A stretch of 64,000 bases of DNA from the NCBI RefSeq assembly GCF_001651865.1, contig NZ_LPUX01000062.1, positions 124,001 through 188,000 on the forward strand, read 5' to 3'. The notes beneath the pieces were generated by a model that saw only the letters and a list, made by a program, of their open reading frames with translations, was not told where the DNA came from and did not search any database. The translations under genes were made by a program, and so were the position numbers. This document shows positions 1 to 64,000 of the stretch, piece after piece (positions within the stretch are counted from its first letter, which is position 1; each line of letters starts with the position of its first letter). The stretch is from Sinorhizobium glycinis (lineage in GTDB: Bacteria; Pseudomonadota; Alphaproteobacteria; Rhizobiales; Rhizobiaceae).

Positions 1-668
1 GCGAGAAACTCAGACAGCATCAGCGCCGCCATCGAGATAACGATCGAAATGAGAGCGAGGCGCATGGCGCCCGCGTCGCCGCCGGGAACCTGGGTGAAGC
101 TGTAGATCGCCGCCGAAAGCGTCTGCGTTTCGCCCGGGATGTTGGAGACGAAGGTGATCGTCGCGCCGAACTCGCCCATCGCCTTGGCGAAGGAAAGGAT
201 CATGCCGGCGACGATTCCGGGCAGAATCAGCGGTAGGGTCACGGTCAGGAACACCCAGGCAGGACTTGCTCCGAGCGTCGCGGCGGCATCCTCGAGCTTG
301 CGGTCGACCGCTTCGATCGACAGCCGGATGCTGCGGACCATCAGCGGAAAGCCCATCACGGCGCAGGCGAGTGCCGCGCCCGTCCAGCGAAAGGAAAAGA
401 CAAGCCCGAAGTTCTCGGCGAGAAAAGCGCCGATTGGCCCGCGCCGCCCAAACAGGATGAGCAGCACGAAGCCGGTAACCACCGGTGGCAGGATAAGCGG
501 CATGTGGACGAGGCCGTTCAGGATCGACCTGCCCCAGAAGCGACCGCGTGCCAATGCCATGGCGGCGAGAAGTGCAACCGGCAGGCTCGAAAGCATCGCG
601 ACAGTCGCCACCCGCAGGCTCAACCGAACGGCCGTCCACTCCGCGTCGCTGAGCGCCATCCAGTCCAA
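1..668 (-). CDS. modB: Molybdate ABC transporter permease ModB (3' end beyond the window)
   Basis: Inner-membrane permease of the ModABC molybdate importer. The reverse-strand translation begins MALSDAEWTAVRLSLRV and contains the hallmark stretches LPLILPPVVTGFVLLILFGRRG, GFPLMVRSIRL and the ABC-coupling EAA loop region followed by FGATITFVSNIPGETQT, which is almost invariant in ModB. The reading frame runs off the left edge, so the last residues are missing. The ATG at 659 has no ribosome binding site at a good distance. The TTG at 668, three codons earlier, has GGGAG seven bases upstream and is my preferred start. It lies 82 bases after modA on the same strand, consistent with a modAB(C) operon. 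Family assignment is very secure; the start codon is not. Confidence 0.93.
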   Translation of the reverse strand, partial: MDWMALSDAEWTAVRLSLRVATVAMLSSLPVALLAAMALARGRFWGRSILNGLVHMPLILPPVVTGFVLLILFGRRGPIGAFLAENFGLVFSFRWTGAALACAVMGFPLMVRSIRLSIEAVDRKLEDAAATLGASPAWVFLTVTLPLILPGIVAGMILSFAKAMGEFGATITFVSNIPGETQTLSAAIYSFTQVPGGDAGAMRLALISIVISMAALMLSEFL

Positions 669-750
669 GTTCTTGCTCCCGCATTTACAGCGTCGCTCGG
701 ACTAAGCGAACGACGCGAACACGTTGTGCCCGCTCGACGGCCGGCGGCGC

Positions 751-1551
751 CTATTCGAGGGCGATGAAGCCTTGTGCCTCGAAAAGCGCCGCGGCCTTGG
801 GCGACTTGACGAATTCGAGATAGGCGGTCGCGTCCGGGTTCTTGCTGTCTGTGATGATCGCGATCGGGTAGATGATCGGCGGATGGCTGTCCTCGGGGAA
901 GGTCCCGACCACCTTCACGCCCGGATCGGCGGCCGCGTCGGTCCGGTAGACGATGCCATAAGGTGCTTCGCCGCGCGAAACGAGAAGCAGGGCGGCGCGT
1001 ACGCTTTCGGCGCCTGCGACCTTCTCGGCGACCGTCGCCCATATGCCGAGTTTCTCGAGTGCCGCCTTGCCGTATTTGCCGGCGGGAACGGAGTCGACAG
1101 CACCCATCGCCAGGCGCCCGTCGCCGATGAGGCTGGCGAGGTCCAGGCCCGGCTTGACCTCGACAGGACCGGCATCCGCCTTGGCGGAAACGAGGACGAT
1201 GCGGTTGCCGAGCAGGTTGGAGCGGGTGCCGGCCTTGATCAGCTTCTTGTCGGCAAGGTGGTCCATCCAGGCGAGATCGGCCGAGATGAAAATATCGGCC
1301 GGGGCGCCTTGTTCGATCTGCTTTGCAAGCGCCGAGCTGGCGGCGTAGGAGGCGGTCGTCTCCTTGCCGGTTTCCTCTTTCCAGTTGGCGTTGATCGCGT
1401 CGAGCGCGTTTTTCAGGCTTGCCGCAGCGAATACCGTTACCTTTTCCGCGGCTTTAGCCGGCGCGAAAGCCATGCCAGCCAAAGCCACGCCGAGCGCCAG
1501 CGTCAGGCCCGAAAGCCCTAAACGCTTCAGCCACTCCCTCCGTCCTTTCAT
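751..1551 (-). CDS. modA: Molybdate-binding periplasmic protein ModA
   Basis: Periplasmic solute-binding protein that delivers molybdate to ModB; 266 aa with the start chosen here. The N-terminus (MKGRREWLKRLGLSGLTLAL, then a hydrophobic run ending AFAPAKAAE) is a signal peptide. The mature part shows ModA signatures: VTVFAAASLKNAL, a TGKE segment, ADIFISAD, and NPDATAYLEFV near the C-terminus. The start at 1551 has GGAGG eight bases upstream; an open frame continues 36 codons further but runs through the putative ModE operator, so the longer form is unlikely. It is followed by modB after 82 bases. Regulation by ModE/molybdate is inferred from the palindrome at 1573-1596. Confidence 0.95.
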   Translation of the reverse strand: MKGRREWLKRLGLSGLTLALGVALAGMAFAPAKAAEKVTVFAAASLKNALDAINANWKEETGKETTASYAASSALAKQIEQGAPADIFISADLAWMDHLADKKLIKAGTRSNLLGNRIVLVSAKADAGPVEVKPGLDLASLIGDGRLAMGAVDSVPAGKYGKAALEKLGIWATVAEKVAGAESVRAALLLVSRGEAPYGIVYRTDAAADPGVKVVGTFPEDSHPPIIYPIAIITDSKNPDATAYLEFVKSPKAAALFEAQGFIALE

Positions 1552-1572
1552 CACGCCTGCCTCCATCTCTCT

Positions 1573-1596
1573 CGTGATATCTTTCAGAATATAACG
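1573..1596 (-). promoter_or_regulatory. Putative ModE operator upstream of modA
   Basis: On the coding strand of modA this reads CGTTATAT, eight bases, then ATATCACG. The two halves are inverted repeats with one mismatch. The left half is identical to the CGTTATAT half-site of ModE operators. It lies 21 bases upstream of the modA start, a location where a bound repressor would block transcription. A ModE gene is not in this window. Confidence 0.7.
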
Positions 1597-1754
1597 GTTC
1601 CTTGTCTTGGTTAGCGCTATATCCAAAGAAATACAATGCTCTGCAAGAGGGGTAATCAAAGCGGTGAATGAAAGCGGCAGACCCGGCGCGGGTGCTTGCG
1701 ACGATCGCGCAAGGGTCTAAATTTCCGGAGCGGAACGAAGCGAGGTAAATATCC

Positions 1755-2480
1755 ATGGATGCGACGATCAGGCTGGAGGAAAGCTGGAAGACCGTTCTGA
1801 CGCCGGAGTTCCGTCATGCCTACATGGCCGATCTCAAGCGCTTTCTCCGGGACGAGAAGCATCAGGGCAGGCAGATCTTTCCGAAAGGCAGCGAGTATTT
1901 CCGGGCGCTCGATCTGACGCCGCTCGACAAGGTCCGGGTCGTGATCCTCGGCCAGGATCCCTATCACGGCGACGGCCAGGCGCACGGGCTTTGCTTCAGC
2001 GTGCAGCCGGGCGTGCGCACGCCGCCGTCGCTTGTCAACATCTACAAGGAACTTCGCGACGACCTCGGCATTCCGCCGGCCCGGCACGGCTTCCTCGAAA
2101 GCTGGGCTCGCCAGGGGGTGCTGCTCCTGAACAGCGTGCTGACGGTCGAACGGGGCCGGGCGGCCTCGCATCAGGGCAAGGGCTGGGAACGCTTTACTGA
2201 TGCGGTTATCCGCGTCGTCAACGAACAGCCGCAGCCGGTCGTCTTCATGCTCTGGGGCTCCTATGCGCAGAAGAAGGCGGCCTTCGTCGACCGTTCCCGG
2301 CATCTGGTTCTGACCGCGCCGCATCCGTCGCCGCTCTCGGCGCATTCCGGCTTCCTCGGCTGCAAGCATTTCTCGAAAGCCAATGCCTTCCTGCAGTCGA
2401 CCGGGCTCGATCCGATCGATTGGCGGCTGCCGGACGATCCGCCTCTCGCCGTCGACCGGCAGGCCGCGGCGCCCTGCTGA
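1755..2480 (+). CDS. ung: Uracil-DNA glycosylase, family 1
   Basis: Base-excision repair enzyme that removes uracil from DNA. The 241 aa length is normal for family 1. The water-activating motif GQDPYHG is at residues 66-72, [10 protein letters not shown] follows in the middle, and the DNA-intercalation loop [11 protein letters not shown] is close to residue 195. All catalytic elements are present. The ATG at 1755 has GAGG nine bases upstream. The gene is divergent from modA and stands alone; cobF starts 189 bases downstream behind a RIME-like repeat. Confidence 0.98.
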
Positions 2481-2550
2481 CGCCGTCGTCGCGCCTCCTG
2501 TCGTCATTGGACCTTGCGCCGCCGGTCCCGATTCGCCAAAGACTGGCGTC

Positions 2551-2650
2551 TAATGCGCGTCGCACTCAAACATGCGACGCGCTTTAGGGATTTGTTTTGT
2601 GCATGTCGGTGCCCCAAAACCGCTGCACACTTTTGGGCGACATGCACTGC
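2551..2650. repeat. RIME-like intergenic mosaic repeat (two palindromes)
   Basis: Two consecutive dyads fill the gap between ung and cobF. The first is GCGCGTCGCA (2555-2564) paired with TGCGACGCGC (2573-2582), a perfect 10-bp stem. The second is GCATGTCG (2601-2608) paired with CGACATGC (2638-2645), enclosing CCCAAAA and TTTTGGG, which also pair. The architecture matches the Rhizobium-specific intergenic mosaic elements known from Sinorhizobium and relatives. A related palindrome lies at 62741-62785. Confidence 0.8.
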
Positions 2651-2669
2651 GCGTAGCGGGAGAGACGGC

Positions 2670-3440
2670 ATGCGACATATCCTCGTCATCGGTATCGGAG
2701 CGGGCAACCCCGAACACATCACGGTTCAGGCGATCAATGCGCTGAACCGGGCCGACGTGCTGTTCATCCCGACCAAGGGAGCAAAGAAGACAGAGCTTGC
2801 CGAGGTGCGCCGGGATATCTGTAGCCGCTACGTGAGGAGCAGCGACAGCCGGACCGTCGAATTTGCCGTGCCGGTCCGCCGCACCGAGGGGCGCAGCTAC
2901 GTTGAAAGCGTCGATGACTGGCATGCCGGCATTTCCGAGACTTACGAGGCGATGCTCGAGGACGAGCTTGCGGAGGGAAAGACCGGCGCCTTCCTGGTCT
3001 GGGGCGATCCGATGCTCTACGACAGCACGATCCGCATCGTCGAAAGGGTTCGCGCACGGGGCCGCGTAGCGTTCGACTTCGAGGTGATCCCCGGCATCAC
3101 CAGCCTCCAGGCTCTCTGCGCCAGCCATCGCATCCCGCTCAACCTCGTCGGCAAGCCCGTGGAGATCACCACCGGCCGCCGGCTTGCCGAGAACTTTCCG
3201 CACAACAGCGAGACCTCGGTCGTGATGCTCGACGGTGAGCAGGCCTTCCAGAAGATCGACGATCCGGAGGCGGAAATCTATTGGGGCGCCTATCTCGGCA
3301 CGCCGGACGAGATCGTCATCTCCGGGCGCCTCGCCGACGTAAGGGAAGAAATCCTGAGGGCGAGGGCCGAGGCGCGCGAGCGGATGGGCTGGATCATGGA
3401 CATCTATCTTCTGCGCAAGGGCGCGGATTTCGACGAGTAA
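2670..3440 (+). CDS. cobF: Precorrin-6A synthase (deacetylating) CobF
   Basis: SAM-dependent methyltransferase of the aerobic cobalamin pathway that methylates C-1 of precorrin-5 with loss of the acetyl group, giving precorrin-6A. 256 aa. The N-terminus MRHILVIGIGAGNPEHITVQ is the typical tetrapyrrole-methylase start, followed by VLFIPTKGAKK and the SAM-site loop GAFLVWGDPMLYDSTIRI. The start at 2670 has GGAG seven bases upstream; the open frame extends 52 codons further upstream but only through the repeat. It is separated from cobG by a 128-base gap holding a dyad. The presence of CobF and CobG marks the oxygen-dependent route. Confidence 0.96.
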   Translation: MRHILVIGIGAGNPEHITVQAINALNRADVLFIPTKGAKKTELAEVRRDICSRYVRSSDSRTVEFAVPVRRTEGRSYVESVDDWHAGISETYEAMLEDELAEGKTGAFLVWGDPMLYDSTIRIVERVRARGRVAFDFEVIPGITSLQALCASHRIPLNLVGKPVEITTGRRLAENFPHNSETSVVMLDGEQAFQKIDDPEAEIYWGAYLGTPDEIVISGRLADVREEILRARAEARERMGWIMDIYLLRKGADFDE

Positions 3441-3500
3441 GCGCACAAATCCGCAGGCGACGACTTGGCCAGGCTTTGATCTCTCTCAAGGAAGGCGGCT

Positions 3501-3519
3501 GTGATATAGGCTCTATCAC
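3501..3519. promoter_or_regulatory. Perfect dyad between cobF and cobG (candidate operator)
   Basis: GTGATA at 3501-3506 and TATCAC at 3514-3519 form a perfect 6-bp inverted repeat around a 7-base spacer, 50 bases before the cobG start. It is not a Crp/Fnr site (spacing is wrong) and no B12-box sequence accompanies it. A regulator-binding site or small hairpin are both possible. Confidence 0.35.
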
Positions 3520-3568
3520 GGATACCAAGTGTGAGGCCGCAAATGCTGCCCAAGGAAAATGGAAGTCG

Positions 3569-4933
3569 ATGACGAGCTGCGCTGCGCCTAAGCCTCAGAA
3601 GGAGACCGGCACATCGATGCGCCGCGGCACCTGTCCGTCGCTCGCAGCGCCGATGCAGACGGGAGACGGTCTGCTCGTGCGGCTGCGTCCGGCGGCCGAT
3701 GGTTTGACGCCCGCCGAGCTGAGAGCGCTGGCCGAAGCGGCCGCCGCCGTCGGCAATGGCATCATCGAGGTGACCGCCCGGGGGAACCTTCAGATCCGCG
3801 GCCTGACTGCATCCAGCGTTCCGGCCCTTGCAGCCGCGATCGGAGAGGCGGGAATTGCCGTTGCCGAGGGGGTCGCTATCGAAACACCGCCGCTTGCCGG
3901 AGTTGATCCCAGCGAAATCGCCGACCCTCGGCCCTTGGCCACGGCCTTGCGCGCCGCGATTGCCGATCGGCGTCCGGCGCTGACGCTCGCGCCGAAACTG
4001 TCGATCGTTATTGATGGGCGTGGCCGCTTTCACCTGCGGGATGTTGCGGCCGACCTGCGTGTTGAAGCGTTGAACAGCGAGGATGGTCTACGCTGGCTGT
4101 TGTCGCTCGGCGGCACGGCGCGTCCGGAACGGCCCGTTGTGCTGCTGGAGACGGAACGGGTTGTCCCCGCGGTGATGGAACTTCTCGCGGAACTCGATGC
4201 CCTAGGCGCGGCCGCGCGCGGCCGCGACCTCGATGCGGATCGCATCCGGCAGCGCTTGTCGGCCGATCGCGATGCGCTGCCGACGGCCGGCGGGGGCTCG
4301 CCCTTCTTGCCGGCGGGCATTCACGATTTCGGCGATGGGCGCATCGTGCTCGGTATCGCTCTTGCTTTTGCACAGACCGACAGTGCCGATCTCATTGCCT
4401 TTCTGCACCGCGCCGAGGAACTTGGCGCGACGGAAATTCGCTTGGCGCCGCGCCATGGCATCCTTGTCCTCGGCCTGTCGAGCGCGGCGGCCGCTATCGC
4501 GCAGCGGCTCGCACTTTCCCAAGGCTTCCTGGTCGCCCCCGACGATCCGCGCAATCATATCGCGACCTGCGCCGGCCTTGCCTGCGCATCGGCGCTGATG
4601 GACACCAAGGCGGCGGCCAGATCATTGGTCGAAGTCGGCGCCGACCTCCTCGACGGCTCGCTCGCAGTCCATCTCTCGGGCTGCGCCAAGGGATGCGCCA
4701 GGCCCAGCGCTTCTCCCCTGACGCTTGTCGGTGCGCCATCAGGATATGCGCTTGTCGTAAATGGCACTGCTTCCGTCGCGCCGAGCGCCTACAGGGAGGA
4801 ACACGGAATAAGAAACGCGCTGGCCGGCCTCAACGCGCTGGTGCGGGAGAACAAAGACGCTGGCGAATCGGCGCGCGCCTGTCTTACACGGCTCGGGACC
4901 GCGCGCATCGTCGCCGCGTTTGAACAGGGATAG
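3569..4933 (+). CDS. cobG: Precorrin-3B synthase CobG (monooxygenase)
   Basis: Iron-sulfur monooxygenase that uses O2 to convert precorrin-3A to precorrin-3B, the step that prepares ring contraction in the aerobic pathway. The protein is 454 aa with the start at 3569 (MTSCAAPKPQKETGTSMRRG), matching the family length. The frame is open upstream into cobF, but that part has no homologous character. It is built like nitrite/sulfite reductases, with two half-repeats and cluster-binding cysteines in TCAGLACASA (about residue 334) and SGCAKGCARP (about residue 370). cobH follows after 2 bases. Confidence 0.95.
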   Translation: MTSCAAPKPQKETGTSMRRGTCPSLAAPMQTGDGLLVRLRPAADGLTPAELRALAEAAAAVGNGIIEVTARGNLQIRGLTASSVPALAAAIGEAGIAVAEGVAIETPPLAGVDPSEIADPRPLATALRAAIADRRPALTLAPKLSIVIDGRGRFHLRDVAADLRVEALNSEDGLRWLLSLGGTARPERPVVLLETERVVPAVMELLAELDALGAAARGRDLDADRIRQRLSADRDALPTAGGGSPFLPAGIHDFGDGRIVLGIALAFAQTDSADLIAFLHRAEELGATEIRLAPRHGILVLGLSSAAAAIAQRLALSQGFLVAPDDPRNHIATCAGLACASALMDTKAAARSLVEVGADLLDGSLAVHLSGCAKGCARPSASPLTLVGAPSGYALVVNGTASVAPSAYREEHGIRNALAGLNALVRENKDAGESARACLTRLGTARIVAAFEQG

Positions 4934-4935
4934 AC

Positions 4936-5568
4936 ATGCCTGACTACGATTATATCCGCGATGGCAACGCCATCTACGAGCGTTCCTTCGCGATCATCCG
5001 GACGGAAGCCGACCTTTCGGGCTTCTCGGAGGAAGAGGCCGATCTTGCGGTGCGCATGGTGCATGCCTGCGGTTCCGTGGAGGCGGCGCGTCAGTTCGTG
5101 TTCTCCCCCGATTTCGTCTCTGCCGCACGCAATGCTCTGAAAAGCGGTGCCCCGATCTTCTGCGATGCGGAAATGGTCGCCCATGGCGTCACCCGGGCGC
5201 GGTTGCCGGCCGGCAACGAGGTGATCTGCACGCTTCGCGATCCGCGCACGGCGGAGATCGCGGCCGAGATCGGCAATACGCGCTCGGCGGCGGCATTGAA
5301 GCTTTGGGGCAAGCGAATGGCCGGCTCGGTCGTTGCGATCGGCAATGCGCCGACGGCGCTCTTCTTTCTTCTCGAAATGCTGCGCGACGGCGCGCCGAAG
5401 CCGGCGGCGATCCTTGGCATGGCCGTCGGCTTCGTCGGCGCGGCGGAATCGAAGGATGCGCTCGCCGAGAATTCCTATGGGGTGCCCTTTGCCATCGTCC
5501 GGGGCCGGCTTGGCGGCAGCGCCATGACGGCGGCGGCGTTGAACTCGCTCGCGAGGCCTGGCCTGTGA
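4936..5568 (+). CDS. cobH: Precorrin-8X methylmutase CobH
   Basis: Catalyses the 1,5-shift of the methyl group from C-11 to C-12, turning precorrin-8X into hydrogenobyrinate. 210 aa, the usual length. The catalytic histidine established for the Pseudomonas denitrificans enzyme (His43) is present as H43 in VRMVHACGS. Other family landmarks are AMADVSMV-like DAEMVAHGV, GNAPTALF and GMAVGFVGAAESK. It starts 2 bases after cobG and its stop overlaps the GTG start of cobI, so translation is probably coupled. Confidence 0.97.
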   Translation: MPDYDYIRDGNAIYERSFAIIRTEADLSGFSEEEADLAVRMVHACGSVEAARQFVFSPDFVSAARNALKSGAPIFCDAEMVAHGVTRARLPAGNEVICTLRDPRTAEIAAEIGNTRSAAALKLWGKRMAGSVVAIGNAPTALFFLLEMLRDGAPKPAAILGMAVGFVGAAESKDALAENSYGVPFAIVRGRLGGSAMTAAALNSLARPGL

Positions 5569-6314
5569 GCGGGCGGGGCAGGCTGATCGGCGTCGGGACC
5601 GGCCCCGGCGACCCGGAGCTTTTGACCGTGAAGGCGGTCAGGGCGCTCGGCGAGGCGGATGTCGTCGCCTATTTCGCCAAGGCGGGGCGCAACGGCAACG
5701 GCCGCGCCGTCGTCGAAGGTATTCTCAGGCAGGATCTGGTGGAACTGCCGCTCTACTATCCGGTGACCACCGAGATCGACAAGGACGACGAAGCCTATAA
5801 ACGGCAGATCACCGACTTCTACGATGCCTCCGCAGAAGCCGTGGCCTTGCATCTCAAGGCGGGGCGCACGGTTGCCGTATTGAGCGAGGGTGACCCGCTC
5901 TTCTACGGCTCTTACATGCACCTGCATGTGCGGCTCGCGGGCCGGTTTCCGGTCGAGGTCATTCCCGGTATTACGGCGATGTCCGGCTGCTGGTCGGCTG
6001 CCGGCCTGCCGCTGGTGCAAGGGGACGACGTGCTTTCGGTGCTTCCCGGCACGATGGGCGAGGGCGAGCTACAGCGCCGCCTCGCCGATACCGAAGCCGC
6101 CGTTATCATGAAAGTCGGCCGCAACCTGCCGAAGATCCGCCGTGCGCTCGCGGCAGCAGGCAGGCTGGATGCTGCCGTCTATGTCGAACGCGGCACGATG
6201 AAGAACGCGGCGATGGTACCGCTTGGCGAGAAGCCGGACGACGACGCCCCCTATTTCTCGCTCGTCCTTGTTCCCGGCTGGAAGGACAGGCCCGGCCCGA
6301 AGGACAGAGCATGA
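5565..6314 (+). CDS. cobI: Precorrin-2 C20-methyltransferase CobI
   Basis: SAM-dependent methylation of precorrin-2 at C-20 to give precorrin-3A. The GTG at 5565 overlaps the cobH stop (GTGA) and gives a 249-aa protein beginning MSGRGRLIGVGTGPGDPELL, the standard N-terminus; longer upstream reading is just antisense to cobH sense information. LSEGDPLFYGSYMHL and VIPGITAMSGCWSAAGLPL are the SAM-binding loops of the tetrapyrrole methylase fold. It overlaps cobJ by ATGA at 6311-6314. Confidence 0.96.
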   Translation: MSGRGRLIGVGTGPGDPELLTVKAVRALGEADVVAYFAKAGRNGNGRAVVEGILRQDLVELPLYYPVTTEIDKDDEAYKRQITDFYDASAEAVALHLKAGRTVAVLSEGDPLFYGSYMHLHVRLAGRFPVEVIPGITAMSGCWSAAGLPLVQGDDVLSVLPGTMGEGELQRRLADTEAAVIMKVGRNLPKIRRALAAAGRLDAAVYVERGTMKNAAMVPLGEKPDDDAPYFSLVLVPGWKDRPGPKDRA

Positions 6315-7075
6315 CCGGAAAACTCTTCATCGTCGGCACCGGCCCCGGCAATCCAGCGCAGATGACGCCGGAGGCACAGGATGCGATCGCGGTTGCGAGC
6401 GAATTCTTCGGTTATGGTCCCTATCTCGACCGCCTGCACCTGAGGGCCGATCAACGGCGCATCGCCTCCGACAACCGCGAGGAACTGGACCGGGCGAGAG
6501 CCGCGCTGATGCGCGCGAGCGCCGGCGTCGATGTCTGCGTGGTCTCCGGCGGCGACCCGGGCATCTTTGCGATGGCAGCAGCCGTCTGCGAGGCGATCGA
6601 CAAGGGTCCGGAGGAATGGCGCCTAGTCGATCTTGTGATCACGCCCGGCGTCACGGCCATGCTCGCGGTGGCGGCGCGCATCGGCGCGCCGCTCGGCCAC
6701 GATTTTTGCGCCATGTCGCTCTCGGATAACCTGAAGCCGTGGGACGTGATCACCAGGCGGCTACGGCTGGCTGCGCAAGCGGGGCTGGTCATCGCCCTTT
6801 ACAACCCGATCAGCAAGGCGCGGCCGTGGCAGCTCGGGAAGGCCTTTGAGGTCCTGCGCGACGTCCTGCCGGGCGGCGTGCCGGTGATCTTCGGCCGGGC
6901 GGCCGGGCGACCGGACGAGCGCATCGCGGTCATGCCGCTCGGCGAAGCCGATCCGGACCGCGCCGATATGGCGACCTGCGTGATCATCGGTTCGCCGGAG
7001 ACGCGCATCGTTGCCCGCGACGGCAAGCCGGATCTCGTCTACACGCCGCGGTCCTTTACCGGGGAAAGCCATTGA
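6311..7075 (+). CDS. cobJ: Precorrin-3B C17-methyltransferase CobJ
   Basis: Methylates C-17 of precorrin-3B and drives ring contraction to precorrin-4. 254 aa. MTGKLFIVGTGPGNPAQMTPE is the conserved N-terminus, CVVSGGDPGIFAMAAAV the SAM loop, and VIALYNPISKARPWQL the later family motif. The start overlaps the cobI stop by four bases. The last 37 bases overlap the 3' end of the antisense gene cobK. Confidence 0.96.
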   Translation: MTGKLFIVGTGPGNPAQMTPEAQDAIAVASEFFGYGPYLDRLHLRADQRRIASDNREELDRARAALMRASAGVDVCVVSGGDPGIFAMAAAVCEAIDKGPEEWRLVDLVITPGVTAMLAVAARIGAPLGHDFCAMSLSDNLKPWDVITRRLRLAAQAGLVIALYNPISKARPWQLGKAFEVLRDVLPGGVPVIFGRAAGRPDERIAVMPLGEADPDRADMATCVIIGSPETRIVARDGKPDLVYTPRSFTGESH

Positions 7076-7839
7076 TGGATGCGTTCGAGCGCCTCATCGC
7101 AGTTGCTGACCGACGGCACGTCGACGGGCTTGTGGCGCTCGACCATCACCACATCGAGGCCGAGCTTCCGGGCCGCGGCGATCTTGCCGTAGGTAGCAGT
7201 GCCGCCGCTGTTCTTGGCAACGATGACATCGATATGATGTTCTCCGAGGAGCGTCGCCTCGTCTGCCTCGGCGAACGGGCCGTGCGCCAGGATCGCGGTG
7301 GCATCGGGAAGGTTCAGCGGCGGCGTCACGGGGTCGACGCTGCGGACGATGTAGCTGTGCTGCGGCGCCTTCTCGAAGTGGAAGGCCTCCTGTCGGCCGA
7401 TGGCCAGGAAGACGCGGCGCGGCGCCGCGCCAAGGGCGGAGACCGCCTCGGCCACGCTTGCGACGCGCGTCCAGCGGTCGCCCGGCCGGGCGTCCCAGGC
7501 GGGCCGTCGCAGGGCGAAGAGCGGCGTTCCCGTTGCAGCCGCGGCGGCTGCCGCGTTGTGGGAAATACGCGCGGCGAAGGGATGCGTCGCATCGACGAGC
7601 AGGGAAACCTTCTCGAGTTCCAGGAAAACGGCCAGCCCTTCGGCACCCCCGAAGCCGCCGGCGCGGGTCGGCAATGGCTGCGGCCGCGGATCGGCGGTGC
7701 GGCCGGCCAGCGAGATCGCCGCATCGTAGCGCCCATCGGCCGCGAGGCTTCCGGCAAGCTGCCGCGCCTCCGTCGTGCCGCCGAGGATCAGGATGCGAGG
7801 TCTGCCCGTGGCTGACTTGTCGAACGGCGTCTCGGCCAT
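7039..7839 (-). CDS. cobK: Precorrin-6A reductase CobK, antisense within the cob cluster
   Basis: NADPH-dependent reductase converting precorrin-6A to precorrin-6B (dihydro form). 266 aa from the ATG at 7839, which has GGGAG five bases upstream. Landmarks are RILILGGTTEARQLAGSLA at the N-terminus, DATHPFAARISHNAA, a GRQEAFHF segment and IDVIVAKNSGGTATYGKIAAAR near the end. It is transcribed against all other cob genes here. Its 5' end overlaps the start of cobL by 32 bases (divergent) and its 3' end overlaps cobJ by 37 bases (convergent). The protein itself appears intact. Confidence 0.96.
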   Translation of the reverse strand: MAETPFDKSATGRPRILILGGTTEARQLAGSLAADGRYDAAISLAGRTADPRPQPLPTRAGGFGGAEGLAVFLELEKVSLLVDATHPFAARISHNAAAAAAATGTPLFALRRPAWDARPGDRWTRVASVAEAVSALGAAPRRVFLAIGRQEAFHFEKAPQHSYIVRSVDPVTPPLNLPDATAILAHGPFAEADEATLLGEHHIDVIVAKNSGGTATYGKIAAARKLGLDVVMVERHKPVDVPSVSNCDEALERIHQWLSPVKDRGV

Positions 7840-9049
7840 TGTCGCTCCCTGGTTGACCATTGTCGGTATCGGGGAAGATGGTGTAGCCGGTCTTGGCGAC
7901 GAGGCCAAGCGCCTCATTGCGGCAGCGCCTGTCATCTTTGGCGGCGTCCGCCACATCGAACTCGCGGCGTCCTTGATTAATGGCGAGAGCGAGGTCTGGC
8001 AGAGCCCCTTCGAAAAATCGGTCGAGGCAATCGTTTCAAGGCGAGGGAGTCCCGTCGTGGTGCTCGCCTCCGGCGATCCGTTCCTCTACGGTGTCGGCGC
8101 CACGCTGGCGCGCCGTATCGACGCCGGCGAGATGCGGACGATCCCTGCGCCTTCGGCCTTCAGCCTGGCGGCCTCGCGGCTCGGATGGCCGCTGCAGGAG
8201 TTGGCGACCGTCTCGCTGCACGGCCGCCCGCTCGATCTCATTCGGCCGCTGCTGCAGCCGGGCGCCCGCGTTCTGGCACTGACCTCCGATGAGACCGGTC
8301 CCAAGGCGCTTGCCGAGCTGCTGTGTGAAAGCGGTTTCGGTCAGTCGCGGCTTACCGTTCTCGAAGCGCTTGGCGGCGAGGGCGAGCGCGTCTCGCGGCA
8401 CGTGGCAGCGAGCTTCGCACTGGAGGAGGTCCATTCCCTGAACGTCTGCGCCATCGAAGTCGTTGCCGATGCAGCCGCGCGCGTCCTGCCACTTGCCGGC
8501 GGCCTCGACGATGCGCTCTTCGAGCATGACGGCCAGATCACCAAGCGCGAGGTCAGGGCGCTGACGCTCTCGGCGCTGGCACCGCGCAAGGGCGAGCTTC
8601 TCTGGGACGTCGGCTCCGGCTCCGGCTCGATCGCCATCGAATGGCTGCTCGCCGATCCGGCGATGCGGGCGATCGCCATCGAAGCATCGCCCGAGCGGGC
8701 GGCGCGGATCGGTCGCAATGCCGGCCGCTTCGGCGTGCCCGGCCTGACGGTTGTGGACGGGCAGGCGCCGGACGCGCTCTCGGGACTCGGTCGCCCGGAT
8801 GCGATCTTCATCGGCGGCGGCGGCAGCGATGCCGGTGTCATGGAGGCGGCGATCGCAGCACTTCCCTGCGGCGGCCGGTTGGTCGCGAACGCCGTGACGA
8901 CGGAGATGGAAGCAGTGCTGCTTGCCCACCATGCCCGACTCGGCGGTTCGCTGATCCGGATCGACATCGCCCGGGCGTCCCCGGTCGGCACGATGACGGG
9001 CTGGCGGCCGGCCATGCCGGTGACGCAATGGTCCTGGGTCAAGGCCTGA
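7808..9049 (+). CDS. cobL: Precorrin-6Y C5,15-methyltransferase (decarboxylating) CobL
   Basis: Bifunctional enzyme: an N-terminal CbiE-like domain methylates C-5 and a C-terminal CbiT-like domain methylates C-15 with decarboxylation of the acetate side chain, yielding precorrin-8X. 413 aa from the GTG at 7808 (VADLSNGVSAIVAPWLTIVG), preceded by GAGG seven bases away. SPWLT-like opening, VVLASGDPFLYGVGATL in the first domain and the Rossmann motif WDVGSGSGSIAIEWLL near residue 266 in the second. Its first 32 bases are antisense to the beginning of cobK, so promoters for the two genes must lie inside each other's coding sequence. Confidence 0.95.
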   Translation: MADLSNGVSAIVAPWLTIVGIGEDGVAGLGDEAKRLIAAAPVIFGGVRHIELAASLINGESEVWQSPFEKSVEAIVSRRGSPVVVLASGDPFLYGVGATLARRIDAGEMRTIPAPSAFSLAASRLGWPLQELATVSLHGRPLDLIRPLLQPGARVLALTSDETGPKALAELLCESGFGQSRLTVLEALGGEGERVSRHVAASFALEEVHSLNVCAIEVVADAAARVLPLAGGLDDALFEHDGQITKREVRALTLSALAPRKGELLWDVGSGSGSIAIEWLLADPAMRAIAIEASPERAARIGRNAGRFGVPGLTVVDGQAPDALSGLGRPDAIFIGGGGSDAGVMEAAIAALPCGGRLVANAVTTEMEAVLLAHHARLGGSLIRIDIARASPVGTMTGWRPAMPVTQWSWVKA

Positions 9050-9068
9050 ATTCTCAAGAGGATAGACT

Positions 9069-9827
9069 ATGACGGTTCATTTCATCGGCGCAGGACCAGG
9101 CGCAGCAGACCTCATCACGGTCAGGGGCAGGGACCTGATCGGCCGTTGCCCGGTCTGCCTCTATGCCGGGTCGATCGTCTCGCCGGAGCTCCTCCAATAT
9201 TGCCCGGCCGGCGCCCGCATCATCGACACGGCGCCGATGTCGCTCGACGAGATCGAGGCGGAATATCTCCGGGCGGCTGAAGCCGGGGAGGATGTCGCGC
9301 GGCTGCATTCCGGCGACCTTTCCGTCTGGAGTGCGGTTGCCGAGCAGATCCGACGTCTGGAGAAGCACGGTATCGGCTACACGATGACGCCGGGCGTGCC
9401 GGCCTTCGCTGCCGCGGCGGCAACGCTCGGCCGCGAATTGACCATTCCGGCGGTGGCGCAAAGCCTGGTGCTGACGCGGGTCTCCGGTCGCGCCTCACCG
9501 ATGCCGTACAGCGAGACGCTTGCGGCATTCGGCGCCACCGGCTCGACGCTGGCGATCCATCTTGCGATTCATGCGCTCGACCGCGTGGTCGAGGAACTGA
9601 CGCCGCTCTACGGTGCCGATTGCCCGGTGGCGATCGTCGTCAAGGCCTCCTGGCCGGACGAACGCGTCGTGCGCGGAACGCTCGGCGACATCGCCGCCAG
9701 GGTTGCGGTCGATCCGATCGAGCGCACGGCGCTGATCTTCGTCGGACCGGGGCTGGAAGCATCGGACTTCCGGGAGAGCTCTCTCTACGACCCGGCCTAT
9801 CAGCGCCGCTTCCGCGGCCGCGAATAG
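9069..9827 (+). CDS. cobM: Precorrin-4 C11-methyltransferase CobM
   Basis: Methylates C-11 of precorrin-4 to give precorrin-5, the substrate of CobF. 252 aa, beginning [20 protein letters not shown], with [30 protein letters not shown] and [25 protein letters not shown] lies seven bases upstream of the ATG. It follows cobL after 19 bases and ends the cob run; the antiporter operon converges on it 7 bases later, with no obvious terminator hairpin between them. Confidence 0.97.
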
Positions 9828-9834
9828 AGCGAAT

Positions 9835-10206
9835 TCATTCCGACCCCGGTTCCGCCGCCGGCTTCGGCTTGCGCGGAACGTCGCTCCGCTCCTTGACGCG
9901 GTCGCGATAAAGAGCCGCCTGGCCGAGCAGCATCAGCGTCACCGGCGTCGTCACGGTGACGAAGAAGATGATCAGCAGTTCGTGGAAGATCCAGCGGCTC
10001 TGCAGCACCGCGAAGCAGAGCATCGAGGCCAGGCAGATGAGGATCGTGCCGCCGCTCGTCGCGATCGTCGGGGCGTGCAGGCGGTCGTAGAAGCTCGGAA
10101 GACGCAGCAGGCCCAGAGAGCCGATGAGCGTCATCGCCGCTCCGAGAAGCAGCAAGCCGCAAACCAAGATCGCCGCCCACGGCGGCAGGTCGGTCAGATG
10201 GTTCAT
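9835..10206 (-). CDS. phaG: Cation/proton antiporter subunit PhaG (MnhG/MrpG)
   Basis: Small membrane subunit of the multisubunit (Mrp/Pha) monovalent cation/H+ antiporter. 123 aa with three predicted membrane spans: WAAILVCGLLLLGAAMTLIG, then the conserved GLLRLPSFYDRLHAPTIATS loop, then two further hydrophobic runs. The cytoplasmic tail is charged (KERSDVPRKPKPAAEPGSE). ATG at 10206 with GAGG seven bases upstream; it overlaps the phaF stop (ATGA). Last gene of the operon. Confidence 0.95.
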   Translation of the reverse strand: MNHLTDLPPWAAILVCGLLLLGAAMTLIGSLGLLRLPSFYDRLHAPTIATSGGTILICLASMLCFAVLQSRWIFHELLIIFFVTVTTPVTLMLLGQAALYRDRVKERSDVPRKPKPAAEPGSE

Positions 10207-10484
10207 TCGATCACCTCGCCGCGCATGAGGAATTTCGCGAAGGCGATGGAGGAGGCGAAGCCGATCAGGGCGATGATCAGCGCCGTCTCGAAATAGATCG
10301 TGTTGGCGGTGCGAATGCCGAAGGCGAGCAGCATCAGCATCGCGTTGATGTAGAGCGTATCGAGCCCGAGGATGCGGTCCTGGGCGCGCGGCCCCTTGAT
10401 GATCCGATAGAGTGCGAAGGCCATCGCCAAGGCGAGCATGACCTGCGCAAGCAGGATCGACCAGACGATTGCAAGCGCGGTCAT
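10203..10484 (-). CDS. phaF: Cation/proton antiporter subunit PhaF (MnhF/MrpF)
   Basis: Membrane subunit of 93 aa with three hydrophobic segments (IVWSILLAQVMLALAMAFAL, a middle span after DRILGLDTLYINAM, and ALIIALIGFASSIAFAKFL). The sequence KGPRAQDRILGLDT is the signature of MrpF. It overlaps phaE by four bases at its start and phaG by four bases at its end, showing tight translational coupling in the pha operon. Confidence 0.95.
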   Translation of the reverse strand: MTALAIVWSILLAQVMLALAMAFALYRIIKGPRAQDRILGLDTLYINAMLMLLAFGIRTANTIYFETALIIALIGFASSIAFAKFLMRGEVIE

Positions 10485-10966
10485 TCAAGTATCTCCTTCA
10501 GTCCCGCTTCGTAGCGCTTGACCGTTCGCCGCCAGAGATCCTCGTTGTCGATATCGAGCACATGCAGAAGCAAGCTCTTCTGGCGCCGGTCGTATTCGAG
10601 CCAGGCGGTGCCGGGGGTCGCGGTCAGGATGCAGGCGAGCAGGGCCAGCGCGTTCTCATTCTCAAGATCGACATCGACGGTCATGAAACCGGTGTTTGCC
10701 GGCTTGCCTCGGGGCCGCAGGATGATCCGCGCGACCGCGACATTGGAGCGAATGATGTCGGCGGCGACGGCAAGTGCGAAGCCTGCCATAAGCCCCAGAC
10801 GGCGGAGGCGCGATTGGCTCGGCTGCAGCTTCACCATTACCCAGCCGAGCAGCGTGCTCAGAAAGAGACTGAGGACGATCGAGCCGGGCGCCACCGACTG
10901 GTTGAGCAACAACCACATGAGGAAGAGGGCGATCGAGAACAGCGGATAAGGATACCACGCGCGCAT
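10481..10966 (-). CDS. phaE: Cation/proton antiporter subunit PhaE (MnhE/MrpE)
   Basis: Subunit E of the Mrp/Pha antiporter, 161 aa. Two or three membrane spans at the N-terminus (YPLFSIALFLMWLLLNQS, IVLSLFLSTLLGWVM, GFALAVAADIIRSNVAVAR), followed by a soluble domain with TPGTAWLEYDRRQKSLLLHV. The start is two bases after the phaD stop. Longer reading frames upstream are antisense noise within phaD. Confidence 0.94.
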   Translation of the reverse strand: MRAWYPYPLFSIALFLMWLLLNQSVAPGSIVLSLFLSTLLGWVMVKLQPSQSRLRRLGLMAGFALAVAADIIRSNVAVARIILRPRGKPANTGFMTVDVDLENENALALLACILTATPGTAWLEYDRRQKSLLLHVLDIDNEDLWRRTVKRYEAGLKEILE

Positions 10967-10968
10967 CG

Positions 10969-12588
10969 CTACTCGCCCCCCGCCCTGGGTGCGGAAAGAA
11001 CCCGCTCGCTGAGGACGAGGGGCGCGAGCAGATCGTCGGCGGTCGCCTGCATGTATCGCATCGCCGGCCGGGCCTGGAAGCTCAGGAAGATGCAGGCGGC
11101 GAGCAGGACGGCAACGGGCGTGATCTCGATGACGACGACGCGTGGTATAGTCCCCTCGATCGAAGCCCAGAAGGTCCGGATGCCGACCCGATTCATGGCG
11201 ATCATGGCGGCGAGACCCGAAAGGATGACGAGCGCCACATAGATCCAGTCGGCGGCGGAAATGGCGCTGGCAGGGTTTGCCTCCGGCAGGTCGAAGAGCC
11301 CGCGCAGCAGCGCGAATTTGGCGATGAAGCCCGAAAGCGGCGGCAGGCCGGAAAGCAGGATGGCGCACAGGCAGAAACAGAGCCCGAGAATGGCCATCGT
11401 GCCTGGAATGGCGACGCCCACTTCCTCCTCTTCTTCATCATCGTCGAAGTCGCCATAGGCTTCCATGGTCACCGCCAGAACGTCGGCGCCGGCATCGCGG
11501 CCGCGCTCGACAAGCTCGATGAGCAGGAAGAAGGCGGCAATCGTCAGCGTCGAGCTGACGAGATAGAGGAGGGCGCCCGCGAGCATTTCCGGTCGTCCGA
11601 GGCCGATCGCCGCGAGCAGCGTCCCGGAGGAGACGAGCACCGAATAGGCGGCGAGCCGTCCCATCGCCTGAGAAGCAAGCACGCCGATGGTGCCGAAGGC
11701 GATCGTCAGCATGCCGCCGGTCAGAAGCCACTCCTGACCGAATCCGGCCGACGCGCCCGCCGCGGTGCCGAAGACGAGCATATGCAGGCGGAGGATGACG
11801 TAGATCCCCACCTTCGTGAGGATGGCGGAGACGGCGGCGACGGGGGGCGTTGCCGCCGCATAGGCCGCCGGCAGCCAGAAGCTCAACGGCCACATGCCCG
11901 CCTTGACGAGAAAGGCGACGCCCAGCACGGCGGCGCCGGTTTCTACGAGCCGCCGGCTTTCCGGCGCGAGCGTGGCGAGCTTCGTGGCGAGATCCGCCAT
12001 GCTGAGCGTGCCGGTGGCGCCGTAGATCAGGCTGACGCCGATCAGGAACAGCGACGAGGCGGCGAGATTGATGGCGACGTAGTGGAGTCCGGCTTTGACG
12101 CGCAGGGGGCCGGAGCCATGCAGCAGCAAGCCGTAGGACGCGGCGAGCATCATCTCGAAGAAGACGAAGAGGTTGAACAGGTCGCCGGTCAGGAAGGCGC
12201 CGTTGAGACCGGCGACGAGCAGTTGGAACAGCGAATGGAAATGGTGTCCGGCGGTGTGCCAGCGGGCCATCGAATAGACCTGCGCGGCAAGCGCCAGGCC
12301 GCTTGCGAGGCAGAGCATCAGCGCCGACAGCCGGTCGAGGACGAGGACGATGCCGAACGGCGCGGGCCAGTTGCCAAGCTGGTAGACGCCGCCGGCGGGC
12401 AGGCTGCCTTCGCCTGCCGCGGCAAGCCGCATCAGGATCATCGTGACGATGAAGACGACGAGCGTCGAGGCGAAGCCGATCGCTCCCTTCATCGTGCGTT
12501 CGCGCTCGTCGATCGGGATCAACACCGCCGCGACGGCGAGCGGCAGCAGGACCGGCAGGATCAGGAGGTGGTGCAGCCAATCAGTCAC
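10969..12588 (-). CDS. phaD: Cation/proton antiporter subunit PhaD (MnhD/MrpD)
   Basis: Large polytopic subunit related to respiratory complex I proton-channel subunits (NuoN/NuoM). With the GTG start at 12588 (VTDWLHHLLILPVLLPLAVA) it is 539 aa. That start has GGGAG ten bases upstream and overlaps the phaC stop, whereas an ATG at 12615 lacks a ribosome site. FNLFVFFEMMLAASYGLLLHG contains the conserved glutamate and KAGMWPLSFWLPAAYAAATP the conserved lysine and proline-rich region of the channel. An acidic insertion (DFDDDEEEEEVG) near residue 390 is unusual and presumably a cytoplasmic loop. Confidence 0.95.
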   Translation of the reverse strand: MTDWLHHLLILPVLLPLAVAAVLIPIDERERTMKGAIGFASTLVVFIVTMILMRLAAAGEGSLPAGGVYQLGNWPAPFGIVLVLDRLSALMLCLASGLALAAQVYSMARWHTAGHHFHSLFQLLVAGLNGAFLTGDLFNLFVFFEMMLAASYGLLLHGSGPLRVKAGLHYVAINLAASSLFLIGVSLIYGATGTLSMADLATKLATLAPESRRLVETGAAVLGVAFLVKAGMWPLSFWLPAAYAAATPPVAAVSAILTKVGIYVILRLHMLVFGTAAGASAGFGQEWLLTGGMLTIAFGTIGVLASQAMGRLAAYSVLVSSGTLLAAIGLGRPEMLAGALLYLVSSTLTIAAFFLLIELVERGRDAGADVLAVTMEAYGDFDDDEEEEEVGVAIPGTMAILGLCFCLCAILLSGLPPLSGFIAKFALLRGLFDLPEANPASAISAADWIYVALVILSGLAAMIAMNRVGIRTFWASIEGTIPRVVVIEITPVAVLLAACIFLSFQARPAMRYMQATADDLLAPLVLSERVLSAPRAGGE

Positions 12589-12931
12589 CGCGCGGTGGCT
12601 CCCTTCCGTCGACATGGTCGGTGCCGGTGAAGCCGCGCGAGGCGAGCAGCACGACGAGAAAGAGCGCGGTCATGGCGAAGCCGATGACGATCGCCGTCAG
12701 GACGAGGGCTTGTGGAACGGGGTCGGTGTAGCGCCAGAGGTCGCCCGCGCCGCCCGGATCGAGCACCGGCGGGGCGTTTACCCTGAGCCGTCCCATGCTG
12801 AAGATGAAGAGATTGACCGCATAGGAGAGCAGCGAAAGCCCGATGATCACCTGATAGGTTCGCGGTCTCAGGAGAAGATAGACGCCAGATGCGGCGAGCG
12901 CCCCGATGCCGGCGGAGAGAATGAGTTCCAT
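12581..12931 (-). CDS. phaC: Cation/proton antiporter subunit PhaC (MnhC/MrpC)
   Basis: 116 aa, three membrane spans, related to NuoK. MELILSAGIGALAASGVYLLL, then RTYQVIIGLSLLSYAVNLFIF and DPVPQALVLTAIVIGFAMTA, the last being the conserved MrpC/NuoK signature. The ATG shares its A with the phaA stop (TAATG at about 12929-12933), so the two are translationally coupled. The C-terminal tail is hydrophilic. Confidence 0.95.
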   Translation of the reverse strand: MELILSAGIGALAASGVYLLLRPRTYQVIIGLSLLSYAVNLFIFSMGRLRVNAPPVLDPGGAGDLWRYTDPVPQALVLTAIVIGFAMTALFLVVLLASRGFTGTDHVDGREPPRGD

Positions 12932-15843
12932 TACTGTGCCGCCTCCCTTTCGGGGCGCGCGGCTCGCATATGCGCGCGTGCTGCGCGGCGGACCGACTGG
13001 TGCGCCAGCGCGATCAGCATCAGTACCGTGGCGCCGAGCACGAGCGAGAAGACGCCGAGGTCGAAGAGGATGGCGCTTGCGAGCGGCACCTTGCCGATGA
13101 TCGGCAGGCTGGCATATTCGGCGCGCGATGTCAGGAACGGATAGCCGAACAGCCAGGATCCGACGCCCGTCGCCAAAGCGATCAGGAGACCGATGCTCAT
13201 CCAGCGAAGCGGGTGAATGCGCAGCCGCTCCTCCACCCAGCGGGTGCCGCCCGACATATATTGCAGGATGAAGCCGATCGACATGGCAATCCCCGCGGCA
13301 AAGCCGCCGCCCGGCAGATCGTGGCCGCGCAGGAACAGATAGGCGGCGAGCATGCCCGTGACGGGGAACATCCAGCGCATGATCACCGAAGGGATGTGAA
13401 GATATTCGGCGACGCTGTCGCCCTCCGCCCTTTCGGGATGATCGTCGTCATAGGCGTTCTGCACCCTTTGCTGCTCCGGCGTTTCCAGGCTGTCCGGATG
13501 CGGGCGGAAGCGCAGCAAGAGCGCGAAGACCGTCAGCGCGACGATGCAGAGGACGGCGATTTCGCCGAGCGTGTCGAAGCCGCGGAAATCGACGAGGATG
13601 ACATTGACCACATTCGTTCCGCCGCCCTCGTGGTAGGCCTGGGCGAGGAAGTAGCTGGCGATGGTCTCTGGCACCAACGGCCGCGTCATCACCGTGTAGG
13701 CGACGAGCGCGACCCCGCCGCCCGCCAGGGTCGCGAGCAGGAAGTCACGCAAGCGCCGGAAGCGGATCTTGAGCGGAATGTCCGCCGTCTCGGGTTCCTC
13801 GATGCGCTTCGGCAACCAGCGCAGCCCAAGCAGGATCAGCACCGTTGTGACGATCTCGACGAGAAGCTGTGTAACGGCAAGGTCTGGAGCGGACAGCCAG
13901 ACGAAGGTGAGGCAGGTGACGAGCCCGGCGCCGCCGAGGAGCACGAGCGATGCCAGGCGGTGGAATTTCGCCAGGAGGGCCGAGCCAACAGCGCAGGCGA
14001 TGCCGGTCCCCCAGAGCAGGGCGAAGGCCGGGTCGATGCCGCGGATGAGGAGCGGAGGTAGCTGATAGCCGCCCACGGCAAGGGGCAGGGCGCCGGCGGC
14101 GAGCGCCAGGAAAATCAGGAGCCGCATCTGCGGCTGCAGACGGCGCGTGCCGAGGCTTTGTTCCAGCGAACGGGCCCACTTCCACGACAGCGTCACCAGC
14201 ACGCGCTCGAAGATGCGCTGTCCCTGGAGCAGCCGGAACACCGGCGGCCCCTCGATGCCGGTCGCGAGATACGAACGCATGAGGAAATAGAGACCGATGC
14301 CGCCCGAGAGCGCCACAAAGCTCATGATCAGCGGGATGTTCAAGCCGTGCCAGACAGCGAGGCTGTAGCTGGGCGTGTCCTCGCGCAGGATCGAGACGAC
14401 GGCGGTGTGCAGGAAAGGACCGATCGTCTGAGCGGGAATAATGCCGACGACCAGGCAGGCGAGCACCAGGAAGTCGACGGGAGCCCGCATCCAGCGCGGC
14501 GGCTCATGCGGCTTCTTCGGCAGATCGAACGGCAGCGGCCCGTAGAAGACGCTGTGGATGAAGCGCAACGAGTATGTGACCGCAAACATGCTTGCAATCG
14601 TCGCGACGTATGGCGTCGTCGTATCGAGTGCATTGACGAGATGCGTTTCGATCGCCTCCGCGAAGAACATTTCCTTCGAAAGGAAGCCATTGAGGAGCGG
14701 TACGCCGGCCATGGCGGCACTCGCGACCATGGCGAGCGTCGCGGTGATCGGCATGTAACGGAAAAGGCCGCTCAGCCTGCGCATGTCGCGCGTGCCGGTT
14801 TCATGGTCGATGATGCCGGCGGCCATGAACAGTGAGGCCTTGAAGGTCGCATGGTTGACGATATGGAAGACCGCGGCGACGGCGGCCAGCGGGCTGCCGA
14901 GACTCAAGAGAACGGTGATCAGCCCGAGATGGCTGATCGTCGAATAGGCGAGCAACCCCTTCAGGTCCTGCTGGAAGATCGCGAAATAGGCGCCGAGCAG
15001 CAGCGTCGTCAGGCCTGCCAGGCCGACGATCCAGAACCAGGCTTCCGTACCGGCCATCACCGGCCACAGCCGCGCCAGCAGAAAGACGCCGGCCTTCACC
15101 ATGGTCGCCGAGTGCAGATAGGCAGAAACCGGCGTCGGCGCTGCCATGGCATGCGGCAGCCAGAAGTGAAAGGGAAACTGGGCGCTTTTGGTCAGGGCGC
15201 CGAGCAGGACGAGAACGAGGATAACGTTGTAGAGCGGATCGCTGCGGATCGCGTCGCCCGAGGCGAGCACGGCGTCGAGATCGTAGCTGCCGACGGCCCG
15301 GCCGATCAGCAGCAATCCGACGAGCATCGCAAGACCGCCCATGCCGGTCATCGTCAGCGCGATGCGCGCGCCGTCGCGAGCATGCGCGTTGTGATGCCAG
15401 TAGCCGATCAGCAGGAAGGAAACGATGCTCGTCAGTTCCCAGAAGACCGCGAGCAGGATGAGATTGCCGGACAGCACCACGCCGAGCATCGACCCCATGA
15501 AGGCGAGGAAAAGTGCGAAGAAGCGCGGCACGGGGTCTTCATCGGCCATGTAGTAGCGCGCGTAGAGGACGACCAGAAATCCGATCGCCGTGATCAGCGC
15601 CGAAAACAGCCATGCGAAGCCGTCCAGACGCAAGGTGAAGTTCAACCCGAGTTCGGGGACCCAGTCGAGCTCAAAGCGGAGCACGCCGCCGGTGGCGACG
15701 AAGGGATAGAGGCCGGCGGTGAGCAGGAAGCAGACGAGGGCGATCGCGCCTGCGAACCAGGCCGTGGCGCCGCGTTGATCGGACGGAAAGAAGATTGCGA
15801 TGAGGCTTCCCCCGAACGGGGCGACAATGAAGACGGACAGCAA
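12931..15843 (-). CDS. phaA: Cation/proton antiporter large subunit PhaA (fused MrpA-MrpB)
   Basis: Principal membrane subunit of the K+ or Na+/H+ antiporter needed for pH and salt adaptation in rhizobia. 970 aa, so the MrpA part (NuoL-like, with FWELTSIVSFLLIGYWHHN and KSAQFPFHFWLPHAMAAPTPVSAYLHSATMVKAG-type motif starting near residue 220) is followed by the MrpB-like domain from about residue 820 (MRWMFPVTGMLAAYLFLRGH, GFAAGIAMSIGFILQYM). An in-frame TGA lies eight codons before the TTG at 15843 and no ATG or GTG intervenes, so TTG is the probable start; GCGGAAAAA precedes it. First gene of the pha operon. I cannot tell whether this is the pha1 or pha2 type from sequence alone. Confidence 0.94.
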   Translation of the reverse strand: MLSVFIVAPFGGSLIAIFFPSDQRGATAWFAGAIALVCFLLTAGLYPFVATGGVLRFELDWVPELGLNFTLRLDGFAWLFSALITAIGFLVVLYARYYMADEDPVPRFFALFLAFMGSMLGVVLSGNLILLAVFWELTSIVSFLLIGYWHHNAHARDGARIALTMTGMGGLAMLVGLLLIGRAVGSYDLDAVLASGDAIRSDPLYNVILVLVLLGALTKSAQFPFHFWLPHAMAAPTPVSAYLHSATMVKAGVFLLARLWPVMAGTEAWFWIVGLAGLTTLLLGAYFAIFQQDLKGLLAYSTISHLGLITVLLSLGSPLAAVAAVFHIVNHATFKASLFMAAGIIDHETGTRDMRRLSGLFRYMPITATLAMVASAAMAGVPLLNGFLSKEMFFAEAIETHLVNALDTTTPYVATIASMFAVTYSLRFIHSVFYGPLPFDLPKKPHEPPRWMRAPVDFLVLACLVVGIIPAQTIGPFLHTAVVSILREDTPSYSLAVWHGLNIPLIMSFVALSGGIGLYFLMRSYLATGIEGPPVFRLLQGQRIFERVLVTLSWKWARSLEQSLGTRRLQPQMRLLIFLALAAGALPLAVGGYQLPPLLIRGIDPAFALLWGTGIACAVGSALLAKFHRLASLVLLGGAGLVTCLTFVWLSAPDLAVTQLLVEIVTTVLILLGLRWLPKRIEEPETADIPLKIRFRRLRDFLLATLAGGGVALVAYTVMTRPLVPETIASYFLAQAYHEGGGTNVVNVILVDFRGFDTLGEIAVLCIVALTVFALLLRFRPHPDSLETPEQQRVQNAYDDDHPERAEGDSVAEYLHIPSVIMRWMFPVTGMLAAYLFLRGHDLPGGGFAAGIAMSIGFILQYMSGGTRWVEERLRIHPLRWMSIGLLIALATGVGSWLFGYPFLTSRAEYASLPIIGKVPLASAILFDLGVFSLVLGATVLMLIALAHQSVRRAARAHMRAARPEREAAQ

Positions 15844-16092
15844 TTTTTCCGCGTATTCGATCGTTCAGCCCTTTCGGTCTGGGTGTCTGGGTGGGGGAAC
15901 TGATGGTTCCCGAGGGCCAGCCGCCGAAGCAACCGTCGCCGACAATGCCAGGATTATCCGCGAAGCGGCAGAGGCATATGTTTTTATGACTTTTTTGCGT
16001 TCTACTGCCAAGCCTTCCGGCAGAGAAAAACGCGCCGATCCGCCGTGATACAGGAACCCCGGAGCCAGAGCGCCGCGTTTCCCGAGGCAATC

Positions 16093-18810
16093 TCAGGCGG
16101 CGCGCCATTTCCGCTCGAAGACGAAGGCGGCGAGATCATTGGCGCTCATCGGCCGGGCGAATGCATAGCCCTGCAACCCATGGCAGCCGAGCTGCTTGAG
16201 AATGGCGGCGTGCTCGCGCGTCTCCACGCCCTCGGCGATCACTTCGATGCCGAGCGAGGTGCCGATGTCGATGATCGATTCGACGAGCCGGCGTTGCTGG
16301 GAGGACTGGAGAATCGGCAGCACCAGTTGCCGGTCGATCTTCAGGCGCCGCGGCGTCAGCTTCAAGAGGCTGAGGATGGAGGCGTAGCCGGTGCCGAAGT
16401 CGTCGATCTCGATGTCGATGCCGAGTTCCTTGATGCGTCTGATGTTCGACAGCAGCGTCGTATCGTTTTCGTCGAAGGAGATCGATTCGAGCAGTTCGAA
16501 GGAAAGCCGCCCTTCGGGTATCCGCATCTGCTCGAGGCGTTCGATCAGCCCCTCGTCGCGCAGGCGCGAATAGGAGAGATTGACCGACACCTTGGGTATG
16601 CGGATGCCGTTTGCCTCCCAGCGGCAGATCTGGAAGAGCGCCTGTTCCAGGATCGCCTGGTCGATGGCTGCGACGACGTTGATGTCCTCGGCTGTCTTCA
16701 GGAAGGCATGCGGTCCGATGAGCCCTTTGGTGGGATGATCCCATCGCGCCAGGGCTTCGACGCCGATGACGTCCAGCGTCGCCGGACAAAATTGCGGCTG
16801 GAAATGGGCGACGAACTCGTTCTGCTCGAGACCGCGCAGAATCTCGTCGGCCGTCTGCTTCGTCTGGAACACGGCCGTCTTGAGCGCGCCGGTAAAGGTT
16901 TCGTGCCTGTTGCGGCCGCGCCTTTTCGCCTCGTAAAGGGCGATATCCGCGTTGACGAGGATCTGGGCGAGCTCGTCGGCTGGCGCGGCCTGGGCGGCAA
17001 TGCCGATGCTGACGCCGATGCGGCATTCCTGGTCCTTGTAGCGGACCGGCGTGCTCATCGCCTCGATGATGCTCGAGGCCAGCGCCGCATCGTCCTCGGC
17101 GTTGCCGCCGGCCCGGATGATGACGAACTCGTCGCCGCCGATCCGCGCGACGAAGTCGCTCTCGCCCGCGCTTGAGCGCAGCAGTCCGGCGGCGTGTCTG
17201 AGTATCTCGTCGCCCGCCGCATGGCCCATCGTGTCGTTGATCTGCTTGAAGCGGTCCAGGTCGATATGAAAGATGCTGACCCTGTCCTCGGAGGCGAATT
17301 GCCGGGCACGGTCGCCAAGCATCTGGTCGAGGAAGCGGCGGTTCGGCAGACCTGTCAGCGGGTCGTGCAGCGCGTTGAATTCCATCCGGTGACGCGCCGC
17401 CTCCAGCTCGGCGCTGTGTGCCTCGGCGAGACGCTTGGCCTCCGAAAGTCGTGCCCGCGTTTCGACGTCGGCCGTCACGTCCCAGTTGACGCCAATGATC
17501 TTCCGGCTGCCGCCGGCGCCGATGTGGACGGAGCCGCTGGCGCGGATGTAGCGGATATCGCCGCCGGGCAAACGAATGCGGAACTCGGAATTATAGGCGC
17601 CGCCGCTTGCGACCGTATCGGCATATTCCGCCTTGGCTCGGGGGAGATCGTCGGGATGCAGCGCCTCCTTCCAGTCGTCGAAGGTTTCACGGACGGAGGG
17701 GCCGACGCCGTAAAGCTCCTTCATGCGGTTGTCCCACAGCAGCTTGCCGGTGTCGATATCGAGTTCCCAGATGCCGATCTTGGACGTGTCGAGCGCAATC
17801 TTCAGGCGATGCGAAAGCTCGAGCAGCTGATCCTTGCTCTGCCGCAGGGCGCGGATGTTTTGCTGGCGTTCCGTCGTCAGGTACCCGGTGACGATCACCG
17901 GAACGACGATCATCAGGCCGCCGAGCAGGATCAGGAGGCGGACCTGCAAGGCATTGTCCGGCGTCGCCGCCCATCCACCTTTCGGTATCGCCGCCATCCG
18001 CCAGGAGCCGCCCGGTAGCGTCACGGCCACCTCCACGGGCGCCTTTTCGAAGATCGCCGGATCGCCAAAGAAAATCGCGCCATCGCGTCCCTGGCCGTCG
18101 CGGCCGGCGATGGCAATGTCGATCCGCGAGCTCGAGGAGACGAGGCCACTGTCGCGGTAGAGCTGGTCGATGTCGATGACCGCCGACACCAGGCCCCAGA
18201 AGCGCTTGCTGCCGCCGGCACTGGTCGTCACCGGAAAGCGGCCGATCAATCCGCGCCCGCCCTGGACGAGATCGACCGGGCCGGCAAGCACCATCTTTCC
18301 GCTCGCCACCACGCGCATGACGGATTCACGTTGCTTGTCGTTGTTGCGGTAATTTAGGCCGATAGCCTTCGCGTTGCCCGCCAGCGGGTAGACCATCGAG
18401 ACGACCAGGTTGGGCGCTGCGGCGAGGTTGCGGAGTTGCGAGCGCTCGCTGAAGATGCTCTGCGCAAGTTCGCTGAAGCGCTGCTGATGCATGTCTGGCT
18501 CGGTCGCGATCGTGCCGATCAGCCCGCGGACGAGTTGGATATTGCCGTTGACGCTGCTCTCCAGGCGGGAGCGTATCGGATTGAGTTCGTCCGTCACCTC
18601 GGAGCGCAGGCGCGCTTCGAAAACAACCCGGTTCTGATTGTCGGCGAGAATCCCGGCTATCAGAACAACGAGGGTCGCGATGAGCGCCGGGACGTAATTG
18701 AGCGTCAGAATCCGCGAGAGCCGGTATTTCCCAAAATATTGACCGTGTAGTTTTGGCACGAGACGACCCTGCGGATGCGGACGGCGAGACAGACGGCCCG
18801 AATATTCCAA
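16093..18810 (-). CDS. Membrane diguanylate cyclase/phosphodiesterase (CHASE-PAS-GGDEF-EAL)
   Basis: Cyclic-di-GMP turnover protein, about 905 aa. Order of domains: a first membrane span ([18 protein letters not shown], about residue 45); a periplasmic CHASE-like sensor of about 230 residues; a second span ([20 protein letters not shown], near 290); a PAS domain ([20 protein letters not shown], about 345); a GGDEF domain with intact RIGGDEFVI at about 555; and an EAL domain with intact [11 protein letters not shown] at about 682. Both active-site motifs are conserved, so both activities are possible. The start is uncertain: TTG at 18810 has AAGGAG very close, and GTG at 18759 is the alternative. 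It lies 63 bases after the ligase gene on the same strand. Confidence 0.93.
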
Positions 18811-18873
18811 ACTCTCCTTAACAATTCTTCATTCGGAACCGCTGAAATAGGCGAGGGCGGGAAACCGTGGGAA

Positions 18874-20487
18874 CTAACCCTTCATCCCGATCATCGCCTG
18901 CAGGGTCTCCAGCCTGTCGGCCTCCCGCGGCAGCTTGTCCTGCCTCAGCCGGGCGATGCGCGGGAAGCGCATGGCGACGCCCGACTTGTGGCGGGTCGAA
19001 CGATTCAGGCCTTCGAACGCCACCTCGACGACAAAACCGGCGTCCGGTTCGGCCCGCACGGCGCGCACCGGGCCGAAGCGCTCCACCGTGTTGTCGCGCA
19101 CAAACCGGTCGAGTATCTCCAGCTCGGCATCAGTGAAGCCGAAATAGGCCTTGCCGACGGGAACAAGCGTCGTGCCGCCTTCTGCCTCGGTCCAGACGCC
19201 GAAAGTGAAGTCTGAATAGTAGCTCGAGCGCTTGCCGTGGCCGCGCTGGGCATACATCAGCACCGCGTCGATGTTGAACGGCGCGCGCTTCCACTTGAAC
19301 CATGGGCCCTTCATCCGCCCGGCCAGATAGGGCGAGTCGAGCCGCTTCAGCATGATGCCCTCGATGACCGGATCCGGTGGATCCGAGCGCAGGCGGTCCA
19401 GTTCCTCCCAGGTCGAGAAAGGAACGAGCGGCGAGAGGTCGAAATGATGCGGTGAAGCGGCGTCGATGAGGGCGGCCAGGGCTTCACGGCGGGCGTGGAA
19501 AGGTTCGGGCCGCATGTCACGCTCGCCCGTAAAGAGGATGTCGTAACCGCGAATGAAGGCCGGATAGTCGTCCAGCAGCTTGCGGTTGACGGTCTTTCGA
19601 TTGAGACGCTGCTGCAGGTCGCCGAATGTGGCGGTCGAGCGATTGGTGCGCGTCGTTCCGCCGACCAGCAACTCGCCGTCGATCACGCCGGCGATGCCGG
19701 CTGCCTCGACGATTTCCGGAAAGGCCCCCGAGATCTCGTCGCCACTGCGGGAGTAGAGCCGCCGCACACCGCCGATGTTGGCGAGTTGGACGCGGATGCC
19801 GTCCCACTTCCATTCGGCGGCGAAGTCGGCCGGATCCAGTCCTTCAAGATCACCCTCGCCGATCGGGGTCGCCAGCATCACCGAATGGAAGACGGCCGGC
19901 GTAGTGAGGACAGGCATCTCCGCTTCGCCGGAAAGCCAGAGAAAAAGCGGCAGATAGGGCGGCGAAAGCCCGTGCCACAGCGTTTCGATCTCGCCGATGT
20001 CCTTGCCGCCCAGATCGGCGAGCGCCTGCTTGGCGAGCCGCGCCGAGACACCGATCCGCAACCCCCCGGTCACCAGCTTCAGAAAGGCGAAACGGCCGGC
20101 GGTGTCGAGCCGGTCGAGCATGTCGCGGACGAGCGACCGGACCTCCGAACGCCCCGCCCTCTGAAGCCGCTCGACGACCTCTCCGAGTGGAACGTCCACG
20201 GGAACGGTGCCCTCCGGTGGCTCCCAGGCCAGCGAAACCGTCTCGGCGAGATCGCCAACGTAATCATAGGAGTAATGGAAGAGCACCTCGTCCATGCGCT
20301 CGAGCAGCAGGTCGCGGATCAATGCCGGCTTCACCGTATTGAGCGAGAGCGTCCCGGCAATCGCCGCGAGCGCATAGCCGCGGCTCGGGTCGGGGCTGCT
20401 GCGGAAGTAGTCGGTAAGCAGCCTGATCTTGGCGTTGCGCTGGGGCGTCAGGACGAGGCGGCCGAGCAGTTCGGCAAAGGCTTTCAT
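18874..20487 (-). CDS. ATP-dependent DNA ligase (ligase-associated repair cassette)
   Basis: ATP-dependent DNA ligase of 537 aa. The nucleotidyl-transfer motif I is EWKWDGIRVQL with the adenylated lysine near residue 228. Motif III-like YDILFTGERDM, motif IV EGIMLKRLDSPY and motif V WFKWKRAPFNID follow. An N-terminal DNA-binding domain precedes them. This is the bacterial type that travels with a metallo-beta-lactamase-fold exonuclease, not the NHEJ LigD type (no primase or phosphoesterase module). It begins 3 bases after the exonuclease gene, so the two are an operon. Confidence 0.93.
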   Translation of the reverse strand: MKAFAELLGRLVLTPQRNAKIRLLTDYFRSSPDPSRGYALAAIAGTLSLNTVKPALIRDLLLERMDEVLFHYSYDYVGDLAETVSLAWEPPEGTVPVDVPLGEVVERLQRAGRSEVRSLVRDMLDRLDTAGRFAFLKLVTGGLRIGVSARLAKQALADLGGKDIGEIETLWHGLSPPYLPLFLWLSGEAEMPVLTTPAVFHSVMLATPIGEGDLEGLDPADFAAEWKWDGIRVQLANIGGVRRLYSRSGDEISGAFPEIVEAAGIAGVIDGELLVGGTTRTNRSTATFGDLQQRLNRKTVNRKLLDDYPAFIRGYDILFTGERDMRPEPFHARREALAALIDAASPHHFDLSPLVPFSTWEELDRLRSDPPDPVIEGIMLKRLDSPYLAGRMKGPWFKWKRAPFNIDAVLMYAQRGHGKRSSYYSDFTFGVWTEAEGGTTLVPVGKAYFGFTDAELEILDRFVRDNTVERFGPVRAVRAEPDAGFVVEVAFEGLNRSTRHKSGVAMRFPRIARLRQDKLPREADRLETLQAMIGMKG

Positions 20488-20490
20488 CCG

Positions 20491-21507
20491 TCACTCTCCC
20501 TCGTCGTCGTAACCGACGAGATGCAGCGGACGGGCCGGGATGCCCTCCAACTCGCACCAGCGCACCAGCGCCTCCTCGCGGCCATGCGTCACCCAGACCT
20601 CCGCCGGCGCGATCTCGCGTATGGTGCCGGTCAGTTCGGCCCAGTCGCAATGGTCGGAGATGACGAGCGGCAGTTCGACGCCGCGCTGCTTGGCGCGCTG
20701 GCGAATGAGCATCCATCCGGAGGCGAAGACGGCAACCGGTTCGGCGAAGCGCCGCGCCCAGCGGTCGGCAAAGGCCGAAGGCGGGCCGATCACGATGCCG
20801 CCGGCGAAATCCGGCCTCTTCTCGCCGGCAAGGGTAGCCGATTGGATATCGCCGAGGTCGATGCCCTCGGCCTGATAGTACTCACAGAGCTTGGCGAGCG
20901 CGCCGTGGATATGGATCGGCTCGTCATAGCCATGCTGGCGCAGCAGCGCGATGACCCGCTGCGCCTTGCCGAGCGCGTAGGCGCCGACGACATGGGCGCG
21001 TTCGGGAAATTGCTTCAGCGATGCGAGAAGCCGGGCTGTCTCCAACCGGTCGTCCGGATGATGGAACACCGGCAGGCCGAACGTCGCCTCGGTAATGAAG
21101 ACATCGCAGGGGACCGGCTCGAACGGGCGGCAGGTCGGGTCGGAGCGCCGCTTGTAGTCACCGGAGACGACGATCCGCTTCCCGCCGGCCTCGACCGAGA
21201 TCTGGGCGGAGCCGAGGACATGGCCGGCCGGATGGAATGAGACGCGCACGCCGTTGATCGCCATCGTTTCGCCGAGGCTGGCCACCTGGCTTTCACCACA
21301 AAATCCCTCGCCGTAGCGGATGCGCATGATGTCCAGCGTTTCGCGTGTCGCGAGAACGCGGCCATGTCCGGCGCGGGCATGATCGGCATGGCCATGCGTG
21401 ATGAGCGCCCTTTCGACCGGCTGGACCGGGTCGATGTAGAAGTCTCCCTTCGCGCAATAGAGCCCTCTCGGGGCAGGATAGAGCAAGCTGTCCGGCTTCA
21501 TGCGCAT
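20491..21507 (-). CDS. Ligase-associated DNA exonuclease, metallo-beta-lactamase fold
   Basis: Predicted DNA nuclease of the SNM1/beta-CASP-like group, 338 aa (336 if the second Met is used). The metal-binding motif THGHADHARAGH is at about residues 37-48, and a second set appears in SFHPAGHVLGSAQI and VSGDYKRRSDPTC. ALGKAQRVIALLRQHGYDEP lies in the middle. Its last codons (DDEGE) overlap the ribosome site of the ligase gene. The family normally works with the ATP-dependent ligase, an Lhr-type helicase and the PdeM phosphoesterase; the last two are not in this window. Confidence 0.93.
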   Translation of the reverse strand: MRMKPDSLLYPAPRGLYCAKGDFYIDPVQPVERALITHGHADHARAGHGRVLATRETLDIMRIRYGEGFCGESQVASLGETMAINGVRVSFHPAGHVLGSAQISVEAGGKRIVVSGDYKRRSDPTCRPFEPVPCDVFITEATFGLPVFHHPDDRLETARLLASLKQFPERAHVVGAYALGKAQRVIALLRQHGYDEPIHIHGALAKLCEYYQAEGIDLGDIQSATLAGEKRPDFAGGIVIGPPSAFADRWARRFAEPVAVFASGWMLIRQRAKQRGVELPLVISDHCDWAELTGTIREIAPAEVWVTHGREEALVRWCELEGIPARPLHLVGYDDEGE

Positions 21508-21565
21508 AAAGATAGCCGGCGAACGCGCCTCTGCCAGCTATCCGGGCAGGTTTTTCGTCAGCTGA

Positions 21566-21735
21566 AAAAGACCCCTCCCCAACCCCTCCCCACAAGGGGG
21601 AGGGACTTACTTGGCCGCGCTCGCTTCCCCATCTCATCGTTGTCGTCAGACGCAAAGGCTGAATATGGCAGGCGGTTGCGGCGGGCTCCTAGCCCCTCCC
21701 ACCTGTGGGGAGGGGTTGGGGAGGGGTTCTTTTCT
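21566..21735. repeat. Composite inverted repeat with ~28-bp arms
   Basis: The left end (AAAAGACCCCTCCCC... from 21566) and the reverse complement of the right end (ending about 21735) are the same over about 28 bases apart from one inserted A. The arms contain CCCCTCCCCAACCCCTCCCC, and each also has an internal hairpin (CCCTCCC around a short loop). The right arm supplies the last residues and stop codon of the nucleoside hydrolase gene. Confidence 0.85.
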
Positions 21736-22693
21736 CGATTCGATCGCCGTTCGCCAGCGTCTCGCCGATTAGCTTCAATACCGCATCGGCATCGATGCCG
21801 ATGCAGGCCTGCTGGCTCGGCGCCCCGTCCCAGGCATTCGGCGGGAAAAGCCGGCCGTCCGGCTTCTGGATCGTCTGGCCGTCGGCGATGCCGCCGCTGA
21901 GCACGCGGATCGCGCCGCTGCGGGTCCGGAACAATTCCGGTGCGACGACATAGGCGCAGGCGCAGCTGTCGTGGATGACCATGCCGTCGTCGACGTGCTG
22001 CTCGTAGAAGACGATGTAGAACTGCGAAATGTCGGCGAGGAGCCGCGCCGCCTTGCCGCCGCGTTCGGCAATGTCGGCGAGCATGGCGCGCGTCATCACC
22101 GTTTGCGAGGTCACGTCGAGGCCGATCACCGTCACCGGCCATGGGGCAGTCATCACCGCGTCGGCGGCCTCAGGGTCGCCATGGATATTGGCCTCGGCGG
22201 CCGGCGTGATGTTGCCGGGCACGTCGAAGGCGCCGCCCATGATCACCACGGCCTTCACAAGGCCGGCGATCTCCGGGTCTTCTTGCAATGCGCGCGCCAG
22301 ATTGGTCATGCGGCCGACGGCGACGAGCGTCACCTCGCCAGGATTGGCGCGCACCGTGTCGATGATGAAGCGATGGGCAGGTCGGTGGTCGAGCGGCAGG
22401 TCGATCTCGTCCGGCACATCGATATTGCCGAGCCCGTCATGGCCGTGGATCCCGGTCGGCCAGTCGATGTGCGGCCGGTCGGGATTGAACATCTCGCCGA
22501 GGCCCTTGGCGACCGGTGCGGGAATACCCCAGGCCTGCTTGAGAAAGAGCGCGTTGCGCGTCGTCGTCTCGATGGAAGCGTTGCCGAACACCGAGGTGAT
22601 GCCGATAAGGTCGATCTCCGGATGGCGGTGCAGGAAGAGAAGTGCCATGGCGTCGTCGACGCCAGGATCCGTATCGAAAATAACCTTATGCAT
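21689..22693 (-). CDS. Inosine/uridine-preferring nucleoside hydrolase
   Basis: Hydrolyses ribonucleosides to base and ribose for salvage. 334 aa from the ATG at 22693. The family's calcium-binding motif DTDPGVDDAMALLF is at the very N-terminus. VAVGRMTNLARAL, VIMGGAFDVPGNITPAAEAN and the C-terminal HDSCACAYVVAPELF complete the fold; all key aspartates are visible. The last residues (RTPPQPLPTGGRG) are encoded by the neighbouring inverted repeat and are not part of the family, so the original stop has been replaced or displaced by repeat insertion. Substrate preference cannot be read from the sequence. Confidence 0.93.
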   Translation of the reverse strand: MHKVIFDTDPGVDDAMALLFLHRHPEIDLIGITSVFGNASIETTTRNALFLKQAWGIPAPVAKGLGEMFNPDRPHIDWPTGIHGHDGLGNIDVPDEIDLPLDHRPAHRFIIDTVRANPGEVTLVAVGRMTNLARALQEDPEIAGLVKAVVIMGGAFDVPGNITPAAEANIHGDPEAADAVMTAPWPVTVIGLDVTSQTVMTRAMLADIAERGGKAARLLADISQFYIVFYEQHVDDGMVIHDSCACAYVVAPELFRTRSGAIRVLSGGIADGQTIQKPDGRLFPPNAWDGAPSQQACIGIDADAVLKLIGETLANGDRIEKRTPPQPLPTGGRG

Positions 22694-22794
22694 GTCGTCT
22701 TCCTTCTCCGGGATCTCGGCCCCATGCCTTGTCGTGTGCGTGGGCGGCAATGGACAAGGCCGGAGCGAAAGTCAATCAGTGGGTATCGTTCGTG

Positions 22795-24030
22795 CTACTG
22801 GAAACGGCCGATGCCGAAGGGTTCGAGGTCGGGACTGGGCCGCTTCGAGAGGAGAGCGGCGACCTTTGCGCCGGTGATCGCCGAAAGGGTCAGGCCGAGA
22901 TGGCCGTGGCCAAACGCCATTGCAATACGCGGATCCGACGGATGCAGGCTGATGACCGGAACCGAATCCGGTGTCGAAGGGCGCCTGCCCATCCATTCCT
23001 TGCCGCCGGTTTCCGGCAGGGCCGGAACATAGCGCCGCATCTTCCGACGCATCGCGGCGGCTCGCGCATAGTTTGGCGGCGCCTCCGGCCGCGCCAGTTC
23101 CACGGCACCGCCGATGCGCAGCGCGTTGGCGAGCGGCGTCGCCACGAAGCCGTGCTCGGCGAAGAAGATCGGCATTTCCAGCTTCACCGCGGGGTCGGCG
23201 AAGGTGGTGTTGTAACCGCGCTCCGTTTCCAAGAGAACCTTCAGTCCAAGCTGGCGGACCAGTGTGCGCGACCATACGCCGGCTGCGATCAGCACCTTGT
23301 CGAAGACGTGCCGTTCGCCGCTGTCGGCGACCACGGTGATCCCCTCGGCGCCCGGCTGCACGGCCTCGACGCCGGTTTCGACGAGCGTGCCGCATTGCCG
23401 GACGTGGATCTGCAGCTCGCGCAGCAGTTTGAGCGGATCGACAAACGTCTGGTATCCGCTGCTGAAGACGCCGCCGGCGAAGACGCCCTCGAGTGCGGGA
23501 ACGCGGTCGCGGGCAGCGCGGGTGTCAAGCCGCTCGACGGAGAAGCCGAGAAGCCGGGCGGTTGCCTGCTCGTGCCGGAACGCGGCGTCGAGGGCGGCCT
23601 CGTTGTCGAAGATCGTAAGCGCTCCGGTCGGCCTCATATGGCCCGAAACGCCGCAGAGCCTCGCCATTGCCTCATGCGCGGCGAGAGCGTCGCGCATCAG
23701 GCCGAGCAGGGCCTGGCGGGAGCGCCCCACTTGGGCGGGTCGCGCCGCATGAAGGAAACGGAAGAGCCATGGGGTCAGCGCCGGCAGATCCTGCCAACGA
23801 AGCGTCAGCGGCCCGAGCGGATCGATAAGCCATTTCGGCGCCGCAAAGAGCATTTCGGGGCGGGCGACGGGGTCGATCTCCGGAACCGCGAGAATGCCGG
23901 CATTGCCGACCGAAGCAGGCAGGCCGTCGACGTCCTTCTCGAAAACGGTGACGGCGTGACCCTCGGCGACGAGATGGACGGCCGACGCGCAGCCGATGAT
24001 ACCCGCTCCAACTATTCCGATACGCGCCAT
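22795..24030 (-). CDS. FAD-dependent D-amino-acid dehydrogenase-like oxidoreductase (DadA family)
   Basis: Flavoprotein of the DAO/DadA family, 411 aa from the ATG at 24030 with GGGGGAG just upstream. The FAD-binding Rossmann motif is at the N-terminus (RIGIVGAGIIGCASAVHLV), followed by VTVFEKD. LIAAGVWSRTLVRQLGLKV and RPSTPDSVPVISLHPSDPRI with GHGHLGLTLSAITG are the later DadA landmarks. It probably oxidises a D-amino acid (or related secondary amine) and passes electrons to the respiratory chain. No racemase or transporter adjoins it, so the natural substrate is open. Confidence 0.9.
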   Translation of the reverse strand: MARIGIVGAGIIGCASAVHLVAEGHAVTVFEKDVDGLPASVGNAGILAVPEIDPVARPEMLFAAPKWLIDPLGPLTLRWQDLPALTPWLFRFLHAARPAQVGRSRQALLGLMRDALAAHEAMARLCGVSGHMRPTGALTIFDNEAALDAAFRHEQATARLLGFSVERLDTRAARDRVPALEGVFAGGVFSSGYQTFVDPLKLLRELQIHVRQCGTLVETGVEAVQPGAEGITVVADSGERHVFDKVLIAAGVWSRTLVRQLGLKVLLETERGYNTTFADPAVKLEMPIFFAEHGFVATPLANALRIGGAVELARPEAPPNYARAAAMRRKMRRYVPALPETGGKEWMGRRPSTPDSVPVISLHPSDPRIAMAFGHGHLGLTLSAITGAKVAALLSKRPSPDLEPFGIGRFQ

Positions 24031-24195
24031 GCTCCCCCGGTCCCTCAATCGAGAAATGACGCTTCGTTTTTATTGATGACGGGCAGGAGAGCAAGGGTGT
24101 TGCGTCCGTCCGCTTAAACTTTCCGAAAGGGTGTTTCGCCTATCTTCAATGCCGTTCTGGCTTTTCTTGTATTTGCGTCCGCAGCGGAGCCGCCT

Positions 24196-24843
24196 GTGAA
24201 GGCTATCTTGAGTAAATTGCGCCCTTCGAAGCGGCTCGTGGTCATCCTTGCCGCGGCCTTTGCCGTTTCGGCCGCATCCGGCGGCGCCGCGGTTTATGTG
24301 GGGCGCGACAGGCTCGTGGCGCGGCTCTCGGAGCCATCCGCCTCCGGCCTCGAATGCACGACGCTCAGGACGCTCAAGCTCGACCACCGTGGGCAGCGCT
24401 GGATCCGCATGCATGTGAAGACGGACAGGGCCGGCGGGCCGGACCGGGTCCGTACCGCGCTGCGAGTCGTCGGCGCACTTGCCGGCAAGGAGCCGGCGGA
24501 CCTCTTTCAGGTCATCGTGCTCGACGAGGCAGGTCCCGAGGATCGCGCCGCGGTGCGCGGCGCCGCGATCGGTGCCGAAGTGCTTTTCGCGCCCGGCCCG
24601 CGGAGCGTCAAGGGCATGAACGAGCCGTTTCGTGCTTCCTACAATGACGGCACGGCCAATCCGGACGGCATGTTCCATGGCAAAGCGGTGAGCCTCGGGC
24701 TCGACGAGATCCGGGCCATCATGGCCAGGATGGACGATCACTCGCTCTGCGTCGATCCGGCTGCGGTGGAAGTGGAAGGAGCCGAGGCTCCGGAATCAAG
24801 CGAGCATCCGGCCGAGAGTGCTGAAGCAAACAGCGGACATTAG
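24196..24843 (+). CDS. Conserved hypothetical membrane-anchored protein
   Basis: 215 aa, function not recognised. A basic N-terminus (MKAILSKLRPSKRLV) leads into one hydrophobic segment (ILAAAFAVSAASGGAAVYVG), so the protein is anchored or exported. The rest is soluble and ends in a Glu/Ser/Ala-rich tail (about residues 190-215) of low complexity. Good codon use and the signal-like start favour this strand over the long opposing reading frame. It is divergent from the DadA-like gene and followed by a repeat. One transmembrane protein of unknown role is all that can be said. Confidence 0.7.
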   Translation: MKAILSKLRPSKRLVVILAAAFAVSAASGGAAVYVGRDRLVARLSEPSASGLECTTLRTLKLDHRGQRWIRMHVKTDRAGGPDRVRTALRVVGALAGKEPADLFQVIVLDEAGPEDRAAVRGAAIGAEVLFAPGPRSVKGMNEPFRASYNDGTANPDGMFHGKAVSLGLDEIRAIMARMDDHSLCVDPAAVEVEGAEAPESSEHPAESAEANSGH

Positions 24844-24884
24844 AGCGGCCGTTAGACGGGAGCATCCCAGGACTACTCAAAGCA

Positions 24885-25052
24885 GCCCCCCTCTGCCCTG
24901 CCGGGCATCTCCCCGAAAAGGGGGAGATCAGCAAGGTGTGGGCTCCCTGCTCCCTCTCCTCGACATGGTCAATCTCGATGCCGTAGCTTTGGTGCGCGGC
25001 GGTCCTCCTCAATCTCCCCCTTGGGGGAGATGCCCGGCAGGGCAGAGGGGGT
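24885..25052. repeat. Composite inverted repeat, second subtype
   Basis: This element occupies most of the 320-base gap between the hypothetical gene and lysS. The left arm (24885-24929) and right arm (25010-25052) are inverted copies of about 40 bases sharing CCCTCTGCCCTGCCGGGCAT, each also folding on itself through CTCCCC/GGGGAG. Sequence differs from the CCTTCTCCCCGC subtype elsewhere in the window, but position and architecture are alike. Confidence 0.8.
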
Positions 25053-25110
25053 ATCAACATCCGCATATCCTCGATCGTGTCAGCCCAGCTCCAGTATTTC
25101 CCTCCCGAGA

Positions 25111-25141
25111 AACAAAAAGCCCACCGCTGGCGCGATGGGCT
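25111..25141 (-). terminator. Rho-independent terminator of lysS
   Basis: On the minus strand: AGCCCA stem, 12-base loop, TGGGCT, then TTTTTGTTT. It lies 22 bases after the lysS stop, the right position for ending the gltX-lysS transcript. Confidence 0.8.
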
Positions 25142-25163
25142 AATCTACGGGCTTTCCTCCGGC

Positions 25164-26660
25164 TCAGTCGCCCTTGTGGCGGCGGGCCGGGAAGAGGATG
25201 ATGTCGCGGATCGACGGCGAATTGGTGAGCAGCATGATCAGCCGGTCGACGCCGATGCCGAGGCCCCCGGCGGGCGGCATGCCCTGGTCCATGGCGTCGA
25301 GGAAGTCCTCGTCCAGCGTCTTTTCCTTTTCGCCGCGGGCGTGGGCCTGTTCCATCTGCTCGACCATGCGGGCGCGCTGCTCGACCGGGTCGTTGAGCTC
25401 GGAGAAGGCGTTGCCGATCTCCCAGCCGTTGCAATAGGTCTCGAAGCGCTCGACCAGTCGCGGTTCGCCCGGCACTTCCTTGGCGAAGGGCGAGATGTCC
25501 TTCGGGAAGTGGATGACATGGGCCGGCTGGATCAGAGTCGCTTCGACCTTCTCTTCGAAGATGAAGGCGAGGACCTCGCCCCAGGTGGCGTCCTTCTCGA
25601 CCTCTAGACCGGCGTTCCTCGCCGCCTCGCGGGCTTCCTCGTCGGTCTTGATCGCGAGGAAGTCGACGCCGATCGCATCCTTGACGGCAGCCGGCATCGA
25701 GACGCGCGGGAACGGTCCCTTGAAGGAGAGCTGCTTGTCGCCGAACTCGAACTCGGTCTTGCCATGCACCGCCAGCGCCAGGCTCTCGAACATGCGTTCG
25801 ACGAGGCCCATCATGTCCTCGTAGTCCGCATAGGCCCAGTAGCACTCCATCATCGTGAATTCCGGATTGTGCCGGGTGGAGACGCCTTCGTTGCGGAAGT
25901 TGCGGTTGATCTCGAACACCTTGTCGGTGAGCCCGGAAACCAGCACGCGCTTCAGGTAAAGCTCGGGCGCGATGCGCAGGTACATGTCGAGCTTCAGCGT
26001 GTTGTGATGCGTCTTGAAGGGCTCGGCCGTGGCGCCGCCATAGATCGGCTGCAGCATCGGCGTCTCGACTTCCATGAAGCCTTCCTCCTCGAGGAAGCGG
26101 CGGATGCCGGAGACGATGCGGCTCCGCTGCTGGAAGCGCAGCTTCGATTCCTCGTTGACCATGATGTCGAGATAGCGCTTGCGGTAGCGCGTCTCGATGT
26201 CGGCAAGCCCGTGATACTTCTCCGGCATCGGCAGGAGCGACTTGCAGAGCATGGTGATTTCCTTGGCGTTCACCGTCAGCTCGCCGCGTTTGGTGCGGCG
26301 CACCTCGCCGGTAACGCCGATGATGTCGCCGAGGTCGACCATCGGCAGCAGCGCGCGCGCCTCTTCCGGCGTCGTGTCCTTGTGCGAGAAGACCTGGATC
26401 TTGCCGGAGGCGTCATGGATATCCATGAACATGCCGGAATTGCGCGAGGAAAAGACGCGGCCGGCGACCGTCACCGTGTCGCCGCTTTCCGTATCGGGCT
26501 CGAGACCGGCATATTTTTCGGCAAGTTCCGCATTGGTGAGCGTGCGGTGGAAATGCGCCGGGTAGACGTCGCCGATCTGCTCGCGCAGGAGATCGAGCTT
26601 CTGGGCGCGCACTTCGGTGGCGTCGGAGGAAAGGCCGGCGGTTTCTGTCTTCTCGTTCAT
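25164..26660 (-). CDS. lysS: Lysyl-tRNA synthetase, class II
   Basis: Charges tRNA(Lys). 498 aa from the ATG at 26660 (MNEKTETAGLSSDATEVRAQ); an open extension of 77 codons upstream is not conserved-looking. The N-terminal OB-fold anticodon-binding domain includes TVAGRVFSSRNSGMFMDIHD. The class II motifs are present: motif 1 GFMEVETPMLQPIYGGATAEP, motif 2 NFRNEGVSTRHNPEFTMME, and motif 3 GIGVDRLIMLLTNSPSIRD. It follows gltX by 11 bases and is closed by a terminator. Confidence 0.98.
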   Translation of the reverse strand: MNEKTETAGLSSDATEVRAQKLDLLREQIGDVYPAHFHRTLTNAELAEKYAGLEPDTESGDTVTVAGRVFSSRNSGMFMDIHDASGKIQVFSHKDTTPEEARALLPMVDLGDIIGVTGEVRRTKRGELTVNAKEITMLCKSLLPMPEKYHGLADIETRYRKRYLDIMVNEESKLRFQQRSRIVSGIRRFLEEEGFMEVETPMLQPIYGGATAEPFKTHHNTLKLDMYLRIAPELYLKRVLVSGLTDKVFEINRNFRNEGVSTRHNPEFTMMECYWAYADYEDMMGLVERMFESLALAVHGKTEFEFGDKQLSFKGPFPRVSMPAAVKDAIGVDFLAIKTDEEAREAARNAGLEVEKDATWGEVLAFIFEEKVEATLIQPAHVIHFPKDISPFAKEVPGEPRLVERFETYCNGWEIGNAFSELNDPVEQRARMVEQMEQAHARGEKEKTLDEDFLDAMDQGMPPAGGLGIGVDRLIMLLTNSPSIRDIILFPARRHKGD

Positions 26661-26671
26661 GGGTGTCGTCC

Positions 26672-28129
26672 TTACTTTCCGCTGCCCACCATGGAGGCGA
26701 CGACCTGGGCCGCCACCTTGAGGCGCTGGCGCACCACGGCGCGGCCGAGCAGCTCCATCGAATCGAAGAGCGGCAGCGAACGCTGCGAACCGGATACGGC
26801 GACGAAGAGCGGCGCGACGACGGCCTTCAGCTTCTTGCCCATCCGCTCGGCACTGGCGCGCAGTTCCGCCTCGATCGACTCCTTGTTCCACTCAAGGATC
26901 TTTTCGAGATCCGGCTGAACGGCGCTCAGGACTTCCAGCATTTCCTCCGGCGAGGCCTTCACGCCGGCGAAGGCGGCAGGCTGCAGGCCGAGATCCGACT
27001 TGAAGAGGAAGGCCGCGAGGTCCGGCAATTCGCCGAGTTTCGAGATACGCGACTGCGAGAGCTTCAGGCCTTCCTTGAGGCGATCGTTCTCCGATGCCCA
27101 GGCGAAGACACGCGCTGCAAACTCCTCCTCGGAAAGCTTCTCGCGGATCCAGCGGGCGTTCAGCCAGTCGAGCTTCTGGATATCGAAGATCGCGCCGGCC
27201 TTCGACAGGTTTTCCGGATCGAACTTTTCAGCCAGTTCCTCGATCGTCAGCAGTTCCTCGCCCTCGGCGATCTGGATGAAGAACAGCCCGAGGAAGTTCA
27301 TCAGCGCTTCCGGCAGGTAGCCGAGCGCCGTGTAATAGGAGATCGAGGTCGGGTTCTTGCGCTTCGACAGCTTCGACTTGTCGGCATTGCGCATCAGCGA
27401 CAGGTGCATGAACTTCGGCGGCTCGAGGCCGAGATACCGATAGATCAGGATGTGCTTCGGCACCGAGGCGAGCCATTCCTCGCCGCGTGCGACATGGGTG
27501 ATCTTCATCAGGTGGTCGTCGACGACGTTCGCCATGTGGTAGGTCGGCATGCCGTCGGCCTTCAAAAGCACCTGCATGTCGACCGCGTCCCACGGAATTT
27601 CGACATCGCCATAGACGCCGTCGTGGAACTTGCACGTACCCTCGGTCGGGATTTTCATGCGCACCACATGGGGTTCGCCAGCGGCAACGCGCGAGGTCAC
27701 TTCCTCGGCAGAAAGGCCCAGGCACAGACCGTCATATTTCGGCGGCTTGCCGGCGGCGCGCTGCGCTTCGCGCATTTCTTCCAGCCGCTCGGGCGTGCAG
27801 AAGCAGCGGAAGCCGTGGCCGCTTGCCACGATCTTCTCGACAAACGGCTTGTAGATGTCCTTGCGGTCGCTCTGGCGGTACGGGCCATAGGGGCCGCCAA
27901 TATCCGGACCCTCCGACCACTCGAGCCCGCACCATTTCAGCGCGTCGAGCACCTTCTTCTCGAATTCCGGCGTCGAGCGCGTCGCGTCGGTGTCCTCGAT
28001 GCGCAGGATGAATTCGCCACCGTGCTTCTTGGCGAAGAGATAGTTGAACAGCGCAATATAGGCGGTGCCGACATGCGGTTCGCCGGTGGGGGAGGGTGCG
28101 ATGCGTACCCGGACTGCAGAATCTGCCAT
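26672..28129 (-). CDS. gltX: Glutamyl-tRNA synthetase
   Basis: Class I synthetase charging tRNA(Glu), and in alphaproteobacteria usually also tRNA(Gln) for later amidation, since these bacteria lack GlnRS. 485 aa. The HIGH-type motif is RIAPSPTGEPHVGTAYIAL at residues 8-26, and the KMSKS-type motif is KLSKRK near residue 255. A C-terminal helical anticodon-binding region follows. Many alphaproteobacteria carry two gltX genes; which one this is cannot be decided here. In operon with lysS. Confidence 0.97.
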   Translation of the reverse strand: MADSAVRVRIAPSPTGEPHVGTAYIALFNYLFAKKHGGEFILRIEDTDATRSTPEFEKKVLDALKWCGLEWSEGPDIGGPYGPYRQSDRKDIYKPFVEKIVASGHGFRCFCTPERLEEMREAQRAAGKPPKYDGLCLGLSAEEVTSRVAAGEPHVVRMKIPTEGTCKFHDGVYGDVEIPWDAVDMQVLLKADGMPTYHMANVVDDHLMKITHVARGEEWLASVPKHILIYRYLGLEPPKFMHLSLMRNADKSKLSKRKNPTSISYYTALGYLPEALMNFLGLFFIQIAEGEELLTIEELAEKFDPENLSKAGAIFDIQKLDWLNARWIREKLSEEEFAARVFAWASENDRLKEGLKLSQSRISKLGELPDLAAFLFKSDLGLQPAAFAGVKASPEEMLEVLSAVQPDLEKILEWNKESIEAELRASAERMGKKLKAVVAPLFVAVSGSQRSLPLFDSMELLGRAVVRQRLKVAAQVVASMVGSGK

Positions 28130-28297
28130 GGTGTTTGCCCGTCTTGACGTGCTCTTGAGCCCTTGCCGGAATGCCTACCAGCTTGCGGGCGCGCATTTTA
28201 TGGGAAGGAAGGCCCGCAAGGGTGCCGCTTGAGCGGCATCGGCGGGCTATTCCAGTCGGCAGGGGTGAGACCATAGAAAGTCCCGCATGTCAACGGA

Positions 28298-28331
28298 AAG
28301 AGGCCCGCATTCGCGTGAATGCGGGCCTCTT
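28298..28331 (-). terminator. Strong hairpin terminator after terC
   Basis: Perfect 15-bp inverted repeat (AAGAGGCCCGCATTC and its complement) with a 4-base loop, 25 bases after the terC stop. The T-run on the minus strand is short (CTTTCC), but stem stability and position fit a terminator. It also shields the gltX promoter region. Confidence 0.7.
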
Positions 28332-28355
28332 CGCAATGCGTCGCTGTTGCGGCTC

Positions 28356-29111
28356 TTATTGCAGCTTCGTGGCCTGCTGCTTTCTCAGGCGCGCGTTGCG
28401 GGCGATCATGTTGAGGATTTCGACGAGGGCCGAGAAGGCCATCGCGGCGTAGACGTACCCTTTCGGCACGTGGAAGCCCATGCCTTCGGCAATCAGCGTC
28501 GTGCCGATCATCAGGAGGAAGGCGAGCGCCAGCATGACGATCGTCGGGTTCCGTTCGATGAAGTTCGCAAGCGGGTTGGCGGCAACCAGCATCACGGTTA
28601 CCGCGACAACGACGGCGATGACCATGATCGGCAGATGCGGGGTCATGCCGACGGCTGTGATGATGCTGTCGACGGAGAAGACGAGGTCGAGCAGCAGGAT
28701 CTGGCCGATCGCCGCCGTGAAGCTGTTGATCGCCGAACTGGCGATGAAGTCTTCGTCATGGTCGCTCGGGTCGACATTGTGGTGGATTTCCTTGGTCGCC
28801 TTCCAGACGAGGAAGAGGCCGCCGGCGATCAGGATCATATCCTTCCAGGAGAACCCATGGCCAAAGGCTTCGAAGACCGGCTGGGTGAGCTGCACGATCC
28901 AGGCGATCGTGCCGAGCAGGCCCAGTCGCATGACCAGCGCCAGCCCGATACCGATACGCCGGGCGCTGACACGGTTCTCGGCGGGCAACTTGTTGGTGAG
29001 GATGGAGATGAAGATGAGGTTGTCGATGCCAAGGACGACCTCCATCACAATGAGCGTAATGAGCGCGACCCAAGCCTCGGGGCTTTGAGCGAGCGTGAGG
29101 ATTTCCTGCAT
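28356..29111 (-). CDS. TerC family integral membrane protein
   Basis: Predicted metal-ion transporter or metal-linked membrane protein of the TerC/Alx group, 251 aa from the ATG at 29111. Hydrophobic throughout, about seven spans. The family's paired acidic motifs are present: [16 protein letters not shown] in the first span and [15 protein letters not shown] in the fourth, the aspartates thought to coordinate cation. A charged loop with several histidines and acids ([14 protein letters not shown]) lies between. Several TerC proteins export manganese, but the substrate here is inference. I looked for a yybP-ykoY riboswitch upstream and did not see one. Confidence 0.92.
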
Positions 29112-29291
29112 CGGCGAACTGTTCCTTTCTGACGAACGTGACCGGTTCCAACAAACCAGAGCGGAATGCGGGCGAAAACCGCACACGCTTTTCCCTCCAG
29201 GGCGCGTCGCCGCGCCAAGCTCGCCGCAGTATTTAAGGAGTAGCGCCGAAGTAGCAAGCGCTGCCGCGGCTTTGCGGCAGCGTTTTACCGT

Positions 29292-30137
29292 TTACTGCTT
29301 TATCGGAACCCACATCTCGACGACGCCGATGCCGGAATCCGGATCGAACCGCTCGTCGTAGCGTTCGATGAGATCGGGGGCGTCTCCATGCTCGAGACCG
29401 GATTGCGGAAACCACGATCCGAAGATCTCGTGGGCCGTGGTCGAGATGGCCGAGATGTGGCCGCGATGCAGGAACACCGCATAGCGCTGCTTGGGCAGCC
29501 TCAAGGTGGAGAACCCGTTCGGCAGCGCGTCCACGTCCTCGACTTCGACGGCCGCCATGTAGCGGAAGCTTCCGGCTTCCGCATCCGCATGGGTGCAGAC
29601 GCCATAGGCGACATTGCCGCGCTGGCCGGGAATGTGACCGAAATGGGCATTGAAGCGTTGCCAGAGCGAAGGAATTCCTTCCGTGCGATTGTAAGCATAG
29701 GTTTCTTCAAGGCCGGCGAGCAGCAAGGGAAGGCCTTCCTCAAAGCGCGGCGGTTCGATTTTCAGATTGCGCGTATCGTCCATCCTGATGGGCTCCGTCA
29801 ATTCGATGTTGCGAACGTGCCCTTGCTTGCGGATCGATTCAGGCGTCATGCCGAACTGCTCGCGAAAGGCACGGGTGAATGCCTCGTGCGAGCCGTAGCC
29901 CGCATCGAGGGCCACCTCGAGAATGGTCGAGTGGCCGTTCGCCAGCAGAAGTGCCGCCGAACTCAGGCGGCGCCCGCGGATATAGGCGCTGATCGAGCGG
30001 CCGGTCGACAGACCGAAGACGCGCGATAAGTGATAGCGCGACAGGCCGGCGGCGTCGGCGATCTGATCCAGCGTTATATCCTTCGCGAAATGGCTCTCGA
30101 TGAACCAGATCGCCCGTCCGATGGCACTCATGTTCAC
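29292..30137 (-). CDS. AraC-type regulator with GyrI-like effector domain
   Basis: 281 aa. The DNA-binding part is N-terminal (about residues 8-105): two helix-turn-helix units, ITLDQIADAAGLSRYHLSRVF and TILEVALDAGYGSHEAFTRAF, the Rob/SoxS-like order. The remainder (about 130-281) is a GyrI/BacR-type small-molecule-binding domain with RYMAAVEVEDVD and FLHRGHISAISTT. This is the Rob arrangement, typical of drug- or stress-responsive activators. It is divergent from the glyoxalase-fold gene at 30311, an obvious candidate target, and two genes from the emr efflux locus. Confidence 0.9.
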   Translation of the reverse strand: MNMSAIGRAIWFIESHFAKDITLDQIADAAGLSRYHLSRVFGLSTGRSISAYIRGRRLSSAALLLANGHSTILEVALDAGYGSHEAFTRAFREQFGMTPESIRKQGHVRNIELTEPIRMDDTRNLKIEPPRFEEGLPLLLAGLEETYAYNRTEGIPSLWQRFNAHFGHIPGQRGNVAYGVCTHADAEAGSFRYMAAVEVEDVDALPNGFSTLRLPKQRYAVFLHRGHISAISTTAHEIFGSWFPQSGLEHGDAPDLIERYDERFDPDSGIGVVEMWVPIKQ

Positions 30138-30310
30138 TCCCGTGGTAGCGACCCAGCTCTACGGACTTGTGCGAGGACGTGTTTGATCACGGTTGCTCGA
30201 TTTAGTGGGCGCGGCCGGTCGACGGCAAATTCAGTTCACTGGCCCTTTGTGCTTCCCGATAAAAACTGTAGCAGCTCGACGAATGGATTTCGCCGCCTAC
30301 ATTCGGAGCC

Positions 30311-30688
30311 ATGGCAGCGACCGGCCCTCTCTTTCGCGGCATCAATGTGGTCTCGATATCAGTGACGGACCTTGACCGCGCCCGCTGGTTTTACGGCGAC
30401 GTGCTCGGATTCGGACCGCCGCTCTATGACCTGCCCGAGGCCGGCTGGATCGAGTTCTCCGCCGGCGGCGCGGATGGCAATGTTTCGGTGACTTTGGCCG
30501 AGAGCGGCTGGGTACCGTCGGCGGGGACGACCCTTGTCTTGAATGTCGAGGATTGCCATGCGGCCGTCGACGAACTGCGCCGCCGCGGTGTCCAGTGCGA
30601 GGACGCACAGGTATTTCCCGGCTTCGTCACCTTTGCGAGCTTCTACGACCCATTCGGCAACCGCCTGCAAATGTGCAGCCCGGCTTAG
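30311..30688 (+). CDS. Glyoxalase/bleomycin-resistance-fold (VOC) protein
   Basis: 125 aa single VOC domain. GINVVSISVTDLDRARWFYG is the first beta-alpha-beta unit and GFVTFASFYDPFGNRLQMCS the last; DPFGNRLQ carries the usual C-terminal metal-ligand region. Such proteins are metal-dependent lyases/dioxygenases or drug-binding proteins; the substrate cannot be told. Encoded divergently from the AraC/GyrI regulator with a 173-base shared upstream region, so co-regulation is plausible. Confidence 0.9.
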   Translation: MAATGPLFRGINVVSISVTDLDRARWFYGDVLGFGPPLYDLPEAGWIEFSAGGADGNVSVTLAESGWVPSAGTTLVLNVEDCHAAVDELRRRGVQCEDAQVFPGFVTFASFYDPFGNRLQMCSPA

Positions 30689-30708
30689 GCAGTGCCTGCG
30701 TGTTGCCA

Positions 30709-31398
30709 TTAGCGCGCGTCGCGCCGGCCGTAGGCGGCCATGAAGACGCGGATGGCCGAGGCGACGTTCTTTTCGATTACTTCGGCCGGGACGGCGTCGC
30801 ACATGCCGAACAGGCGACCCTTGAAGAGGCCGGCCATGCAAAGTTCGATGAACTGCTTGGCGGCCAGTTCCGTATCGTCGATCGACAGCGTGCCTGCCGC
30901 CACTTGCTGCTCGAGATAGGCCTTCAGCACCGTATAGCCGTTTTCCGGCGTGGCGGTGAAAAAGCGCTGGGCGAGCCGCGGCATGCGGTCGATCACGCCG
31001 AGCACGGTCCTCATTGCACGGATCGTGTAATCGGACGTTATGCTGGTCACCAGCGTCACGGCGAAATCGTGCAGCGCTTCCTCGATCGGCTCGATGTCGT
31101 TCAGCGACTGCTTGATGCTGCTGACGATACGGCTGCGCTCCCGGGCGATCAGCGCCTCGAAGAGGTCTTCCTTGTTCTCGAAATAGACGTAGAGCGTGCC
31201 CTTCGAGACGCCCGCCTCGCGGGTGATGTCGTTCATGCTGGCTGCGTCGAAATTGCTGCGCATGAAAACGCGTTTGGCGCCTTCGAGAATCTGCTCGCGT
31301 TTGACCGGATCCTCGCCGGCGGCGCGCCGCCCGCTCGAAGGCTGTTGCTCCTGGTGCTGCAGGGGCTTTTCCTGCTGTGCGCTTTTCGCTGACGTCAT
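30709..31398 (-). CDS. emrR: TetR-family repressor EmrR of the emrAB efflux pump
   Basis: 229 aa. The helix-turn-helix is at about residues 33-80: REQILEGAKRVFMRSNFDAA, then NDITREAGVSKGTLYVYFEN. The C-terminal ligand domain includes RMPRLAQRFFTATPENGYTV. It is divergent from emrA, and two palindromes lie in the gap. In Sinorhizobium meliloti the equivalent TetR gene beside emrAB was shown to be a repressor released by flavonoids; I infer the same role from gene order and operators. The N-terminal 30 residues are Gln/Ser-rich and probably disordered. Confidence 0.88.
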   Translation of the reverse strand: MTSAKSAQQEKPLQHQEQQPSSGRRAAGEDPVKREQILEGAKRVFMRSNFDAASMNDITREAGVSKGTLYVYFENKEDLFEALIARERSRIVSSIKQSLNDIEPIEEALHDFAVTLVTSITSDYTIRAMRTVLGVIDRMPRLAQRFFTATPENGYTVLKAYLEQQVAAGTLSIDDTELAAKQFIELCMAGLFKGRLFGMCDAVPAEVIEKNVASAIRVFMAAYGRRDAR

Positions 31399-31532
31399 GA
31401 TCGCCGGACGTTTATCTCGTGTAGATCACGATGATCTGGAACCAACTCCAAAACCATAAACGTGATCGATTCCGATAAAAAGCAAGGGCGCGGGGAGCGC
31501 CCCCGCAGGTTTTTCTCGCTTTGATAGCCAAT

Positions 31533-31550
31533 TCGAACCGCTTGGTTCGA
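31533..31550. promoter_or_regulatory. EmrR-type operator 1
   Basis: TCGAACC, four bases, GGTTCGA: perfect 7-bp inverted repeat in the emrR-emrA gap, nearer emrR. Shares the GAACC half-site with the second palindrome at 31597-31610. Confidence 0.7.
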
Positions 31551-31596
31551 TTTTCTCTTGATATGCGGCGTGAAAGCCATTACGTCAAGAGTAATC

Positions 31597-31610
31597 GAAC
31601 CGAACGGTTC
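31597..31610. promoter_or_regulatory. EmrR-type operator 2
   Basis: GAACCG, AA, CGGTTC: perfect 6-bp inverted repeat 36 bases before the emrA start. Together with operator 1 it would let one TetR dimer pair control both divergent genes. Confidence 0.7.
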
Positions 31611-31646
31611 AGTTCAATTTAGCTAATTTAGCCGAAACGGTGTCCC

Positions 31647-32861
31647 ATGTCCGCTTCCAGTACCTCCAGCGTTGCGCGAGTCCGTCCTGTCGGCGACGAT
31701 TTCGAAGTCGTCGATGTTCCTAGCACAGAGGCCAAGGCGCCGACCGGTGAAGCGCCACCGGCGACGGAGCGGCCGGCTGCAGAGGCTGCCGTGCCTGCCA
31801 AGAAGCGCCGCAAGCCGATCCTGCCTGCCATCGGGCTGGCTTTGCTCGCGGCCGGGGCCTGGTACGGCTACGACTGGTGGACCAACGGCCGCTTCATGGT
31901 TTCGACCGACGACGCCTATATCGAGGGCGACATCGCGACGATCTCTCCGAAGGTCTCCGGCTATGTTGCCAAGGTCGATGTGGTCGCCAACCAGCACGTG
32001 AAGGCAGGCGATCCGCTCGTCACGCTCGAAGATGGCGACTACCGGATTGCGGCGGAACAGGCCGAGGCGCAGATCGCGACGCAGAAGCTGGCGCTGAGCC
32101 GTTTCGATGCGCAGATTGCCGGCGCCAAGGCGAGCCTCAGCCAGGCCGAGGCGCAGAAGAAAGCCTTCGAAGCGACCGTTAGAGGCGCTGAGCTCACGCA
32201 GAAGCGCGCCAGCGACCTGCAGTCGAAGGCCTTTGGAACGGATGCGTCGCGCGACAGCGCCCAGGTCGCGCTCGATCAGGCGCGGGCAAATTTCGTCGGC
32301 GCCGAAGCCAATATCGCCGCGGCCAAGGCGAATATCACCGTGCTCGAGGCGCAGCGCGCGGAATCGGAAAGCACGATCCGTTCGCTGGAACTTGCTCGTG
32401 ACAAGGCGAACCGCGACCTCGGCTTCACCGTGCTCAAGGCGCCCTATGACGGCGTCATCGGCAATGTCTCCGTCCAGGTCGGCGACCTGGTCTCCGCCGG
32501 GCAGCGCCTTGCCGCGCTGGTGCCGGTGGACCAGCTCTACATCGACGCGAATTTCAAGGAAACGCAGATCGCCCATCTGGTCCCGGGCTCCAAGGTCCAG
32601 GTCCATGTCGATGCCTATGACGAGCACCCGATCGAGGGCACCGTCGCATCGATTTCCCCGGCCTCCGGCTCGGTCTTCTCGCTGCTGCCGGCCGAGAACG
32701 CCACCGGCAACTTCACCAAGGTCATCCAGCGCGTGCCGGTTCGGATCACGCTTCCGGCCGACGAGCTTGCCAAAGGCAACCTCAGGGCGGGCCTGAGCGT
32801 CGTGGTCGACGTCGATACCCGCACGGCGCCGGAAGCCGCGAAGGTCGCCGAGGCGAAGTAG
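31647..32861 (+). CDS. emrA: Multidrug efflux membrane fusion protein EmrA (HlyD family)
   Basis: Periplasmic adaptor that links the MFS pump EmrB to an outer-membrane channel. 404 aa. A cytoplasmic N-terminus with Pro/Ala-rich stretch is followed by one membrane span (PILPAIGLALLAAGAWYGY, about residues 54-72). The barrel-sandwich/lipoyl domain begins DAYIEGDIATISPKVSGYV, a long coiled-coil hairpin spans about residues 125-255 (rich in Ala/Gln/Glu), and the second lipoyl half is FTVLKAPYDGVIGNVSVQVG. Divergent from emrR, followed by emrB after 21 bases. Confidence 0.93.
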   Translation: MSASSTSSVARVRPVGDDFEVVDVPSTEAKAPTGEAPPATERPAAEAAVPAKKRRKPILPAIGLALLAAGAWYGYDWWTNGRFMVSTDDAYIEGDIATISPKVSGYVAKVDVVANQHVKAGDPLVTLEDGDYRIAAEQAEAQIATQKLALSRFDAQIAGAKASLSQAEAQKKAFEATVRGAELTQKRASDLQSKAFGTDASRDSAQVALDQARANFVGAEANIAAAKANITVLEAQRAESESTIRSLELARDKANRDLGFTVLKAPYDGVIGNVSVQVGDLVSAGQRLAALVPVDQLYIDANFKETQIAHLVPGSKVQVHVDAYDEHPIEGTVASISPASGSVFSLLPAENATGNFTKVIQRVPVRITLPADELAKGNLRAGLSVVVDVDTRTAPEAAKVAEAK

Positions 32862-32882
32862 GCGCGCGAAGGAGTAGCGGAG

Positions 32883-34471
32883 ATGGCTGCGACGGCAACA
32901 GCGAGCCCGGCGGCGACAAGCGGCGCCGGGGCGGAGGAACGCATGGATCCGCGGCGGCTCATCGCCTTCTTCGCGATGGTCGTCGGCATGTTCATGGCGA
33001 TCCTCGATATCCAGATCGTCTCGGCCTCGCTCGCCGAGATCCAGGCGGGACTTTCCGCCGGATCGGACGAGATCGGCTGGGTTCAGACCTCCTACCTGAT
33101 CGCCGAAGTCATCATGATCCCGCTGTCGGGGACGCTCGCCCGCATCGTCTCGACGCGCGTGCTCTTTTCCGTCGCCGCCGCCGGCTTCACCGCCTCCAGC
33201 GCGCTCGCCGCAACCGCCACCAATATCGACCAGATGATCGTCTACCGGGCGATCCAGGGCTTCATCGGCGGCGGCATGATTCCCTCGGTCTTCGCGGCCG
33301 CCTTCACGATCTTCCCGCCGTCCAAGCGCAACATCGTCTCGCCGATCATCGCCTCATCGCCACTCTCGCTCCGACCATCGGTCCGACGGTCGGCGGCTAT
33401 CTGAGCCATGCCTTTTCCTGGCACTGGCTGTTCCTCGTCAACGTCATTCCCGGCATCGTCGTCGCGACGCTGACCTGGATCTTCATCGACTTCGACGAGC
33501 CGGAGCTGGGGCTGATGAAGAAGTTCGACTGGTGGGGGCTGTTCTCCATGGCGGTCTTCCTCGGCTCGCTCGAATATGTGCTGGAGGAGGGAAATGCCAA
33601 CGACTGGTTCAATGACGATCACATCGTCATCGGGGCGGTCGCCACGACGATTGCCGCCGCCATTTTCTTCTACAGGGCCTTCAAGGTCGAGTTTCCGGTG
33701 GTCGATCTCAGGGCCTTCGCCAATCGCAATTTTGCCTTCGGCTCGCTGTTCTCCTTCGTGATGGGCATCGGCCTCTACGGGCTCACCTACCTCTATCCGC
33801 TCTATCTCGGGCGTATCCGCGGCTATGATTCGCTGATGATCGGCGAGACGATGTTCGTCTCCGGCCTCGCCATGTTCCTCACGGCCCCTGTCGCGGGTTT
33901 CCTGGCCGGTCGACTCGACCCGCGCGTATTGATGACCATCGGCTTTGCCGGGTTTGCGGCGGGCACCTGGACGATGAGCCAGTTGACCGCCGACTGGGAC
34001 TTCTGGGAACTGCTCGTCCCGCAGATCCTGCGCGGATGCTCGCTGATGCTCTGCATGGTGCCGATCAACAATATCGCGCTCGGCACGCTGCCGCCGGCAC
34101 GCATCCGCAACGCTTCCGGCCTCTTCAACCTGACCCGCAATCTCGGCGGCGCCGTCGGCCTCGCGATCATCAATACGATCCTCACGCAGCGCCAGGATCT
34201 CCACTACGCCCGCCTCGCCGAGCATATCCAGTGGGGCAAGCCGGAGGCGGTCGATCGATTGAACAACATGGCGTCGAACTTCAACGCCTACGGCCTCGAC
34301 GGCGCGACCGCTGCCGTCAAGCAACTGGCCCAGATGGTTCAGCAACAGGCGGTGATCCTGTCCTTCATCGACGTGTTCCTGATCCTGACCGCGCTGTTCC
34401 TGGCGATGGTGCTCGGCGTGCTGATGATCAAGAAGCCGGAGGGCGCCGGGCCAGGCGGGGGCGGGCACTAG
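32883..34471 (+). pseudogene. emrB: Multidrug efflux MFS transporter emrB, interrupted by a -1 frameshift
   Basis: 14-span drug:H+ antiporter of the DHA2/EmrB family. The first frame (from 32883) reads normally to NIVSPII and then goes out of register, stopping at 33404. The continuation LIATLAPTIGPTVGGYLSHA runs in another frame to 34471. Restoring one G in ATCATCG-CCTCATC at about 33350 joins the two parts into a protein of about 529 aa, the normal length for EmrB. All other sequence, including FIGGGMIPSVFAAAFTIFP and the later spans, looks intact. Either a recent inactivating mutation or a sequencing/assembly error; the rest of the gene shows no decay. AAGGAG stands before the ATG. Confidence 0.88.
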
Positions 34472-34490
34472 CGGCACGGGGAAAGCCGGC

Positions 34491-34637
34491 TTTGCCCCTC
34501 ATCCGGCTGCCGCCACCTTCTCCCCGCGAGCGGGGAGAAGGGAAATGCCGCGCCGCCCCAAGTCCCCTCTCCCCGCGCGCGGGGAGAGGGCTAGTCCTCG
34601 GGTTAAACCCTGGGTTAAACCCGAGGAGAGGGGCAAA
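34491..34637. repeat. Composite inverted repeat (CTTCTCCCCGC family)
   Basis: Starts TTTGCCCCTC and ends GAGGGGCAAA, an exact 10-bp terminal inverted repeat. Inside are two hairpins, TTCTCCCCGCGAGCGGGGAGAA and CCCTCTCCCCGCGCGCGGGG, and a TCCTCGGGTTAAACCC module that appears partly doubled. Located between emrB and the phosphoesterase gene. Confidence 0.85.
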
Positions 34638-34752
34638 GTGCGCACCGCGGATGCGAATTGCTTTACGGACGACCAGCCTCTCTACAGAATTCCATTTATC
34701 CGCCTTTTCGATATGTTGTCGAGCAAGACGGCTGGGTGGGAGCGCAAACACC

Positions 34753-35871
34753 GTGAACGACAATGCATTCCTTCAGCCGTCCAGGCGGATGTTTCTTGCC
34801 GGTGCGGCGGGGTTCGGTCTCTCGCTGGTCGCAGGCAATGGACGTACGGCAACCCGGTCCCCGGTCGACACCACATTCCTCTTTTCCAATGACATCCATG
34901 CCTGCCTCGTTTCGACGGAAGGCCTTGCGCCGAATTGCGAACAGGAGGGCAAGACGGACGCCAATCTGTTGCGCCACATTGCGGCGCTCAACGGCCTTCC
35001 GGGGCAGCTTTGGCCGGAAACGATCGACGGAAAAACGAGCGGTCTTGCCAGCGCCGGAACGAAGATCGCCCGGCCGTCCGGCCTGGTGCTCGGCGGCGAT
35101 ATCACCGACGACGGCGGCGGCCAGGTTCGCGAGCCGCGCGAAGGGCGGCAGCTGCAGCAGTTCCAGAGCCGATACGAGCACGGTGTCGGGCCGCATCATA
35201 TCCACTATCCCGTCTATGTCGGGCTTGGAAACCATGATCTCGATCAGGATGGCGCACCACCGAATGTCGATTGGTACCGCCGCGAATTGCGCGACTATGT
35301 GGAACTCACCCATCGCCAGTCGGTGTTCTACAGGCCGCCGGTGCCCGTCACCAACTACGATCCGCTATCGGACAATTATTCCTGGGACTGGGGCGGCCTC
35401 CATCTGGTGCAATTGCAGCGCTTCGGCGGTGACGAGAACAAGGGCGCGGTGAGCGGCCTGCCATGGCTGAAGCGCGATCTCGCTACCTATGCTGCCGACG
35501 GACGCCCGGTCGTCTTATTCCAGCATTATGGTTGGGATGCGTTCTCGACCGAGGTCTGGGACGCCGCGGCGAGAACTTTCGACGATCAGGGCGATGGCGA
35601 GCCGCATTGGTGGAGCCCGGCCGAGCGCGATGCGCTGCTCGCGACGCTGAAGGGCTCCAACGTCGTCGGGCTCTTCCACGGTCACGAACATGACCGGGTG
35701 ATGGCCTATCGGGCCGGCGAAATCGACGTCTTCAAGCCAAAGGCGGCCTATCTCGGCGGCTTTGCGTTGGTTCGGGCCACCGAGAAGTTCCTGGATGTCG
35801 CTTTCGGAGAAGCGCGTGGGGAGGCGGGCCACGCTATTTTCACCCATGCATTCAGCAAGCGATTCGACTGA
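34753..35871 (+). CDS. Tat-exported calcineurin-like metallophosphoesterase
   Basis: Predicted exported phosphoesterase, 372 aa. The N-terminus has a twin-arginine signal (RRMFLAGAAGFGLSLVAG). Metallophosphoesterase motifs in order: NDIHACL (motif I, with a D-x-H), LGGDITDDGG (II), GLGNHDLD (III), LFQHYGWD (IV) and GLFHGHEHDRV (V), all with metal ligands intact. The start is the GTG at 34753 with GGGAG ten bases before it; the long open frame upstream runs antisense-like through emrB and the repeat and was discarded. Substrate unknown. It is separated from the xyl genes by a palindromic operator. Confidence 0.85.
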   Translation: MNDNAFLQPSRRMFLAGAAGFGLSLVAGNGRTATRSPVDTTFLFSNDIHACLVSTEGLAPNCEQEGKTDANLLRHIAALNGLPGQLWPETIDGKTSGLASAGTKIARPSGLVLGGDITDDGGGQVREPREGRQLQQFQSRYEHGVGPHHIHYPVYVGLGNHDLDQDGAPPNVDWYRRELRDYVELTHRQSVFYRPPVPVTNYDPLSDNYSWDWGGLHLVQLQRFGGDENKGAVSGLPWLKRDLATYAADGRPVVLFQHYGWDAFSTEVWDAAARTFDDQGDGEPHWWSPAERDALLATLKGSNVVGLFHGHEHDRVMAYRAGEIDVFKPKAAYLGGFALVRATEKFLDVAFGEARGEAGHAIFTHAFSKRFD

Positions 35872-35913
35872 GGTTGGACGCCTATTTCCATGGCCTTCCA
35901 GTCACGCGCGATA

Positions 35914-35935
35914 TTTTGATTTACGTACATCAAAA
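35914..35935. promoter_or_regulatory. 22-bp palindromic operator upstream of the lacI-xylB genes
   Basis: TTTTGAT, eight bases with TACGTA at the centre, ATCAAAA: only one base pair breaks the symmetry. It ends 32 bases before the start of the LacI-family gene, consistent with autoregulation of the regulator-xylB unit. Confidence 0.65.
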
Positions 35936-35967
35936 CTTCCTCTAAGGGGTGTCGCGAGGAGGAAGAA

Positions 35968-37005
35968 ATGCGACCGACCGTTCACGATATCGCCGCCGAG
36001 GCGGGCGTCAGCCTGGCGACCGTCGACCGGGTGTTGAACAATCGCCCCGGTGTCCGTGCCGTGACGCGCGGCAAGGTCGAGCAGGCGATCGCGACGCTTG
36101 GCTATGTGCGTGACGTTGCCGCCGCCAATCTTGCCAAAGGCCGCGGCTATTCGCTGAATTTCATCCTGCCCGCCGGCGAAAATTCCTTCATGCGCGGGCT
36201 GGAGGCCGAGGTGAGGGCCGCCAAGGCGCACTTGGCGTCGGAGCGGACCGAAATCACCATTCGCTGCGTTCCCGCTTTTGACGCGTCCGCCCTGGCGGAT
36301 GCACTGGCGGAGGCGCGACGGCAACGGCCCGCCGGCGTCGCCGTGGTTGCGGTCGATGCGCCTGAGGTGGTGCGCGCCGTGGAAGAGCTGCGCCAGGAGG
36401 GGATTGCCGTCGTCACCCTCGTTTCCGACCTGCCGGGATCGACGCGCGATCACTTCGCCGGCGTCGACAATATCGCCGCAGGGCGCACCGCCGGAAACCT
36501 GATGGGCCGCTTCCTCGGCGATCGTGCCGGGCCGGTCGCGGTGGTGGCGGGCTCGATGCTCGTGCGCGACCACAGGGAGCGGCTGGAAGGCTTTCAGGCG
36601 GTCATGCACGAATGCTTCGAAACCCGCTTGCTGCTGCCCGTCGTCGAGGGGCAGGACGATGCGGCTCTCGTCGAGAAACTCGTCGGCGGACTCATCGAGC
36701 GCCATCCGGATCTTGCCGGCATCTACAGCCTCGGTGCGGGCAATCGCGGTCTCGTTGCCGCGCTCGAGAAGGCCGGCAAGGCCGAAGCGGTTTGTGCGAT
36801 TGCGCACGAACTGACGCCCCATAGCCGCGCGGCCCTTCTTTCCGGAACGATCGACGTCCTGCTCAACCAGGACGCAGGCCACGAAATCCGCAGTGCCATC
36901 CGAGTGCTGAAGGCCAAGGCGGACGGGCTGCCGGTGATCGAGGCGCAGGAACGCATTCGCATCGACATATTCCTGAAAGACAACCTGCCGAACGGGCAGG
37001 CATAG
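35968..37005 (+). CDS. LacI-family transcriptional regulator of the xylose genes
   Basis: 345 aa. An N-terminal LacI helix-turn-helix (TVHDIAAEAGVSLATVDRVL, residues 4-23, then NNRPGVR) is followed by a hinge and a periplasmic-binding-protein-like sugar domain (about 65-345: YSLNFILPAGENSFMRGLE, then HFAGVDNIAAGRTAGNLMGR). Located 9 bases before xylB and behind a palindrome it may bind, so it probably senses xylose or a related pentose. Repressor or activator sense cannot be told. Confidence 0.88.
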   Translation: MRPTVHDIAAEAGVSLATVDRVLNNRPGVRAVTRGKVEQAIATLGYVRDVAAANLAKGRGYSLNFILPAGENSFMRGLEAEVRAAKAHLASERTEITIRCVPAFDASALADALAEARRQRPAGVAVVAVDAPEVVRAVEELRQEGIAVVTLVSDLPGSTRDHFAGVDNIAAGRTAGNLMGRFLGDRAGPVAVVAGSMLVRDHRERLEGFQAVMHECFETRLLLPVVEGQDDAALVEKLVGGLIERHPDLAGIYSLGAGNRGLVAALEKAGKAEAVCAIAHELTPHSRAALLSGTIDVLLNQDAGHEIRSAIRVLKAKADGLPVIEAQERIRIDIFLKDNLPNGQA

Positions 37006-37014
37006 GAGGACCAA

Positions 37015-38469
37015 ATGTATCTCGGACTGGATCTCGGCACGTCCGGCGTCAAGGCCATGCTGATCGACGGCGAGCAGAAGATCATCGGCTCCGCCTCGGC
37101 CGCGCTCGACGTGTCGCGGCCGCAGCCCGGCTGGTCGGAGCAGGACCCTGCCGACTGGCTGCGGGCGACGGAAGAGGCGGTCGCCGGGCTGAAGGCGGCG
37201 CATCCGCAGGCGCTTGCGGCGGTGCGCGGCATCGGCCTCTCCGGTCAGATGCATGGCGCGACGCTCCTCGACGAAAACGACGCGGTCCTTCGACCCTGCA
37301 TTCTCTGGAACGATACGCGCAGCTTCCGTGAGGCGGCGGCCCTCGACAGTGATCCGCAGTTCCGCGCCCTGACCGGCAATATCGTCTTCCCCGGCTTCAC
37401 GGCGCCGAAGCTTGCCTGGGTGCGCGAAAACGAGCCGGAGATCTTCGCCAGGGTGCGCTGGGTGCTCCTGCCCAAGGACTATCTCCGCCTGTGGCTGACC
37501 GGCGAGCATATTTCGGAGATGTCGGACTCCGCCGGCACATCCTGGCTCGACACGGGCAAGCGGAAGTGGTCTGAGAGCCTGCTTGCCGCCACCCGTCTTG
37601 AGAAGCGGCAGATGCCGGAGCTGGTCGAGGGAACGGACAGTGCCGGCACGCTTCGGCCGGAACTTGCGAACCGGTGGGGCATGGGGTCCGGTGTGGTCGT
37701 GGCCGGAGGCGCCGGCGACAATGCGGCGTCGGCCTGCGGAATGGGCACGGTCGGCGAGGCCCACGCCTTTGTTTCGCTCGGCACATCGGGCGTGCTGTTC
37801 GCCGCCAATGCCAGCTATCTTCCCAATCCTGAGAGCGCCGTCCACGCCTTCTGCCATGCGCTGCCGAACACCTGGCACCAGATGGGGGTGATCCTCTCGG
37901 CAACCGATGCGCTCAACTGGCATTCGGGCGTTACGGGCAGAAGCGCTGCGGACCTCACCGGCGAACTCGGTGACACGCTCAGGACGCCGGGTCCCGTGAC
38001 ATTCCTTCCCTATCTTTCCGGCGAGCGAACGCCCCACAACGACGCGGCGATCCGCGGCGCCTTTGCCGGTCTCGGCCATGAGAGCTCCCGGGCCACACTG
38101 ACGCAAGCGGTGCTGGAGGGCGTGTCTTTCGCCATCCGCGACAGTCTGGAGGCGTTGCGGGCCGCCGGTACGACGCTCAACCGCGTCACGGCGATCGGCG
38201 GCGGCTCGAGGTCGCGCTACTGGCTGAAGTCGATCGCAACGGCGCTCGATTTGCCGGTCGACTTGCCGGCCGACGGCGATTTCGGCGCGGCCTTCGGTGC
38301 GGCTCGGCTCGGGCTGATCGCTGCGACCGGCGCCGACCCGGTCGCCACCTGCTTCGCCCCGGCAACGGCGGCGACGATCGCGCCGGATGCCTCGCTGGTG
38401 GCGGCCTATGAGGACGCCTACCAGCGCTACCGCCGGCTTTACCCTGCCATCAAGGGAGCGACGGCCTAA
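37015..38469 (+). CDS. xylB: Xylulokinase
   Basis: Phosphorylates D-xylulose to xylulose 5-phosphate for the pentose phosphate pathway. 484 aa FGGY kinase. The ATP-binding phosphate-1 motif is YLGLDLGTSGVKAMLIDG at the N-terminus; GIGLSGQMHGATLLDEN and RPCILWNDTRS bind the sugar. FLPYLSGERTPHNDAAIRG and AIGGGSRSRYWLKSIATALD are the C-terminal FGGY signatures. AGGAGG precedes the ATG. Co-transcribed with the LacI gene; xylA follows after 120 bases. Confidence 0.96.
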   Translation: MYLGLDLGTSGVKAMLIDGEQKIIGSASAALDVSRPQPGWSEQDPADWLRATEEAVAGLKAAHPQALAAVRGIGLSGQMHGATLLDENDAVLRPCILWNDTRSFREAAALDSDPQFRALTGNIVFPGFTAPKLAWVRENEPEIFARVRWVLLPKDYLRLWLTGEHISEMSDSAGTSWLDTGKRKWSESLLAATRLEKRQMPELVEGTDSAGTLRPELANRWGMGSGVVVAGGAGDNAASACGMGTVGEAHAFVSLGTSGVLFAANASYLPNPESAVHAFCHALPNTWHQMGVILSATDALNWHSGVTGRSAADLTGELGDTLRTPGPVTFLPYLSGERTPHNDAAIRGAFAGLGHESSRATLTQAVLEGVSFAIRDSLEALRAAGTTLNRVTAIGGGSRSRYWLKSIATALDLPVDLPADGDFGAAFGAARLGLIAATGADPVATCFAPATAATIAPDASLVAAYEDAYQRYRRLYPAIKGATA

Positions 38470-38589
38470 TCAATCCCGGTCGGCAGGACTGCCGGTCGCA
38501 CCGAACCTGAAATGAAAACGATTACTTTCCACCAGATGGCCGCGTTCCGCACAAAACGGCCGGCAACAGTCCAGGACAAGGAGACAGCC

Positions 38590-39900
38590 GTGAGCACCGG
38601 ATTTTTCGGCGATATCGCCAAGATCAAATATGAAGGGCCGGAGAGCACCAATCCGCTCGCCTTCCGCCACTACAATGCGGACGAGATCGTCCTCGGCAAG
38701 CGGATGGAAGACCATCTGCGCTTTGCCGTAGCCTACTGGCACACCTTCGTCTGGCCGGGCGGCGACCCGTTTGGCGGCCAGACCTTCGAACGTCCGTGGT
38801 TCAAGGACTCGATGGACGCTGCGAAGCTGAAGGCCGATGTTGCCTTCGAGTTCTTCCAGCTTCTCGGGGTGCCCTTCTATTGCTTCCATGACGCCGACGT
38901 TCGTCCCGAAGGCCGGAATTTCGCCGAGAACACCAGCAATCTCAACGAGATCGTCGACTACTTCGCCGAGAAGCAGGCCGCAACCGGCACCAAGCTGCTC
39001 TGGGGCACGGCGAACCTCTTTTCGAACCGCCGGTATATGGGCGGTGCGGCGACCAATCCGGATCCGGACGTCTTCGCCTTTGCCGCGGCGACGGTGAAGA
39101 CCTGCATCGACGCGACGCAGCGGCTCGGCGGCGAGAACTATGTGCTCTGGGGCGGACGCGAAGGCTACGAGACGCTGCTCAACACCGACATGAAGCGCGA
39201 GCTCGACCAGCTCGGCCGCTTCGTCAACCTGGTCGTCGAGTACAAGCACAAGATCGGCTTCAAGGGCGCGATCCTGATCGAGCCGAAGCCGCAGGAGCCG
39301 ACCAAGCACCAATACGATTTCGACGTCGCGACCGTGTACGGCTTCCTGAAGAAGTACGGCCTGGAAAACGAGGTGAAGGTCAATATCGAGCAGGGCCACG
39401 CGATCCTCGCCGGCCATTCCTTCGAGCACGAGCTGGCGCTTGCCAATGCGCTCGGCATCTTCGGTTCGATCGATATGAACCGCAACGATTACCAGTCCGG
39501 CTGGGACACTGATCAGTTCCCCAACAACGTTCCGGAAATGGCGCTTGCCTATTACCACGTGCTCGCAGGCGGCGGCTTCAAGACCGGCGGCACGAACTTC
39601 GACGCGAAGCTGCGCCGCCAGTCGATCGATCCGGAGGATCTGCTGATCGGCCATATCGGCGGCATGGACTGCTGCGCGCGCGGCCTCAAGGCGGCCGCAA
39701 AGATGATCGAGGACAAGGCGCTCTCCGCACCGCTCGAAAAGCGCTATGCCGGCTGGAACGTGCCGGAGGCCAAGAAGATGCTCGATGGTGGCTTCTCGCT
39801 CGAGGAGATCGAAGCCTGGGTGCGCAAGGCCGACCTCAATCCGCAGCCGAAATCCGGCAGGCAGGAATATCTGGAGAACGTCGTCAACCGCTACGTTTGA
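38590..39900 (+). CDS. xylA: Xylose isomerase
   Basis: Converts D-xylose to D-xylulose. 436 aa from the GTG at 38590 ([20 protein letters not shown]), which has AAGGAG six bases before it; the ATG at 38512 would add a non-conserved 26 residues. Active-site motifs: [14 protein letters not shown] with the catalytic histidine and aspartate, [13 protein letters not shown], and the metal-binding [20 protein letters not shown]. Length and all metal ligands agree with class II xylose isomerases. Confidence 0.97.
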
Positions 39901-40187
39901 CGCGGGAGGAGGGTTCGAAGCGGGCTGGCGGGCAGTTGGATTCATCATGCCTGTCAGCCGCTACTTGCGGTTCATCACTGCATTCGTGACGCAGCCGCGG
40001 ATGTCATCCGATCCTCTTCGCGACAGGACGGAAGCCCATTGCCCCTCGCGAAGAATCTGCTAGTTTCTCGCTCCTGTAACGTTGCAGGTATTTAAGATAC
40101 CGCGAAAATTGCGGGGCGAAACGCCAAAAATATCACTCGACCGCCAGGCCGATGTCAGAAAACCGATCCACCCAGGAGGAATTTTGC

Positions 40188-41240
40188 ATGAAGACCATCA
40201 AGGGACCGGGGCTTTTTCTTGCGCAGTTCGCTGGCGATGCGGCGCCCTTCAACACGTGGGATTCGATCACCAAGTGGGCCGCCGATTGCGGCTACAGGGG
40301 CGTGCAGGTTCCGAGCTGGGACGACCGGCTCTTCGACCTGAAGAAGGCGGCGGAATCGAAAACCTATTGCGACGAGATCGCCGGCAAGGCGCGTGACAGC
40401 GGCGTCGAGATTACCGAGCTTTCGACGCATCTGCAGGGCCAGCTGGTGGCGGTGCATCCCGCCTATGACGAGGCGTTCGACGGTTTTGCGGCGCCAGAGG
40501 TGCGCGGCAAACCGAGCGCGCGCCAGCAATGGGCGGTCGAACAGGTGAAACTGGCGCTGACCGCCTCGAAGAACCTCGGCCTCGATGCGATGGCAAGCTT
40601 TTCCGGCGCGCTCGCCTGGCCCTTCGTCTATCCCTGGCCGCAGCGTCCCGCGGGGTTGGTGGAGACCGCCTTCGACGAGCTCGCCCGGCGATGGAAGCCG
40701 ATCCTCGATCATGCTGAGGATTGCGGCGTCGACGTCTGCTACGAGATCCATCCGGGCGAGGACCTGCATGACGGCATCACCTATGAGATGTTCCTGGAGC
40801 GCACCGGCAATCATGCCCGTGCTTGCATGCTCTATGACCCGTCGCACTACGTGCTGCAGTGCCTCGACTATCTCGACAATATCGACATCTACAAGGATCG
40901 CATCCGGATGTTCCACGTCAAGGATGCGGAGTTCAATCCGACCGGCCGGCAGGGGGTCTATGGCGGCTACCAGGGCTGGGTGAACCGTGCCGGCCGCTTC
41001 CGTTCGCTCGGCGACGGCCAGGTCGACTTCGGCGCGGTCTTCTCGAAAATGGCGGCTAACGATTTCGCGGGCTGGGCGGTGGTCGAGTGGGAATGCTGCC
41101 TGAAGCACCCGGAAGACGGCGCGCGCGAGGGGGCGGAGTTCGTCAAGGCACATATCATCCGCGTCACCGAAAAAGCCTTCGACGATTTCGCCGACAGCGG
41201 CACGGACGAGGCGGCGAATCGGCGGATGTTGGGGATCTAA
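40188..41240 (+). CDS. Sugar phosphate isomerase/epimerase (xylose-isomerase-like TIM barrel)
   Basis: 350 aa. TIM-barrel of the AP_endonuc_2/IolE-like superfamily: MKTIKGPGLFLAQFAGDAAP at the start, GVEITELSTHLQGQLVAVH, and metal ligands in VCYEIHPGEDLHDG, LYDPSHYVLQ and FHVKDAEFNPTG. AGGAGGA stands before the ATG at 40188. Followed after a repeat by a Gfo/Idh/MocA oxidoreductase, a pairing common in pathways for unusual sugars or inositols. The exact reaction (isomerase, epimerase or dehydratase) is not deducible. The 287-base gap upstream contains no other gene; a weak GGTAT/ATACC dyad is near 40090. Confidence 0.85.
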   Translation: MKTIKGPGLFLAQFAGDAAPFNTWDSITKWAADCGYRGVQVPSWDDRLFDLKKAAESKTYCDEIAGKARDSGVEITELSTHLQGQLVAVHPAYDEAFDGFAAPEVRGKPSARQQWAVEQVKLALTASKNLGLDAMASFSGALAWPFVYPWPQRPAGLVETAFDELARRWKPILDHAEDCGVDVCYEIHPGEDLHDGITYEMFLERTGNHARACMLYDPSHYVLQCLDYLDNIDIYKDRIRMFHVKDAEFNPTGRQGVYGGYQGWVNRAGRFRSLGDGQVDFGAVFSKMAANDFAGWAVVEWECCLKHPEDGAREGAEFVKAHIIRVTEKAFDDFADSGTDEAANRRMLGI

Positions 41241-41260
41241 ATTAAGGGCTCCAAATCGTC

Positions 41261-41399
41261 TGCCCCTCACCCTAACCCTCTCCCCGCAGGCGGGGAGAGG
41301 GGACTTGCCCCACCTTTCGCTGCCGCACGAGGAGGCGTCGCCGCGAGTCCCTTCTCCCCGCCTGCGGGGAGAAGGTGCCGGCAGGCGGATGAGGGGCAA
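41261..41399. repeat. Composite inverted repeat (CTTCTCCCCGC family)
   Basis: Begins TGCCCCTCACCCTAACCCTC and ends GATGAGGGGCA. Two internal hairpins: CTCTCCCCGCAGGCGGGGAGAG and CTTCTCCCCGCCTGCGGGGAGAAG. Located between the TIM-barrel gene and the oxidoreductase gene, which may still be co-transcribed across it. Confidence 0.87.
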
Positions 41400-41431
41400 T
41401 TCCATTGCAAACATTTCAGGAGAGAAGCACG

Positions 41432-42616
41432 ATGGCAATCGAGGGAAGCAACACGGAAACCCGGCAAAAGCGGATCCGGCTCGGCATGGTGGGCGGCGGC
41501 TCGGGCGCCTTCATCGGCGCGGTGCATCGGATCGCCGCGAGGCTCGACGACCATTACGAGCTGGTCGCGGGCGCGCTGTCGTCGACGCCCGAGAAGGCCC
41601 AGGCCTCGGGGCGCGAGCTTGGGCTCGACTCGTCGCGCGTCTATTCGGATTTCAAGGAGATGGCGATCCGCGAGGCGAAGCTGAAGAACGGCATCGAAGC
41701 GGTGGCGATCGTCACGCCGAACCACGTCCACTACGCTGCGGCGAAGGAGTTTCTGAAGCGCGGCATTCACGTGATCTGCGACAAGCCGCTGACCTCGACG
41801 CTTGCCGATGCGAAGAAGCTGAAGAGGGCGGCCGAGGAAAGCGACGCGCTCTTCGTGCTGACGCATAACTACACCGGCTATCCGATGGTGCGGCAGGCGC
41901 GCGAGATGATCGCGAGTGGCGAGATCGGCGCCGTCCGCCTGGTGCAGATGGAATATCCGCAGGACTGGCTGACCGAGAATATCGAGCAGTCCGGCCAGAA
42001 GCAGGCGGCATGGCGGACCGACCCGGCCCGCTCCGGCGCCGGCGGCTCGACCGGCGACATCGGCACGCATGCCTACAATCTCGGCTGCTTCGTGTCCGGG
42101 CTCGAGCTCGACGAACTTGCGGCCGATCTCGACAGCTTCGTCGGCGGCCGCCAGCTCGACGACAATGCCCATGTGATGCTGCGCTTCAAGGAGAAGGGCG
42201 GCGCGCGGGCCAAGGGCATGCTCTGGTGCAGCCAGGTGGCGCCCGGGCACGAGAACGGCCTGATGGTCCGCGTCTACGGCACCAAGGGCGGTCTCGAATG
42301 GACGCAGAAGGATCCGAACTACCTCTGGTACACGCCGTTCGGCGAGCCGAAGCGCCTGCTGACGCGCGCCGGAGCCGGCGCCTCAGCGGCAGGAACCCGC
42401 GTCTCGCGCGTTCCCTCGGGTCATCCGGAAGGCTATCTCGAAGGCTTCGCCAATATCTACACGGAGGCCGCCCGTGCCATCTACGCCAAGCGGAATGGCG
42501 AGACGGTGGACCCGGCTGTCACATATCCGACGATAGACGATGGCATGAAGGGCATGATCTTCGTCGATGCCTGCGTGCGGTCTTCGCAGCGTAACGGCGC
42601 CTGGACCAAGGTTTGA
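41432..42616 (+). CDS. Gfo/Idh/MocA-family oxidoreductase
   Basis: NAD(P)-dependent dehydrogenase of sugars or inositols, 394 aa from the ATG at 41432 with AGGAGAG upstream. The nucleotide-binding fold is at the N-terminus (RIRLGMVGGGSGAFIGAVHR). The catalytic EKP-type motif appears as CDKPLTSTLADAKKL, and GGSTGDIGTHAYNLGCFVSG carries the second active-site histidine region. Neighbours (TIM-barrel isomerase upstream, GH1 glucosidase downstream) suggest oxidation of a glucoside-derived sugar. Confidence 0.9.
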   Translation: MAIEGSNTETRQKRIRLGMVGGGSGAFIGAVHRIAARLDDHYELVAGALSSTPEKAQASGRELGLDSSRVYSDFKEMAIREAKLKNGIEAVAIVTPNHVHYAAAKEFLKRGIHVICDKPLTSTLADAKKLKRAAEESDALFVLTHNYTGYPMVRQAREMIASGEIGAVRLVQMEYPQDWLTENIEQSGQKQAAWRTDPARSGAGGSTGDIGTHAYNLGCFVSGLELDELAADLDSFVGGRQLDDNAHVMLRFKEKGGARAKGMLWCSQVAPGHENGLMVRVYGTKGGLEWTQKDPNYLWYTPFGEPKRLLTRAGAGASAAGTRVSRVPSGHPEGYLEGFANIYTEAARAIYAKRNGETVDPAVTYPTIDDGMKGMIFVDACVRSSQRNGAWTKV

Positions 42617-42755
42617 AACGCACGCTCATCGAGGGCGAGGCAGTTCGCCCCTCGGCCGGGTTGACATTTGCCGGCGCCGCGGTAGGCCACGGCCAGAACG
42701 GAAATGATGTTGTGGCGCCTGCTCGGCGCCACCCGGCAGACGACGGGACAAAACG

Positions 42756-44159
42756 ATGATCGAAGCCAAGAAACTTGCAGAACGCTTCCCCGGCGACTTT
42801 GTCTTCGGCGTGGCCACCGCTTCCTTCCAGATCGAGGGCGCCAGCAAGGCGGACGGGCGCAAGCCGTCGATATGGGACGCCTTCTCCAACATGCCCGGCC
42901 GCGTCTTCGAGCGTCACAACGGCGACGTCGCCTGCGATCATTACAATCGCCTCGAACAGGACCTCGATCTCATCAAAAGCCTCGGCGTCGAGGCCTACCG
43001 CTTCTCGACCGCCTGGCCGCGGATCATTCCGGAAGGCACCGGGCCGATCAATGAGAAGGGGCTGGACTTCTACGACCGCCTTGTCGACGGACTGAAGGCC
43101 CGCGGCATCAAGGCCTTTGCGACGCTCTATCACTGGGACCTGCCGCTGGCGCTGATGGGCGACGGCGGCTGGACAGCGCGCACAACCGCCTATGCCTATC
43201 AGCGCTATGCGAAGACGGTGATTGCCCGCCTCGGTGATCGGCTCGATGCGGTGGCGACCTTCAATGAGCCCTGGTGCTCGGTGTGGCTCAGCCACCTCTA
43301 CGGCATCCACGCGCCGGGCGAACGCAACATGGACGCGGCCCTCGCCGCACTGCATTTCACCAATCTCGCCCACGGCCTCGGCGTCGAGGCGATCCGCTCG
43401 GAACGGCCGGACCTGCCGGTCGGCATCGTCATCAATGCCCACTCGGTCTATGCCGGCAGCAATAGCGCAGAGGACAAGGCGGCCGCCGAGCGTGCCTTCG
43501 ACTTCCACAACGGCGTCTTCTTCGGACCGATCTTCAAGGGCGAGTATCCCGAGGGCTTCCTCTCGGCGCTCGGGCCTCGGATGCCGGCGATCGAGGACGG
43601 CGACATGACGACGATCTCGCGGCCGCTCGACTGGTGGGGACTCAACTACTATACGCCGATGCGCGTTTCGCATGATACGGCTGCCGGCGCCGAATATCCA
43701 GCGACGGTCAATGCAAAGCCGGTCAGCGACGTGAAGACGGATATCGGCTGGGAAGTCCATGCGCCGGCGCTCGGGGCGTTGGTGGAGACGCTCAACGCTC
43801 GCTACAAGCTTCCGGATTGCTACATCACCGAAAACGGCGCCTGCTACAATATGGGCGTCGAGAACGGCGTCGTCGACGACCAGCCCCGGCTCGACTATAT
43901 CGCCGATCACCTGTCGGTGACCGCCGACCTGATCGGCAAGGGTTATCCGATGCGCGGCTATTTCGCCTGGAGCCTGATGGACAATTTCGAATGGGCGGAA
44001 GGCTATAGGATGCGTTTCGGCATCGTCCATGTGGACTATGAGACCCAGATTCGCACCGTCAAGAAGAGCGGTCACTGGTACAAAGACTTGGCCGAACAAT
44101 TCCCGAAGGGGAACCACAAGTCGGCCAGCGGGATGGAAATCCCTGGCGCGGCGGAGTAG
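42756..44159 (+). CDS. Beta-glucosidase, glycoside hydrolase family 1
   Basis: Retaining beta-glucosidase, 467 aa. The acid/base glutamate is in ATFNEPWCS near residue 170 and the nucleophile in YITENGACYN near 358. The family N-terminal signature FVFGVATASFQIEGA begins about residue 14, and the C-terminal MRGYFAWSLMDNFEWAEGYR is the usual aglycone-site region. No signal peptide, so it acts in the cytoplasm on an imported beta-glucoside. It lies 139 bases after the oxidoreductase on the same strand. Confidence 0.96.
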   Translation: MIEAKKLAERFPGDFVFGVATASFQIEGASKADGRKPSIWDAFSNMPGRVFERHNGDVACDHYNRLEQDLDLIKSLGVEAYRFSTAWPRIIPEGTGPINEKGLDFYDRLVDGLKARGIKAFATLYHWDLPLALMGDGGWTARTTAYAYQRYAKTVIARLGDRLDAVATFNEPWCSVWLSHLYGIHAPGERNMDAALAALHFTNLAHGLGVEAIRSERPDLPVGIVINAHSVYAGSNSAEDKAAAERAFDFHNGVFFGPIFKGEYPEGFLSALGPRMPAIEDGDMTTISRPLDWWGLNYYTPMRVSHDTAAGAEYPATVNAKPVSDVKTDIGWEVHAPALGALVETLNARYKLPDCYITENGACYNMGVENGVVDDQPRLDYIADHLSVTADLIGKGYPMRGYFAWSLMDNFEWAEGYRMRFGIVHVDYETQIRTVKKSGHWYKDLAEQFPKGNHKSASGMEIPGAAE

Positions 44160-44472
44160 GGGTCTGTTCTACACAAAAAGAGTAGACTGTTGCGCCGAGC
44201 CGCGGCGTTCGGAAAAATCGTGCCTGTGAAATGGGAGGGCCGAGGGGCATAACAACCTGAACCATACGGCATGGCTGCCATGCCGCGCCCGACATGAATC
44301 GACCGGTTGCCCGATGATAGAAAGTTGCTCTCCGTTTCGAATGCGCTACCGAATGCCGGCCTGAGGCGCATTCACCGCTCCCGGCCTACGGCCGGAGACA
44401 AGAATTTCGAACATCCGAGAGCATCATGTATCCTGATATCGCTGTAATCCCTCCACCGGAGGCGACCGGACA
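44160..44472 (+). promoter_or_regulatory. Structured 313-base leader region before metNIQ
   Basis: No gene. Contains three inverted repeats in a row: CGGCATGG/CCATGCCG (44267-44285, 3-base loop), AATGCGC/GCGCATT (44340-44372, long loop), and CCGGCC/GGCCGG (44381-44395, 3-base loop). None is followed by a T-run. The region precedes a methionine importer, so a regulatory leader is plausible, but I could not match it to SAM-II, SAM-V or SAM/SAH riboswitch consensus. Part of it may simply end the beta-glucosidase transcript. Confidence 0.4.
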
Positions 44473-45552
44473 ATGACCATTCCTGCATCCACGATTGCCA
44501 GGGACGATGCCGCCGTCGCCTTCGACGGCGTTTCCAAGCACTTCCCGGCGTCCGGCGAAAGCGTTGCCTTCACGGCGCTCAACAATGTCAGCCTGACGGT
44601 CGCGCGCGGCTCGATCACCGGCATCATCGGCCGGTCCGGCGCCGGCAAGTCCACGCTGATCCGGCTGGTCAATGGGCTGGAGAAACCGTCGAGCGGCAAG
44701 GTGCGCGTCGACGGTGTCGATGTCGGCGCGCTCGACGAGGGCGGATTGCGCAATCTGCGGCGCTCGGTCGGCATGATCTTCCAGCACTTCAACGTGCTGT
44801 CGTCGCGGACCGTCTTCGGCAATGTCGCGCTGCCGCTGGAAATCTCCGGCATGGACCGCCGGGCAATCGAAGCGCGGGTGCGGCCGCTTCTCGACCTCGT
44901 TGGCCTCGCCGACAAGCATGGCCGCTACCCCGCCGAGCTTTCCGGCGGTCAGAAGCAGCGGATCGGCATTGCCCGGGCGCTGGCGACCGAGCCGAAGCTG
45001 TTGCTCTCCGACGAGGCGACGTCGGCGCTCGACCCCGAAACGACCCAGTCGATCCTCGAGCTCCTGAAGCGCATCAATGCCGAGCTCGGGCTGACAGTGC
45101 TGCTCATCACCCATGAGATGGAGGTGGTGAAGGCTGTGACCTCCGATGTGGCGGTGATCGACAAGGGCGAGATCGTCGAACGCGGCCATACCTTCGACGT
45201 CTTCACCCATCCGAAGCACGCGACGACGCAGGCACTGCTTTCCGGGCTGCCGGGGTCGAAACTCCCCGAGGCCATTGCCAGGGGGCTGAAACCTGCCGCC
45301 GCACCCGGCGACCGCGTCGTCGTGCGGCTGACCTTCTTCGGGGCAGCAGCGGAGCGGCCGCTGATTTCGCAGCTCATCCAGTCGATCGGCGCCGAGGTCA
45401 ACATCATCGCCGGTACGATCGACGAGATCGGCGGCAAGCCCTACGGGTCGCTCGTCGTCGCTTATGGCGCGGATCCTGAAACCGTAGAGAAGGCCGAACG
45501 CTTCTTCTCCGAGAACGGGCTGGTCACGGAGGTGCTCGGCTATGTCGCCTGA
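44473..45552 (+). CDS. metN: Methionine ABC transporter ATP-binding protein MetN
   Basis: ATPase of the D/L-methionine importer, 359 aa. Walker A is GRSGAGKST at about residues 55-63, the signature is [16 protein letters not shown] near 155-170, and Walker B is [12 protein letters not shown]. The C-terminal NIL domain (about 265-359) is the regulatory methionine-sensing domain known from MetN. GGAGG lies ten bases before the ATG. The stop overlaps metI by 11 bases. Confidence 0.96.
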
Positions 45553-46207
45553 TCTGCTGCTGCTCATCGGCAAGGCAACGCTCGACACATTGCGGATGGT
45601 GGCGATCGCCGGCTTCATCGGCGCGCTGATCGGATTGCCGATCGGCATCTTCCTGGCGACCAGCGGCAAGGGCGAGCTGTTTCCGGCGCCCAATGTCAAC
45701 CGCGCCACGGGACTTATCGTCAATGCGACGCGATCGACGCCGTTCATCATCCTGGTGGTGGCGATCATCCCGTTCACCAGGCTGGTCACCGGCACCTCGA
45801 TCGGTACCAAGGCGGCGATCGTGCCGCTGACGATCGCGACCATTCCGTTCTTCGCCCGTCTCGTCGAAGCGGCGATCCGAGACGTCGACAAGGGGCTGAT
45901 CGAGGCGGCGCGCGCCATGGGTGCCACCCCGATGCAGATCGTCTTCAAGGTGCTGCTTGCCGAGGCGCGGCCGGCGCTGACGCTGGCGCTCACCATGACG
46001 ATCGTCAGCCTGATCGGCTATTCGGCGATGGTCGGCGCCGTCGGCGGCGGCGGCCTCGGCGATCTCGGCATCCGCTACGGCTACCAGCGCTTCATGCCCG
46101 ACGTCATGCTGATCGTCGTGATCGTGCTGATCGTGCTCGTGCAACTCGTCCAGAGTGCCGGCGACCGCCTGGCGCGCCGCTTCGACAAGCGCAGCCGCAA
46201 GACCTGA
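45542..46207 (+). CDS. metI: Methionine ABC transporter permease MetI
   Basis: Inner-membrane permease, 221 aa with about five spans. [25 protein letters not shown] and the coupling helix [22 protein letters not shown] are typical MetI sequences, as is [25 protein letters not shown] near the end. Begins within metN; metQ follows after 46 bases. Confidence 0.96.
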
Positions 46208-46253
46208 TTTTCCCTCCCACACGCGACTTCCTTCAGATAACAAGGAGCCTCCC

Positions 46254-47033
46254 ATGAAGAAATTCCTCCTCGCAGCATCGCTCGCCCTTGCCTTCGCGGC
46301 CGGGTCAGCAAGCGCCGAAACGATCAAGGTCGGCGTGACACCCGGCCCGCACGCCCAGATTATGGAAAAGGTCAAGGAAGTGGCAGCCGGCAAGGGGCTC
46401 GACATCGAGATCCTCGAATTCTCCGACTATGTCGTGCCGAACCAGGCGCTCGCCGATGGCGAGCTCAATGCCAACTCCTTCCAACACAAGCCCTATCTCG
46501 ACAATCAAGTCGCCGACCGCGGCTACGACATCGTCAGTGTCGCCTATACCGTCAACTTCCCGATGGGCGTCTATTCGAAGAAGGTCAAGAGCCTCGAAGA
46601 GCTTGCCGACGGTGCGACGGTCGCGATCCCGAACGATCCCACCAACGGCGGCCGCGCGCTGCTGATCCTTGCCGACAAGGGCTTGATCAAGCTCAAGGAC
46701 GGTGCAGGCCTCAAGGTCGGCCCGGCCGACGTGGCCGAAAATCCGAAGAACCTCACCTTCGCCGAACTCGATGCCGCGCAGCTGCCGCGCTCGCTCGACG
46801 ACGTTGATGCTGCCGTCATCAACACCAACTATGCGCTCGAAGCCGGCCTCGACCCCTCCAAGGATCCGATCGCCCGCGAAGGCGAGAAGGCGCCTTATGT
46901 CAACATCATCGCCATCAACGGCAAGGACAAGGACGCGCCCTGGGTGAAGACGCTGATCGAGTCCTATCACAACGACACCGTGAAGACGTTCGTCAACGAC
47001 ACCTTCAAGGGTTCGGTCATCGCCGGCTGGTGA
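46254..47033 (+). CDS. metQ: Methionine-binding protein MetQ (NlpA family)
   Basis: Substrate-binding component, 259 aa from the ATG at 46254 with AAGGAG eight bases upstream. Signal peptide MKKFLLAASLALAFAAGSASAE without a lipobox cysteine, so a soluble periplasmic form. The NlpA family pattern is clear: IKVGVTPGPHAQIMEKVKE, LADGELNANSFQHKPYLDNQ, VAIPNDPTNGGRALLIL and AVINTNYALEAGL. Confidence 0.96.
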   Translation: MKKFLLAASLALAFAAGSASAETIKVGVTPGPHAQIMEKVKEVAAGKGLDIEILEFSDYVVPNQALADGELNANSFQHKPYLDNQVADRGYDIVSVAYTVNFPMGVYSKKVKSLEELADGATVAIPNDPTNGGRALLILADKGLIKLKDGAGLKVGPADVAENPKNLTFAELDAAQLPRSLDDVDAAVINTNYALEAGLDPSKDPIAREGEKAPYVNIIAINGKDKDAPWVKTLIESYHNDTVKTFVNDTFKGSVIAGW

Positions 47034-47061
47034 ATTGAGGCGGATCTCCCCTCGCGTCGAT

Positions 47062-47254
47062 TGCCCCTCTCCTCGGGTTTAACCCGAGGACTACTAACCC
47101 TCTCCCCGCAAGCGGGGCGAGGGGACACCGACAGCGCCGCTACTATTGATGTCTGAACTAACCGGGCACGCGGAAAAGAAGGGCTCGAGCGGCGCCGCGA
47201 GTCCCGTTCGCCCCGCTTGCGAGGAGAAGGTGGCCGGCAGGCCGGATGAGGGGC
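47062..47254. repeat. Composite inverted repeat (CTTCTCCCCGC family)
   Basis: Fills most of the 318-base gap between metQ and the GFA gene. It begins with CCTCGGGTTTAACCCGAGG, a perfect 9-bp dyad, then CTCTCCCCGCAAGCGGGGCGAG, and ends with CGGATGAGGGGCG. Longest copy of the family in this window, with an unrelated middle of about 70 bases. Confidence 0.83.
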
Positions 47255-47351
47255 GAATCCCAGTATGCAAGGCTGCGAATCCTGACACGCGGCTTCCATT
47301 GATCGACGCAGACACAGCGCTATTTCTTCCCGCTTTCGAGGGAGGCAACAC

Positions 47352-47750
47352 ATGAAGGGTCAATGTCTGTGCGGCGCGGTGCGCTATGAGGCGAAGCGAG
47401 CACCGATCTATTCCGGATTCTGCCATTGCCGCGATTGCCAGCGGACCACCGGGACCGGTCACAGCTGCTATATGATCTTCTCGCGTGTCGATGTCGACTA
47501 CGCGGGCGAGCTGCGCTCCTTCCAGACCTTGGCCGAAAGCGGCAACGTGTCGACCTGTCATTTCTGCCCTGCCTGCGGCAGCCAGATGTTCGCTTCAGGC
47601 CCGGCGGATGACGACCAATGGACGGTTTTTGCGGGCACGCTCGACGACACCGCGTTGTTTGAACCGACAAATGCGGTCTTCACCCGGAGCCGCCCGCATT
47701 GGGACCCGCCCGCCCTTCGCGTGGACGAGTACGAGATGCTGCCGGTCTGA
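47352..47750 (+). CDS. GFA (glutathione-dependent formaldehyde-activating-like) family protein
   Basis: 132 aa zinc protein of the CENP-V/GFA fold. The zinc-binding cysteines are visible: GQCLCGAV (C5, C7), FCHCRDCQ (C24, C26, C29) and CHFCPACGSQMF (about 77-83). The function of most GFA paralogues is unknown; S-hydroxymethylglutathione formation has been proposed for the name-giving member only. AGGGAGG precedes the ATG. Followed 45 bases later by aconitase X, possibly in one transcript. Confidence 0.9.
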   Translation: MKGQCLCGAVRYEAKRAPIYSGFCHCRDCQRTTGTGHSCYMIFSRVDVDYAGELRSFQTLAESGNVSTCHFCPACGSQMFASGPADDDQWTVFAGTLDDTALFEPTNAVFTRSRPHWDPPALRVDEYEMLPV

Positions 47751-47795
47751 AAGGCCTGAATTGACAACCGGGCGAGGCTCACGTCTAACGTCGAC

Positions 47796-49040
47796 ATGCG
47801 TGTTCAGCTTTCCACCTTCGACCAGTTGCTTCTTGCGGGCGACGAGGGCGAGGCTGCCGCCTTCGCCATGCGGCTGCTTGTCCGCTTCGCCGAGGCCGTC
47901 GGCGCGGCGCGCTTCGTAGATATCGAAGCGGCGCATATCGACGGCTGTCTCTATCTCGGCGAGGTGAGCCTCGATTTCGTCGAGCATCTGCTGCGGCTCG
48001 GCGGCCGCGTTCGCGTGCCGACGACGCTGAATGTCGGCTCCGTCGATCTCATCCATCCGGAGCTTTTCGTCGGCAGCGACCAGGTCGGCCGGGGCGGGGC
48101 GCGGCTGATGAAGGCGCATGAGGAACTCGGCTGCGTGCCGACCTTCACCTGTGCGCCCTATCAGACGATCTTCCGGCCGCGCTTCGGCGCCCAGATCGCC
48201 TGGGCCGAGTCGAACGCCATCGTCTTTGCCAATTCCGTGCTCGGCGCCCGCACCAACCGCTACGGCGATTTCATCGACCTCTGTTGCGCTTTGACCGGTC
48301 GCGCGCCCTATTACGGCCTTCATGTCGGCGAGAACCGCCGCGCGCGCATCCTTGTCGAGGTCGAGAGCGTGCCTGAGGAATGGGCGGAAGCAGGGCTTGC
48401 CTGCGTCGCCGTCGGGCATGCGGTCGGCCGGCGCTGCGGCGACCGGGTGCCGGCGATCACCGGTCTGCCGGCCTCGACGAGCGAGGACGATCTGAAGGCG
48501 CTCGGCGCCGTAGCCGCTTCCGCGGGTGCTGTTGCGCTTTTCCATGCAGTCGGTCTGACGCCGGAGGCGCCGACCGTCGATGCGGCTTTCCAGGGCCGAG
48601 CGCCGGAAGAGGTGATCCGGCTCACGGCGGAGGATCTCCGTGAGACTGTGCGCAAGCTTTCGACCGTTCCGGACGGAACGCCGCTGACCGCCGTCAGCCT
48701 GGGCACGCCGCATTTCTCGCTTGCCGAGTTCGAGCGGCTGATGCCGTTGATCGACGGCGTGCGGCCGATGATCGACGTCTATGTCAACACCCATCGGGCA
48801 GTGCTCGAGGAGCTGCAGCGACGCGGCTGGGAGGAGCGCCTGCGGGCAGCCGGGGTGACGCTGGTCATCGATACCTGCACCTATGTGACGACGGTGATGC
48901 GCGACCTGTCCGGCACCGTCATGACCAATTCCGGCAAGTGGGCCTACTACGCGCCCGGTAACATCGGCGTCGATGTCGCCTTCGGATCGCTCGCGGACTG
49001 CGTCGCATCGGCCCGAGCCGGAAAGCTGGTGCGACTGTGA
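47796..49040 (+). CDS. Aconitase X large (catalytic) subunit, DUF521
   Basis: 414 aa member of the AcnX family, Fe-S dehydratases distantly related to aconitase. Family features: [73 protein letters not shown] and near the end TCTYVTTVM with [17 protein letters not shown]. Conserved cysteines (in TCAPY, TCTY) fit cluster ligands. Characterised bacterial relatives with a separate small subunit dehydrate cis-3-hydroxy-L-proline; archaeal ones act in a mevalonate route. The first is the better guess, but no hydroxyproline genes adjoin. Confidence 0.9.
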
Positions 49041-49459
49041 CGGTGCGACTTGAGGCGACGACGCTGGTGAGTGGATCGGCGCAGGCAGAAACGCTGGTGC
49101 TTTCCGAGCCTCTGAGCTTCTGGGGCGGTCTCGACTCGGCGACCGGCCGGATCATCGACCAGTGGCATCCCGAGAGGAACGACGTGATGAACGGCCGGAT
49201 CCTGGTGATGCGGGCAGGGCGCGGATCGAGCTCCGGGAGCTCGGTGCTGGCGGAAGCGCTGCGGCGCGGCACCGGTCCGGCAGGTATCGTGCTGCTGGCG
49301 GGCGACGCGATCGTCACCGTCGGGGCGATGGTCGCGGCCGAACTTTATGGCAAGACCTGTCCCGTGGTCCTTGCCAGCGAGGCGGATTGGGCGGCGATCA
49401 CCGGGGCCGGATACCTCGCGATCGAGGCGCGAGAAGAAGCGGCAGTGATTGAGATTTGA
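49037..49459 (+). CDS. Aconitase X small (swivel) subunit, DUF126
   Basis: 140 aa. [20 protein letters not shown] and the serine-rich loop [15 protein letters not shown] are the family hallmarks, the latter being the substrate-binding swivel-domain loop. It starts at a GTG overlapping the large-subunit stop (GTGA), so the two chains are made together. Same reaction and same uncertainty as the large subunit. Confidence 0.92.
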
Positions 49460-49494
49460 TGCTGGCTTGTGGGCCCTTGGTTACGACTCTGATT

Positions 49495-49626
49495 TGCCCC
49501 TCTCCTCGGGTTTAACCCGAGGACTAACCCTCTCCCCGCACGCGGGGAGAGGGGACTTCAGAGGGTGCTGCGAGTCTCCTTCGCCCCGCTTGCGGGAGAA
49601 GGTGGCCGGCAGGCCGGATGAGGGGC
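49495..49626. repeat. Composite inverted repeat (CTTCTCCCCGC family)
   Basis: Starts TGCCCCTCTCCTCGGGTTTA with the CCTCGGGTTTAACCCGAGG dyad, then CTCTCCCCGCACGCGGGGAG, and ends GCCGGATGAGGGGC. It lies between the aconitase X pair and trhO (convergent), ending 8 bases before the trhO stop. Confidence 0.87.
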
Positions 49627-49633
49627 GGACCGT

Positions 49634-50578
49634 TCAGCTTCCCAAATGCCGCTCGCCGCGCTTCTTTGCCAGAGCGATCTGCCGCTGCCGCTCGCGGTAG
49701 CGCTCGCGGTCCTCGTCAGTGCGTACCTCATGGCAATGGACGCAGGAGACGCCCTCCTCGTGAAGCGGCGACAGGAGGTCCTCGGCCGTCAGCGGCTGGC
49801 GGCAGGCATGACAGAGCGTGTGCTCGCCTTCCGCAAGACCATGCGTGACGGATACGCGTTCGTCGAAGACGAAGCAGGCGCCGTCCCAGAGGCTTTGCTC
49901 GGCCGGGACCTCCTCAAGGTATTTGAGGATGCCGCCCTTGAGGTGGTACACCTCCTCGAAGCCCTGTTCCTTCATGAAGGCGGTCGCCTTCTCGCAGCGG
50001 ATGCCGCCGGTGCAGTACATGGCGATCTTCGGCTTGTTGTGCAGGCCGGTGTGATTGCGGACCCAGTCGGGAAACTCGCGGAACGTCTTGGTCTTCGGAT
50101 CCACGGCGCCGCGGAAGAGGCCGATCGCCGTCTCGTAGTCGTTGCGCGTGTCGATAACCAGCGTTTCGGGATCGGAGATCAGCGCGTTCCAGTCCTGCGG
50201 CTCCACATAGGTGCCGACCACTTTGTTGGGGTCGACGGTCTCGACGCCCATGGTGACGATCTCCTTCTTCAGCCGCACCTTCATGCGCAGGAAGGGCATG
50301 GCCGAGGCCCGGCTTTCCTTGTGCTCGAGGCTGGTGAATTCGGGCTGTGCGCGCAGATAGGCAAGCACTGTCGCAATGCCCTCGTCGGTGCCGGCGATCG
50401 TGCCGTTGATGCCTTCATGCGCGAGGAGCAGCGTTCCCTTCACGCCGCTGGCGTCGCAGATCGCCTGCAGCGGCGCGCGGAAGTCGCCGAAGCGCGGGAA
50501 GGAAACGAAATGGTAGAGCGCGGCCACCAGAAACTGGCCCTGCGGCTCCGGGCGCGGTGTCGTGAACATGTCGGTCAT
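49634..50578 (-). CDS. trhO: tRNA uridine(34) hydroxylase TrhO (rhodanese domain)
   Basis: O2-dependent enzyme that makes 5-hydroxyuridine at tRNA position 34. 314 aa from the ATG at 50578. N-terminal acylphosphatase-like domain ([19 protein letters not shown]), central rhodanese domain with the active-site cysteine loop [16 protein letters not shown], and a C-terminal zinc-like region ([20 protein letters not shown]). These match the TrhO/YceA family. The frame is open to a TTG at 50614, but that extension lacks a ribosome site and conservation. Confidence 0.94.
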
Positions 50579-50646
50579 GGGCACGCAGATACAGCTTTCG
50601 GGCGCCAAGCGCAATTGCGGCGGATCGCGCGCACCTTCGGCTCACG

Positions 50647-51555
50647 CTACCGCCCCGCCTTGAGCCACAGCAGCTCTACCGTTCTGCTTTCCCACTCAGG
50701 GGCGTCCAGGAAGACTGCCTCGGCCCGCCGCAAGGCTTCCGGCCTCAGTTCCGCTTGCCGAGCAATGACGGCGGAAAGCAGATGCGCTTGATTCTGGCTG
50801 TCTCCGGCGAGTTCCGGCTCTTCGTCGATGAGACAGGTCATCGTGGCGAGGTCGTTCAAATGACCAAGCACCTCGACCAGTTCCTTGGCAGCCGCCCTCT
50901 TCGCCTCCATGGCCGAGGGCCATGCCTCGCGCAGGAGCGCCAGATGCATCCTGTAATCCTGGGCACGCTTGCGCAACTCGTGGAGGAACGCGGCCTCCGT
51001 ACTCGTTTCGCAGGTGGCCCTGGCACGCGCCGCGCGCTTCAGTGTCCGCCGCCAACCTTCCTCCATCCGGCGGGCGGATTTTCGCTTGCCGTCGTGAAAG
51101 GAAACAAGCGCGAGAGCCGCAAGCGCCTGCTCGCAACTGGCGATGGTCGCCTCGATCTTTCCGTCGAGATCGGTCTCGCCCTCGGCAATCCGGTCGCGGC
51201 GGTCGGCAAGGATCAAGCAGACCGTATCGAGGGCCAATTGCTGCTCTTCGCTTGCCGCATAGCCGCGCAGGTAGTTGGCGTTTTCAACGAGGGCTGCGGC
51301 GTCGCGGACGGTCGAGAGGTTCCGTGCCATGTTCCGGATTCGGGCGTTTTCCTGCTTCTGAAAAAGAGGTGCGTCCGAGGCGACGAGCCGGTAGAGCGAG
51401 CGCAGGCGCTTGAAATTCTTGCGGGCGTCGTGGATGGCCTCGTGCACGCCCGCCGGCTGATCCTGAAGCACCGCCACCGCGCACTCGATCTGCTCGGCAC
51501 CGACGGCACGAAAGTCCTCGGTGAAGGGGTGGCTCGGATTGAAGGCGTAGGTCAT
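50647..51555 (-). CDS. CHAD domain protein
   Basis: 302 aa, mostly helical. CHAD domains carry conserved histidines and basic residues and bind inorganic polyphosphate. Here VHEAIHDARKNFKRLRSLYRLV near residue 35 is the characteristic N-terminal helix, and LHELRKRAQDYRMHLALLREA the second conserved His/Arg helix. Its ATG overlaps the stop of the CYTH gene (ATGA), so the two proteins probably work on the same tri/polyphosphate. Confidence 0.92.
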   Translation of the reverse strand: MTYAFNPSHPFTEDFRAVGAEQIECAVAVLQDQPAGVHEAIHDARKNFKRLRSLYRLVASDAPLFQKQENARIRNMARNLSTVRDAAALVENANYLRGYAASEEQQLALDTVCLILADRRDRIAEGETDLDGKIEATIASCEQALAALALVSFHDGKRKSARRMEEGWRRTLKRAARARATCETSTEAAFLHELRKRAQDYRMHLALLREAWPSAMEAKRAAAKELVEVLGHLNDLATMTCLIDEEPELAGDSQNQAHLLSAVIARQAELRPEALRRAEAVFLDAPEWESRTVELLWLKAGR

Positions 51556-52025
51556 GGTTGCGCGACCAAGAGTCCCTCGGTGGCCAGCGCCTGATTGGAA
51601 TAGCGGCGGTCGCCCGTGATCTCGCGCCCGAGCCACTCCGGCAGCGCGGGCAGGTCCGTTTCCTTCTTCATCTCCACCTCGGCGACCACGAGGCCTTCGA
51701 GCGCTCCCTCGTAGACATCCACCTCCCAGGTGAAGCCCTTGTGCGGCACGCGATAGCGGCGCTTCTCGATCACGACGCCGATCGCCTGGGCCAGCAACTC
51801 GCGGGCATCCTCCATCGGCAGGTCGTATTCATACTCGTTGCGGACGAGCGACGACTTGCCGATCTTGACGGTAAGGCGCGCCCATTTGTTGCCGTGGATC
51901 CGAACCCGTACCGAACGATCCTCCATGGTCGCGACATAGGCCTGACGAAGCTTGATACCCTTGTCCGCCTGCTGCCGCCAGCCGTCGGAAACGACCAGGA
52001 ACTTGCGCTCTATCTCCTTCGCCAT
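51552..52025 (-). CDS. CYTH domain protein (triphosphate tunnel metalloenzyme)
   Basis: 157 aa. The ExExK-type signature is EIERKFLVV at residues 4-12, with later charged strands RVRIHGNKWARLTVKIGKSS and VDVYEGALEGLVVAEVEM lining the tunnel. Such small bacterial CYTH proteins are commonly inorganic triphosphatases. Operon partner of the CHAD gene with a four-base overlap; in other bacteria the two domains are often fused. Confidence 0.94.
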   Translation of the reverse strand: MAKEIERKFLVVSDGWRQQADKGIKLRQAYVATMEDRSVRVRIHGNKWARLTVKIGKSSLVRNEYEYDLPMEDARELLAQAIGVVIEKRRYRVPHKGFTWEVDVYEGALEGLVVAEVEMKKETDLPALPEWLGREITGDRRYSNQALATEGLLVAQP

Positions 52026-52222
52026 GGATGTCCTGCCACGTTGAGGTCGACCGTCATCAAACTATCGCATTGCGGGTTAGGCTCAAGTCATCTCTTCGTT
52101 GCAGATGAGATTTAGCCGTCTGCTTTTGTTCGGCTGGGCCGTACCGCGCCTTTCGGTCTCGACAATGACAGGCGGCCGGAGTATGCGAGTGCAGATTCAA
52201 TCGTTTTAAAAGGACGGCGGGC

Positions 52223-52861
52223 ATGAGCGCGAAGACCGACAAGCTTCTTTCCATCCTCAAGCTGCAACCGGTGGTGCCGGTGCTGGTGATCGACGATGCG
52301 GCAACCGCAGTTCCGCTCGCGCGGGCGCTCGTCGCCGGCGGCTTGAAGGCGATCGAGATCACGCTGCGCACGCCGGCGGCGCTCGAGGCGATCCGCGCCG
52401 TGGCGAACGAGGTCGAAGGCGCGGTTGCCGGCGCCGGCACCATTCTCAACGCCGCCCAGTTCGAAGACGCAGTGAAGGCCGGTTCCGAGTTCATCGTCAG
52501 CCCCGGCACGACACAGGAGCTGATCGATGTCGCCAACGACCACGCCGTGCCGCTGCTGCCGGGGGCGGCAACGGCGAGCGAAGTGATGGGGCTGCGCGAG
52601 GAAGGCTACGACGTCATGAAGTTCTTCCCGGCCGAACAGGCCGGCGGTGCCGCCTATCTGAAGTCGCTGTCCTCGCCGCTTGCCGGCACCTTGTTCTGCC
52701 CGACCGGCGGGATTTCGCTCGGCAATGCGCGCGACTATCTTTCGCTGCCGAACGTCGTCTGCGTCGGCGGTTCCTGGGTGGCGCCGAAGGACCTGGTCGC
52801 CAGGGGCGACTGGGCCGGCATCACCAAGCTTGCCGCCGAGGCTTTTGCGCTCAAGGGCTGA
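52223..52861 (+). CDS. eda: KDPG/KHG aldolase
   Basis: 2-dehydro-3-deoxy-phosphogluconate aldolase, Entner-Doudoroff pathway, the main glucose route in rhizobia. 212 aa. The catalytic glutamate is E45 in KAIEITLRTPAAL and the Schiff-base lysine is K133 in VMKFFPAEQAGG, the same numbering as the Escherichia coli enzyme. FCPTGGISLGNARDYL binds phosphate. It stands alone with its own terminator. Confidence 0.96.
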   Translation: MSAKTDKLLSILKLQPVVPVLVIDDAATAVPLARALVAGGLKAIEITLRTPAALEAIRAVANEVEGAVAGAGTILNAAQFEDAVKAGSEFIVSPGTTQELIDVANDHAVPLLPGAATASEVMGLREEGYDVMKFFPAEQAGGAAYLKSLSSPLAGTLFCPTGGISLGNARDYLSLPNVVCVGGSWVAPKDLVARGDWAGITKLAAEAFALKG

Positions 52862-52887
52862 CAGGGCCAAACTGACAACCCACAAGA

Positions 52888-52911
52888 AGCCGGGCGCACG
52901 TCCGGCTTTTT
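52888..52911 (+). terminator. Rho-independent terminator of eda
   Basis: AGCCGG stem (52888-52893), 8-base loop, CCGGCT (52902-52907) then a run of T. It lies 26 bases after the eda stop. Confidence 0.85.
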
Positions 52912-53018
52912 CGTGTCCGGCGCCCATTTGTATTTTCGCCTCGCGGTTCCTATGTCTCACTCCGCAACGACGTGGCGAGGCGAGAGCTTCCGCGCGTCAA
53001 TTCCAAGGAGCGAGGCCG

Positions 53019-53717
53019 ATGTTCGACGCGAAGAAATTGCTGGATCAGTTCCTGGGTTCGCAGCTGCCCGGTGCCGGCGGAACGGTTGGCGGCCGCGCCG
53101 ATCAGGTGACCAAGCTCGCCAAGGACAATCCGCTGGCGACCGGCGCGATCGCGGCGGTACTGCTCGGCACCAAGTCGGGACGCAAGCTGGCGGGCAATGC
53201 GGCTGTTCTCGGCGGTCTGGCGGCGATCGCCGGCCTCGGCTACCAGGCCTACAAGAACTACCAGGCCGGCCAGGCGCCGCAGCCGGCGTCCCGCGCACCC
53301 GCCGAACTTTCCGCACCGCCGGCCGATTCCGGCTTCGCGGCGCCGGAAGCGCTCAGCAACGACTTCGCGCTGGTGCTCGTCCGCGCCATGATCGCCGCCG
53401 CCCGGGCGGACGGCCATATCGACGAGACCGAGCGCGGCCGCATCATGGACAAGCTCTCCGTTTCGGGTCTCTCCGCGGATGCTGCGGCTTTCCTGGAAGC
53501 GGAGCTCGCCAATCCGATCGATCTGGACGCCATCGTCGCTGCCGGCGAGACGGAGGAGGAGCGGGTCGAGATCTATACGGCGTCGCGGCTTGCGATCGAG
53601 CCGGATGGCCGGGCGGAGCGCGGCTATCTCGATCTTCTCGCCGGCCGGCTTGGACTTGCCGATGCGCTCGTCGACCACATCGAGGCGACGGTTTCGGCGG
53701 CAAAGGTATCCGTCTGA
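53019..53717 (+). CDS. DUF533 (YebE-like) protein
   Basis: 232 aa from the ATG at 53019, AAGGAG eight bases upstream. An N-terminal glycine-rich segment (QLPGAGGTVGGRAD) is followed by one or two hydrophobic stretches (LATGAIAAVLLGTKSG, NAAVLGGLAAIAGLGYQAYK). The C-terminal half is a helical TerB-like domain with FALVLVRAMIAAARADGHID, the usual acidic metal-binding sort. DUF533 members are stress-related inner-membrane proteins of unknown activity. Confidence 0.88.
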   Translation: MFDAKKLLDQFLGSQLPGAGGTVGGRADQVTKLAKDNPLATGAIAAVLLGTKSGRKLAGNAAVLGGLAAIAGLGYQAYKNYQAGQAPQPASRAPAELSAPPADSGFAAPEALSNDFALVLVRAMIAAARADGHIDETERGRIMDKLSVSGLSADAAAFLEAELANPIDLDAIVAAGETEEERVEIYTASRLAIEPDGRAERGYLDLLAGRLGLADALVDHIEATVSAAKVSV

Positions 53718-53837
53718 GATGCAGCGCGAAATGAACCGAGCGTATCCGTTCCGCTCATGGTTCGATCACCAGATTGAATTTGAAACGGGTTGGCGTCTGC
53801 CCTATTGCCGAAGCAAGTGAAACGCAGGGAGTGACCG

Positions 53838-54536
53838 ATGCGCGATCTTGCCAATTGGAAGGGATGCCCGGCGCCGCAGCCGGTCTCGATCGAAGGCCGG
53901 TATGTCCGGCTGGAGCCCTATGACCGGGCGGCGCATCTGGAACCGCTCTGGCACGACGCCTTCGGCGGCCTGGCGATCAACCCGCTGCTCAAATATTTCA
54001 CGCAGGACGATTTTCCGGGAATCGGCGCCTTCGATGCCTGGCTCTCCGCGGTTCAGTCGAAGTCGGGCTGGATCACCGAGGTGTTTCGCGAGAGCGCGAC
54101 CGGCATGGTCGTCGGCATGGCGAACTACATGCGTGCGGACCCCGCCAATGGCGTCGTCGAGGTCGGCGGTGTCGCGCACGGCCCGGCCATGGCGCGGTCG
54201 CCGCTTTCAACGGAAGCGCACTACCTGTTGGCGAGGCACGTTTTCGAGGATCTCGGCTATCGCCGCTACGAGTGGAAATGCCACAGCGAGAACCAGCCGA
54301 GCCGCAAGACGGCGCTCAGGCTCGGCTTCACTTTCGAGGGCATTTTCCGCCAGCACATGATCTCCAAGCACGCCAATCGCGACACGGCCTGGTTCTCGAT
54401 GATCGATGGCGAATGGCCGCTCCTCAAGGCCGCTTTCGAGGGCTGGCTTTCGCCGGACAATTTCGATAGCGAGGGGCGCCAGAAGCGGCGTCTTGAGGAC
54501 ATCCGCGCCGGACTCGCGAAAAAGGAGCGGGCGTGA
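53838..54536 (+). CDS. GNAT N-acetyltransferase, RimJ/RimL type
   Basis: 232 aa. YVRLEPYDRAAHLEPLWHDA opens the fold as in RimL-type ribosomal-protein or small-molecule acetyltransferases; RYEWKCHSENQPSRKTALRLGFTFEG is the acetyl-CoA pyrophosphate and C-terminal signature. The acceptor cannot be named. A small membrane protein gene overlaps its stop. Confidence 0.92.
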   Translation: MRDLANWKGCPAPQPVSIEGRYVRLEPYDRAAHLEPLWHDAFGGLAINPLLKYFTQDDFPGIGAFDAWLSAVQSKSGWITEVFRESATGMVVGMANYMRADPANGVVEVGGVAHGPAMARSPLSTEAHYLLARHVFEDLGYRRYEWKCHSENQPSRKTALRLGFTFEGIFRQHMISKHANRDTAWFSMIDGEWPLLKAAFEGWLSPDNFDSEGRQKRRLEDIRAGLAKKERA

Positions 54537-54748
54537 ACATACCGGAGAAGAAGGAAAAGTCGCCGGCGATCGCGGCCGCGATCATTATGGCAGTCGTCGG
54601 CATCGGCTTCTTCGTGCTGCCGTCGATCATAGTCCGGCTCGGCGACGTTTCCCCATGGCTCGCCGCCGGCGTCGGCGCGCTCTTCGTGCTCGGCTTCTTC
54701 CTGATCTTCTGGCTCCGCGCCCGCCATCAGCGGCGCAAAGGGCTGTGA
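54533..54748 (+). CDS. Small two-span membrane protein
   Basis: 71 aa from the GTG at 54533, overlapping the GNAT stop (GTGA), so expression is coupled. Two hydrophobic segments (AIAAAIIMAVVGIGFFVLPS and LAAGVGALFVLGFFLIFWL) flank a short loop, with basic ends (PEKKEK, RARHQRRK) that set topology. Conserved small protein of unknown role. Confidence 0.78.
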   Translation: MNIPEKKEKSPAIAAAIIMAVVGIGFFVLPSIIVRLGDVSPWLAAGVGALFVLGFFLIFWLRARHQRRKGL

Positions 54749-54795
54749 TTGCGCCGATTCGGTAATGTCGCAGACTTGGGATGCCGTCGAGGAAT

Positions 54796-54928
54796 CGCCC
54801 CTCTCCTCGGGTTTAACCCGAGGACTAACCCTCTCCCCGTCAGAACGGGGAGAGGGGACATTGGCGGCGCGGCATATCCCTTCTCCCCGTCAAACGGGGA
54901 GAAGGTCGCGGCAGCGGGATGAGGGGCA
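54796..54928. repeat. Composite inverted repeat (CTTCTCCCCGC family)
   Basis: Starts CGCCCCTCTCCTCGGGTTTA with the CCTCGGGTTTAACCCGAGG dyad, then CTCTCCCCGTCAGAACGGGG, CTTCTCCCCGTCAAACGGGG and ends GGATGAGGGGC. It lies between two convergent units. Confidence 0.87.
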
Positions 54929-54958
54929 GCAGCGGACGGAGAGTTTTTGGAAACTCTC

Positions 54959-55996
54959 TCACCCCTGCAGGGCAGCACCCAACAGAACAAGCCCCAGAAT
55001 CAGAACCAGCAGCGCACCGGCGATTTCGATGCCGTTCGAGATGCGTGCCGCTGCCGATTGGCTGGCGGCATAACGCAGCGCAAAGCCCTTGGCTGTGACG
55101 GCCATGGTGGCGAGGATCGACACGGTGATCGCAGTGCCGATCGACATGGCGAAGACCGAAAGGACCCCGCCCAGATAGAGCCCGTTGAGGAGCGCGAAGG
55201 AAAGTACGATCAGGGCACCGGAGCAGGGGCGCAGGCCGACCGCGACGATTGCCGACCAGGCTTCGCTGAGCGCAAAGCGATCGCCTTTCAGCAGCGCCGG
55301 GTCGGGCGCATGGGCGTGGCCGCAGGTGGCGCAGACCTCGCCGGGGCCATGTGCGTGTGCTTGAACAGGGTGATGATGATGATGCGAGTGATCGTGGCTA
55401 TGCTGCCCACGATCGTGGTGGGCGTGCCCGCCGGCAATCGCCGGCGCCGGCCGCGTCATTGACCTGAGTTTGCGGAAGACGAGCCAGCCGCCGAAGGCCG
55501 CGATCAGCGCGTAGCTTGCGACCTCGAGCGAATGGGTCGCGCGCGTCATGCTGATGGAGGAGCCGCGCAGCACGAGGTAGACGGCGCCGATCAACAGGAT
55601 TGCCACGACGCCCTGCAGGATCGAGGAAAGGAACGACAGGAGGACGCCGCGTTTCAGTTCCGTCTCATTGGCGATCATGTAGGAGGAAATCACTGCCTTG
55701 CCGTGGCCGGGGCCGGCCGCGTGGAAGACGCCATAGGCGAAGGAAAGGCCGATCAGCGACCAGAGCTGCCAGGGGTTCTCGCGCATGTCCTTGAGCGCGC
55801 CGGTCAGCAGCCGATAGAAGCTCTGCTGCTCCATGTTCACCCAGGCGAAAAACCCGCCGAAGATGCCGGTGGTCTGTATCGAAGGCTCGGCGGAGCCGAT
55901 GCCGAGCGGCGATTGCGCGAGAGCGAGCGTCGCCGATATTGTCGTCAACAAAAGTGCAGCCGCCAACAGGCGGCCGGTCCTTCGGACGTTCAGCAT
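54959..55996 (-). CDS. Nickel/cobalt (NicO/RcnA-type) metal exporter
   Basis: 345 aa integral membrane protein. An N-terminal signal/anchor is followed by six or so spans. The NicO signatures are HAAGPGHGKAVISSYM and RPCSGALIVLSFALLNG. Between them a cytoplasmic or periplasmic loop of about 45 residues is extremely rich in histidine (HAHHDRGQHSHDHSHHHHHP, then CATCGHAHAPD), the usual metal-binding loop of this family. Start at 55996 overlaps the DUF1007 stop (ATGCTGA). Substrate (Ni, Co or Zn) is not decided by sequence. Confidence 0.92.
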   Translation of the reverse strand: MLNVRRTGRLLAAALLLTTISATLALAQSPLGIGSAEPSIQTTGIFGGFFAWVNMEQQSFYRLLTGALKDMRENPWQLWSLIGLSFAYGVFHAAGPGHGKAVISSYMIANETELKRGVLLSFLSSILQGVVAILLIGAVYLVLRGSSISMTRATHSLEVASYALIAAFGGWLVFRKLRSMTRPAPAIAGGHAHHDRGQHSHDHSHHHHHPVQAHAHGPGEVCATCGHAHAPDPALLKGDRFALSEAWSAIVAVGLRPCSGALIVLSFALLNGLYLGGVLSVFAMSIGTAITVSILATMAVTAKGFALRYAASQSAAARISNGIEIAGALLVLILGLVLLGAALQG

Positions 55997-56634
55997 GTGA
56001 CCTCGATCCTCGTTGCGAAGAGTTTCGACATGTCGGTGCCGGTCGGATCGTTCCAGAAGGCGTCGGTGAGCGTGTCCTTGTTCTCGGCCAGCACCTCGTC
56101 CGGATCCGGCCGCACGACCTGATGCTTGCACGCCTCGATCTTCTCGCCGACGACGGTGAGGTCGTCATCGGTCGGGAAGTCCATGGCCGTGTACATGGTC
56201 GGGTCGTAGACGCCGAAGGACAGCTTGCCTTTGAGCGGCATCGCCTCGGCCGGCTTGACCGCGAACATCATCAGGAGCTGGTTGTCCTTGTAATCGACGG
56301 TGATGCTGTCGGGCTTGTTGACCTTCACCGATTTTCCATTGTCGGAAATCGTCGTGTAGTAGTTGTACTCCGAAAGCGACTCGAGCACCGTTTGGCCGAC
56401 CTCTTTCAACTCGTCCGGGTCAAGCGTGGCGTTGGAATTCTTGTCGAAGTCGAGCACGACGCTTGCCGAGAACAACTCGTCGAACCGCCAGACGTTACGC
56501 AGCTCGCCAATATTCCCCTGGTCGTCCGAGACGATCTCCAGCCGCGCTTCGGCGAAAATATGCGGATGGGCGGCAGCGAGCTCGGGCGTCAAGAGCGTCG
56601 CAAGGCCGGCCAGGACGAGGCGTTGTGTGTTCAT
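55990..56634 (-). CDS. DUF1007 periplasmic protein paired with the metal exporter
   Basis: 214 aa from the ATG at 56634. A signal peptide ends LLTPELAAAHPHIFAE, and HPHIFAEARLEI is the DUF1007 opening with two histidines at the predicted mature N-terminus. DELFSASVVLDFDKNSNATL resembles an EF-hand-like acidic loop (DFDKNSNATLDPDE). Always found next to NicO-type transporters, with which it overlaps here by seven bases; likely a periplasmic metal-handling partner. Confidence 0.9.
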   Translation of the reverse strand: MNTQRLVLAGLATLLTPELAAAHPHIFAEARLEIVSDDQGNIGELRNVWRFDELFSASVVLDFDKNSNATLDPDELKEVGQTVLESLSEYNYYTTISDNGKSVKVNKPDSITVDYKDNQLLMMFAVKPAEAMPLKGKLSFGVYDPTMYTAMDFPTDDDLTVVGEKIEACKHQVVRPDPDEVLAENKDTLTDAFWNDPTGTDMSKLFATRIEVTC

Positions 56635-56760
56635 TGAAACGGGAAATCCTTTTCGGTCGAAGCGGACCGGACGATTCGCCCCTCGAATGTACCGAAAATG
56701 GGACGGAATTGGGACTTGGCGGAGCAAAGCTTTGATTGCCCCCCAAAGGCTGCGGCGCCT

Positions 56761-57654
56761 TCATTGCGTATTGCGGAACCAGCCGTGGAGAAAATCCACG
56801 AAGGTACGCACCTTGGTCGGCAGATAACGCCGGTGCGGATAGATCGCGTAGATGCCGCGGTCCTTGGGCACGTAGCCGTCGAAGAGCGTCACGAGCTCGC
56901 CGGACAGGATCCTCGGCCGAGCGATGAAGTCGGGGAGGACCGCGACCCCGATGCCGGTCACTGCGGCGCGGGCTGCGGCAAGCGGGCTGTTGACCTCGAT
57001 CGGACCGCTCACCGGAACCGTGAATGGCGACCCGTCCGGCTCGATGAAACGCCAGTTCGAATAGGACCGGCCGTTCGTATCGAGGATGCAGGGTATCTTC
57101 GAAAGCTCGCTCGGGTGCGCGAACGGACCGGTCTTCGCCATGAAGTCCGGCGAGGCGCAGACCAGAATCTGGAAGTCGTCGAGCTTGCGGGCGATCAGCG
57201 TCGAGTCCTCGAGCCGGGTGATGCGGATAGCCACATCGAACCCCTCTTCGACGAGGTCGATGAAGCGGTCGTCGGAAACGATTTCCAGCGACAATTCCGG
57301 GTGCTGCCGGCCGAAATCGATCAGCGACTGGCCGATCTCGGCATCGACGAAGGTCCGCGGCACGGTGATTCGAAGCCGTCCGCGCAGGTCCGAATTGTTG
57401 GCGCGGACGAGATCGGCAAGATTGTCGATCTCCTTCAGGATTTCGGAGGCGGAGCGGTAGTAGGTGTGACCGGCCTCGGTCAGCGAGAACTGCCGAGTCG
57501 TGCGGTTGAGGAGCAGCGCGCCGAGCTCGTCTTCGAGCTCGCGGACATATTTCGACAGCAGCGCCTTGGATTTGCCGACGCGCCGGGCGGCGGCCGAGAA
57601 ACCCTCTGCGTCCACGACGTCGATGAAGGCGCGGATCCGGGTCAAGGTGTCCAT
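56761..57654 (-). CDS. LysR-family transcriptional regulator
   Basis: 297 aa from the ATG at 57654. N-terminal winged helix-turn-helix (TRIRAFIDVVDAEGFSAAAR, GKSKALLSKYVRELEDELGA) and a C-terminal effector domain (about 90-297) with LEIVSDDRFIDLVEEGFDVAIR. Divergent from the decarboxylase gene, with a 604-base shared region. The upstream extension of the frame to 57756 has no features. Target unknown; the long leader makes it unclear whether it controls the decarboxylase. Confidence 0.92.
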   Translation of the reverse strand: MDTLTRIRAFIDVVDAEGFSAAARRVGKSKALLSKYVRELEDELGALLLNRTTRQFSLTEAGHTYYRSASEILKEIDNLADLVRANNSDLRGRLRITVPRTFVDAEIGQSLIDFGRQHPELSLEIVSDDRFIDLVEEGFDVAIRITRLEDSTLIARKLDDFQILVCASPDFMAKTGPFAHPSELSKIPCILDTNGRSYSNWRFIEPDGSPFTVPVSGPIEVNSPLAAARAAVTGIGVAVLPDFIARPRILSGELVTLFDGYVPKDRGIYAIYPHRRYLPTKVRTFVDFLHGWFRNTQ

Positions 57655-57899
57655 GATTCGTCTTTCTGTTCTGACCCGCGGGAGCCGGAAAGCTCCATCG
57701 AATCCCCGGTTTGGGATATCTCCGCGGCGCGCAACGGCGCGGCTGCAATCGTTCATCTAAAGTGAACACTCCCGCCCTGGCCCGGTCCAGAAAAAATTAG
57801 GGGCGAAATGGAAAAAACTCTTGATTACGACAGTGATTTTTCTTACCTACGCCCTTGCCCAAAGTCGCACGTGCCTGTGGGTGTCCGCCGACCCTCGAT

Positions 57900-58258
57900 T
57901 AGGTGAGGATCTCGGTAAGGTACCTGGAACTAACCCCTCCAGTCGCTATTCCGGCCAACCGGGAAATGCGAGGACATCTTGAAGCAACGACGGTGCGGGC
58001 CTTTCTGGTGTCTGCCGGCTCTCCAACAGCCGGGGTTACTGAAGAGGCACACCTTCATTGCCGGAAGTGCGGTTGGGTTATTCCCTCCAATCCATGGCAG
58101 ACAAAGCCGAGTCTTAGCCTTTGCGGGCTTCGATTCACCGTTACGCGCATCGAGCGCATGCATGGTTCCGGGGTCTCCACCGGCTGGTTCCAGTGCAAGC
58201 GCGCGTATGCCCTTTGTCCTCCACAGTCGTGGAGTTTAATGGATCGGGGAATAAGGCC
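57900..58258 (+). ncRNA. Probable speF-class leader RNA of the decarboxylase gene
   Basis: Part of the 604-base gap 57655-58258. Clear stems: TTCCGG/CCGGGAA near 57950, CCGGCT/AGCCGG (58015-58033) and CTCCAC/GTGGAG (58219-58234). Alphaproteobacterial ornithine-decarboxylase genes are known to carry a long conserved 5' RNA, the speF motif; position and length agree, but I could not check the consensus base by base. A TTGATT at 57821 with a weak TACCTA 17 bases later could be its promoter. A 34-codon ORF (58158-58262) overlaps the gene start. From 57655 to about 57820 I see nothing else. Confidence 0.5.
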
Positions 58259-59392
58259 ATGACCACCGCACGCATCATCGACTTCCTCAACACCCGACGA
58301 CCCGAAGGCCCCTGCCTCGTTGTCGACCTCGACATCGTGCGCGACAATTTCAAGGCCTTCCGTCACGCGCTGCCGGACAGCGCGATTTACTACGCCGTGA
58401 AGGCCAATCCGGCGCCGGAAATCCTGCGTCTTCTCGCCGGTCTCGGCTCCAATTTCGATTGCGCCTCCGTCGCCGAAATCGAAATGGCCCTCGAAGCCGG
58501 TGCGACCCCGAGCCGCATTTCTTATGGCAACACCATCAAGAAGGAGCGCGACATTGCGCGTGCCCATGCGCTGGGGATCAACCTCTTCGCGGTCGACAGC
58601 CATGAAGAGGTCGAGAAGGTGGCGCGCGCCGCTCCGGGCGCCCGTGTCTTCTGCCGCGTCCTGACGGACGGCGAAGGCGCCGAGTGGCCGCTGTCGCGCA
58701 AGTTCGGTTGCGTGCCGCAGATGGCCGTCGACGTGCTCGTCTATGCGCACCAGCTCGGCCTCGTCTCCTACGGCGTGTCGTTCCATGTCGGCTCGCAGAT
58801 GACGAAGCTCGACGCCTGGGATGCGGCGCTCGCCGACGCCAAGCGCGTCTTCGTGCAGCTCGCCAAGCAGGGCATCGAGCTCAAGATGGTCAATATGGGC
58901 GGCGGCTTCCCGACGAAGTACCTCAGGGACGTTCCGTCGGCCGAAGCCTATGGCCAGGCGATCTTCGGTGCGCTGAAGAAGCACTTCGGCAACAACATCC
59001 CGGAGACGATCATCGAGCCGGGCCGCGGCATGGTCGGCAATGCCGGCGTGATCAAGGCGGAGGTCGTCCTTGTCTCGAAGAAGTCGGACAATGACAGCCA
59101 CCGCTGGGTCTTCCTCGACATCGGCAAGTTCGGCGGTCTCGCCGAGACGATGGACGAGGCGATCCGCTATCCGATCCGCACGGCGCGGGACGCCGACGCG
59201 ATGGAGCCCTGCGTGCTTGCCGGCCCGACCTGCGATTCGGCCGACGTGCTCTACGAGAAGAACATGTACCCGCTGCCGATCTCTCTGACGATCGGCGACG
59301 AGGTTCTGATCGAAGGCACCGGCGCCTACACGACGACCTACTCGGCTGTCGCCTTCAATGGCTTCGAGCCGCTGAAGGCCTATGTGATCTGA
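58259..59392 (+). CDS. Ornithine/lysine decarboxylase, PLP fold III
   Basis: 377 aa decarboxylase of the eukaryotic-type (alanine-racemase fold) group that forms putrescine (or cadaverine). The PLP lysine is K48 in YYAVKANPAPEI. SFHVGSQMTKLD, NMGGGFPTKYL and the phosphate-binding EPGRGMVGNAG follow, and the cysteine donated across the dimer is in AGPTCDSADVLYEKN. All are intact. Start at 58259; the upstream open frame falls in the leader. The length equals that of rhizobial ornithine decarboxylases. Confidence 0.94.
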   Translation: MTTARIIDFLNTRRPEGPCLVVDLDIVRDNFKAFRHALPDSAIYYAVKANPAPEILRLLAGLGSNFDCASVAEIEMALEAGATPSRISYGNTIKKERDIARAHALGINLFAVDSHEEVEKVARAAPGARVFCRVLTDGEGAEWPLSRKFGCVPQMAVDVLVYAHQLGLVSYGVSFHVGSQMTKLDAWDAALADAKRVFVQLAKQGIELKMVNMGGGFPTKYLRDVPSAEAYGQAIFGALKKHFGNNIPETIIEPGRGMVGNAGVIKAEVVLVSKKSDNDSHRWVFLDIGKFGGLAETMDEAIRYPIRTARDADAMEPCVLAGPTCDSADVLYEKNMYPLPISLTIGDEVLIEGTGAYTTTYSAVAFNGFEPLKAYVI

Positions 59393-59400
59393 CCCTGCCT

Positions 59401-59422
59401 GCTCCCGCTTTGCCGCGGGAGC
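59401..59422 (+). terminator. GC-rich hairpin after the decarboxylase gene
   Basis: GCTCCCGC and GCGGGAGC around a 6-base loop, 9 bases after the stop. There is no U-run, so termination would be weak or factor-assisted. Confidence 0.45.
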
Positions 59423-59480
59423 GGCGACTTCACAATCATCTTTGGTCCGCCTGAAGCGGTTTTGATGACGGGAGGCCCCG

Positions 59481-60071
59481 ATGGCCGCTGTTGTTGACAC
59501 CCTGCGCGCGTTCTTCGCGCCATCCACCTTTGTGATCGATTCCGAAAATCCGGGCGACGTCGTCGCGCGCGAAAACCTGCTCGACCGGGCCATGGGCCCC
59601 GGCCGCCGCAAGAAGTCGTCGGAAAAGCTGCGGCGCGGCCGTGTGCCGGCCGAGGGCCTTGCCCTTGTGGCGCGCGACGTCGACGGACACGTCATCGGCA
59701 CCGTGCGTCTCTGGGATATCGAGGCCGGTGTCACCCGCGAAGGGCAGGCCGTGCCGGCACTGCTCCTCGGGCCGCTGGCCGTCGACCCGGCGCATGAGGG
59801 CAAGGGGATCGGCGGCATGCTGATGCGTGCGGCAATCGAGGAAGCGACGAGCCGCGGCCACGGCGCCATCCTGCTTGTCGGCGATGCCCCCTACTACGAG
59901 CGTTTCGGCTTCTTCGCGGAGCGGACGCAGCACCTCGTTATGCCCGGCCCGTTCGAGCGCAACCGCTTCCTGGCGCTCGAACTCAAGGAAGGCTGGCTCG
60001 AGGGTGCGGCCGGCATGCTGGTCGCCAGCGGCCGGAAGCTCGCGCTGCCGCCGGTCGAGCGCGCCGCCTGA
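59481..60071 (+). CDS. GNAT N-acetyltransferase (YhbS-like)
   Basis: 196 aa. ALVARDVDGHVIGTVRLWDI, then PALLLGPLAVDPAHEGKGIG with the acetyl-CoA motif EGKGIGGMLMRAAIEEA and DAPYYERFGFFAERTQHLVM. Preceded by GGGAGG. The gene follows the decarboxylase, so acetylation of a polyamine is an attractive but unproven possibility. Strong terminator downstream. Confidence 0.92.
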   Translation: MAAVVDTLRAFFAPSTFVIDSENPGDVVARENLLDRAMGPGRRKKSSEKLRRGRVPAEGLALVARDVDGHVIGTVRLWDIEAGVTREGQAVPALLLGPLAVDPAHEGKGIGGMLMRAAIEEATSRGHGAILLVGDAPYYERFGFFAERTQHLVMPGPFERNRFLALELKEGWLEGAAGMLVASGRKLALPPVERAA

Positions 60072-60108
60072 CGTTTCTTCCGCCTCTCACCCTGCGGAGG
60101 CGACATGA

Positions 60109-60146
60109 ACAGCGCTCCCGTCGCGAGGCGGGAGCGCTGTCATTTT
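60109..60146 (+). terminator. Rho-independent terminator after the GNAT gene
   Basis: Perfect 12-bp stem (ACAGCGCTCCCG with its complement at 60129-60140), 8-base loop, then CATTTTT. 38 bases after the GNAT stop. Confidence 0.85.
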
Positions 60147-60190
60147 TGGGGCCGTACTCACGAGTTGAAGGCAGCTCGTTCGTGGAGCCC

Positions 60191-60826
60191 TCAAGAGGTT
60201 GCGCGCCGATAGAAGGCCAGCGATCCGGCAAGCGCCAGAAGCGCACCGCCGCACACCCGGTCGAGCCAGATCGCGCCGGACCGCTTCAGGAAGCGCACGG
60301 CCTGCGAGCCAAGCAGCGCATAGCCGCACATCACCATGAAATCGATCGATGCGAAGACGAGGGCGAGCACGGCGTATTGTTGCGCTTGTGGCAGCGCGGG
60401 GTCGATGAACTGCGGCAGGAAGGCGGAAAAGAACAGGTAACCCTTGGGATTGGTGACGGCGACGAGAAAACTCTTCAGGAAGACTGCGCGCGGCGTGCCG
60501 GGACCGACCGCCTGTACGTCCTGCGATGCGATGTCGAGCGTGCCGCGGGAGCGCAGCAACTGGACGCCCAGAACGGCGAGATAGGCGGCGCCCAGCCATT
60601 TGACCACCGTGAACCAGAACTCCGACGCGGCGAGCAGCGCGCCGAGGCCGAGCGCCACCGCTCCGATCAGCACGAAATCCGAGAGCACAGCACCGATCAT
60701 TCCGTAGCCAGCGCGGCGAACGCCATAGCGCGACCCGTTGGTCAGCGCCAGGAGCACGGTCGGGCCTGGTGTTGCGATGCCGATGAAGGCGACCGCGGCG
60801 AATGCAAGGATGGTCGTCTCGTTCAT
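60191..60826 (-). CDS. LysE-family amino acid exporter
   Basis: 211 aa from the ATG at 60826 with GGAG nearby. Six spans. The family signature near the N-terminus is VAFIGIATPGPTVLLALTNG, and NPKGYLFFSAFLPQFIDP the middle signature of RhtB/LysE. Exports an amino acid, homoserine lactone or similar; substrate not readable. The 283-base gap behind it (60827-61109) shows no gene and no clear motif. Confidence 0.93.
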   Translation of the reverse strand: MNETTILAFAAVAFIGIATPGPTVLLALTNGSRYGVRRAGYGMIGAVLSDFVLIGAVALGLGALLAASEFWFTVVKWLGAAYLAVLGVQLLRSRGTLDIASQDVQAVGPGTPRAVFLKSFLVAVTNPKGYLFFSAFLPQFIDPALPQAQQYAVLALVFASIDFMVMCGYALLGSQAVRFLKRSGAIWLDRVCGGALLALAGSLAFYRRATS

Positions 60827-61109
60827 GGAAATCTCCTCTCTCGCGTGACATAGTCGTTCCACATCTTCGAAAGCGCTGCAACGAGGAATTGCGTGGCTCG
60901 GTGGCGCGAGCCTGCCGTGGCGTCACCGGAACATTTGACAGCCTGCGCCGCTTCGCCTATGGAGGCGGCGGGCGAGGGCCCCAGCCGTCCGCGAGCGTCA
61001 AGCTTTGGTGAAGTCCCTCTTTTCGACTCGGTCACGCCGCGAGGCATGCGAACCGATGGCAATGCGGGCACCATCCAAACGAGCGCATGCCTGAGCAGGA
61101 GACCCTGTC

Positions 61110-61556
61110 ATGACGCAAGGATCGCGCACCCTTCCATCATTGGATACGCTGAAGGCCCAGGCCAAACGCTTGCGCGCCCGGCTTGCCGCCGGCGGCGAGC
61201 AGATCGGGCATTCGAAATCCCTCGAGCTGATCGCCGCGCAATACGGCTATCGGGACTGGAACACGCTTTACGCCGCCGCCGGCAACCGGCCGCCCTTCAA
61301 CCCGTGGATGCTCGGCGCGCGGGTGAGGGGCCAGTATCTCGGCCAGGCATTTGAGGGCGAAATCCTTTCGGCCCAGGCGCTGACCGCACAGCCGGGGCGC
61401 TATCGCCTAACATTCAAGTTCGACGAGCCGGTGGATGTCGTCACCTTCGAAAGCTTCTCGGCCTTCCGTCAGCGAGTGACGGCGACGATAGACGAGAGCG
61501 GACGGACGATCGAAAAGACCTCGAACGGGCGGCCGCATCTGGAACTGGAGTGGTGA
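61110..61556 (+). CDS. Glyoxalase-related small protein
   Basis: 148 aa. The N-terminal part (SLDTLKAQAKRLRARLAAGG, then SLELIAAQYGYRDWNTLYAA) is a helical module seen in proteins annotated as the glyoxalase-related superfamily and in some plasmid-type proteins; the C-terminal half is beta-rich (GQYLGQAFEGEILSAQ, RYRLTFKFDEPVDVV). Function not known. Between the LysE gene and a repeat. Confidence 0.75.
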   Translation: MTQGSRTLPSLDTLKAQAKRLRARLAAGGEQIGHSKSLELIAAQYGYRDWNTLYAAAGNRPPFNPWMLGARVRGQYLGQAFEGEILSAQALTAQPGRYRLTFKFDEPVDVVTFESFSAFRQRVTATIDESGRTIEKTSNGRPHLELEW

Positions 61557-61581
61557 GGTTTGGCGAACGAGAGTTGACGTT

Positions 61582-61705
61582 GGCCCCTCATCCGCCTGCC
61601 GGCACCTTCTCCCACAAAGCGGGGCGAAGGGGTATGCCGCGCCGCCTTGTCCCCTCTCCCCGCATAGCGGGGAGAGGGCTAGGGTAAGGGCTAGGGTGAG
61701 GGGCT
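61582..61705. repeat. Composite inverted repeat (CTTCTCCCCGC family)
   Basis: Starts GGCCCCTCATCCGCCTGCCG and ends GGGTGAGGGGC. Two hairpins: CTTCTCCCACAAAGCGGGGCGAAG (imperfect) and CCCTCTCCCCGCATAGCGGG. A GGGCTAGGGTAAGGGCTAGG direct duplication lies near the right end. Located between convergent genes, 20 bases before the WD40 stop. Confidence 0.87.
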
Positions 61706-61725
61706 ATTGCGTCCGCAAATCCTCT

Positions 61726-62715
61726 CTATCCCGCAAGGTCCACCACGCCGCAATCGCCGGCAGCCGAGCCGAAGGCAAGCTGCCGGCCGCTCCTGTTCCA
61801 GGCCATGGCGGTGATCGCGCCCTTTCCGGGGCGGCGCAGCAGCACTTCCTTGCTGTCGGCGAAACGGGCGGCGATGATCATGCCGTCCTCATAGCCGATG
61901 GCGACGATGTCCTCGGCAGGGTGGCAGGCGACCGTCGTCACCATTGTGTTGCCACGCGTGCCGAGTTCGAGCGGCGCCTTGCCCATCGGCCCGTCCTTGC
62001 CCTGGAACGGCCAGACGATCGCCGCCGGCGCGCCTGAGGAGGCAAGCCATTTGCCCTTGGCGGACCAGGAAAGCGACTTCACCTTGGCAGGGTAGCCGGT
62101 CATGCGCATGTGCCGCGCCTCGGCCCCCGGCTTCGCATCGAGCTTCCAGCCATGCAGCGCATTCTCCTGCATGGTGGTAACGACGAAGCGGCCGTCAGGC
62201 GAAAAGCTGACGTCCGTATGCGCGCCCTTCCATTCAAGGTCGACCGGCTGGCCGGCCATTCCCACCCAGTGCAGCGACACGCCATTATAGCGCGCAACCG
62301 CGATGCGCAGGCCCTTGGGGGCGAAGGCGATGCCCTCGACGGTGCGTTCCTCGGGGAATTCCTTCGTGGTGCCGTCGGCAAGGCGGACATAGCTCGTCTT
62401 GCCATAGGCAAAGGCGACCGCCCTCTGCGGCCCGGCGGCGACTTTCGAAATCCATTTGCGCGGTGTCTCGGCGACAAGGCTCGCCGTTCCGTCGGCCGAA
62501 ACGCGCATCACCTTGCCGTCCTCGCCGCCGGTCAAGAGCGTATCGGTTGCCTCGTCATAGGCCAGCGATAGCAGGCCGTCGTGCAGCTCGGTCGTCTTGT
62601 GGCCCTGATCGAGACGGTGGATGGTGCCGGCGGCTCCGGCGAAAAAGGGAATGTCCTTGAGAAAGGCGACGCCGACGACGTGGCCTTCGAGATCGAGCGG
62701 AGCGACGGTCGGCAT
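61726..62715 (-). CDS. WD40-repeat protein paired with a CobW-like GTPase
   Basis: 329 aa; about seven WD40-type blades can be followed, for example GLLSLAYDEATDTLLTGGED, AHTDVSFSPDGRFVVTTM and GAITAMAWNRSGRQLAFGSA. No signal peptide, so cytoplasmic beta-propeller scaffold. It lies 64 bases downstream of the CobW-like gene, separated by a palindrome; this WD40-CobW pairing recurs in alphaproteobacteria and suggests joint action in metal allocation. Confidence 0.9.
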   Translation of the reverse strand: MPTVAPLDLEGHVVGVAFLKDIPFFAGAAGTIHRLDQGHKTTELHDGLLSLAYDEATDTLLTGGEDGKVMRVSADGTASLVAETPRKWISKVAAGPQRAVAFAYGKTSYVRLADGTTKEFPEERTVEGIAFAPKGLRIAVARYNGVSLHWVGMAGQPVDLEWKGAHTDVSFSPDGRFVVTTMQENALHGWKLDAKPGAEARHMRMTGYPAKVKSLSWSAKGKWLASSGAPAAIVWPFQGKDGPMGKAPLELGTRGNTMVTTVACHPAEDIVAIGYEDGMIIAARFADSKEVLLRRPGKGAITAMAWNRSGRQLAFGSAAGDCGVVDLAG

Positions 62716-62740
62716 CAGTTGGCTAGGCTCTCTTGTTTCA

Positions 62741-62785
62741 GCATGATCTGTTTCGGAAACCGGTGACCACTGTCCGGGATCATGC
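62741..62785. repeat. RIME-like palindrome supplying the CobW stop codon
   Basis: GCATGATC (62741-62748) pairs with GATCATGC (62778-62785), with TTTCGGAAACCGGT and CACTGTCCGGG between. Same design as the palindrome at 2601-2645. The stop codon of the CobW-like gene (62780-62782) falls in the right arm. Confidence 0.8.
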
Positions 62786-63877
62786 CTGGACTTCGCATGC
62801 CTTGAAGGTGCGCTCGAGCTTCTCGCGGTCGAGGTCTCGGCCGATGAAGACGAGGCGGGTCTCGCGCTTCTCGCCTTCCTTCCAAGGCCGCTGGTGGTCG
62901 CCCTCGATGATCATGTGAACGCCCTGCACCACATAGCGCTCCGCATCGCCGGCAAAGGCGATGATGCCCTTGAGGCGCAGGATGTTCGGGCCGTCCGTCT
63001 GGGTGATCTTCTGGATCCACGGGAAGAAACGGTCCGGGTTCATCTCGCCGCCGCGCAACGAGATCGACTGCACCGTCACGTCGTGAATCGGAGACGGGGC
63101 ATGATCGTGGTGATGATGATGATGATCGTGGTCGTGATCATGGTGGTGATGGTCATGATCGTGATGATGATGGTCGTGATCGCAGTCGGGCCCACAGACG
63201 TGATCGTCATGCTCGTCGTGGTCGAGGAAGTGCGGATCGTTCTCCAGCGCCTTTTCGAGGTTGAAGGCGCCCTGGTCTAGTACTTTGCCGAGATCGATCT
63301 CCGACCGCTGCGTCCGGTAAATGCGGGCGGAGGGATTGATCACGCGAACGGTCGCCTCGATGCGCTCGAGTTCTTCGGGCGTCACGAGATCGGTCTTGTT
63401 GAGCAGCACCACATCGGCAAAGGCGATCTGGTCTTCCGCCTCGCGGCTGTCCTTCAGCCGGAGCGGCAGGTGCTTGGCATCGACGAGCGCGACGACGGCG
63501 TCGAGCTCGGTCTTGGCGCGCACGTCGTCATCCATGAAGAAGGTCTGGGCGACCGGCACCGGATCGGCAAGGCCGGTCGTCTCGACGATTATCGCGTCGA
63601 AGCGGCCGGGACGGCGCATCAGCCCCTCGACGACACGGATCAGGTCGCCGCGCACGGTGCAGCACACGCAACCGTTGTTCATCTCGTAGATTTCCTCGTC
63701 CGACTCGACGATCAGGTCGTTGTCGATGCCGATCTCGCCGAATTCGTTGACGATGACCGCATATTTGCGGCCGTGATTTTCGCTGAGGATGCGGTTGAGC
63801 AGCGTCGTCTTGCCGGCGCCGAGATAGCCCGTGAGCACGGTGACGGGGATCGGCTTCTGCGTGGTCGTTTCGGTCAT
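62780..63877 (-). CDS. CobW-like (COG0523) zinc-metallochaperone GTPase
   Basis: 365 aa G3E GTPase. Walker A GYLGAGKTTLL at residues 17-27, metal-binding GCVCCTVRGD at 69-78, ETTGLADPVPVAQTF, and the NKTD guanine-specificity motif in LLNKTDLVTPEEL. A loop of about 40 residues near 228-270 is almost pure His/Asp (HDEHDDHVCGPDCDHDHHHH and on), followed by the CobW C-terminal domain. The CxCC motif and His-rich loop are typical of zinc-allocating (ZNG1/ZigA) members rather than the cobalamin CobW, which sits with cobN in rhizobia. No Zur box was recognised upstream. Confidence 0.93.
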   Translation of the reverse strand: MTETTTQKPIPVTVLTGYLGAGKTTLLNRILSENHGRKYAVIVNEFGEIGIDNDLIVESDEEIYEMNNGCVCCTVRGDLIRVVEGLMRRPGRFDAIIVETTGLADPVPVAQTFFMDDDVRAKTELDAVVALVDAKHLPLRLKDSREAEDQIAFADVVLLNKTDLVTPEELERIEATVRVINPSARIYRTQRSEIDLGKVLDQGAFNLEKALENDPHFLDHDEHDDHVCGPDCDHDHHHHDHDHHHHDHDHDHHHHHHDHAPSPIHDVTVQSISLRGGEMNPDRFFPWIQKITQTDGPNILRLKGIIAFAGDAERYVVQGVHMIIEGDHQRPWKEGEKRETRLVFIGRDLDREKLERTFKACEVQA

Positions 63878-64000
63878 GGGAGCCTCGAGGATTGGCGATG
63901 CGCCGCGGGCATCTTGCGTTGGGGTCTCATATAGGAGATGGCGCGGCGATGCGCAAATGTGCGGCGCGCCTTTTCGCCGCCGTGAACCGCTCAGGCAAAG

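Follow-up and report, generated by a model that had tools for sequence, protein, structure and literature searches.

The menE-menC-MW1733-ytkD-MW1731 locus of Staphylococcus aureus has been described as a noncontiguous operon, an arrangement in which opposing transcripts regulate each other (PMC7154746). For the cob genes, overlaps between adjacent pairs from cobH to cobL have been published for four Ensifer species, Rhizobium leguminosarum, and Pseudomonas denitrificans; the text of that work leaves the strand of cobK undiscussed and promoters and transcription untreated, and its Fig. 1 draws gene direction by arrows (PMC4070679). Antisense RNA alone would be unremarkable, because antisense transcripts accompany about 35% of the protein-coding genes of Sinorhizobium meliloti (PMC3616915).

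Here, we analyze the cob run of Sinorhizobium glycinis in a 64,000-nt stretch of its genome (the window). The cobK gene lies on the minus strand between the plus-strand genes cobJ and cobL, and from this geometry a cobK transcript is predicted to run antisense across the cobJ-cobL junction. The locus is a candidate noncontiguous operon, the two transcripts of which might affect each other. The overlaps are already in print, and the new part is the comparative evidence for a promoter inside cobL; no earlier report of a cobK promoter at that place was found in the literature searched, which included a minority of the subscription papers.

Gene order, overlaps, and distribution

The features of the run are collected in Table 1. 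The original prediction that cobK is antisense within the run and overlaps both of its neighbors is confirmed by the sequence and by the list of open reading frames, and cobK, as an opposite-strand gene between genes of one run, shares this feature with noncontiguous operons. The start codon of cobK is ATG (7839..7837, minus strand). The original P. denitrificans sequence papers may describe the orientation of cobK. In addition to the match listed in Table 1, CobK scores 125.7 with TIGR00715, slightly under the cut-off of 129.85, and the genome contains a single cobK match. A search of the window for a cobalamin riboswitch controlling the run found none that reached the Rfam gathering score; the five matches in the genome are all on other contigs. 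Elsewhere in the window, an Rfam ar45 sRNA and a speF leader adjoin at 57857-58168 on the plus strand.

Table 1. Genes of the cob run and candidate signals for cobK, in window coordinates
Feature	Position	Strand	Remarks
cobF, cobG, cobH, cobI	2673..6314	+	Upstream stretch of the run; cobF start approximate; family models
cobJ, precorrin-3B C17-methyltransferase	6311..7075	+	NCBIfam NF004648, 486 bits (cut-off 391)
cobK, precorrin-6A reductase	7039..7839	-	NCBIfam NF005968, 336 bits (cut-off 231)
cobL, precorrin-6Y C5,15-methyltransferase	7808..9049	+	CbiE and CbiT domains; probable GTG start at 7808
AGGGAG, probable cobK ribosome-binding site	7845..7850	-	Within cobL; five bases 5' of the cobK ATG
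CTACAC, probable -10 of cobK promoter	7881..7886	-	Within cobL codons GGT GTA G
CTTGGC, probable -35 of cobK promoter	7904..7909	-	17 nt from the -10
cobM, precorrin-4 C11-methyltransferase	9069..9827	+	
Monovalent cation/H+ antiporter subunit G gene	9835-10488	-	Next gene past cobM

The overlap of cobJ and cobK is tail to tail, has the predicted length of 37 nt (7039-7075), and is set by the stop codons alone. The overlap of cobK and cobL is head to head and likewise has its predicted length, 32 nt (7808-7839), provided that GTG 7808 is the cobL start. In an alignment of the window with 13 near relatives, all 14 sequences have GTG or ATG as a start codon at 7808, and the 4-fold synonymous difference in cobL 7808-7841 is 0.000 (5 sites) versus a gene mean of 0.400 in the 14 sequences, as expected under double coding. 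The kept start codon and the absence of synonymous change indicate that GTG 7808 is the probable start of cobL.

Among 149 rows with the order cobJ> <cobK cobL> (in which our own locus is counted three times), 140 have a positive cobJ/cobK overlap, which is in phase 1 modulo 3 in 138 of them; where present, it ranges from 4 to 67 nt, and it is 37 nt in 62 rows. This pattern points to a common origin of the overlap followed by drift of the stop codons, and not to a maintained length. The geometry of the cobK and cobL heads is variable, the conserved protein cores being 17 to 767 nt apart (149 rows, 20 of which have no recognizable core), and in the nine plasmid loci with annotations for both cobK and cobL, the overlap of the two genes is 2 nt in eight and 95 nt in the ninth. 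The loci in which the annotated starts overlap head to head by 2 nt are L335, L342-L345, L348, L351, and L352. Conservation of overlap length, which had been proposed as a check, was not borne out: the phase of the tail overlap is kept and the lengths of both tail and head overlaps vary, so that no fixed length is preserved.

The strongest rare-codon column of cobK (window residue index 254) covers the final base of the cobJ stop codon. Outside the overlaps, synonymous change is low in the 3' part of cobK past the cobJ stop (7086-7119, p 0.008; 7122-7155, p 0.041) and in the cobJ bin 6959-6992 (p 0.041), in a table in which about four bins below 0.05 are expected by chance. Both strands of 7060-7160 fold slightly better than shuffled sequences (z -1.7 and -1.6) and a shorter piece gave z +1.3, a signal too weak to support a terminator or other structure at this junction. 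The cobK leader shows no unusual folding (z -0.2 versus shuffles).

Searches for cobK with NF005968 matched 138 of 385 genomes of the class, 243 of 297 of the order, and 124 of 151 of the family, and a search with PF02571 matched 75 of 299 genomes of the phylum; these genome sets overlap one another. Gene surroundings were examined for loci from those match lists and for the ten nearest named loci (all Sinorhizobium or Ensifer), and 306 cobK loci were left after repeats and short proteins had been dropped. The order cobJ> <cobK cobL> is present in 157 of these 306. The arrangement with reversed cobK is old, is not peculiar to the window, and occurs in roughly half of the surveyed cobK loci. 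In 106 loci, cobK immediately follows cbiD on the same strand, and it often converges on cobM; cobK converges on cobJ with no forward cobL behind it in seven, shares a strand with cobL in the order cobK-cobL in seven and cobL-cobK in six, and has other surroundings in 23. The four clear layout states need eight changes on a FastTree CobK tree (276 rows), which is unrooted and does not give the order of the layouts in time.

Two minor groups of loci bear on the same arrangement. Those with cobK followed by cobL on the same strand (L191, L197, L198, L202-L204, and L212) are a natural counterpart in which cobK is turned round, and they form one side of a branch (support 90) on the quick tree. In three loci from another class of the same phylum (L308, L309, and L318), the order is cobG-H-I-J> <cobK cobL-M>, with cobF behind cobM in L309 and L318; the layout in these other-class loci (families f241 and f233) may reflect transfer.

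A candidate cobK promoter inside cobL

Two blocks of low synonymous change are present near the cobL start: the overlap itself, and 7880-7913, which is located 41-74 nt 5' of the cobK start and in which the synonymous difference is 0.183 versus 0.400 (p 0.002; the window and 13 near relatives). The minus strand of 7909..7881, within this second block, reads CTTGGC-N17-CTACAC. The S. meliloti sigma70 consensus is CTTGAC-N17-CTATAT, as quoted from the promoter data of PMC2873474, and the site fits it at 9 of 12 positions and in the 17-nt spacing. For the pattern CTTGRC-N17-CTANAY, which was drawn up post hoc, this site is the sole exact match in the 64 kb (0.04 expected). A general promoter scan of 1700-11000, for which the consensus was that of E. 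coli and not that of S. meliloti, detected no promoter.

Sigma70 sites with a spacing of 16-18 were scored in each locus against synonymous codon shuffles of that locus. At the cobL start, on the cobK strand, p was <0.05 in 40 of 70 Rhizobiaceae loci. Across 36 tests of regions and strands in cobJ, cobK, and cobL, this was the only combination to be enriched (57% of loci versus 0-6% elsewhere).

Further evidence comes from a single codon. Bases 3 and 2 of cobL codon 11 (7883-7885), which is GTA in the window, form the "TA" of the -10. Codons were compared in 138 loci (70 of Rhizobiaceae and 68 of other families) in which both cores were found and at least 200 cobL codons were available; 19 of the 157 loci with this gene order were dropped for core or length, including six of the 76 deduplicated Rhizobiaceae loci, and the rows compared are related and hence not independent. 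Codon 11 is NTA in 42 of the 70 Rhizobiaceae loci versus 2.6 expected from the codon usage of each locus (GTA in 25, CTA in 11, TTA in 4, and ATA in 2), and the encoded residue varies among Val, Leu, and Ile. GTA, CTA, TTA, and ATA are the rarest Val, Leu, and Ile codons in these genes (shares 0.036, 0.013, 0.004, and 0.045, respectively), and codon 11 is the top rare-codon column of those scanned in cobI, cobJ, cobK, and the first 200 codons of cobL (z 19.3; next, 9.5). Within the 42 NTA rows, a minimum of eight codon changes and five residue changes between the kinds of NTA was counted; on the tree of the 70 loci, NTA was gained or lost at least ten times. The remaining parts of the site go with this codon: GCCAAG (the -35 as read on the cobL strand) is present in 41 of the 42 loci with NTA and in 3 of the 28 without it, and GGT stands just ahead of NTA in 39 of the 42.

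A rare codon near the start of cobL might instead be a translation signal for cobL itself, acting as a slow codon unrelated to cobK, and the position of NTA is as this explanation would have it. However, enrichment in the shuffle test is seen on the cobK strand, with none on the cobL strand, the codon is accompanied by GGT and, at the 17-nt spacing, by GCCAAG, and NTA is absent from all 15 cobL genes that have no adjoining reversed cobK, a weak control in that most of these genes have residues that NTA cannot encode. We regard a translation signal as very improbable.

The cobL DNA is constrained at this point at the nucleotide level, in the shape of a promoter on the cobK strand, and we infer that it is used as one. 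It is highly probable, on this comparative evidence, that cobK has its own housekeeping (sigma70-type) promoter within the coding DNA of cobL at 7909..7881 on the minus strand, and that cobL-cobM is read from upstream through cobK in the antisense direction. In Sinorhizobium and many of its relatives, cobK would be transcribed from a promoter among the 20 conserved codons at the beginning of cobL. Its transcript would have a 5' leader of some 30-40 nt and a ribosome-binding site that is likewise in cobL; for an S. meliloti sigma70 promoter, a start 5-12 nt downstream would be predicted.

The original prediction called for promoters within coding DNA for both of the genes with divergent starts. 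The comparative evidence sustains this for cobK and does not for cobL: a cobL promoter within cobK was sought, and no sigma70-type enrichment was found in the regions scanned (the first 225 codons of cobK). Nor did a weak scan, which gave no more sites than shuffled sequences, find a plus-strand terminator-like site in the interval from cobJ to cobL. Given that neither signal was found, the plus strand is expected to read through cobK. Thus, cobL and cobM would have no promoter of their own beside cobL and are probably read through cobK from upstream, which would give the locus the geometry of a noncontiguous operon.

Clade limits and possible alternative promoters

The NTA codon is absent from 28 of the 70 Rhizobiaceae loci and from 67 of the 68 other-family loci of the same gene order, one of which carries it; 13 of these 68 pass the shuffle test. 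As judged from the sequences compared, the candidate cobK promoter element is clade-specific and belongs to part of the Rhizobiaceae. Among 18 named plasmid-borne Rhizobiaceae loci, which were hand-picked after the promoter had been found, three carry NTA (S. meliloti, Shinella, and Rhizobium sp. BG6) and the other 15 carry CCA. Of three more alphaproteobacterial loci, two have neither NTA nor CCA and one has no recognizable core. A link between a wide cobK-cobL gap and loss of NTA was considered and set aside: in the nine loci with a core distance of >100 nt, NTA is present in four and absent in five, which is no clean loss of constraint, and in the other 61 it is present in 38 and absent in 23.

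The 18 CCA rows (the 15 plasmid-borne loci and three of the 70) show CTGGAC-N16-GATAA(T/G) on the cobK strand, and in these rows codon 3 is ATT in nine and CTT in nine, so that the bases are kept but not the residue (z 3.8). This motif is perhaps a promoter shifted towards cobK; it was noticed after the fact, in rows that are close kin, and is best treated as a lead. The CCA loci are L334, L335, L337-L346, L348-L350, L049, L063, and L066.

A possible -35 in other families is given by cobL codons 17-18, which, as GCA/TCA AGC/AGT, produce CTTG on the cobK strand (in loci L015, L024, L032, L034, L160, L164, L172, L178, L186, L213, L279, L281, L282, L286, and L352). As a second kept site, codon 17 (GCA/TCA, giving TTG on the cobK strand) was rejected; it is the top column among unselected rows and is weak (z 4.3), and a z of 10.4 for the same codon is circular, the rows having been picked by that very codon. 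A count of in-register CATG (89 of 138 loci) was not used, being inflated by ATG codons within cobK (seen in L088).

Antisense regulation, relic, and known systems

Whether the antisense arrangement has a function of its own is a separate matter from the presence of a promoter. A plain account is that the reversed cobK is a neutral relic of a layout in which cobK followed cbiD, with the promoter kept for expression of cobK and the antisense overlap idle. The frequency of the cbiD-cobK order among the 306 loci agrees with this account, certain cobJ> <cobK cobL> loci retain a reversed cbiD beyond cobM, and a profile search found no CbiD match in the genome of S. glycinis itself. However, the unrooted tree does not fix which layout is the older, and loci of other classes of the phylum show still other gene orders. 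We give a relic about an even chance.

The original prediction had proposed that opposing transcription sets the ratio of the reductase to the rest of the pathway. In such a mechanism, the cobK transcript and the cobF-cobM polycistron would repress each other through polymerase collision and RNase III cleavage, and this coupling would set the dose of CobK. The geometry fits the definition of the noncontiguous operon as worded in PMC7154746, many families share the gene order, which has changed state few times, and the plus strand has no detected terminator-like site from cobJ to cobL. Against these points, plain descent also predicts a kept gene order, and the overlap length itself is not kept; we consider antisense coupling possible, with the balance tilted against it. 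A broader proposal is that cobF-cobM has persisted as a noncontiguous operon across much of the Alphaproteobacteria, that the cobK mRNA and the cob polycistron restrain one another by means of a promoter held in cobL by rare NTA codons, and that a lost promoter is replaced a few bases nearer to cobK (in Rhizobium, CTGGAC-N16-GATAAK); we regard this proposal in its entirety as doubtful and rather unlikely.

The arrangement is true and old, and the part worth following is the promoter apparently kept inside cobL. The cob genes form a model pathway that is also industrial. If the promoter of a gene sits in the codons of its neighbor, recoding or moving cobL can silence cobK with the protein unchanged, which matters for strain building. 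The site would also offer a clean test of regulation versus relic for an opposed gene in a run, as single synonymous changes should switch the promoter off.

Compared with cob clusters already described, the run in the window has the same genes and overlaps as those of Ensifer adhaerens, S. meliloti, S. medicae, S. fredii, R. leguminosarum, and P. denitrificans SC510 (PMC4070679). The putative element within cobL resembles the one at trmD/rplS of Caulobacter in being a conserved element for one gene that is located in the coding sequence of a different gene; the Caulobacter element acts on translation (PMC8144410), whereas the cob element resembles an opposite-strand promoter. Like the S. aureus men operon (PMC7154746), the cob locus has an opposite-strand gene inside a run, the mRNA of which would be complementary to the inner portion of the polycistron. 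Read-through, cleavage, and mutual repression, as described for the men operon, would be putative features of the cob locus, which differs in that the coding parts of its genes overlap and in that the inner gene and its neighbors serve one pathway.
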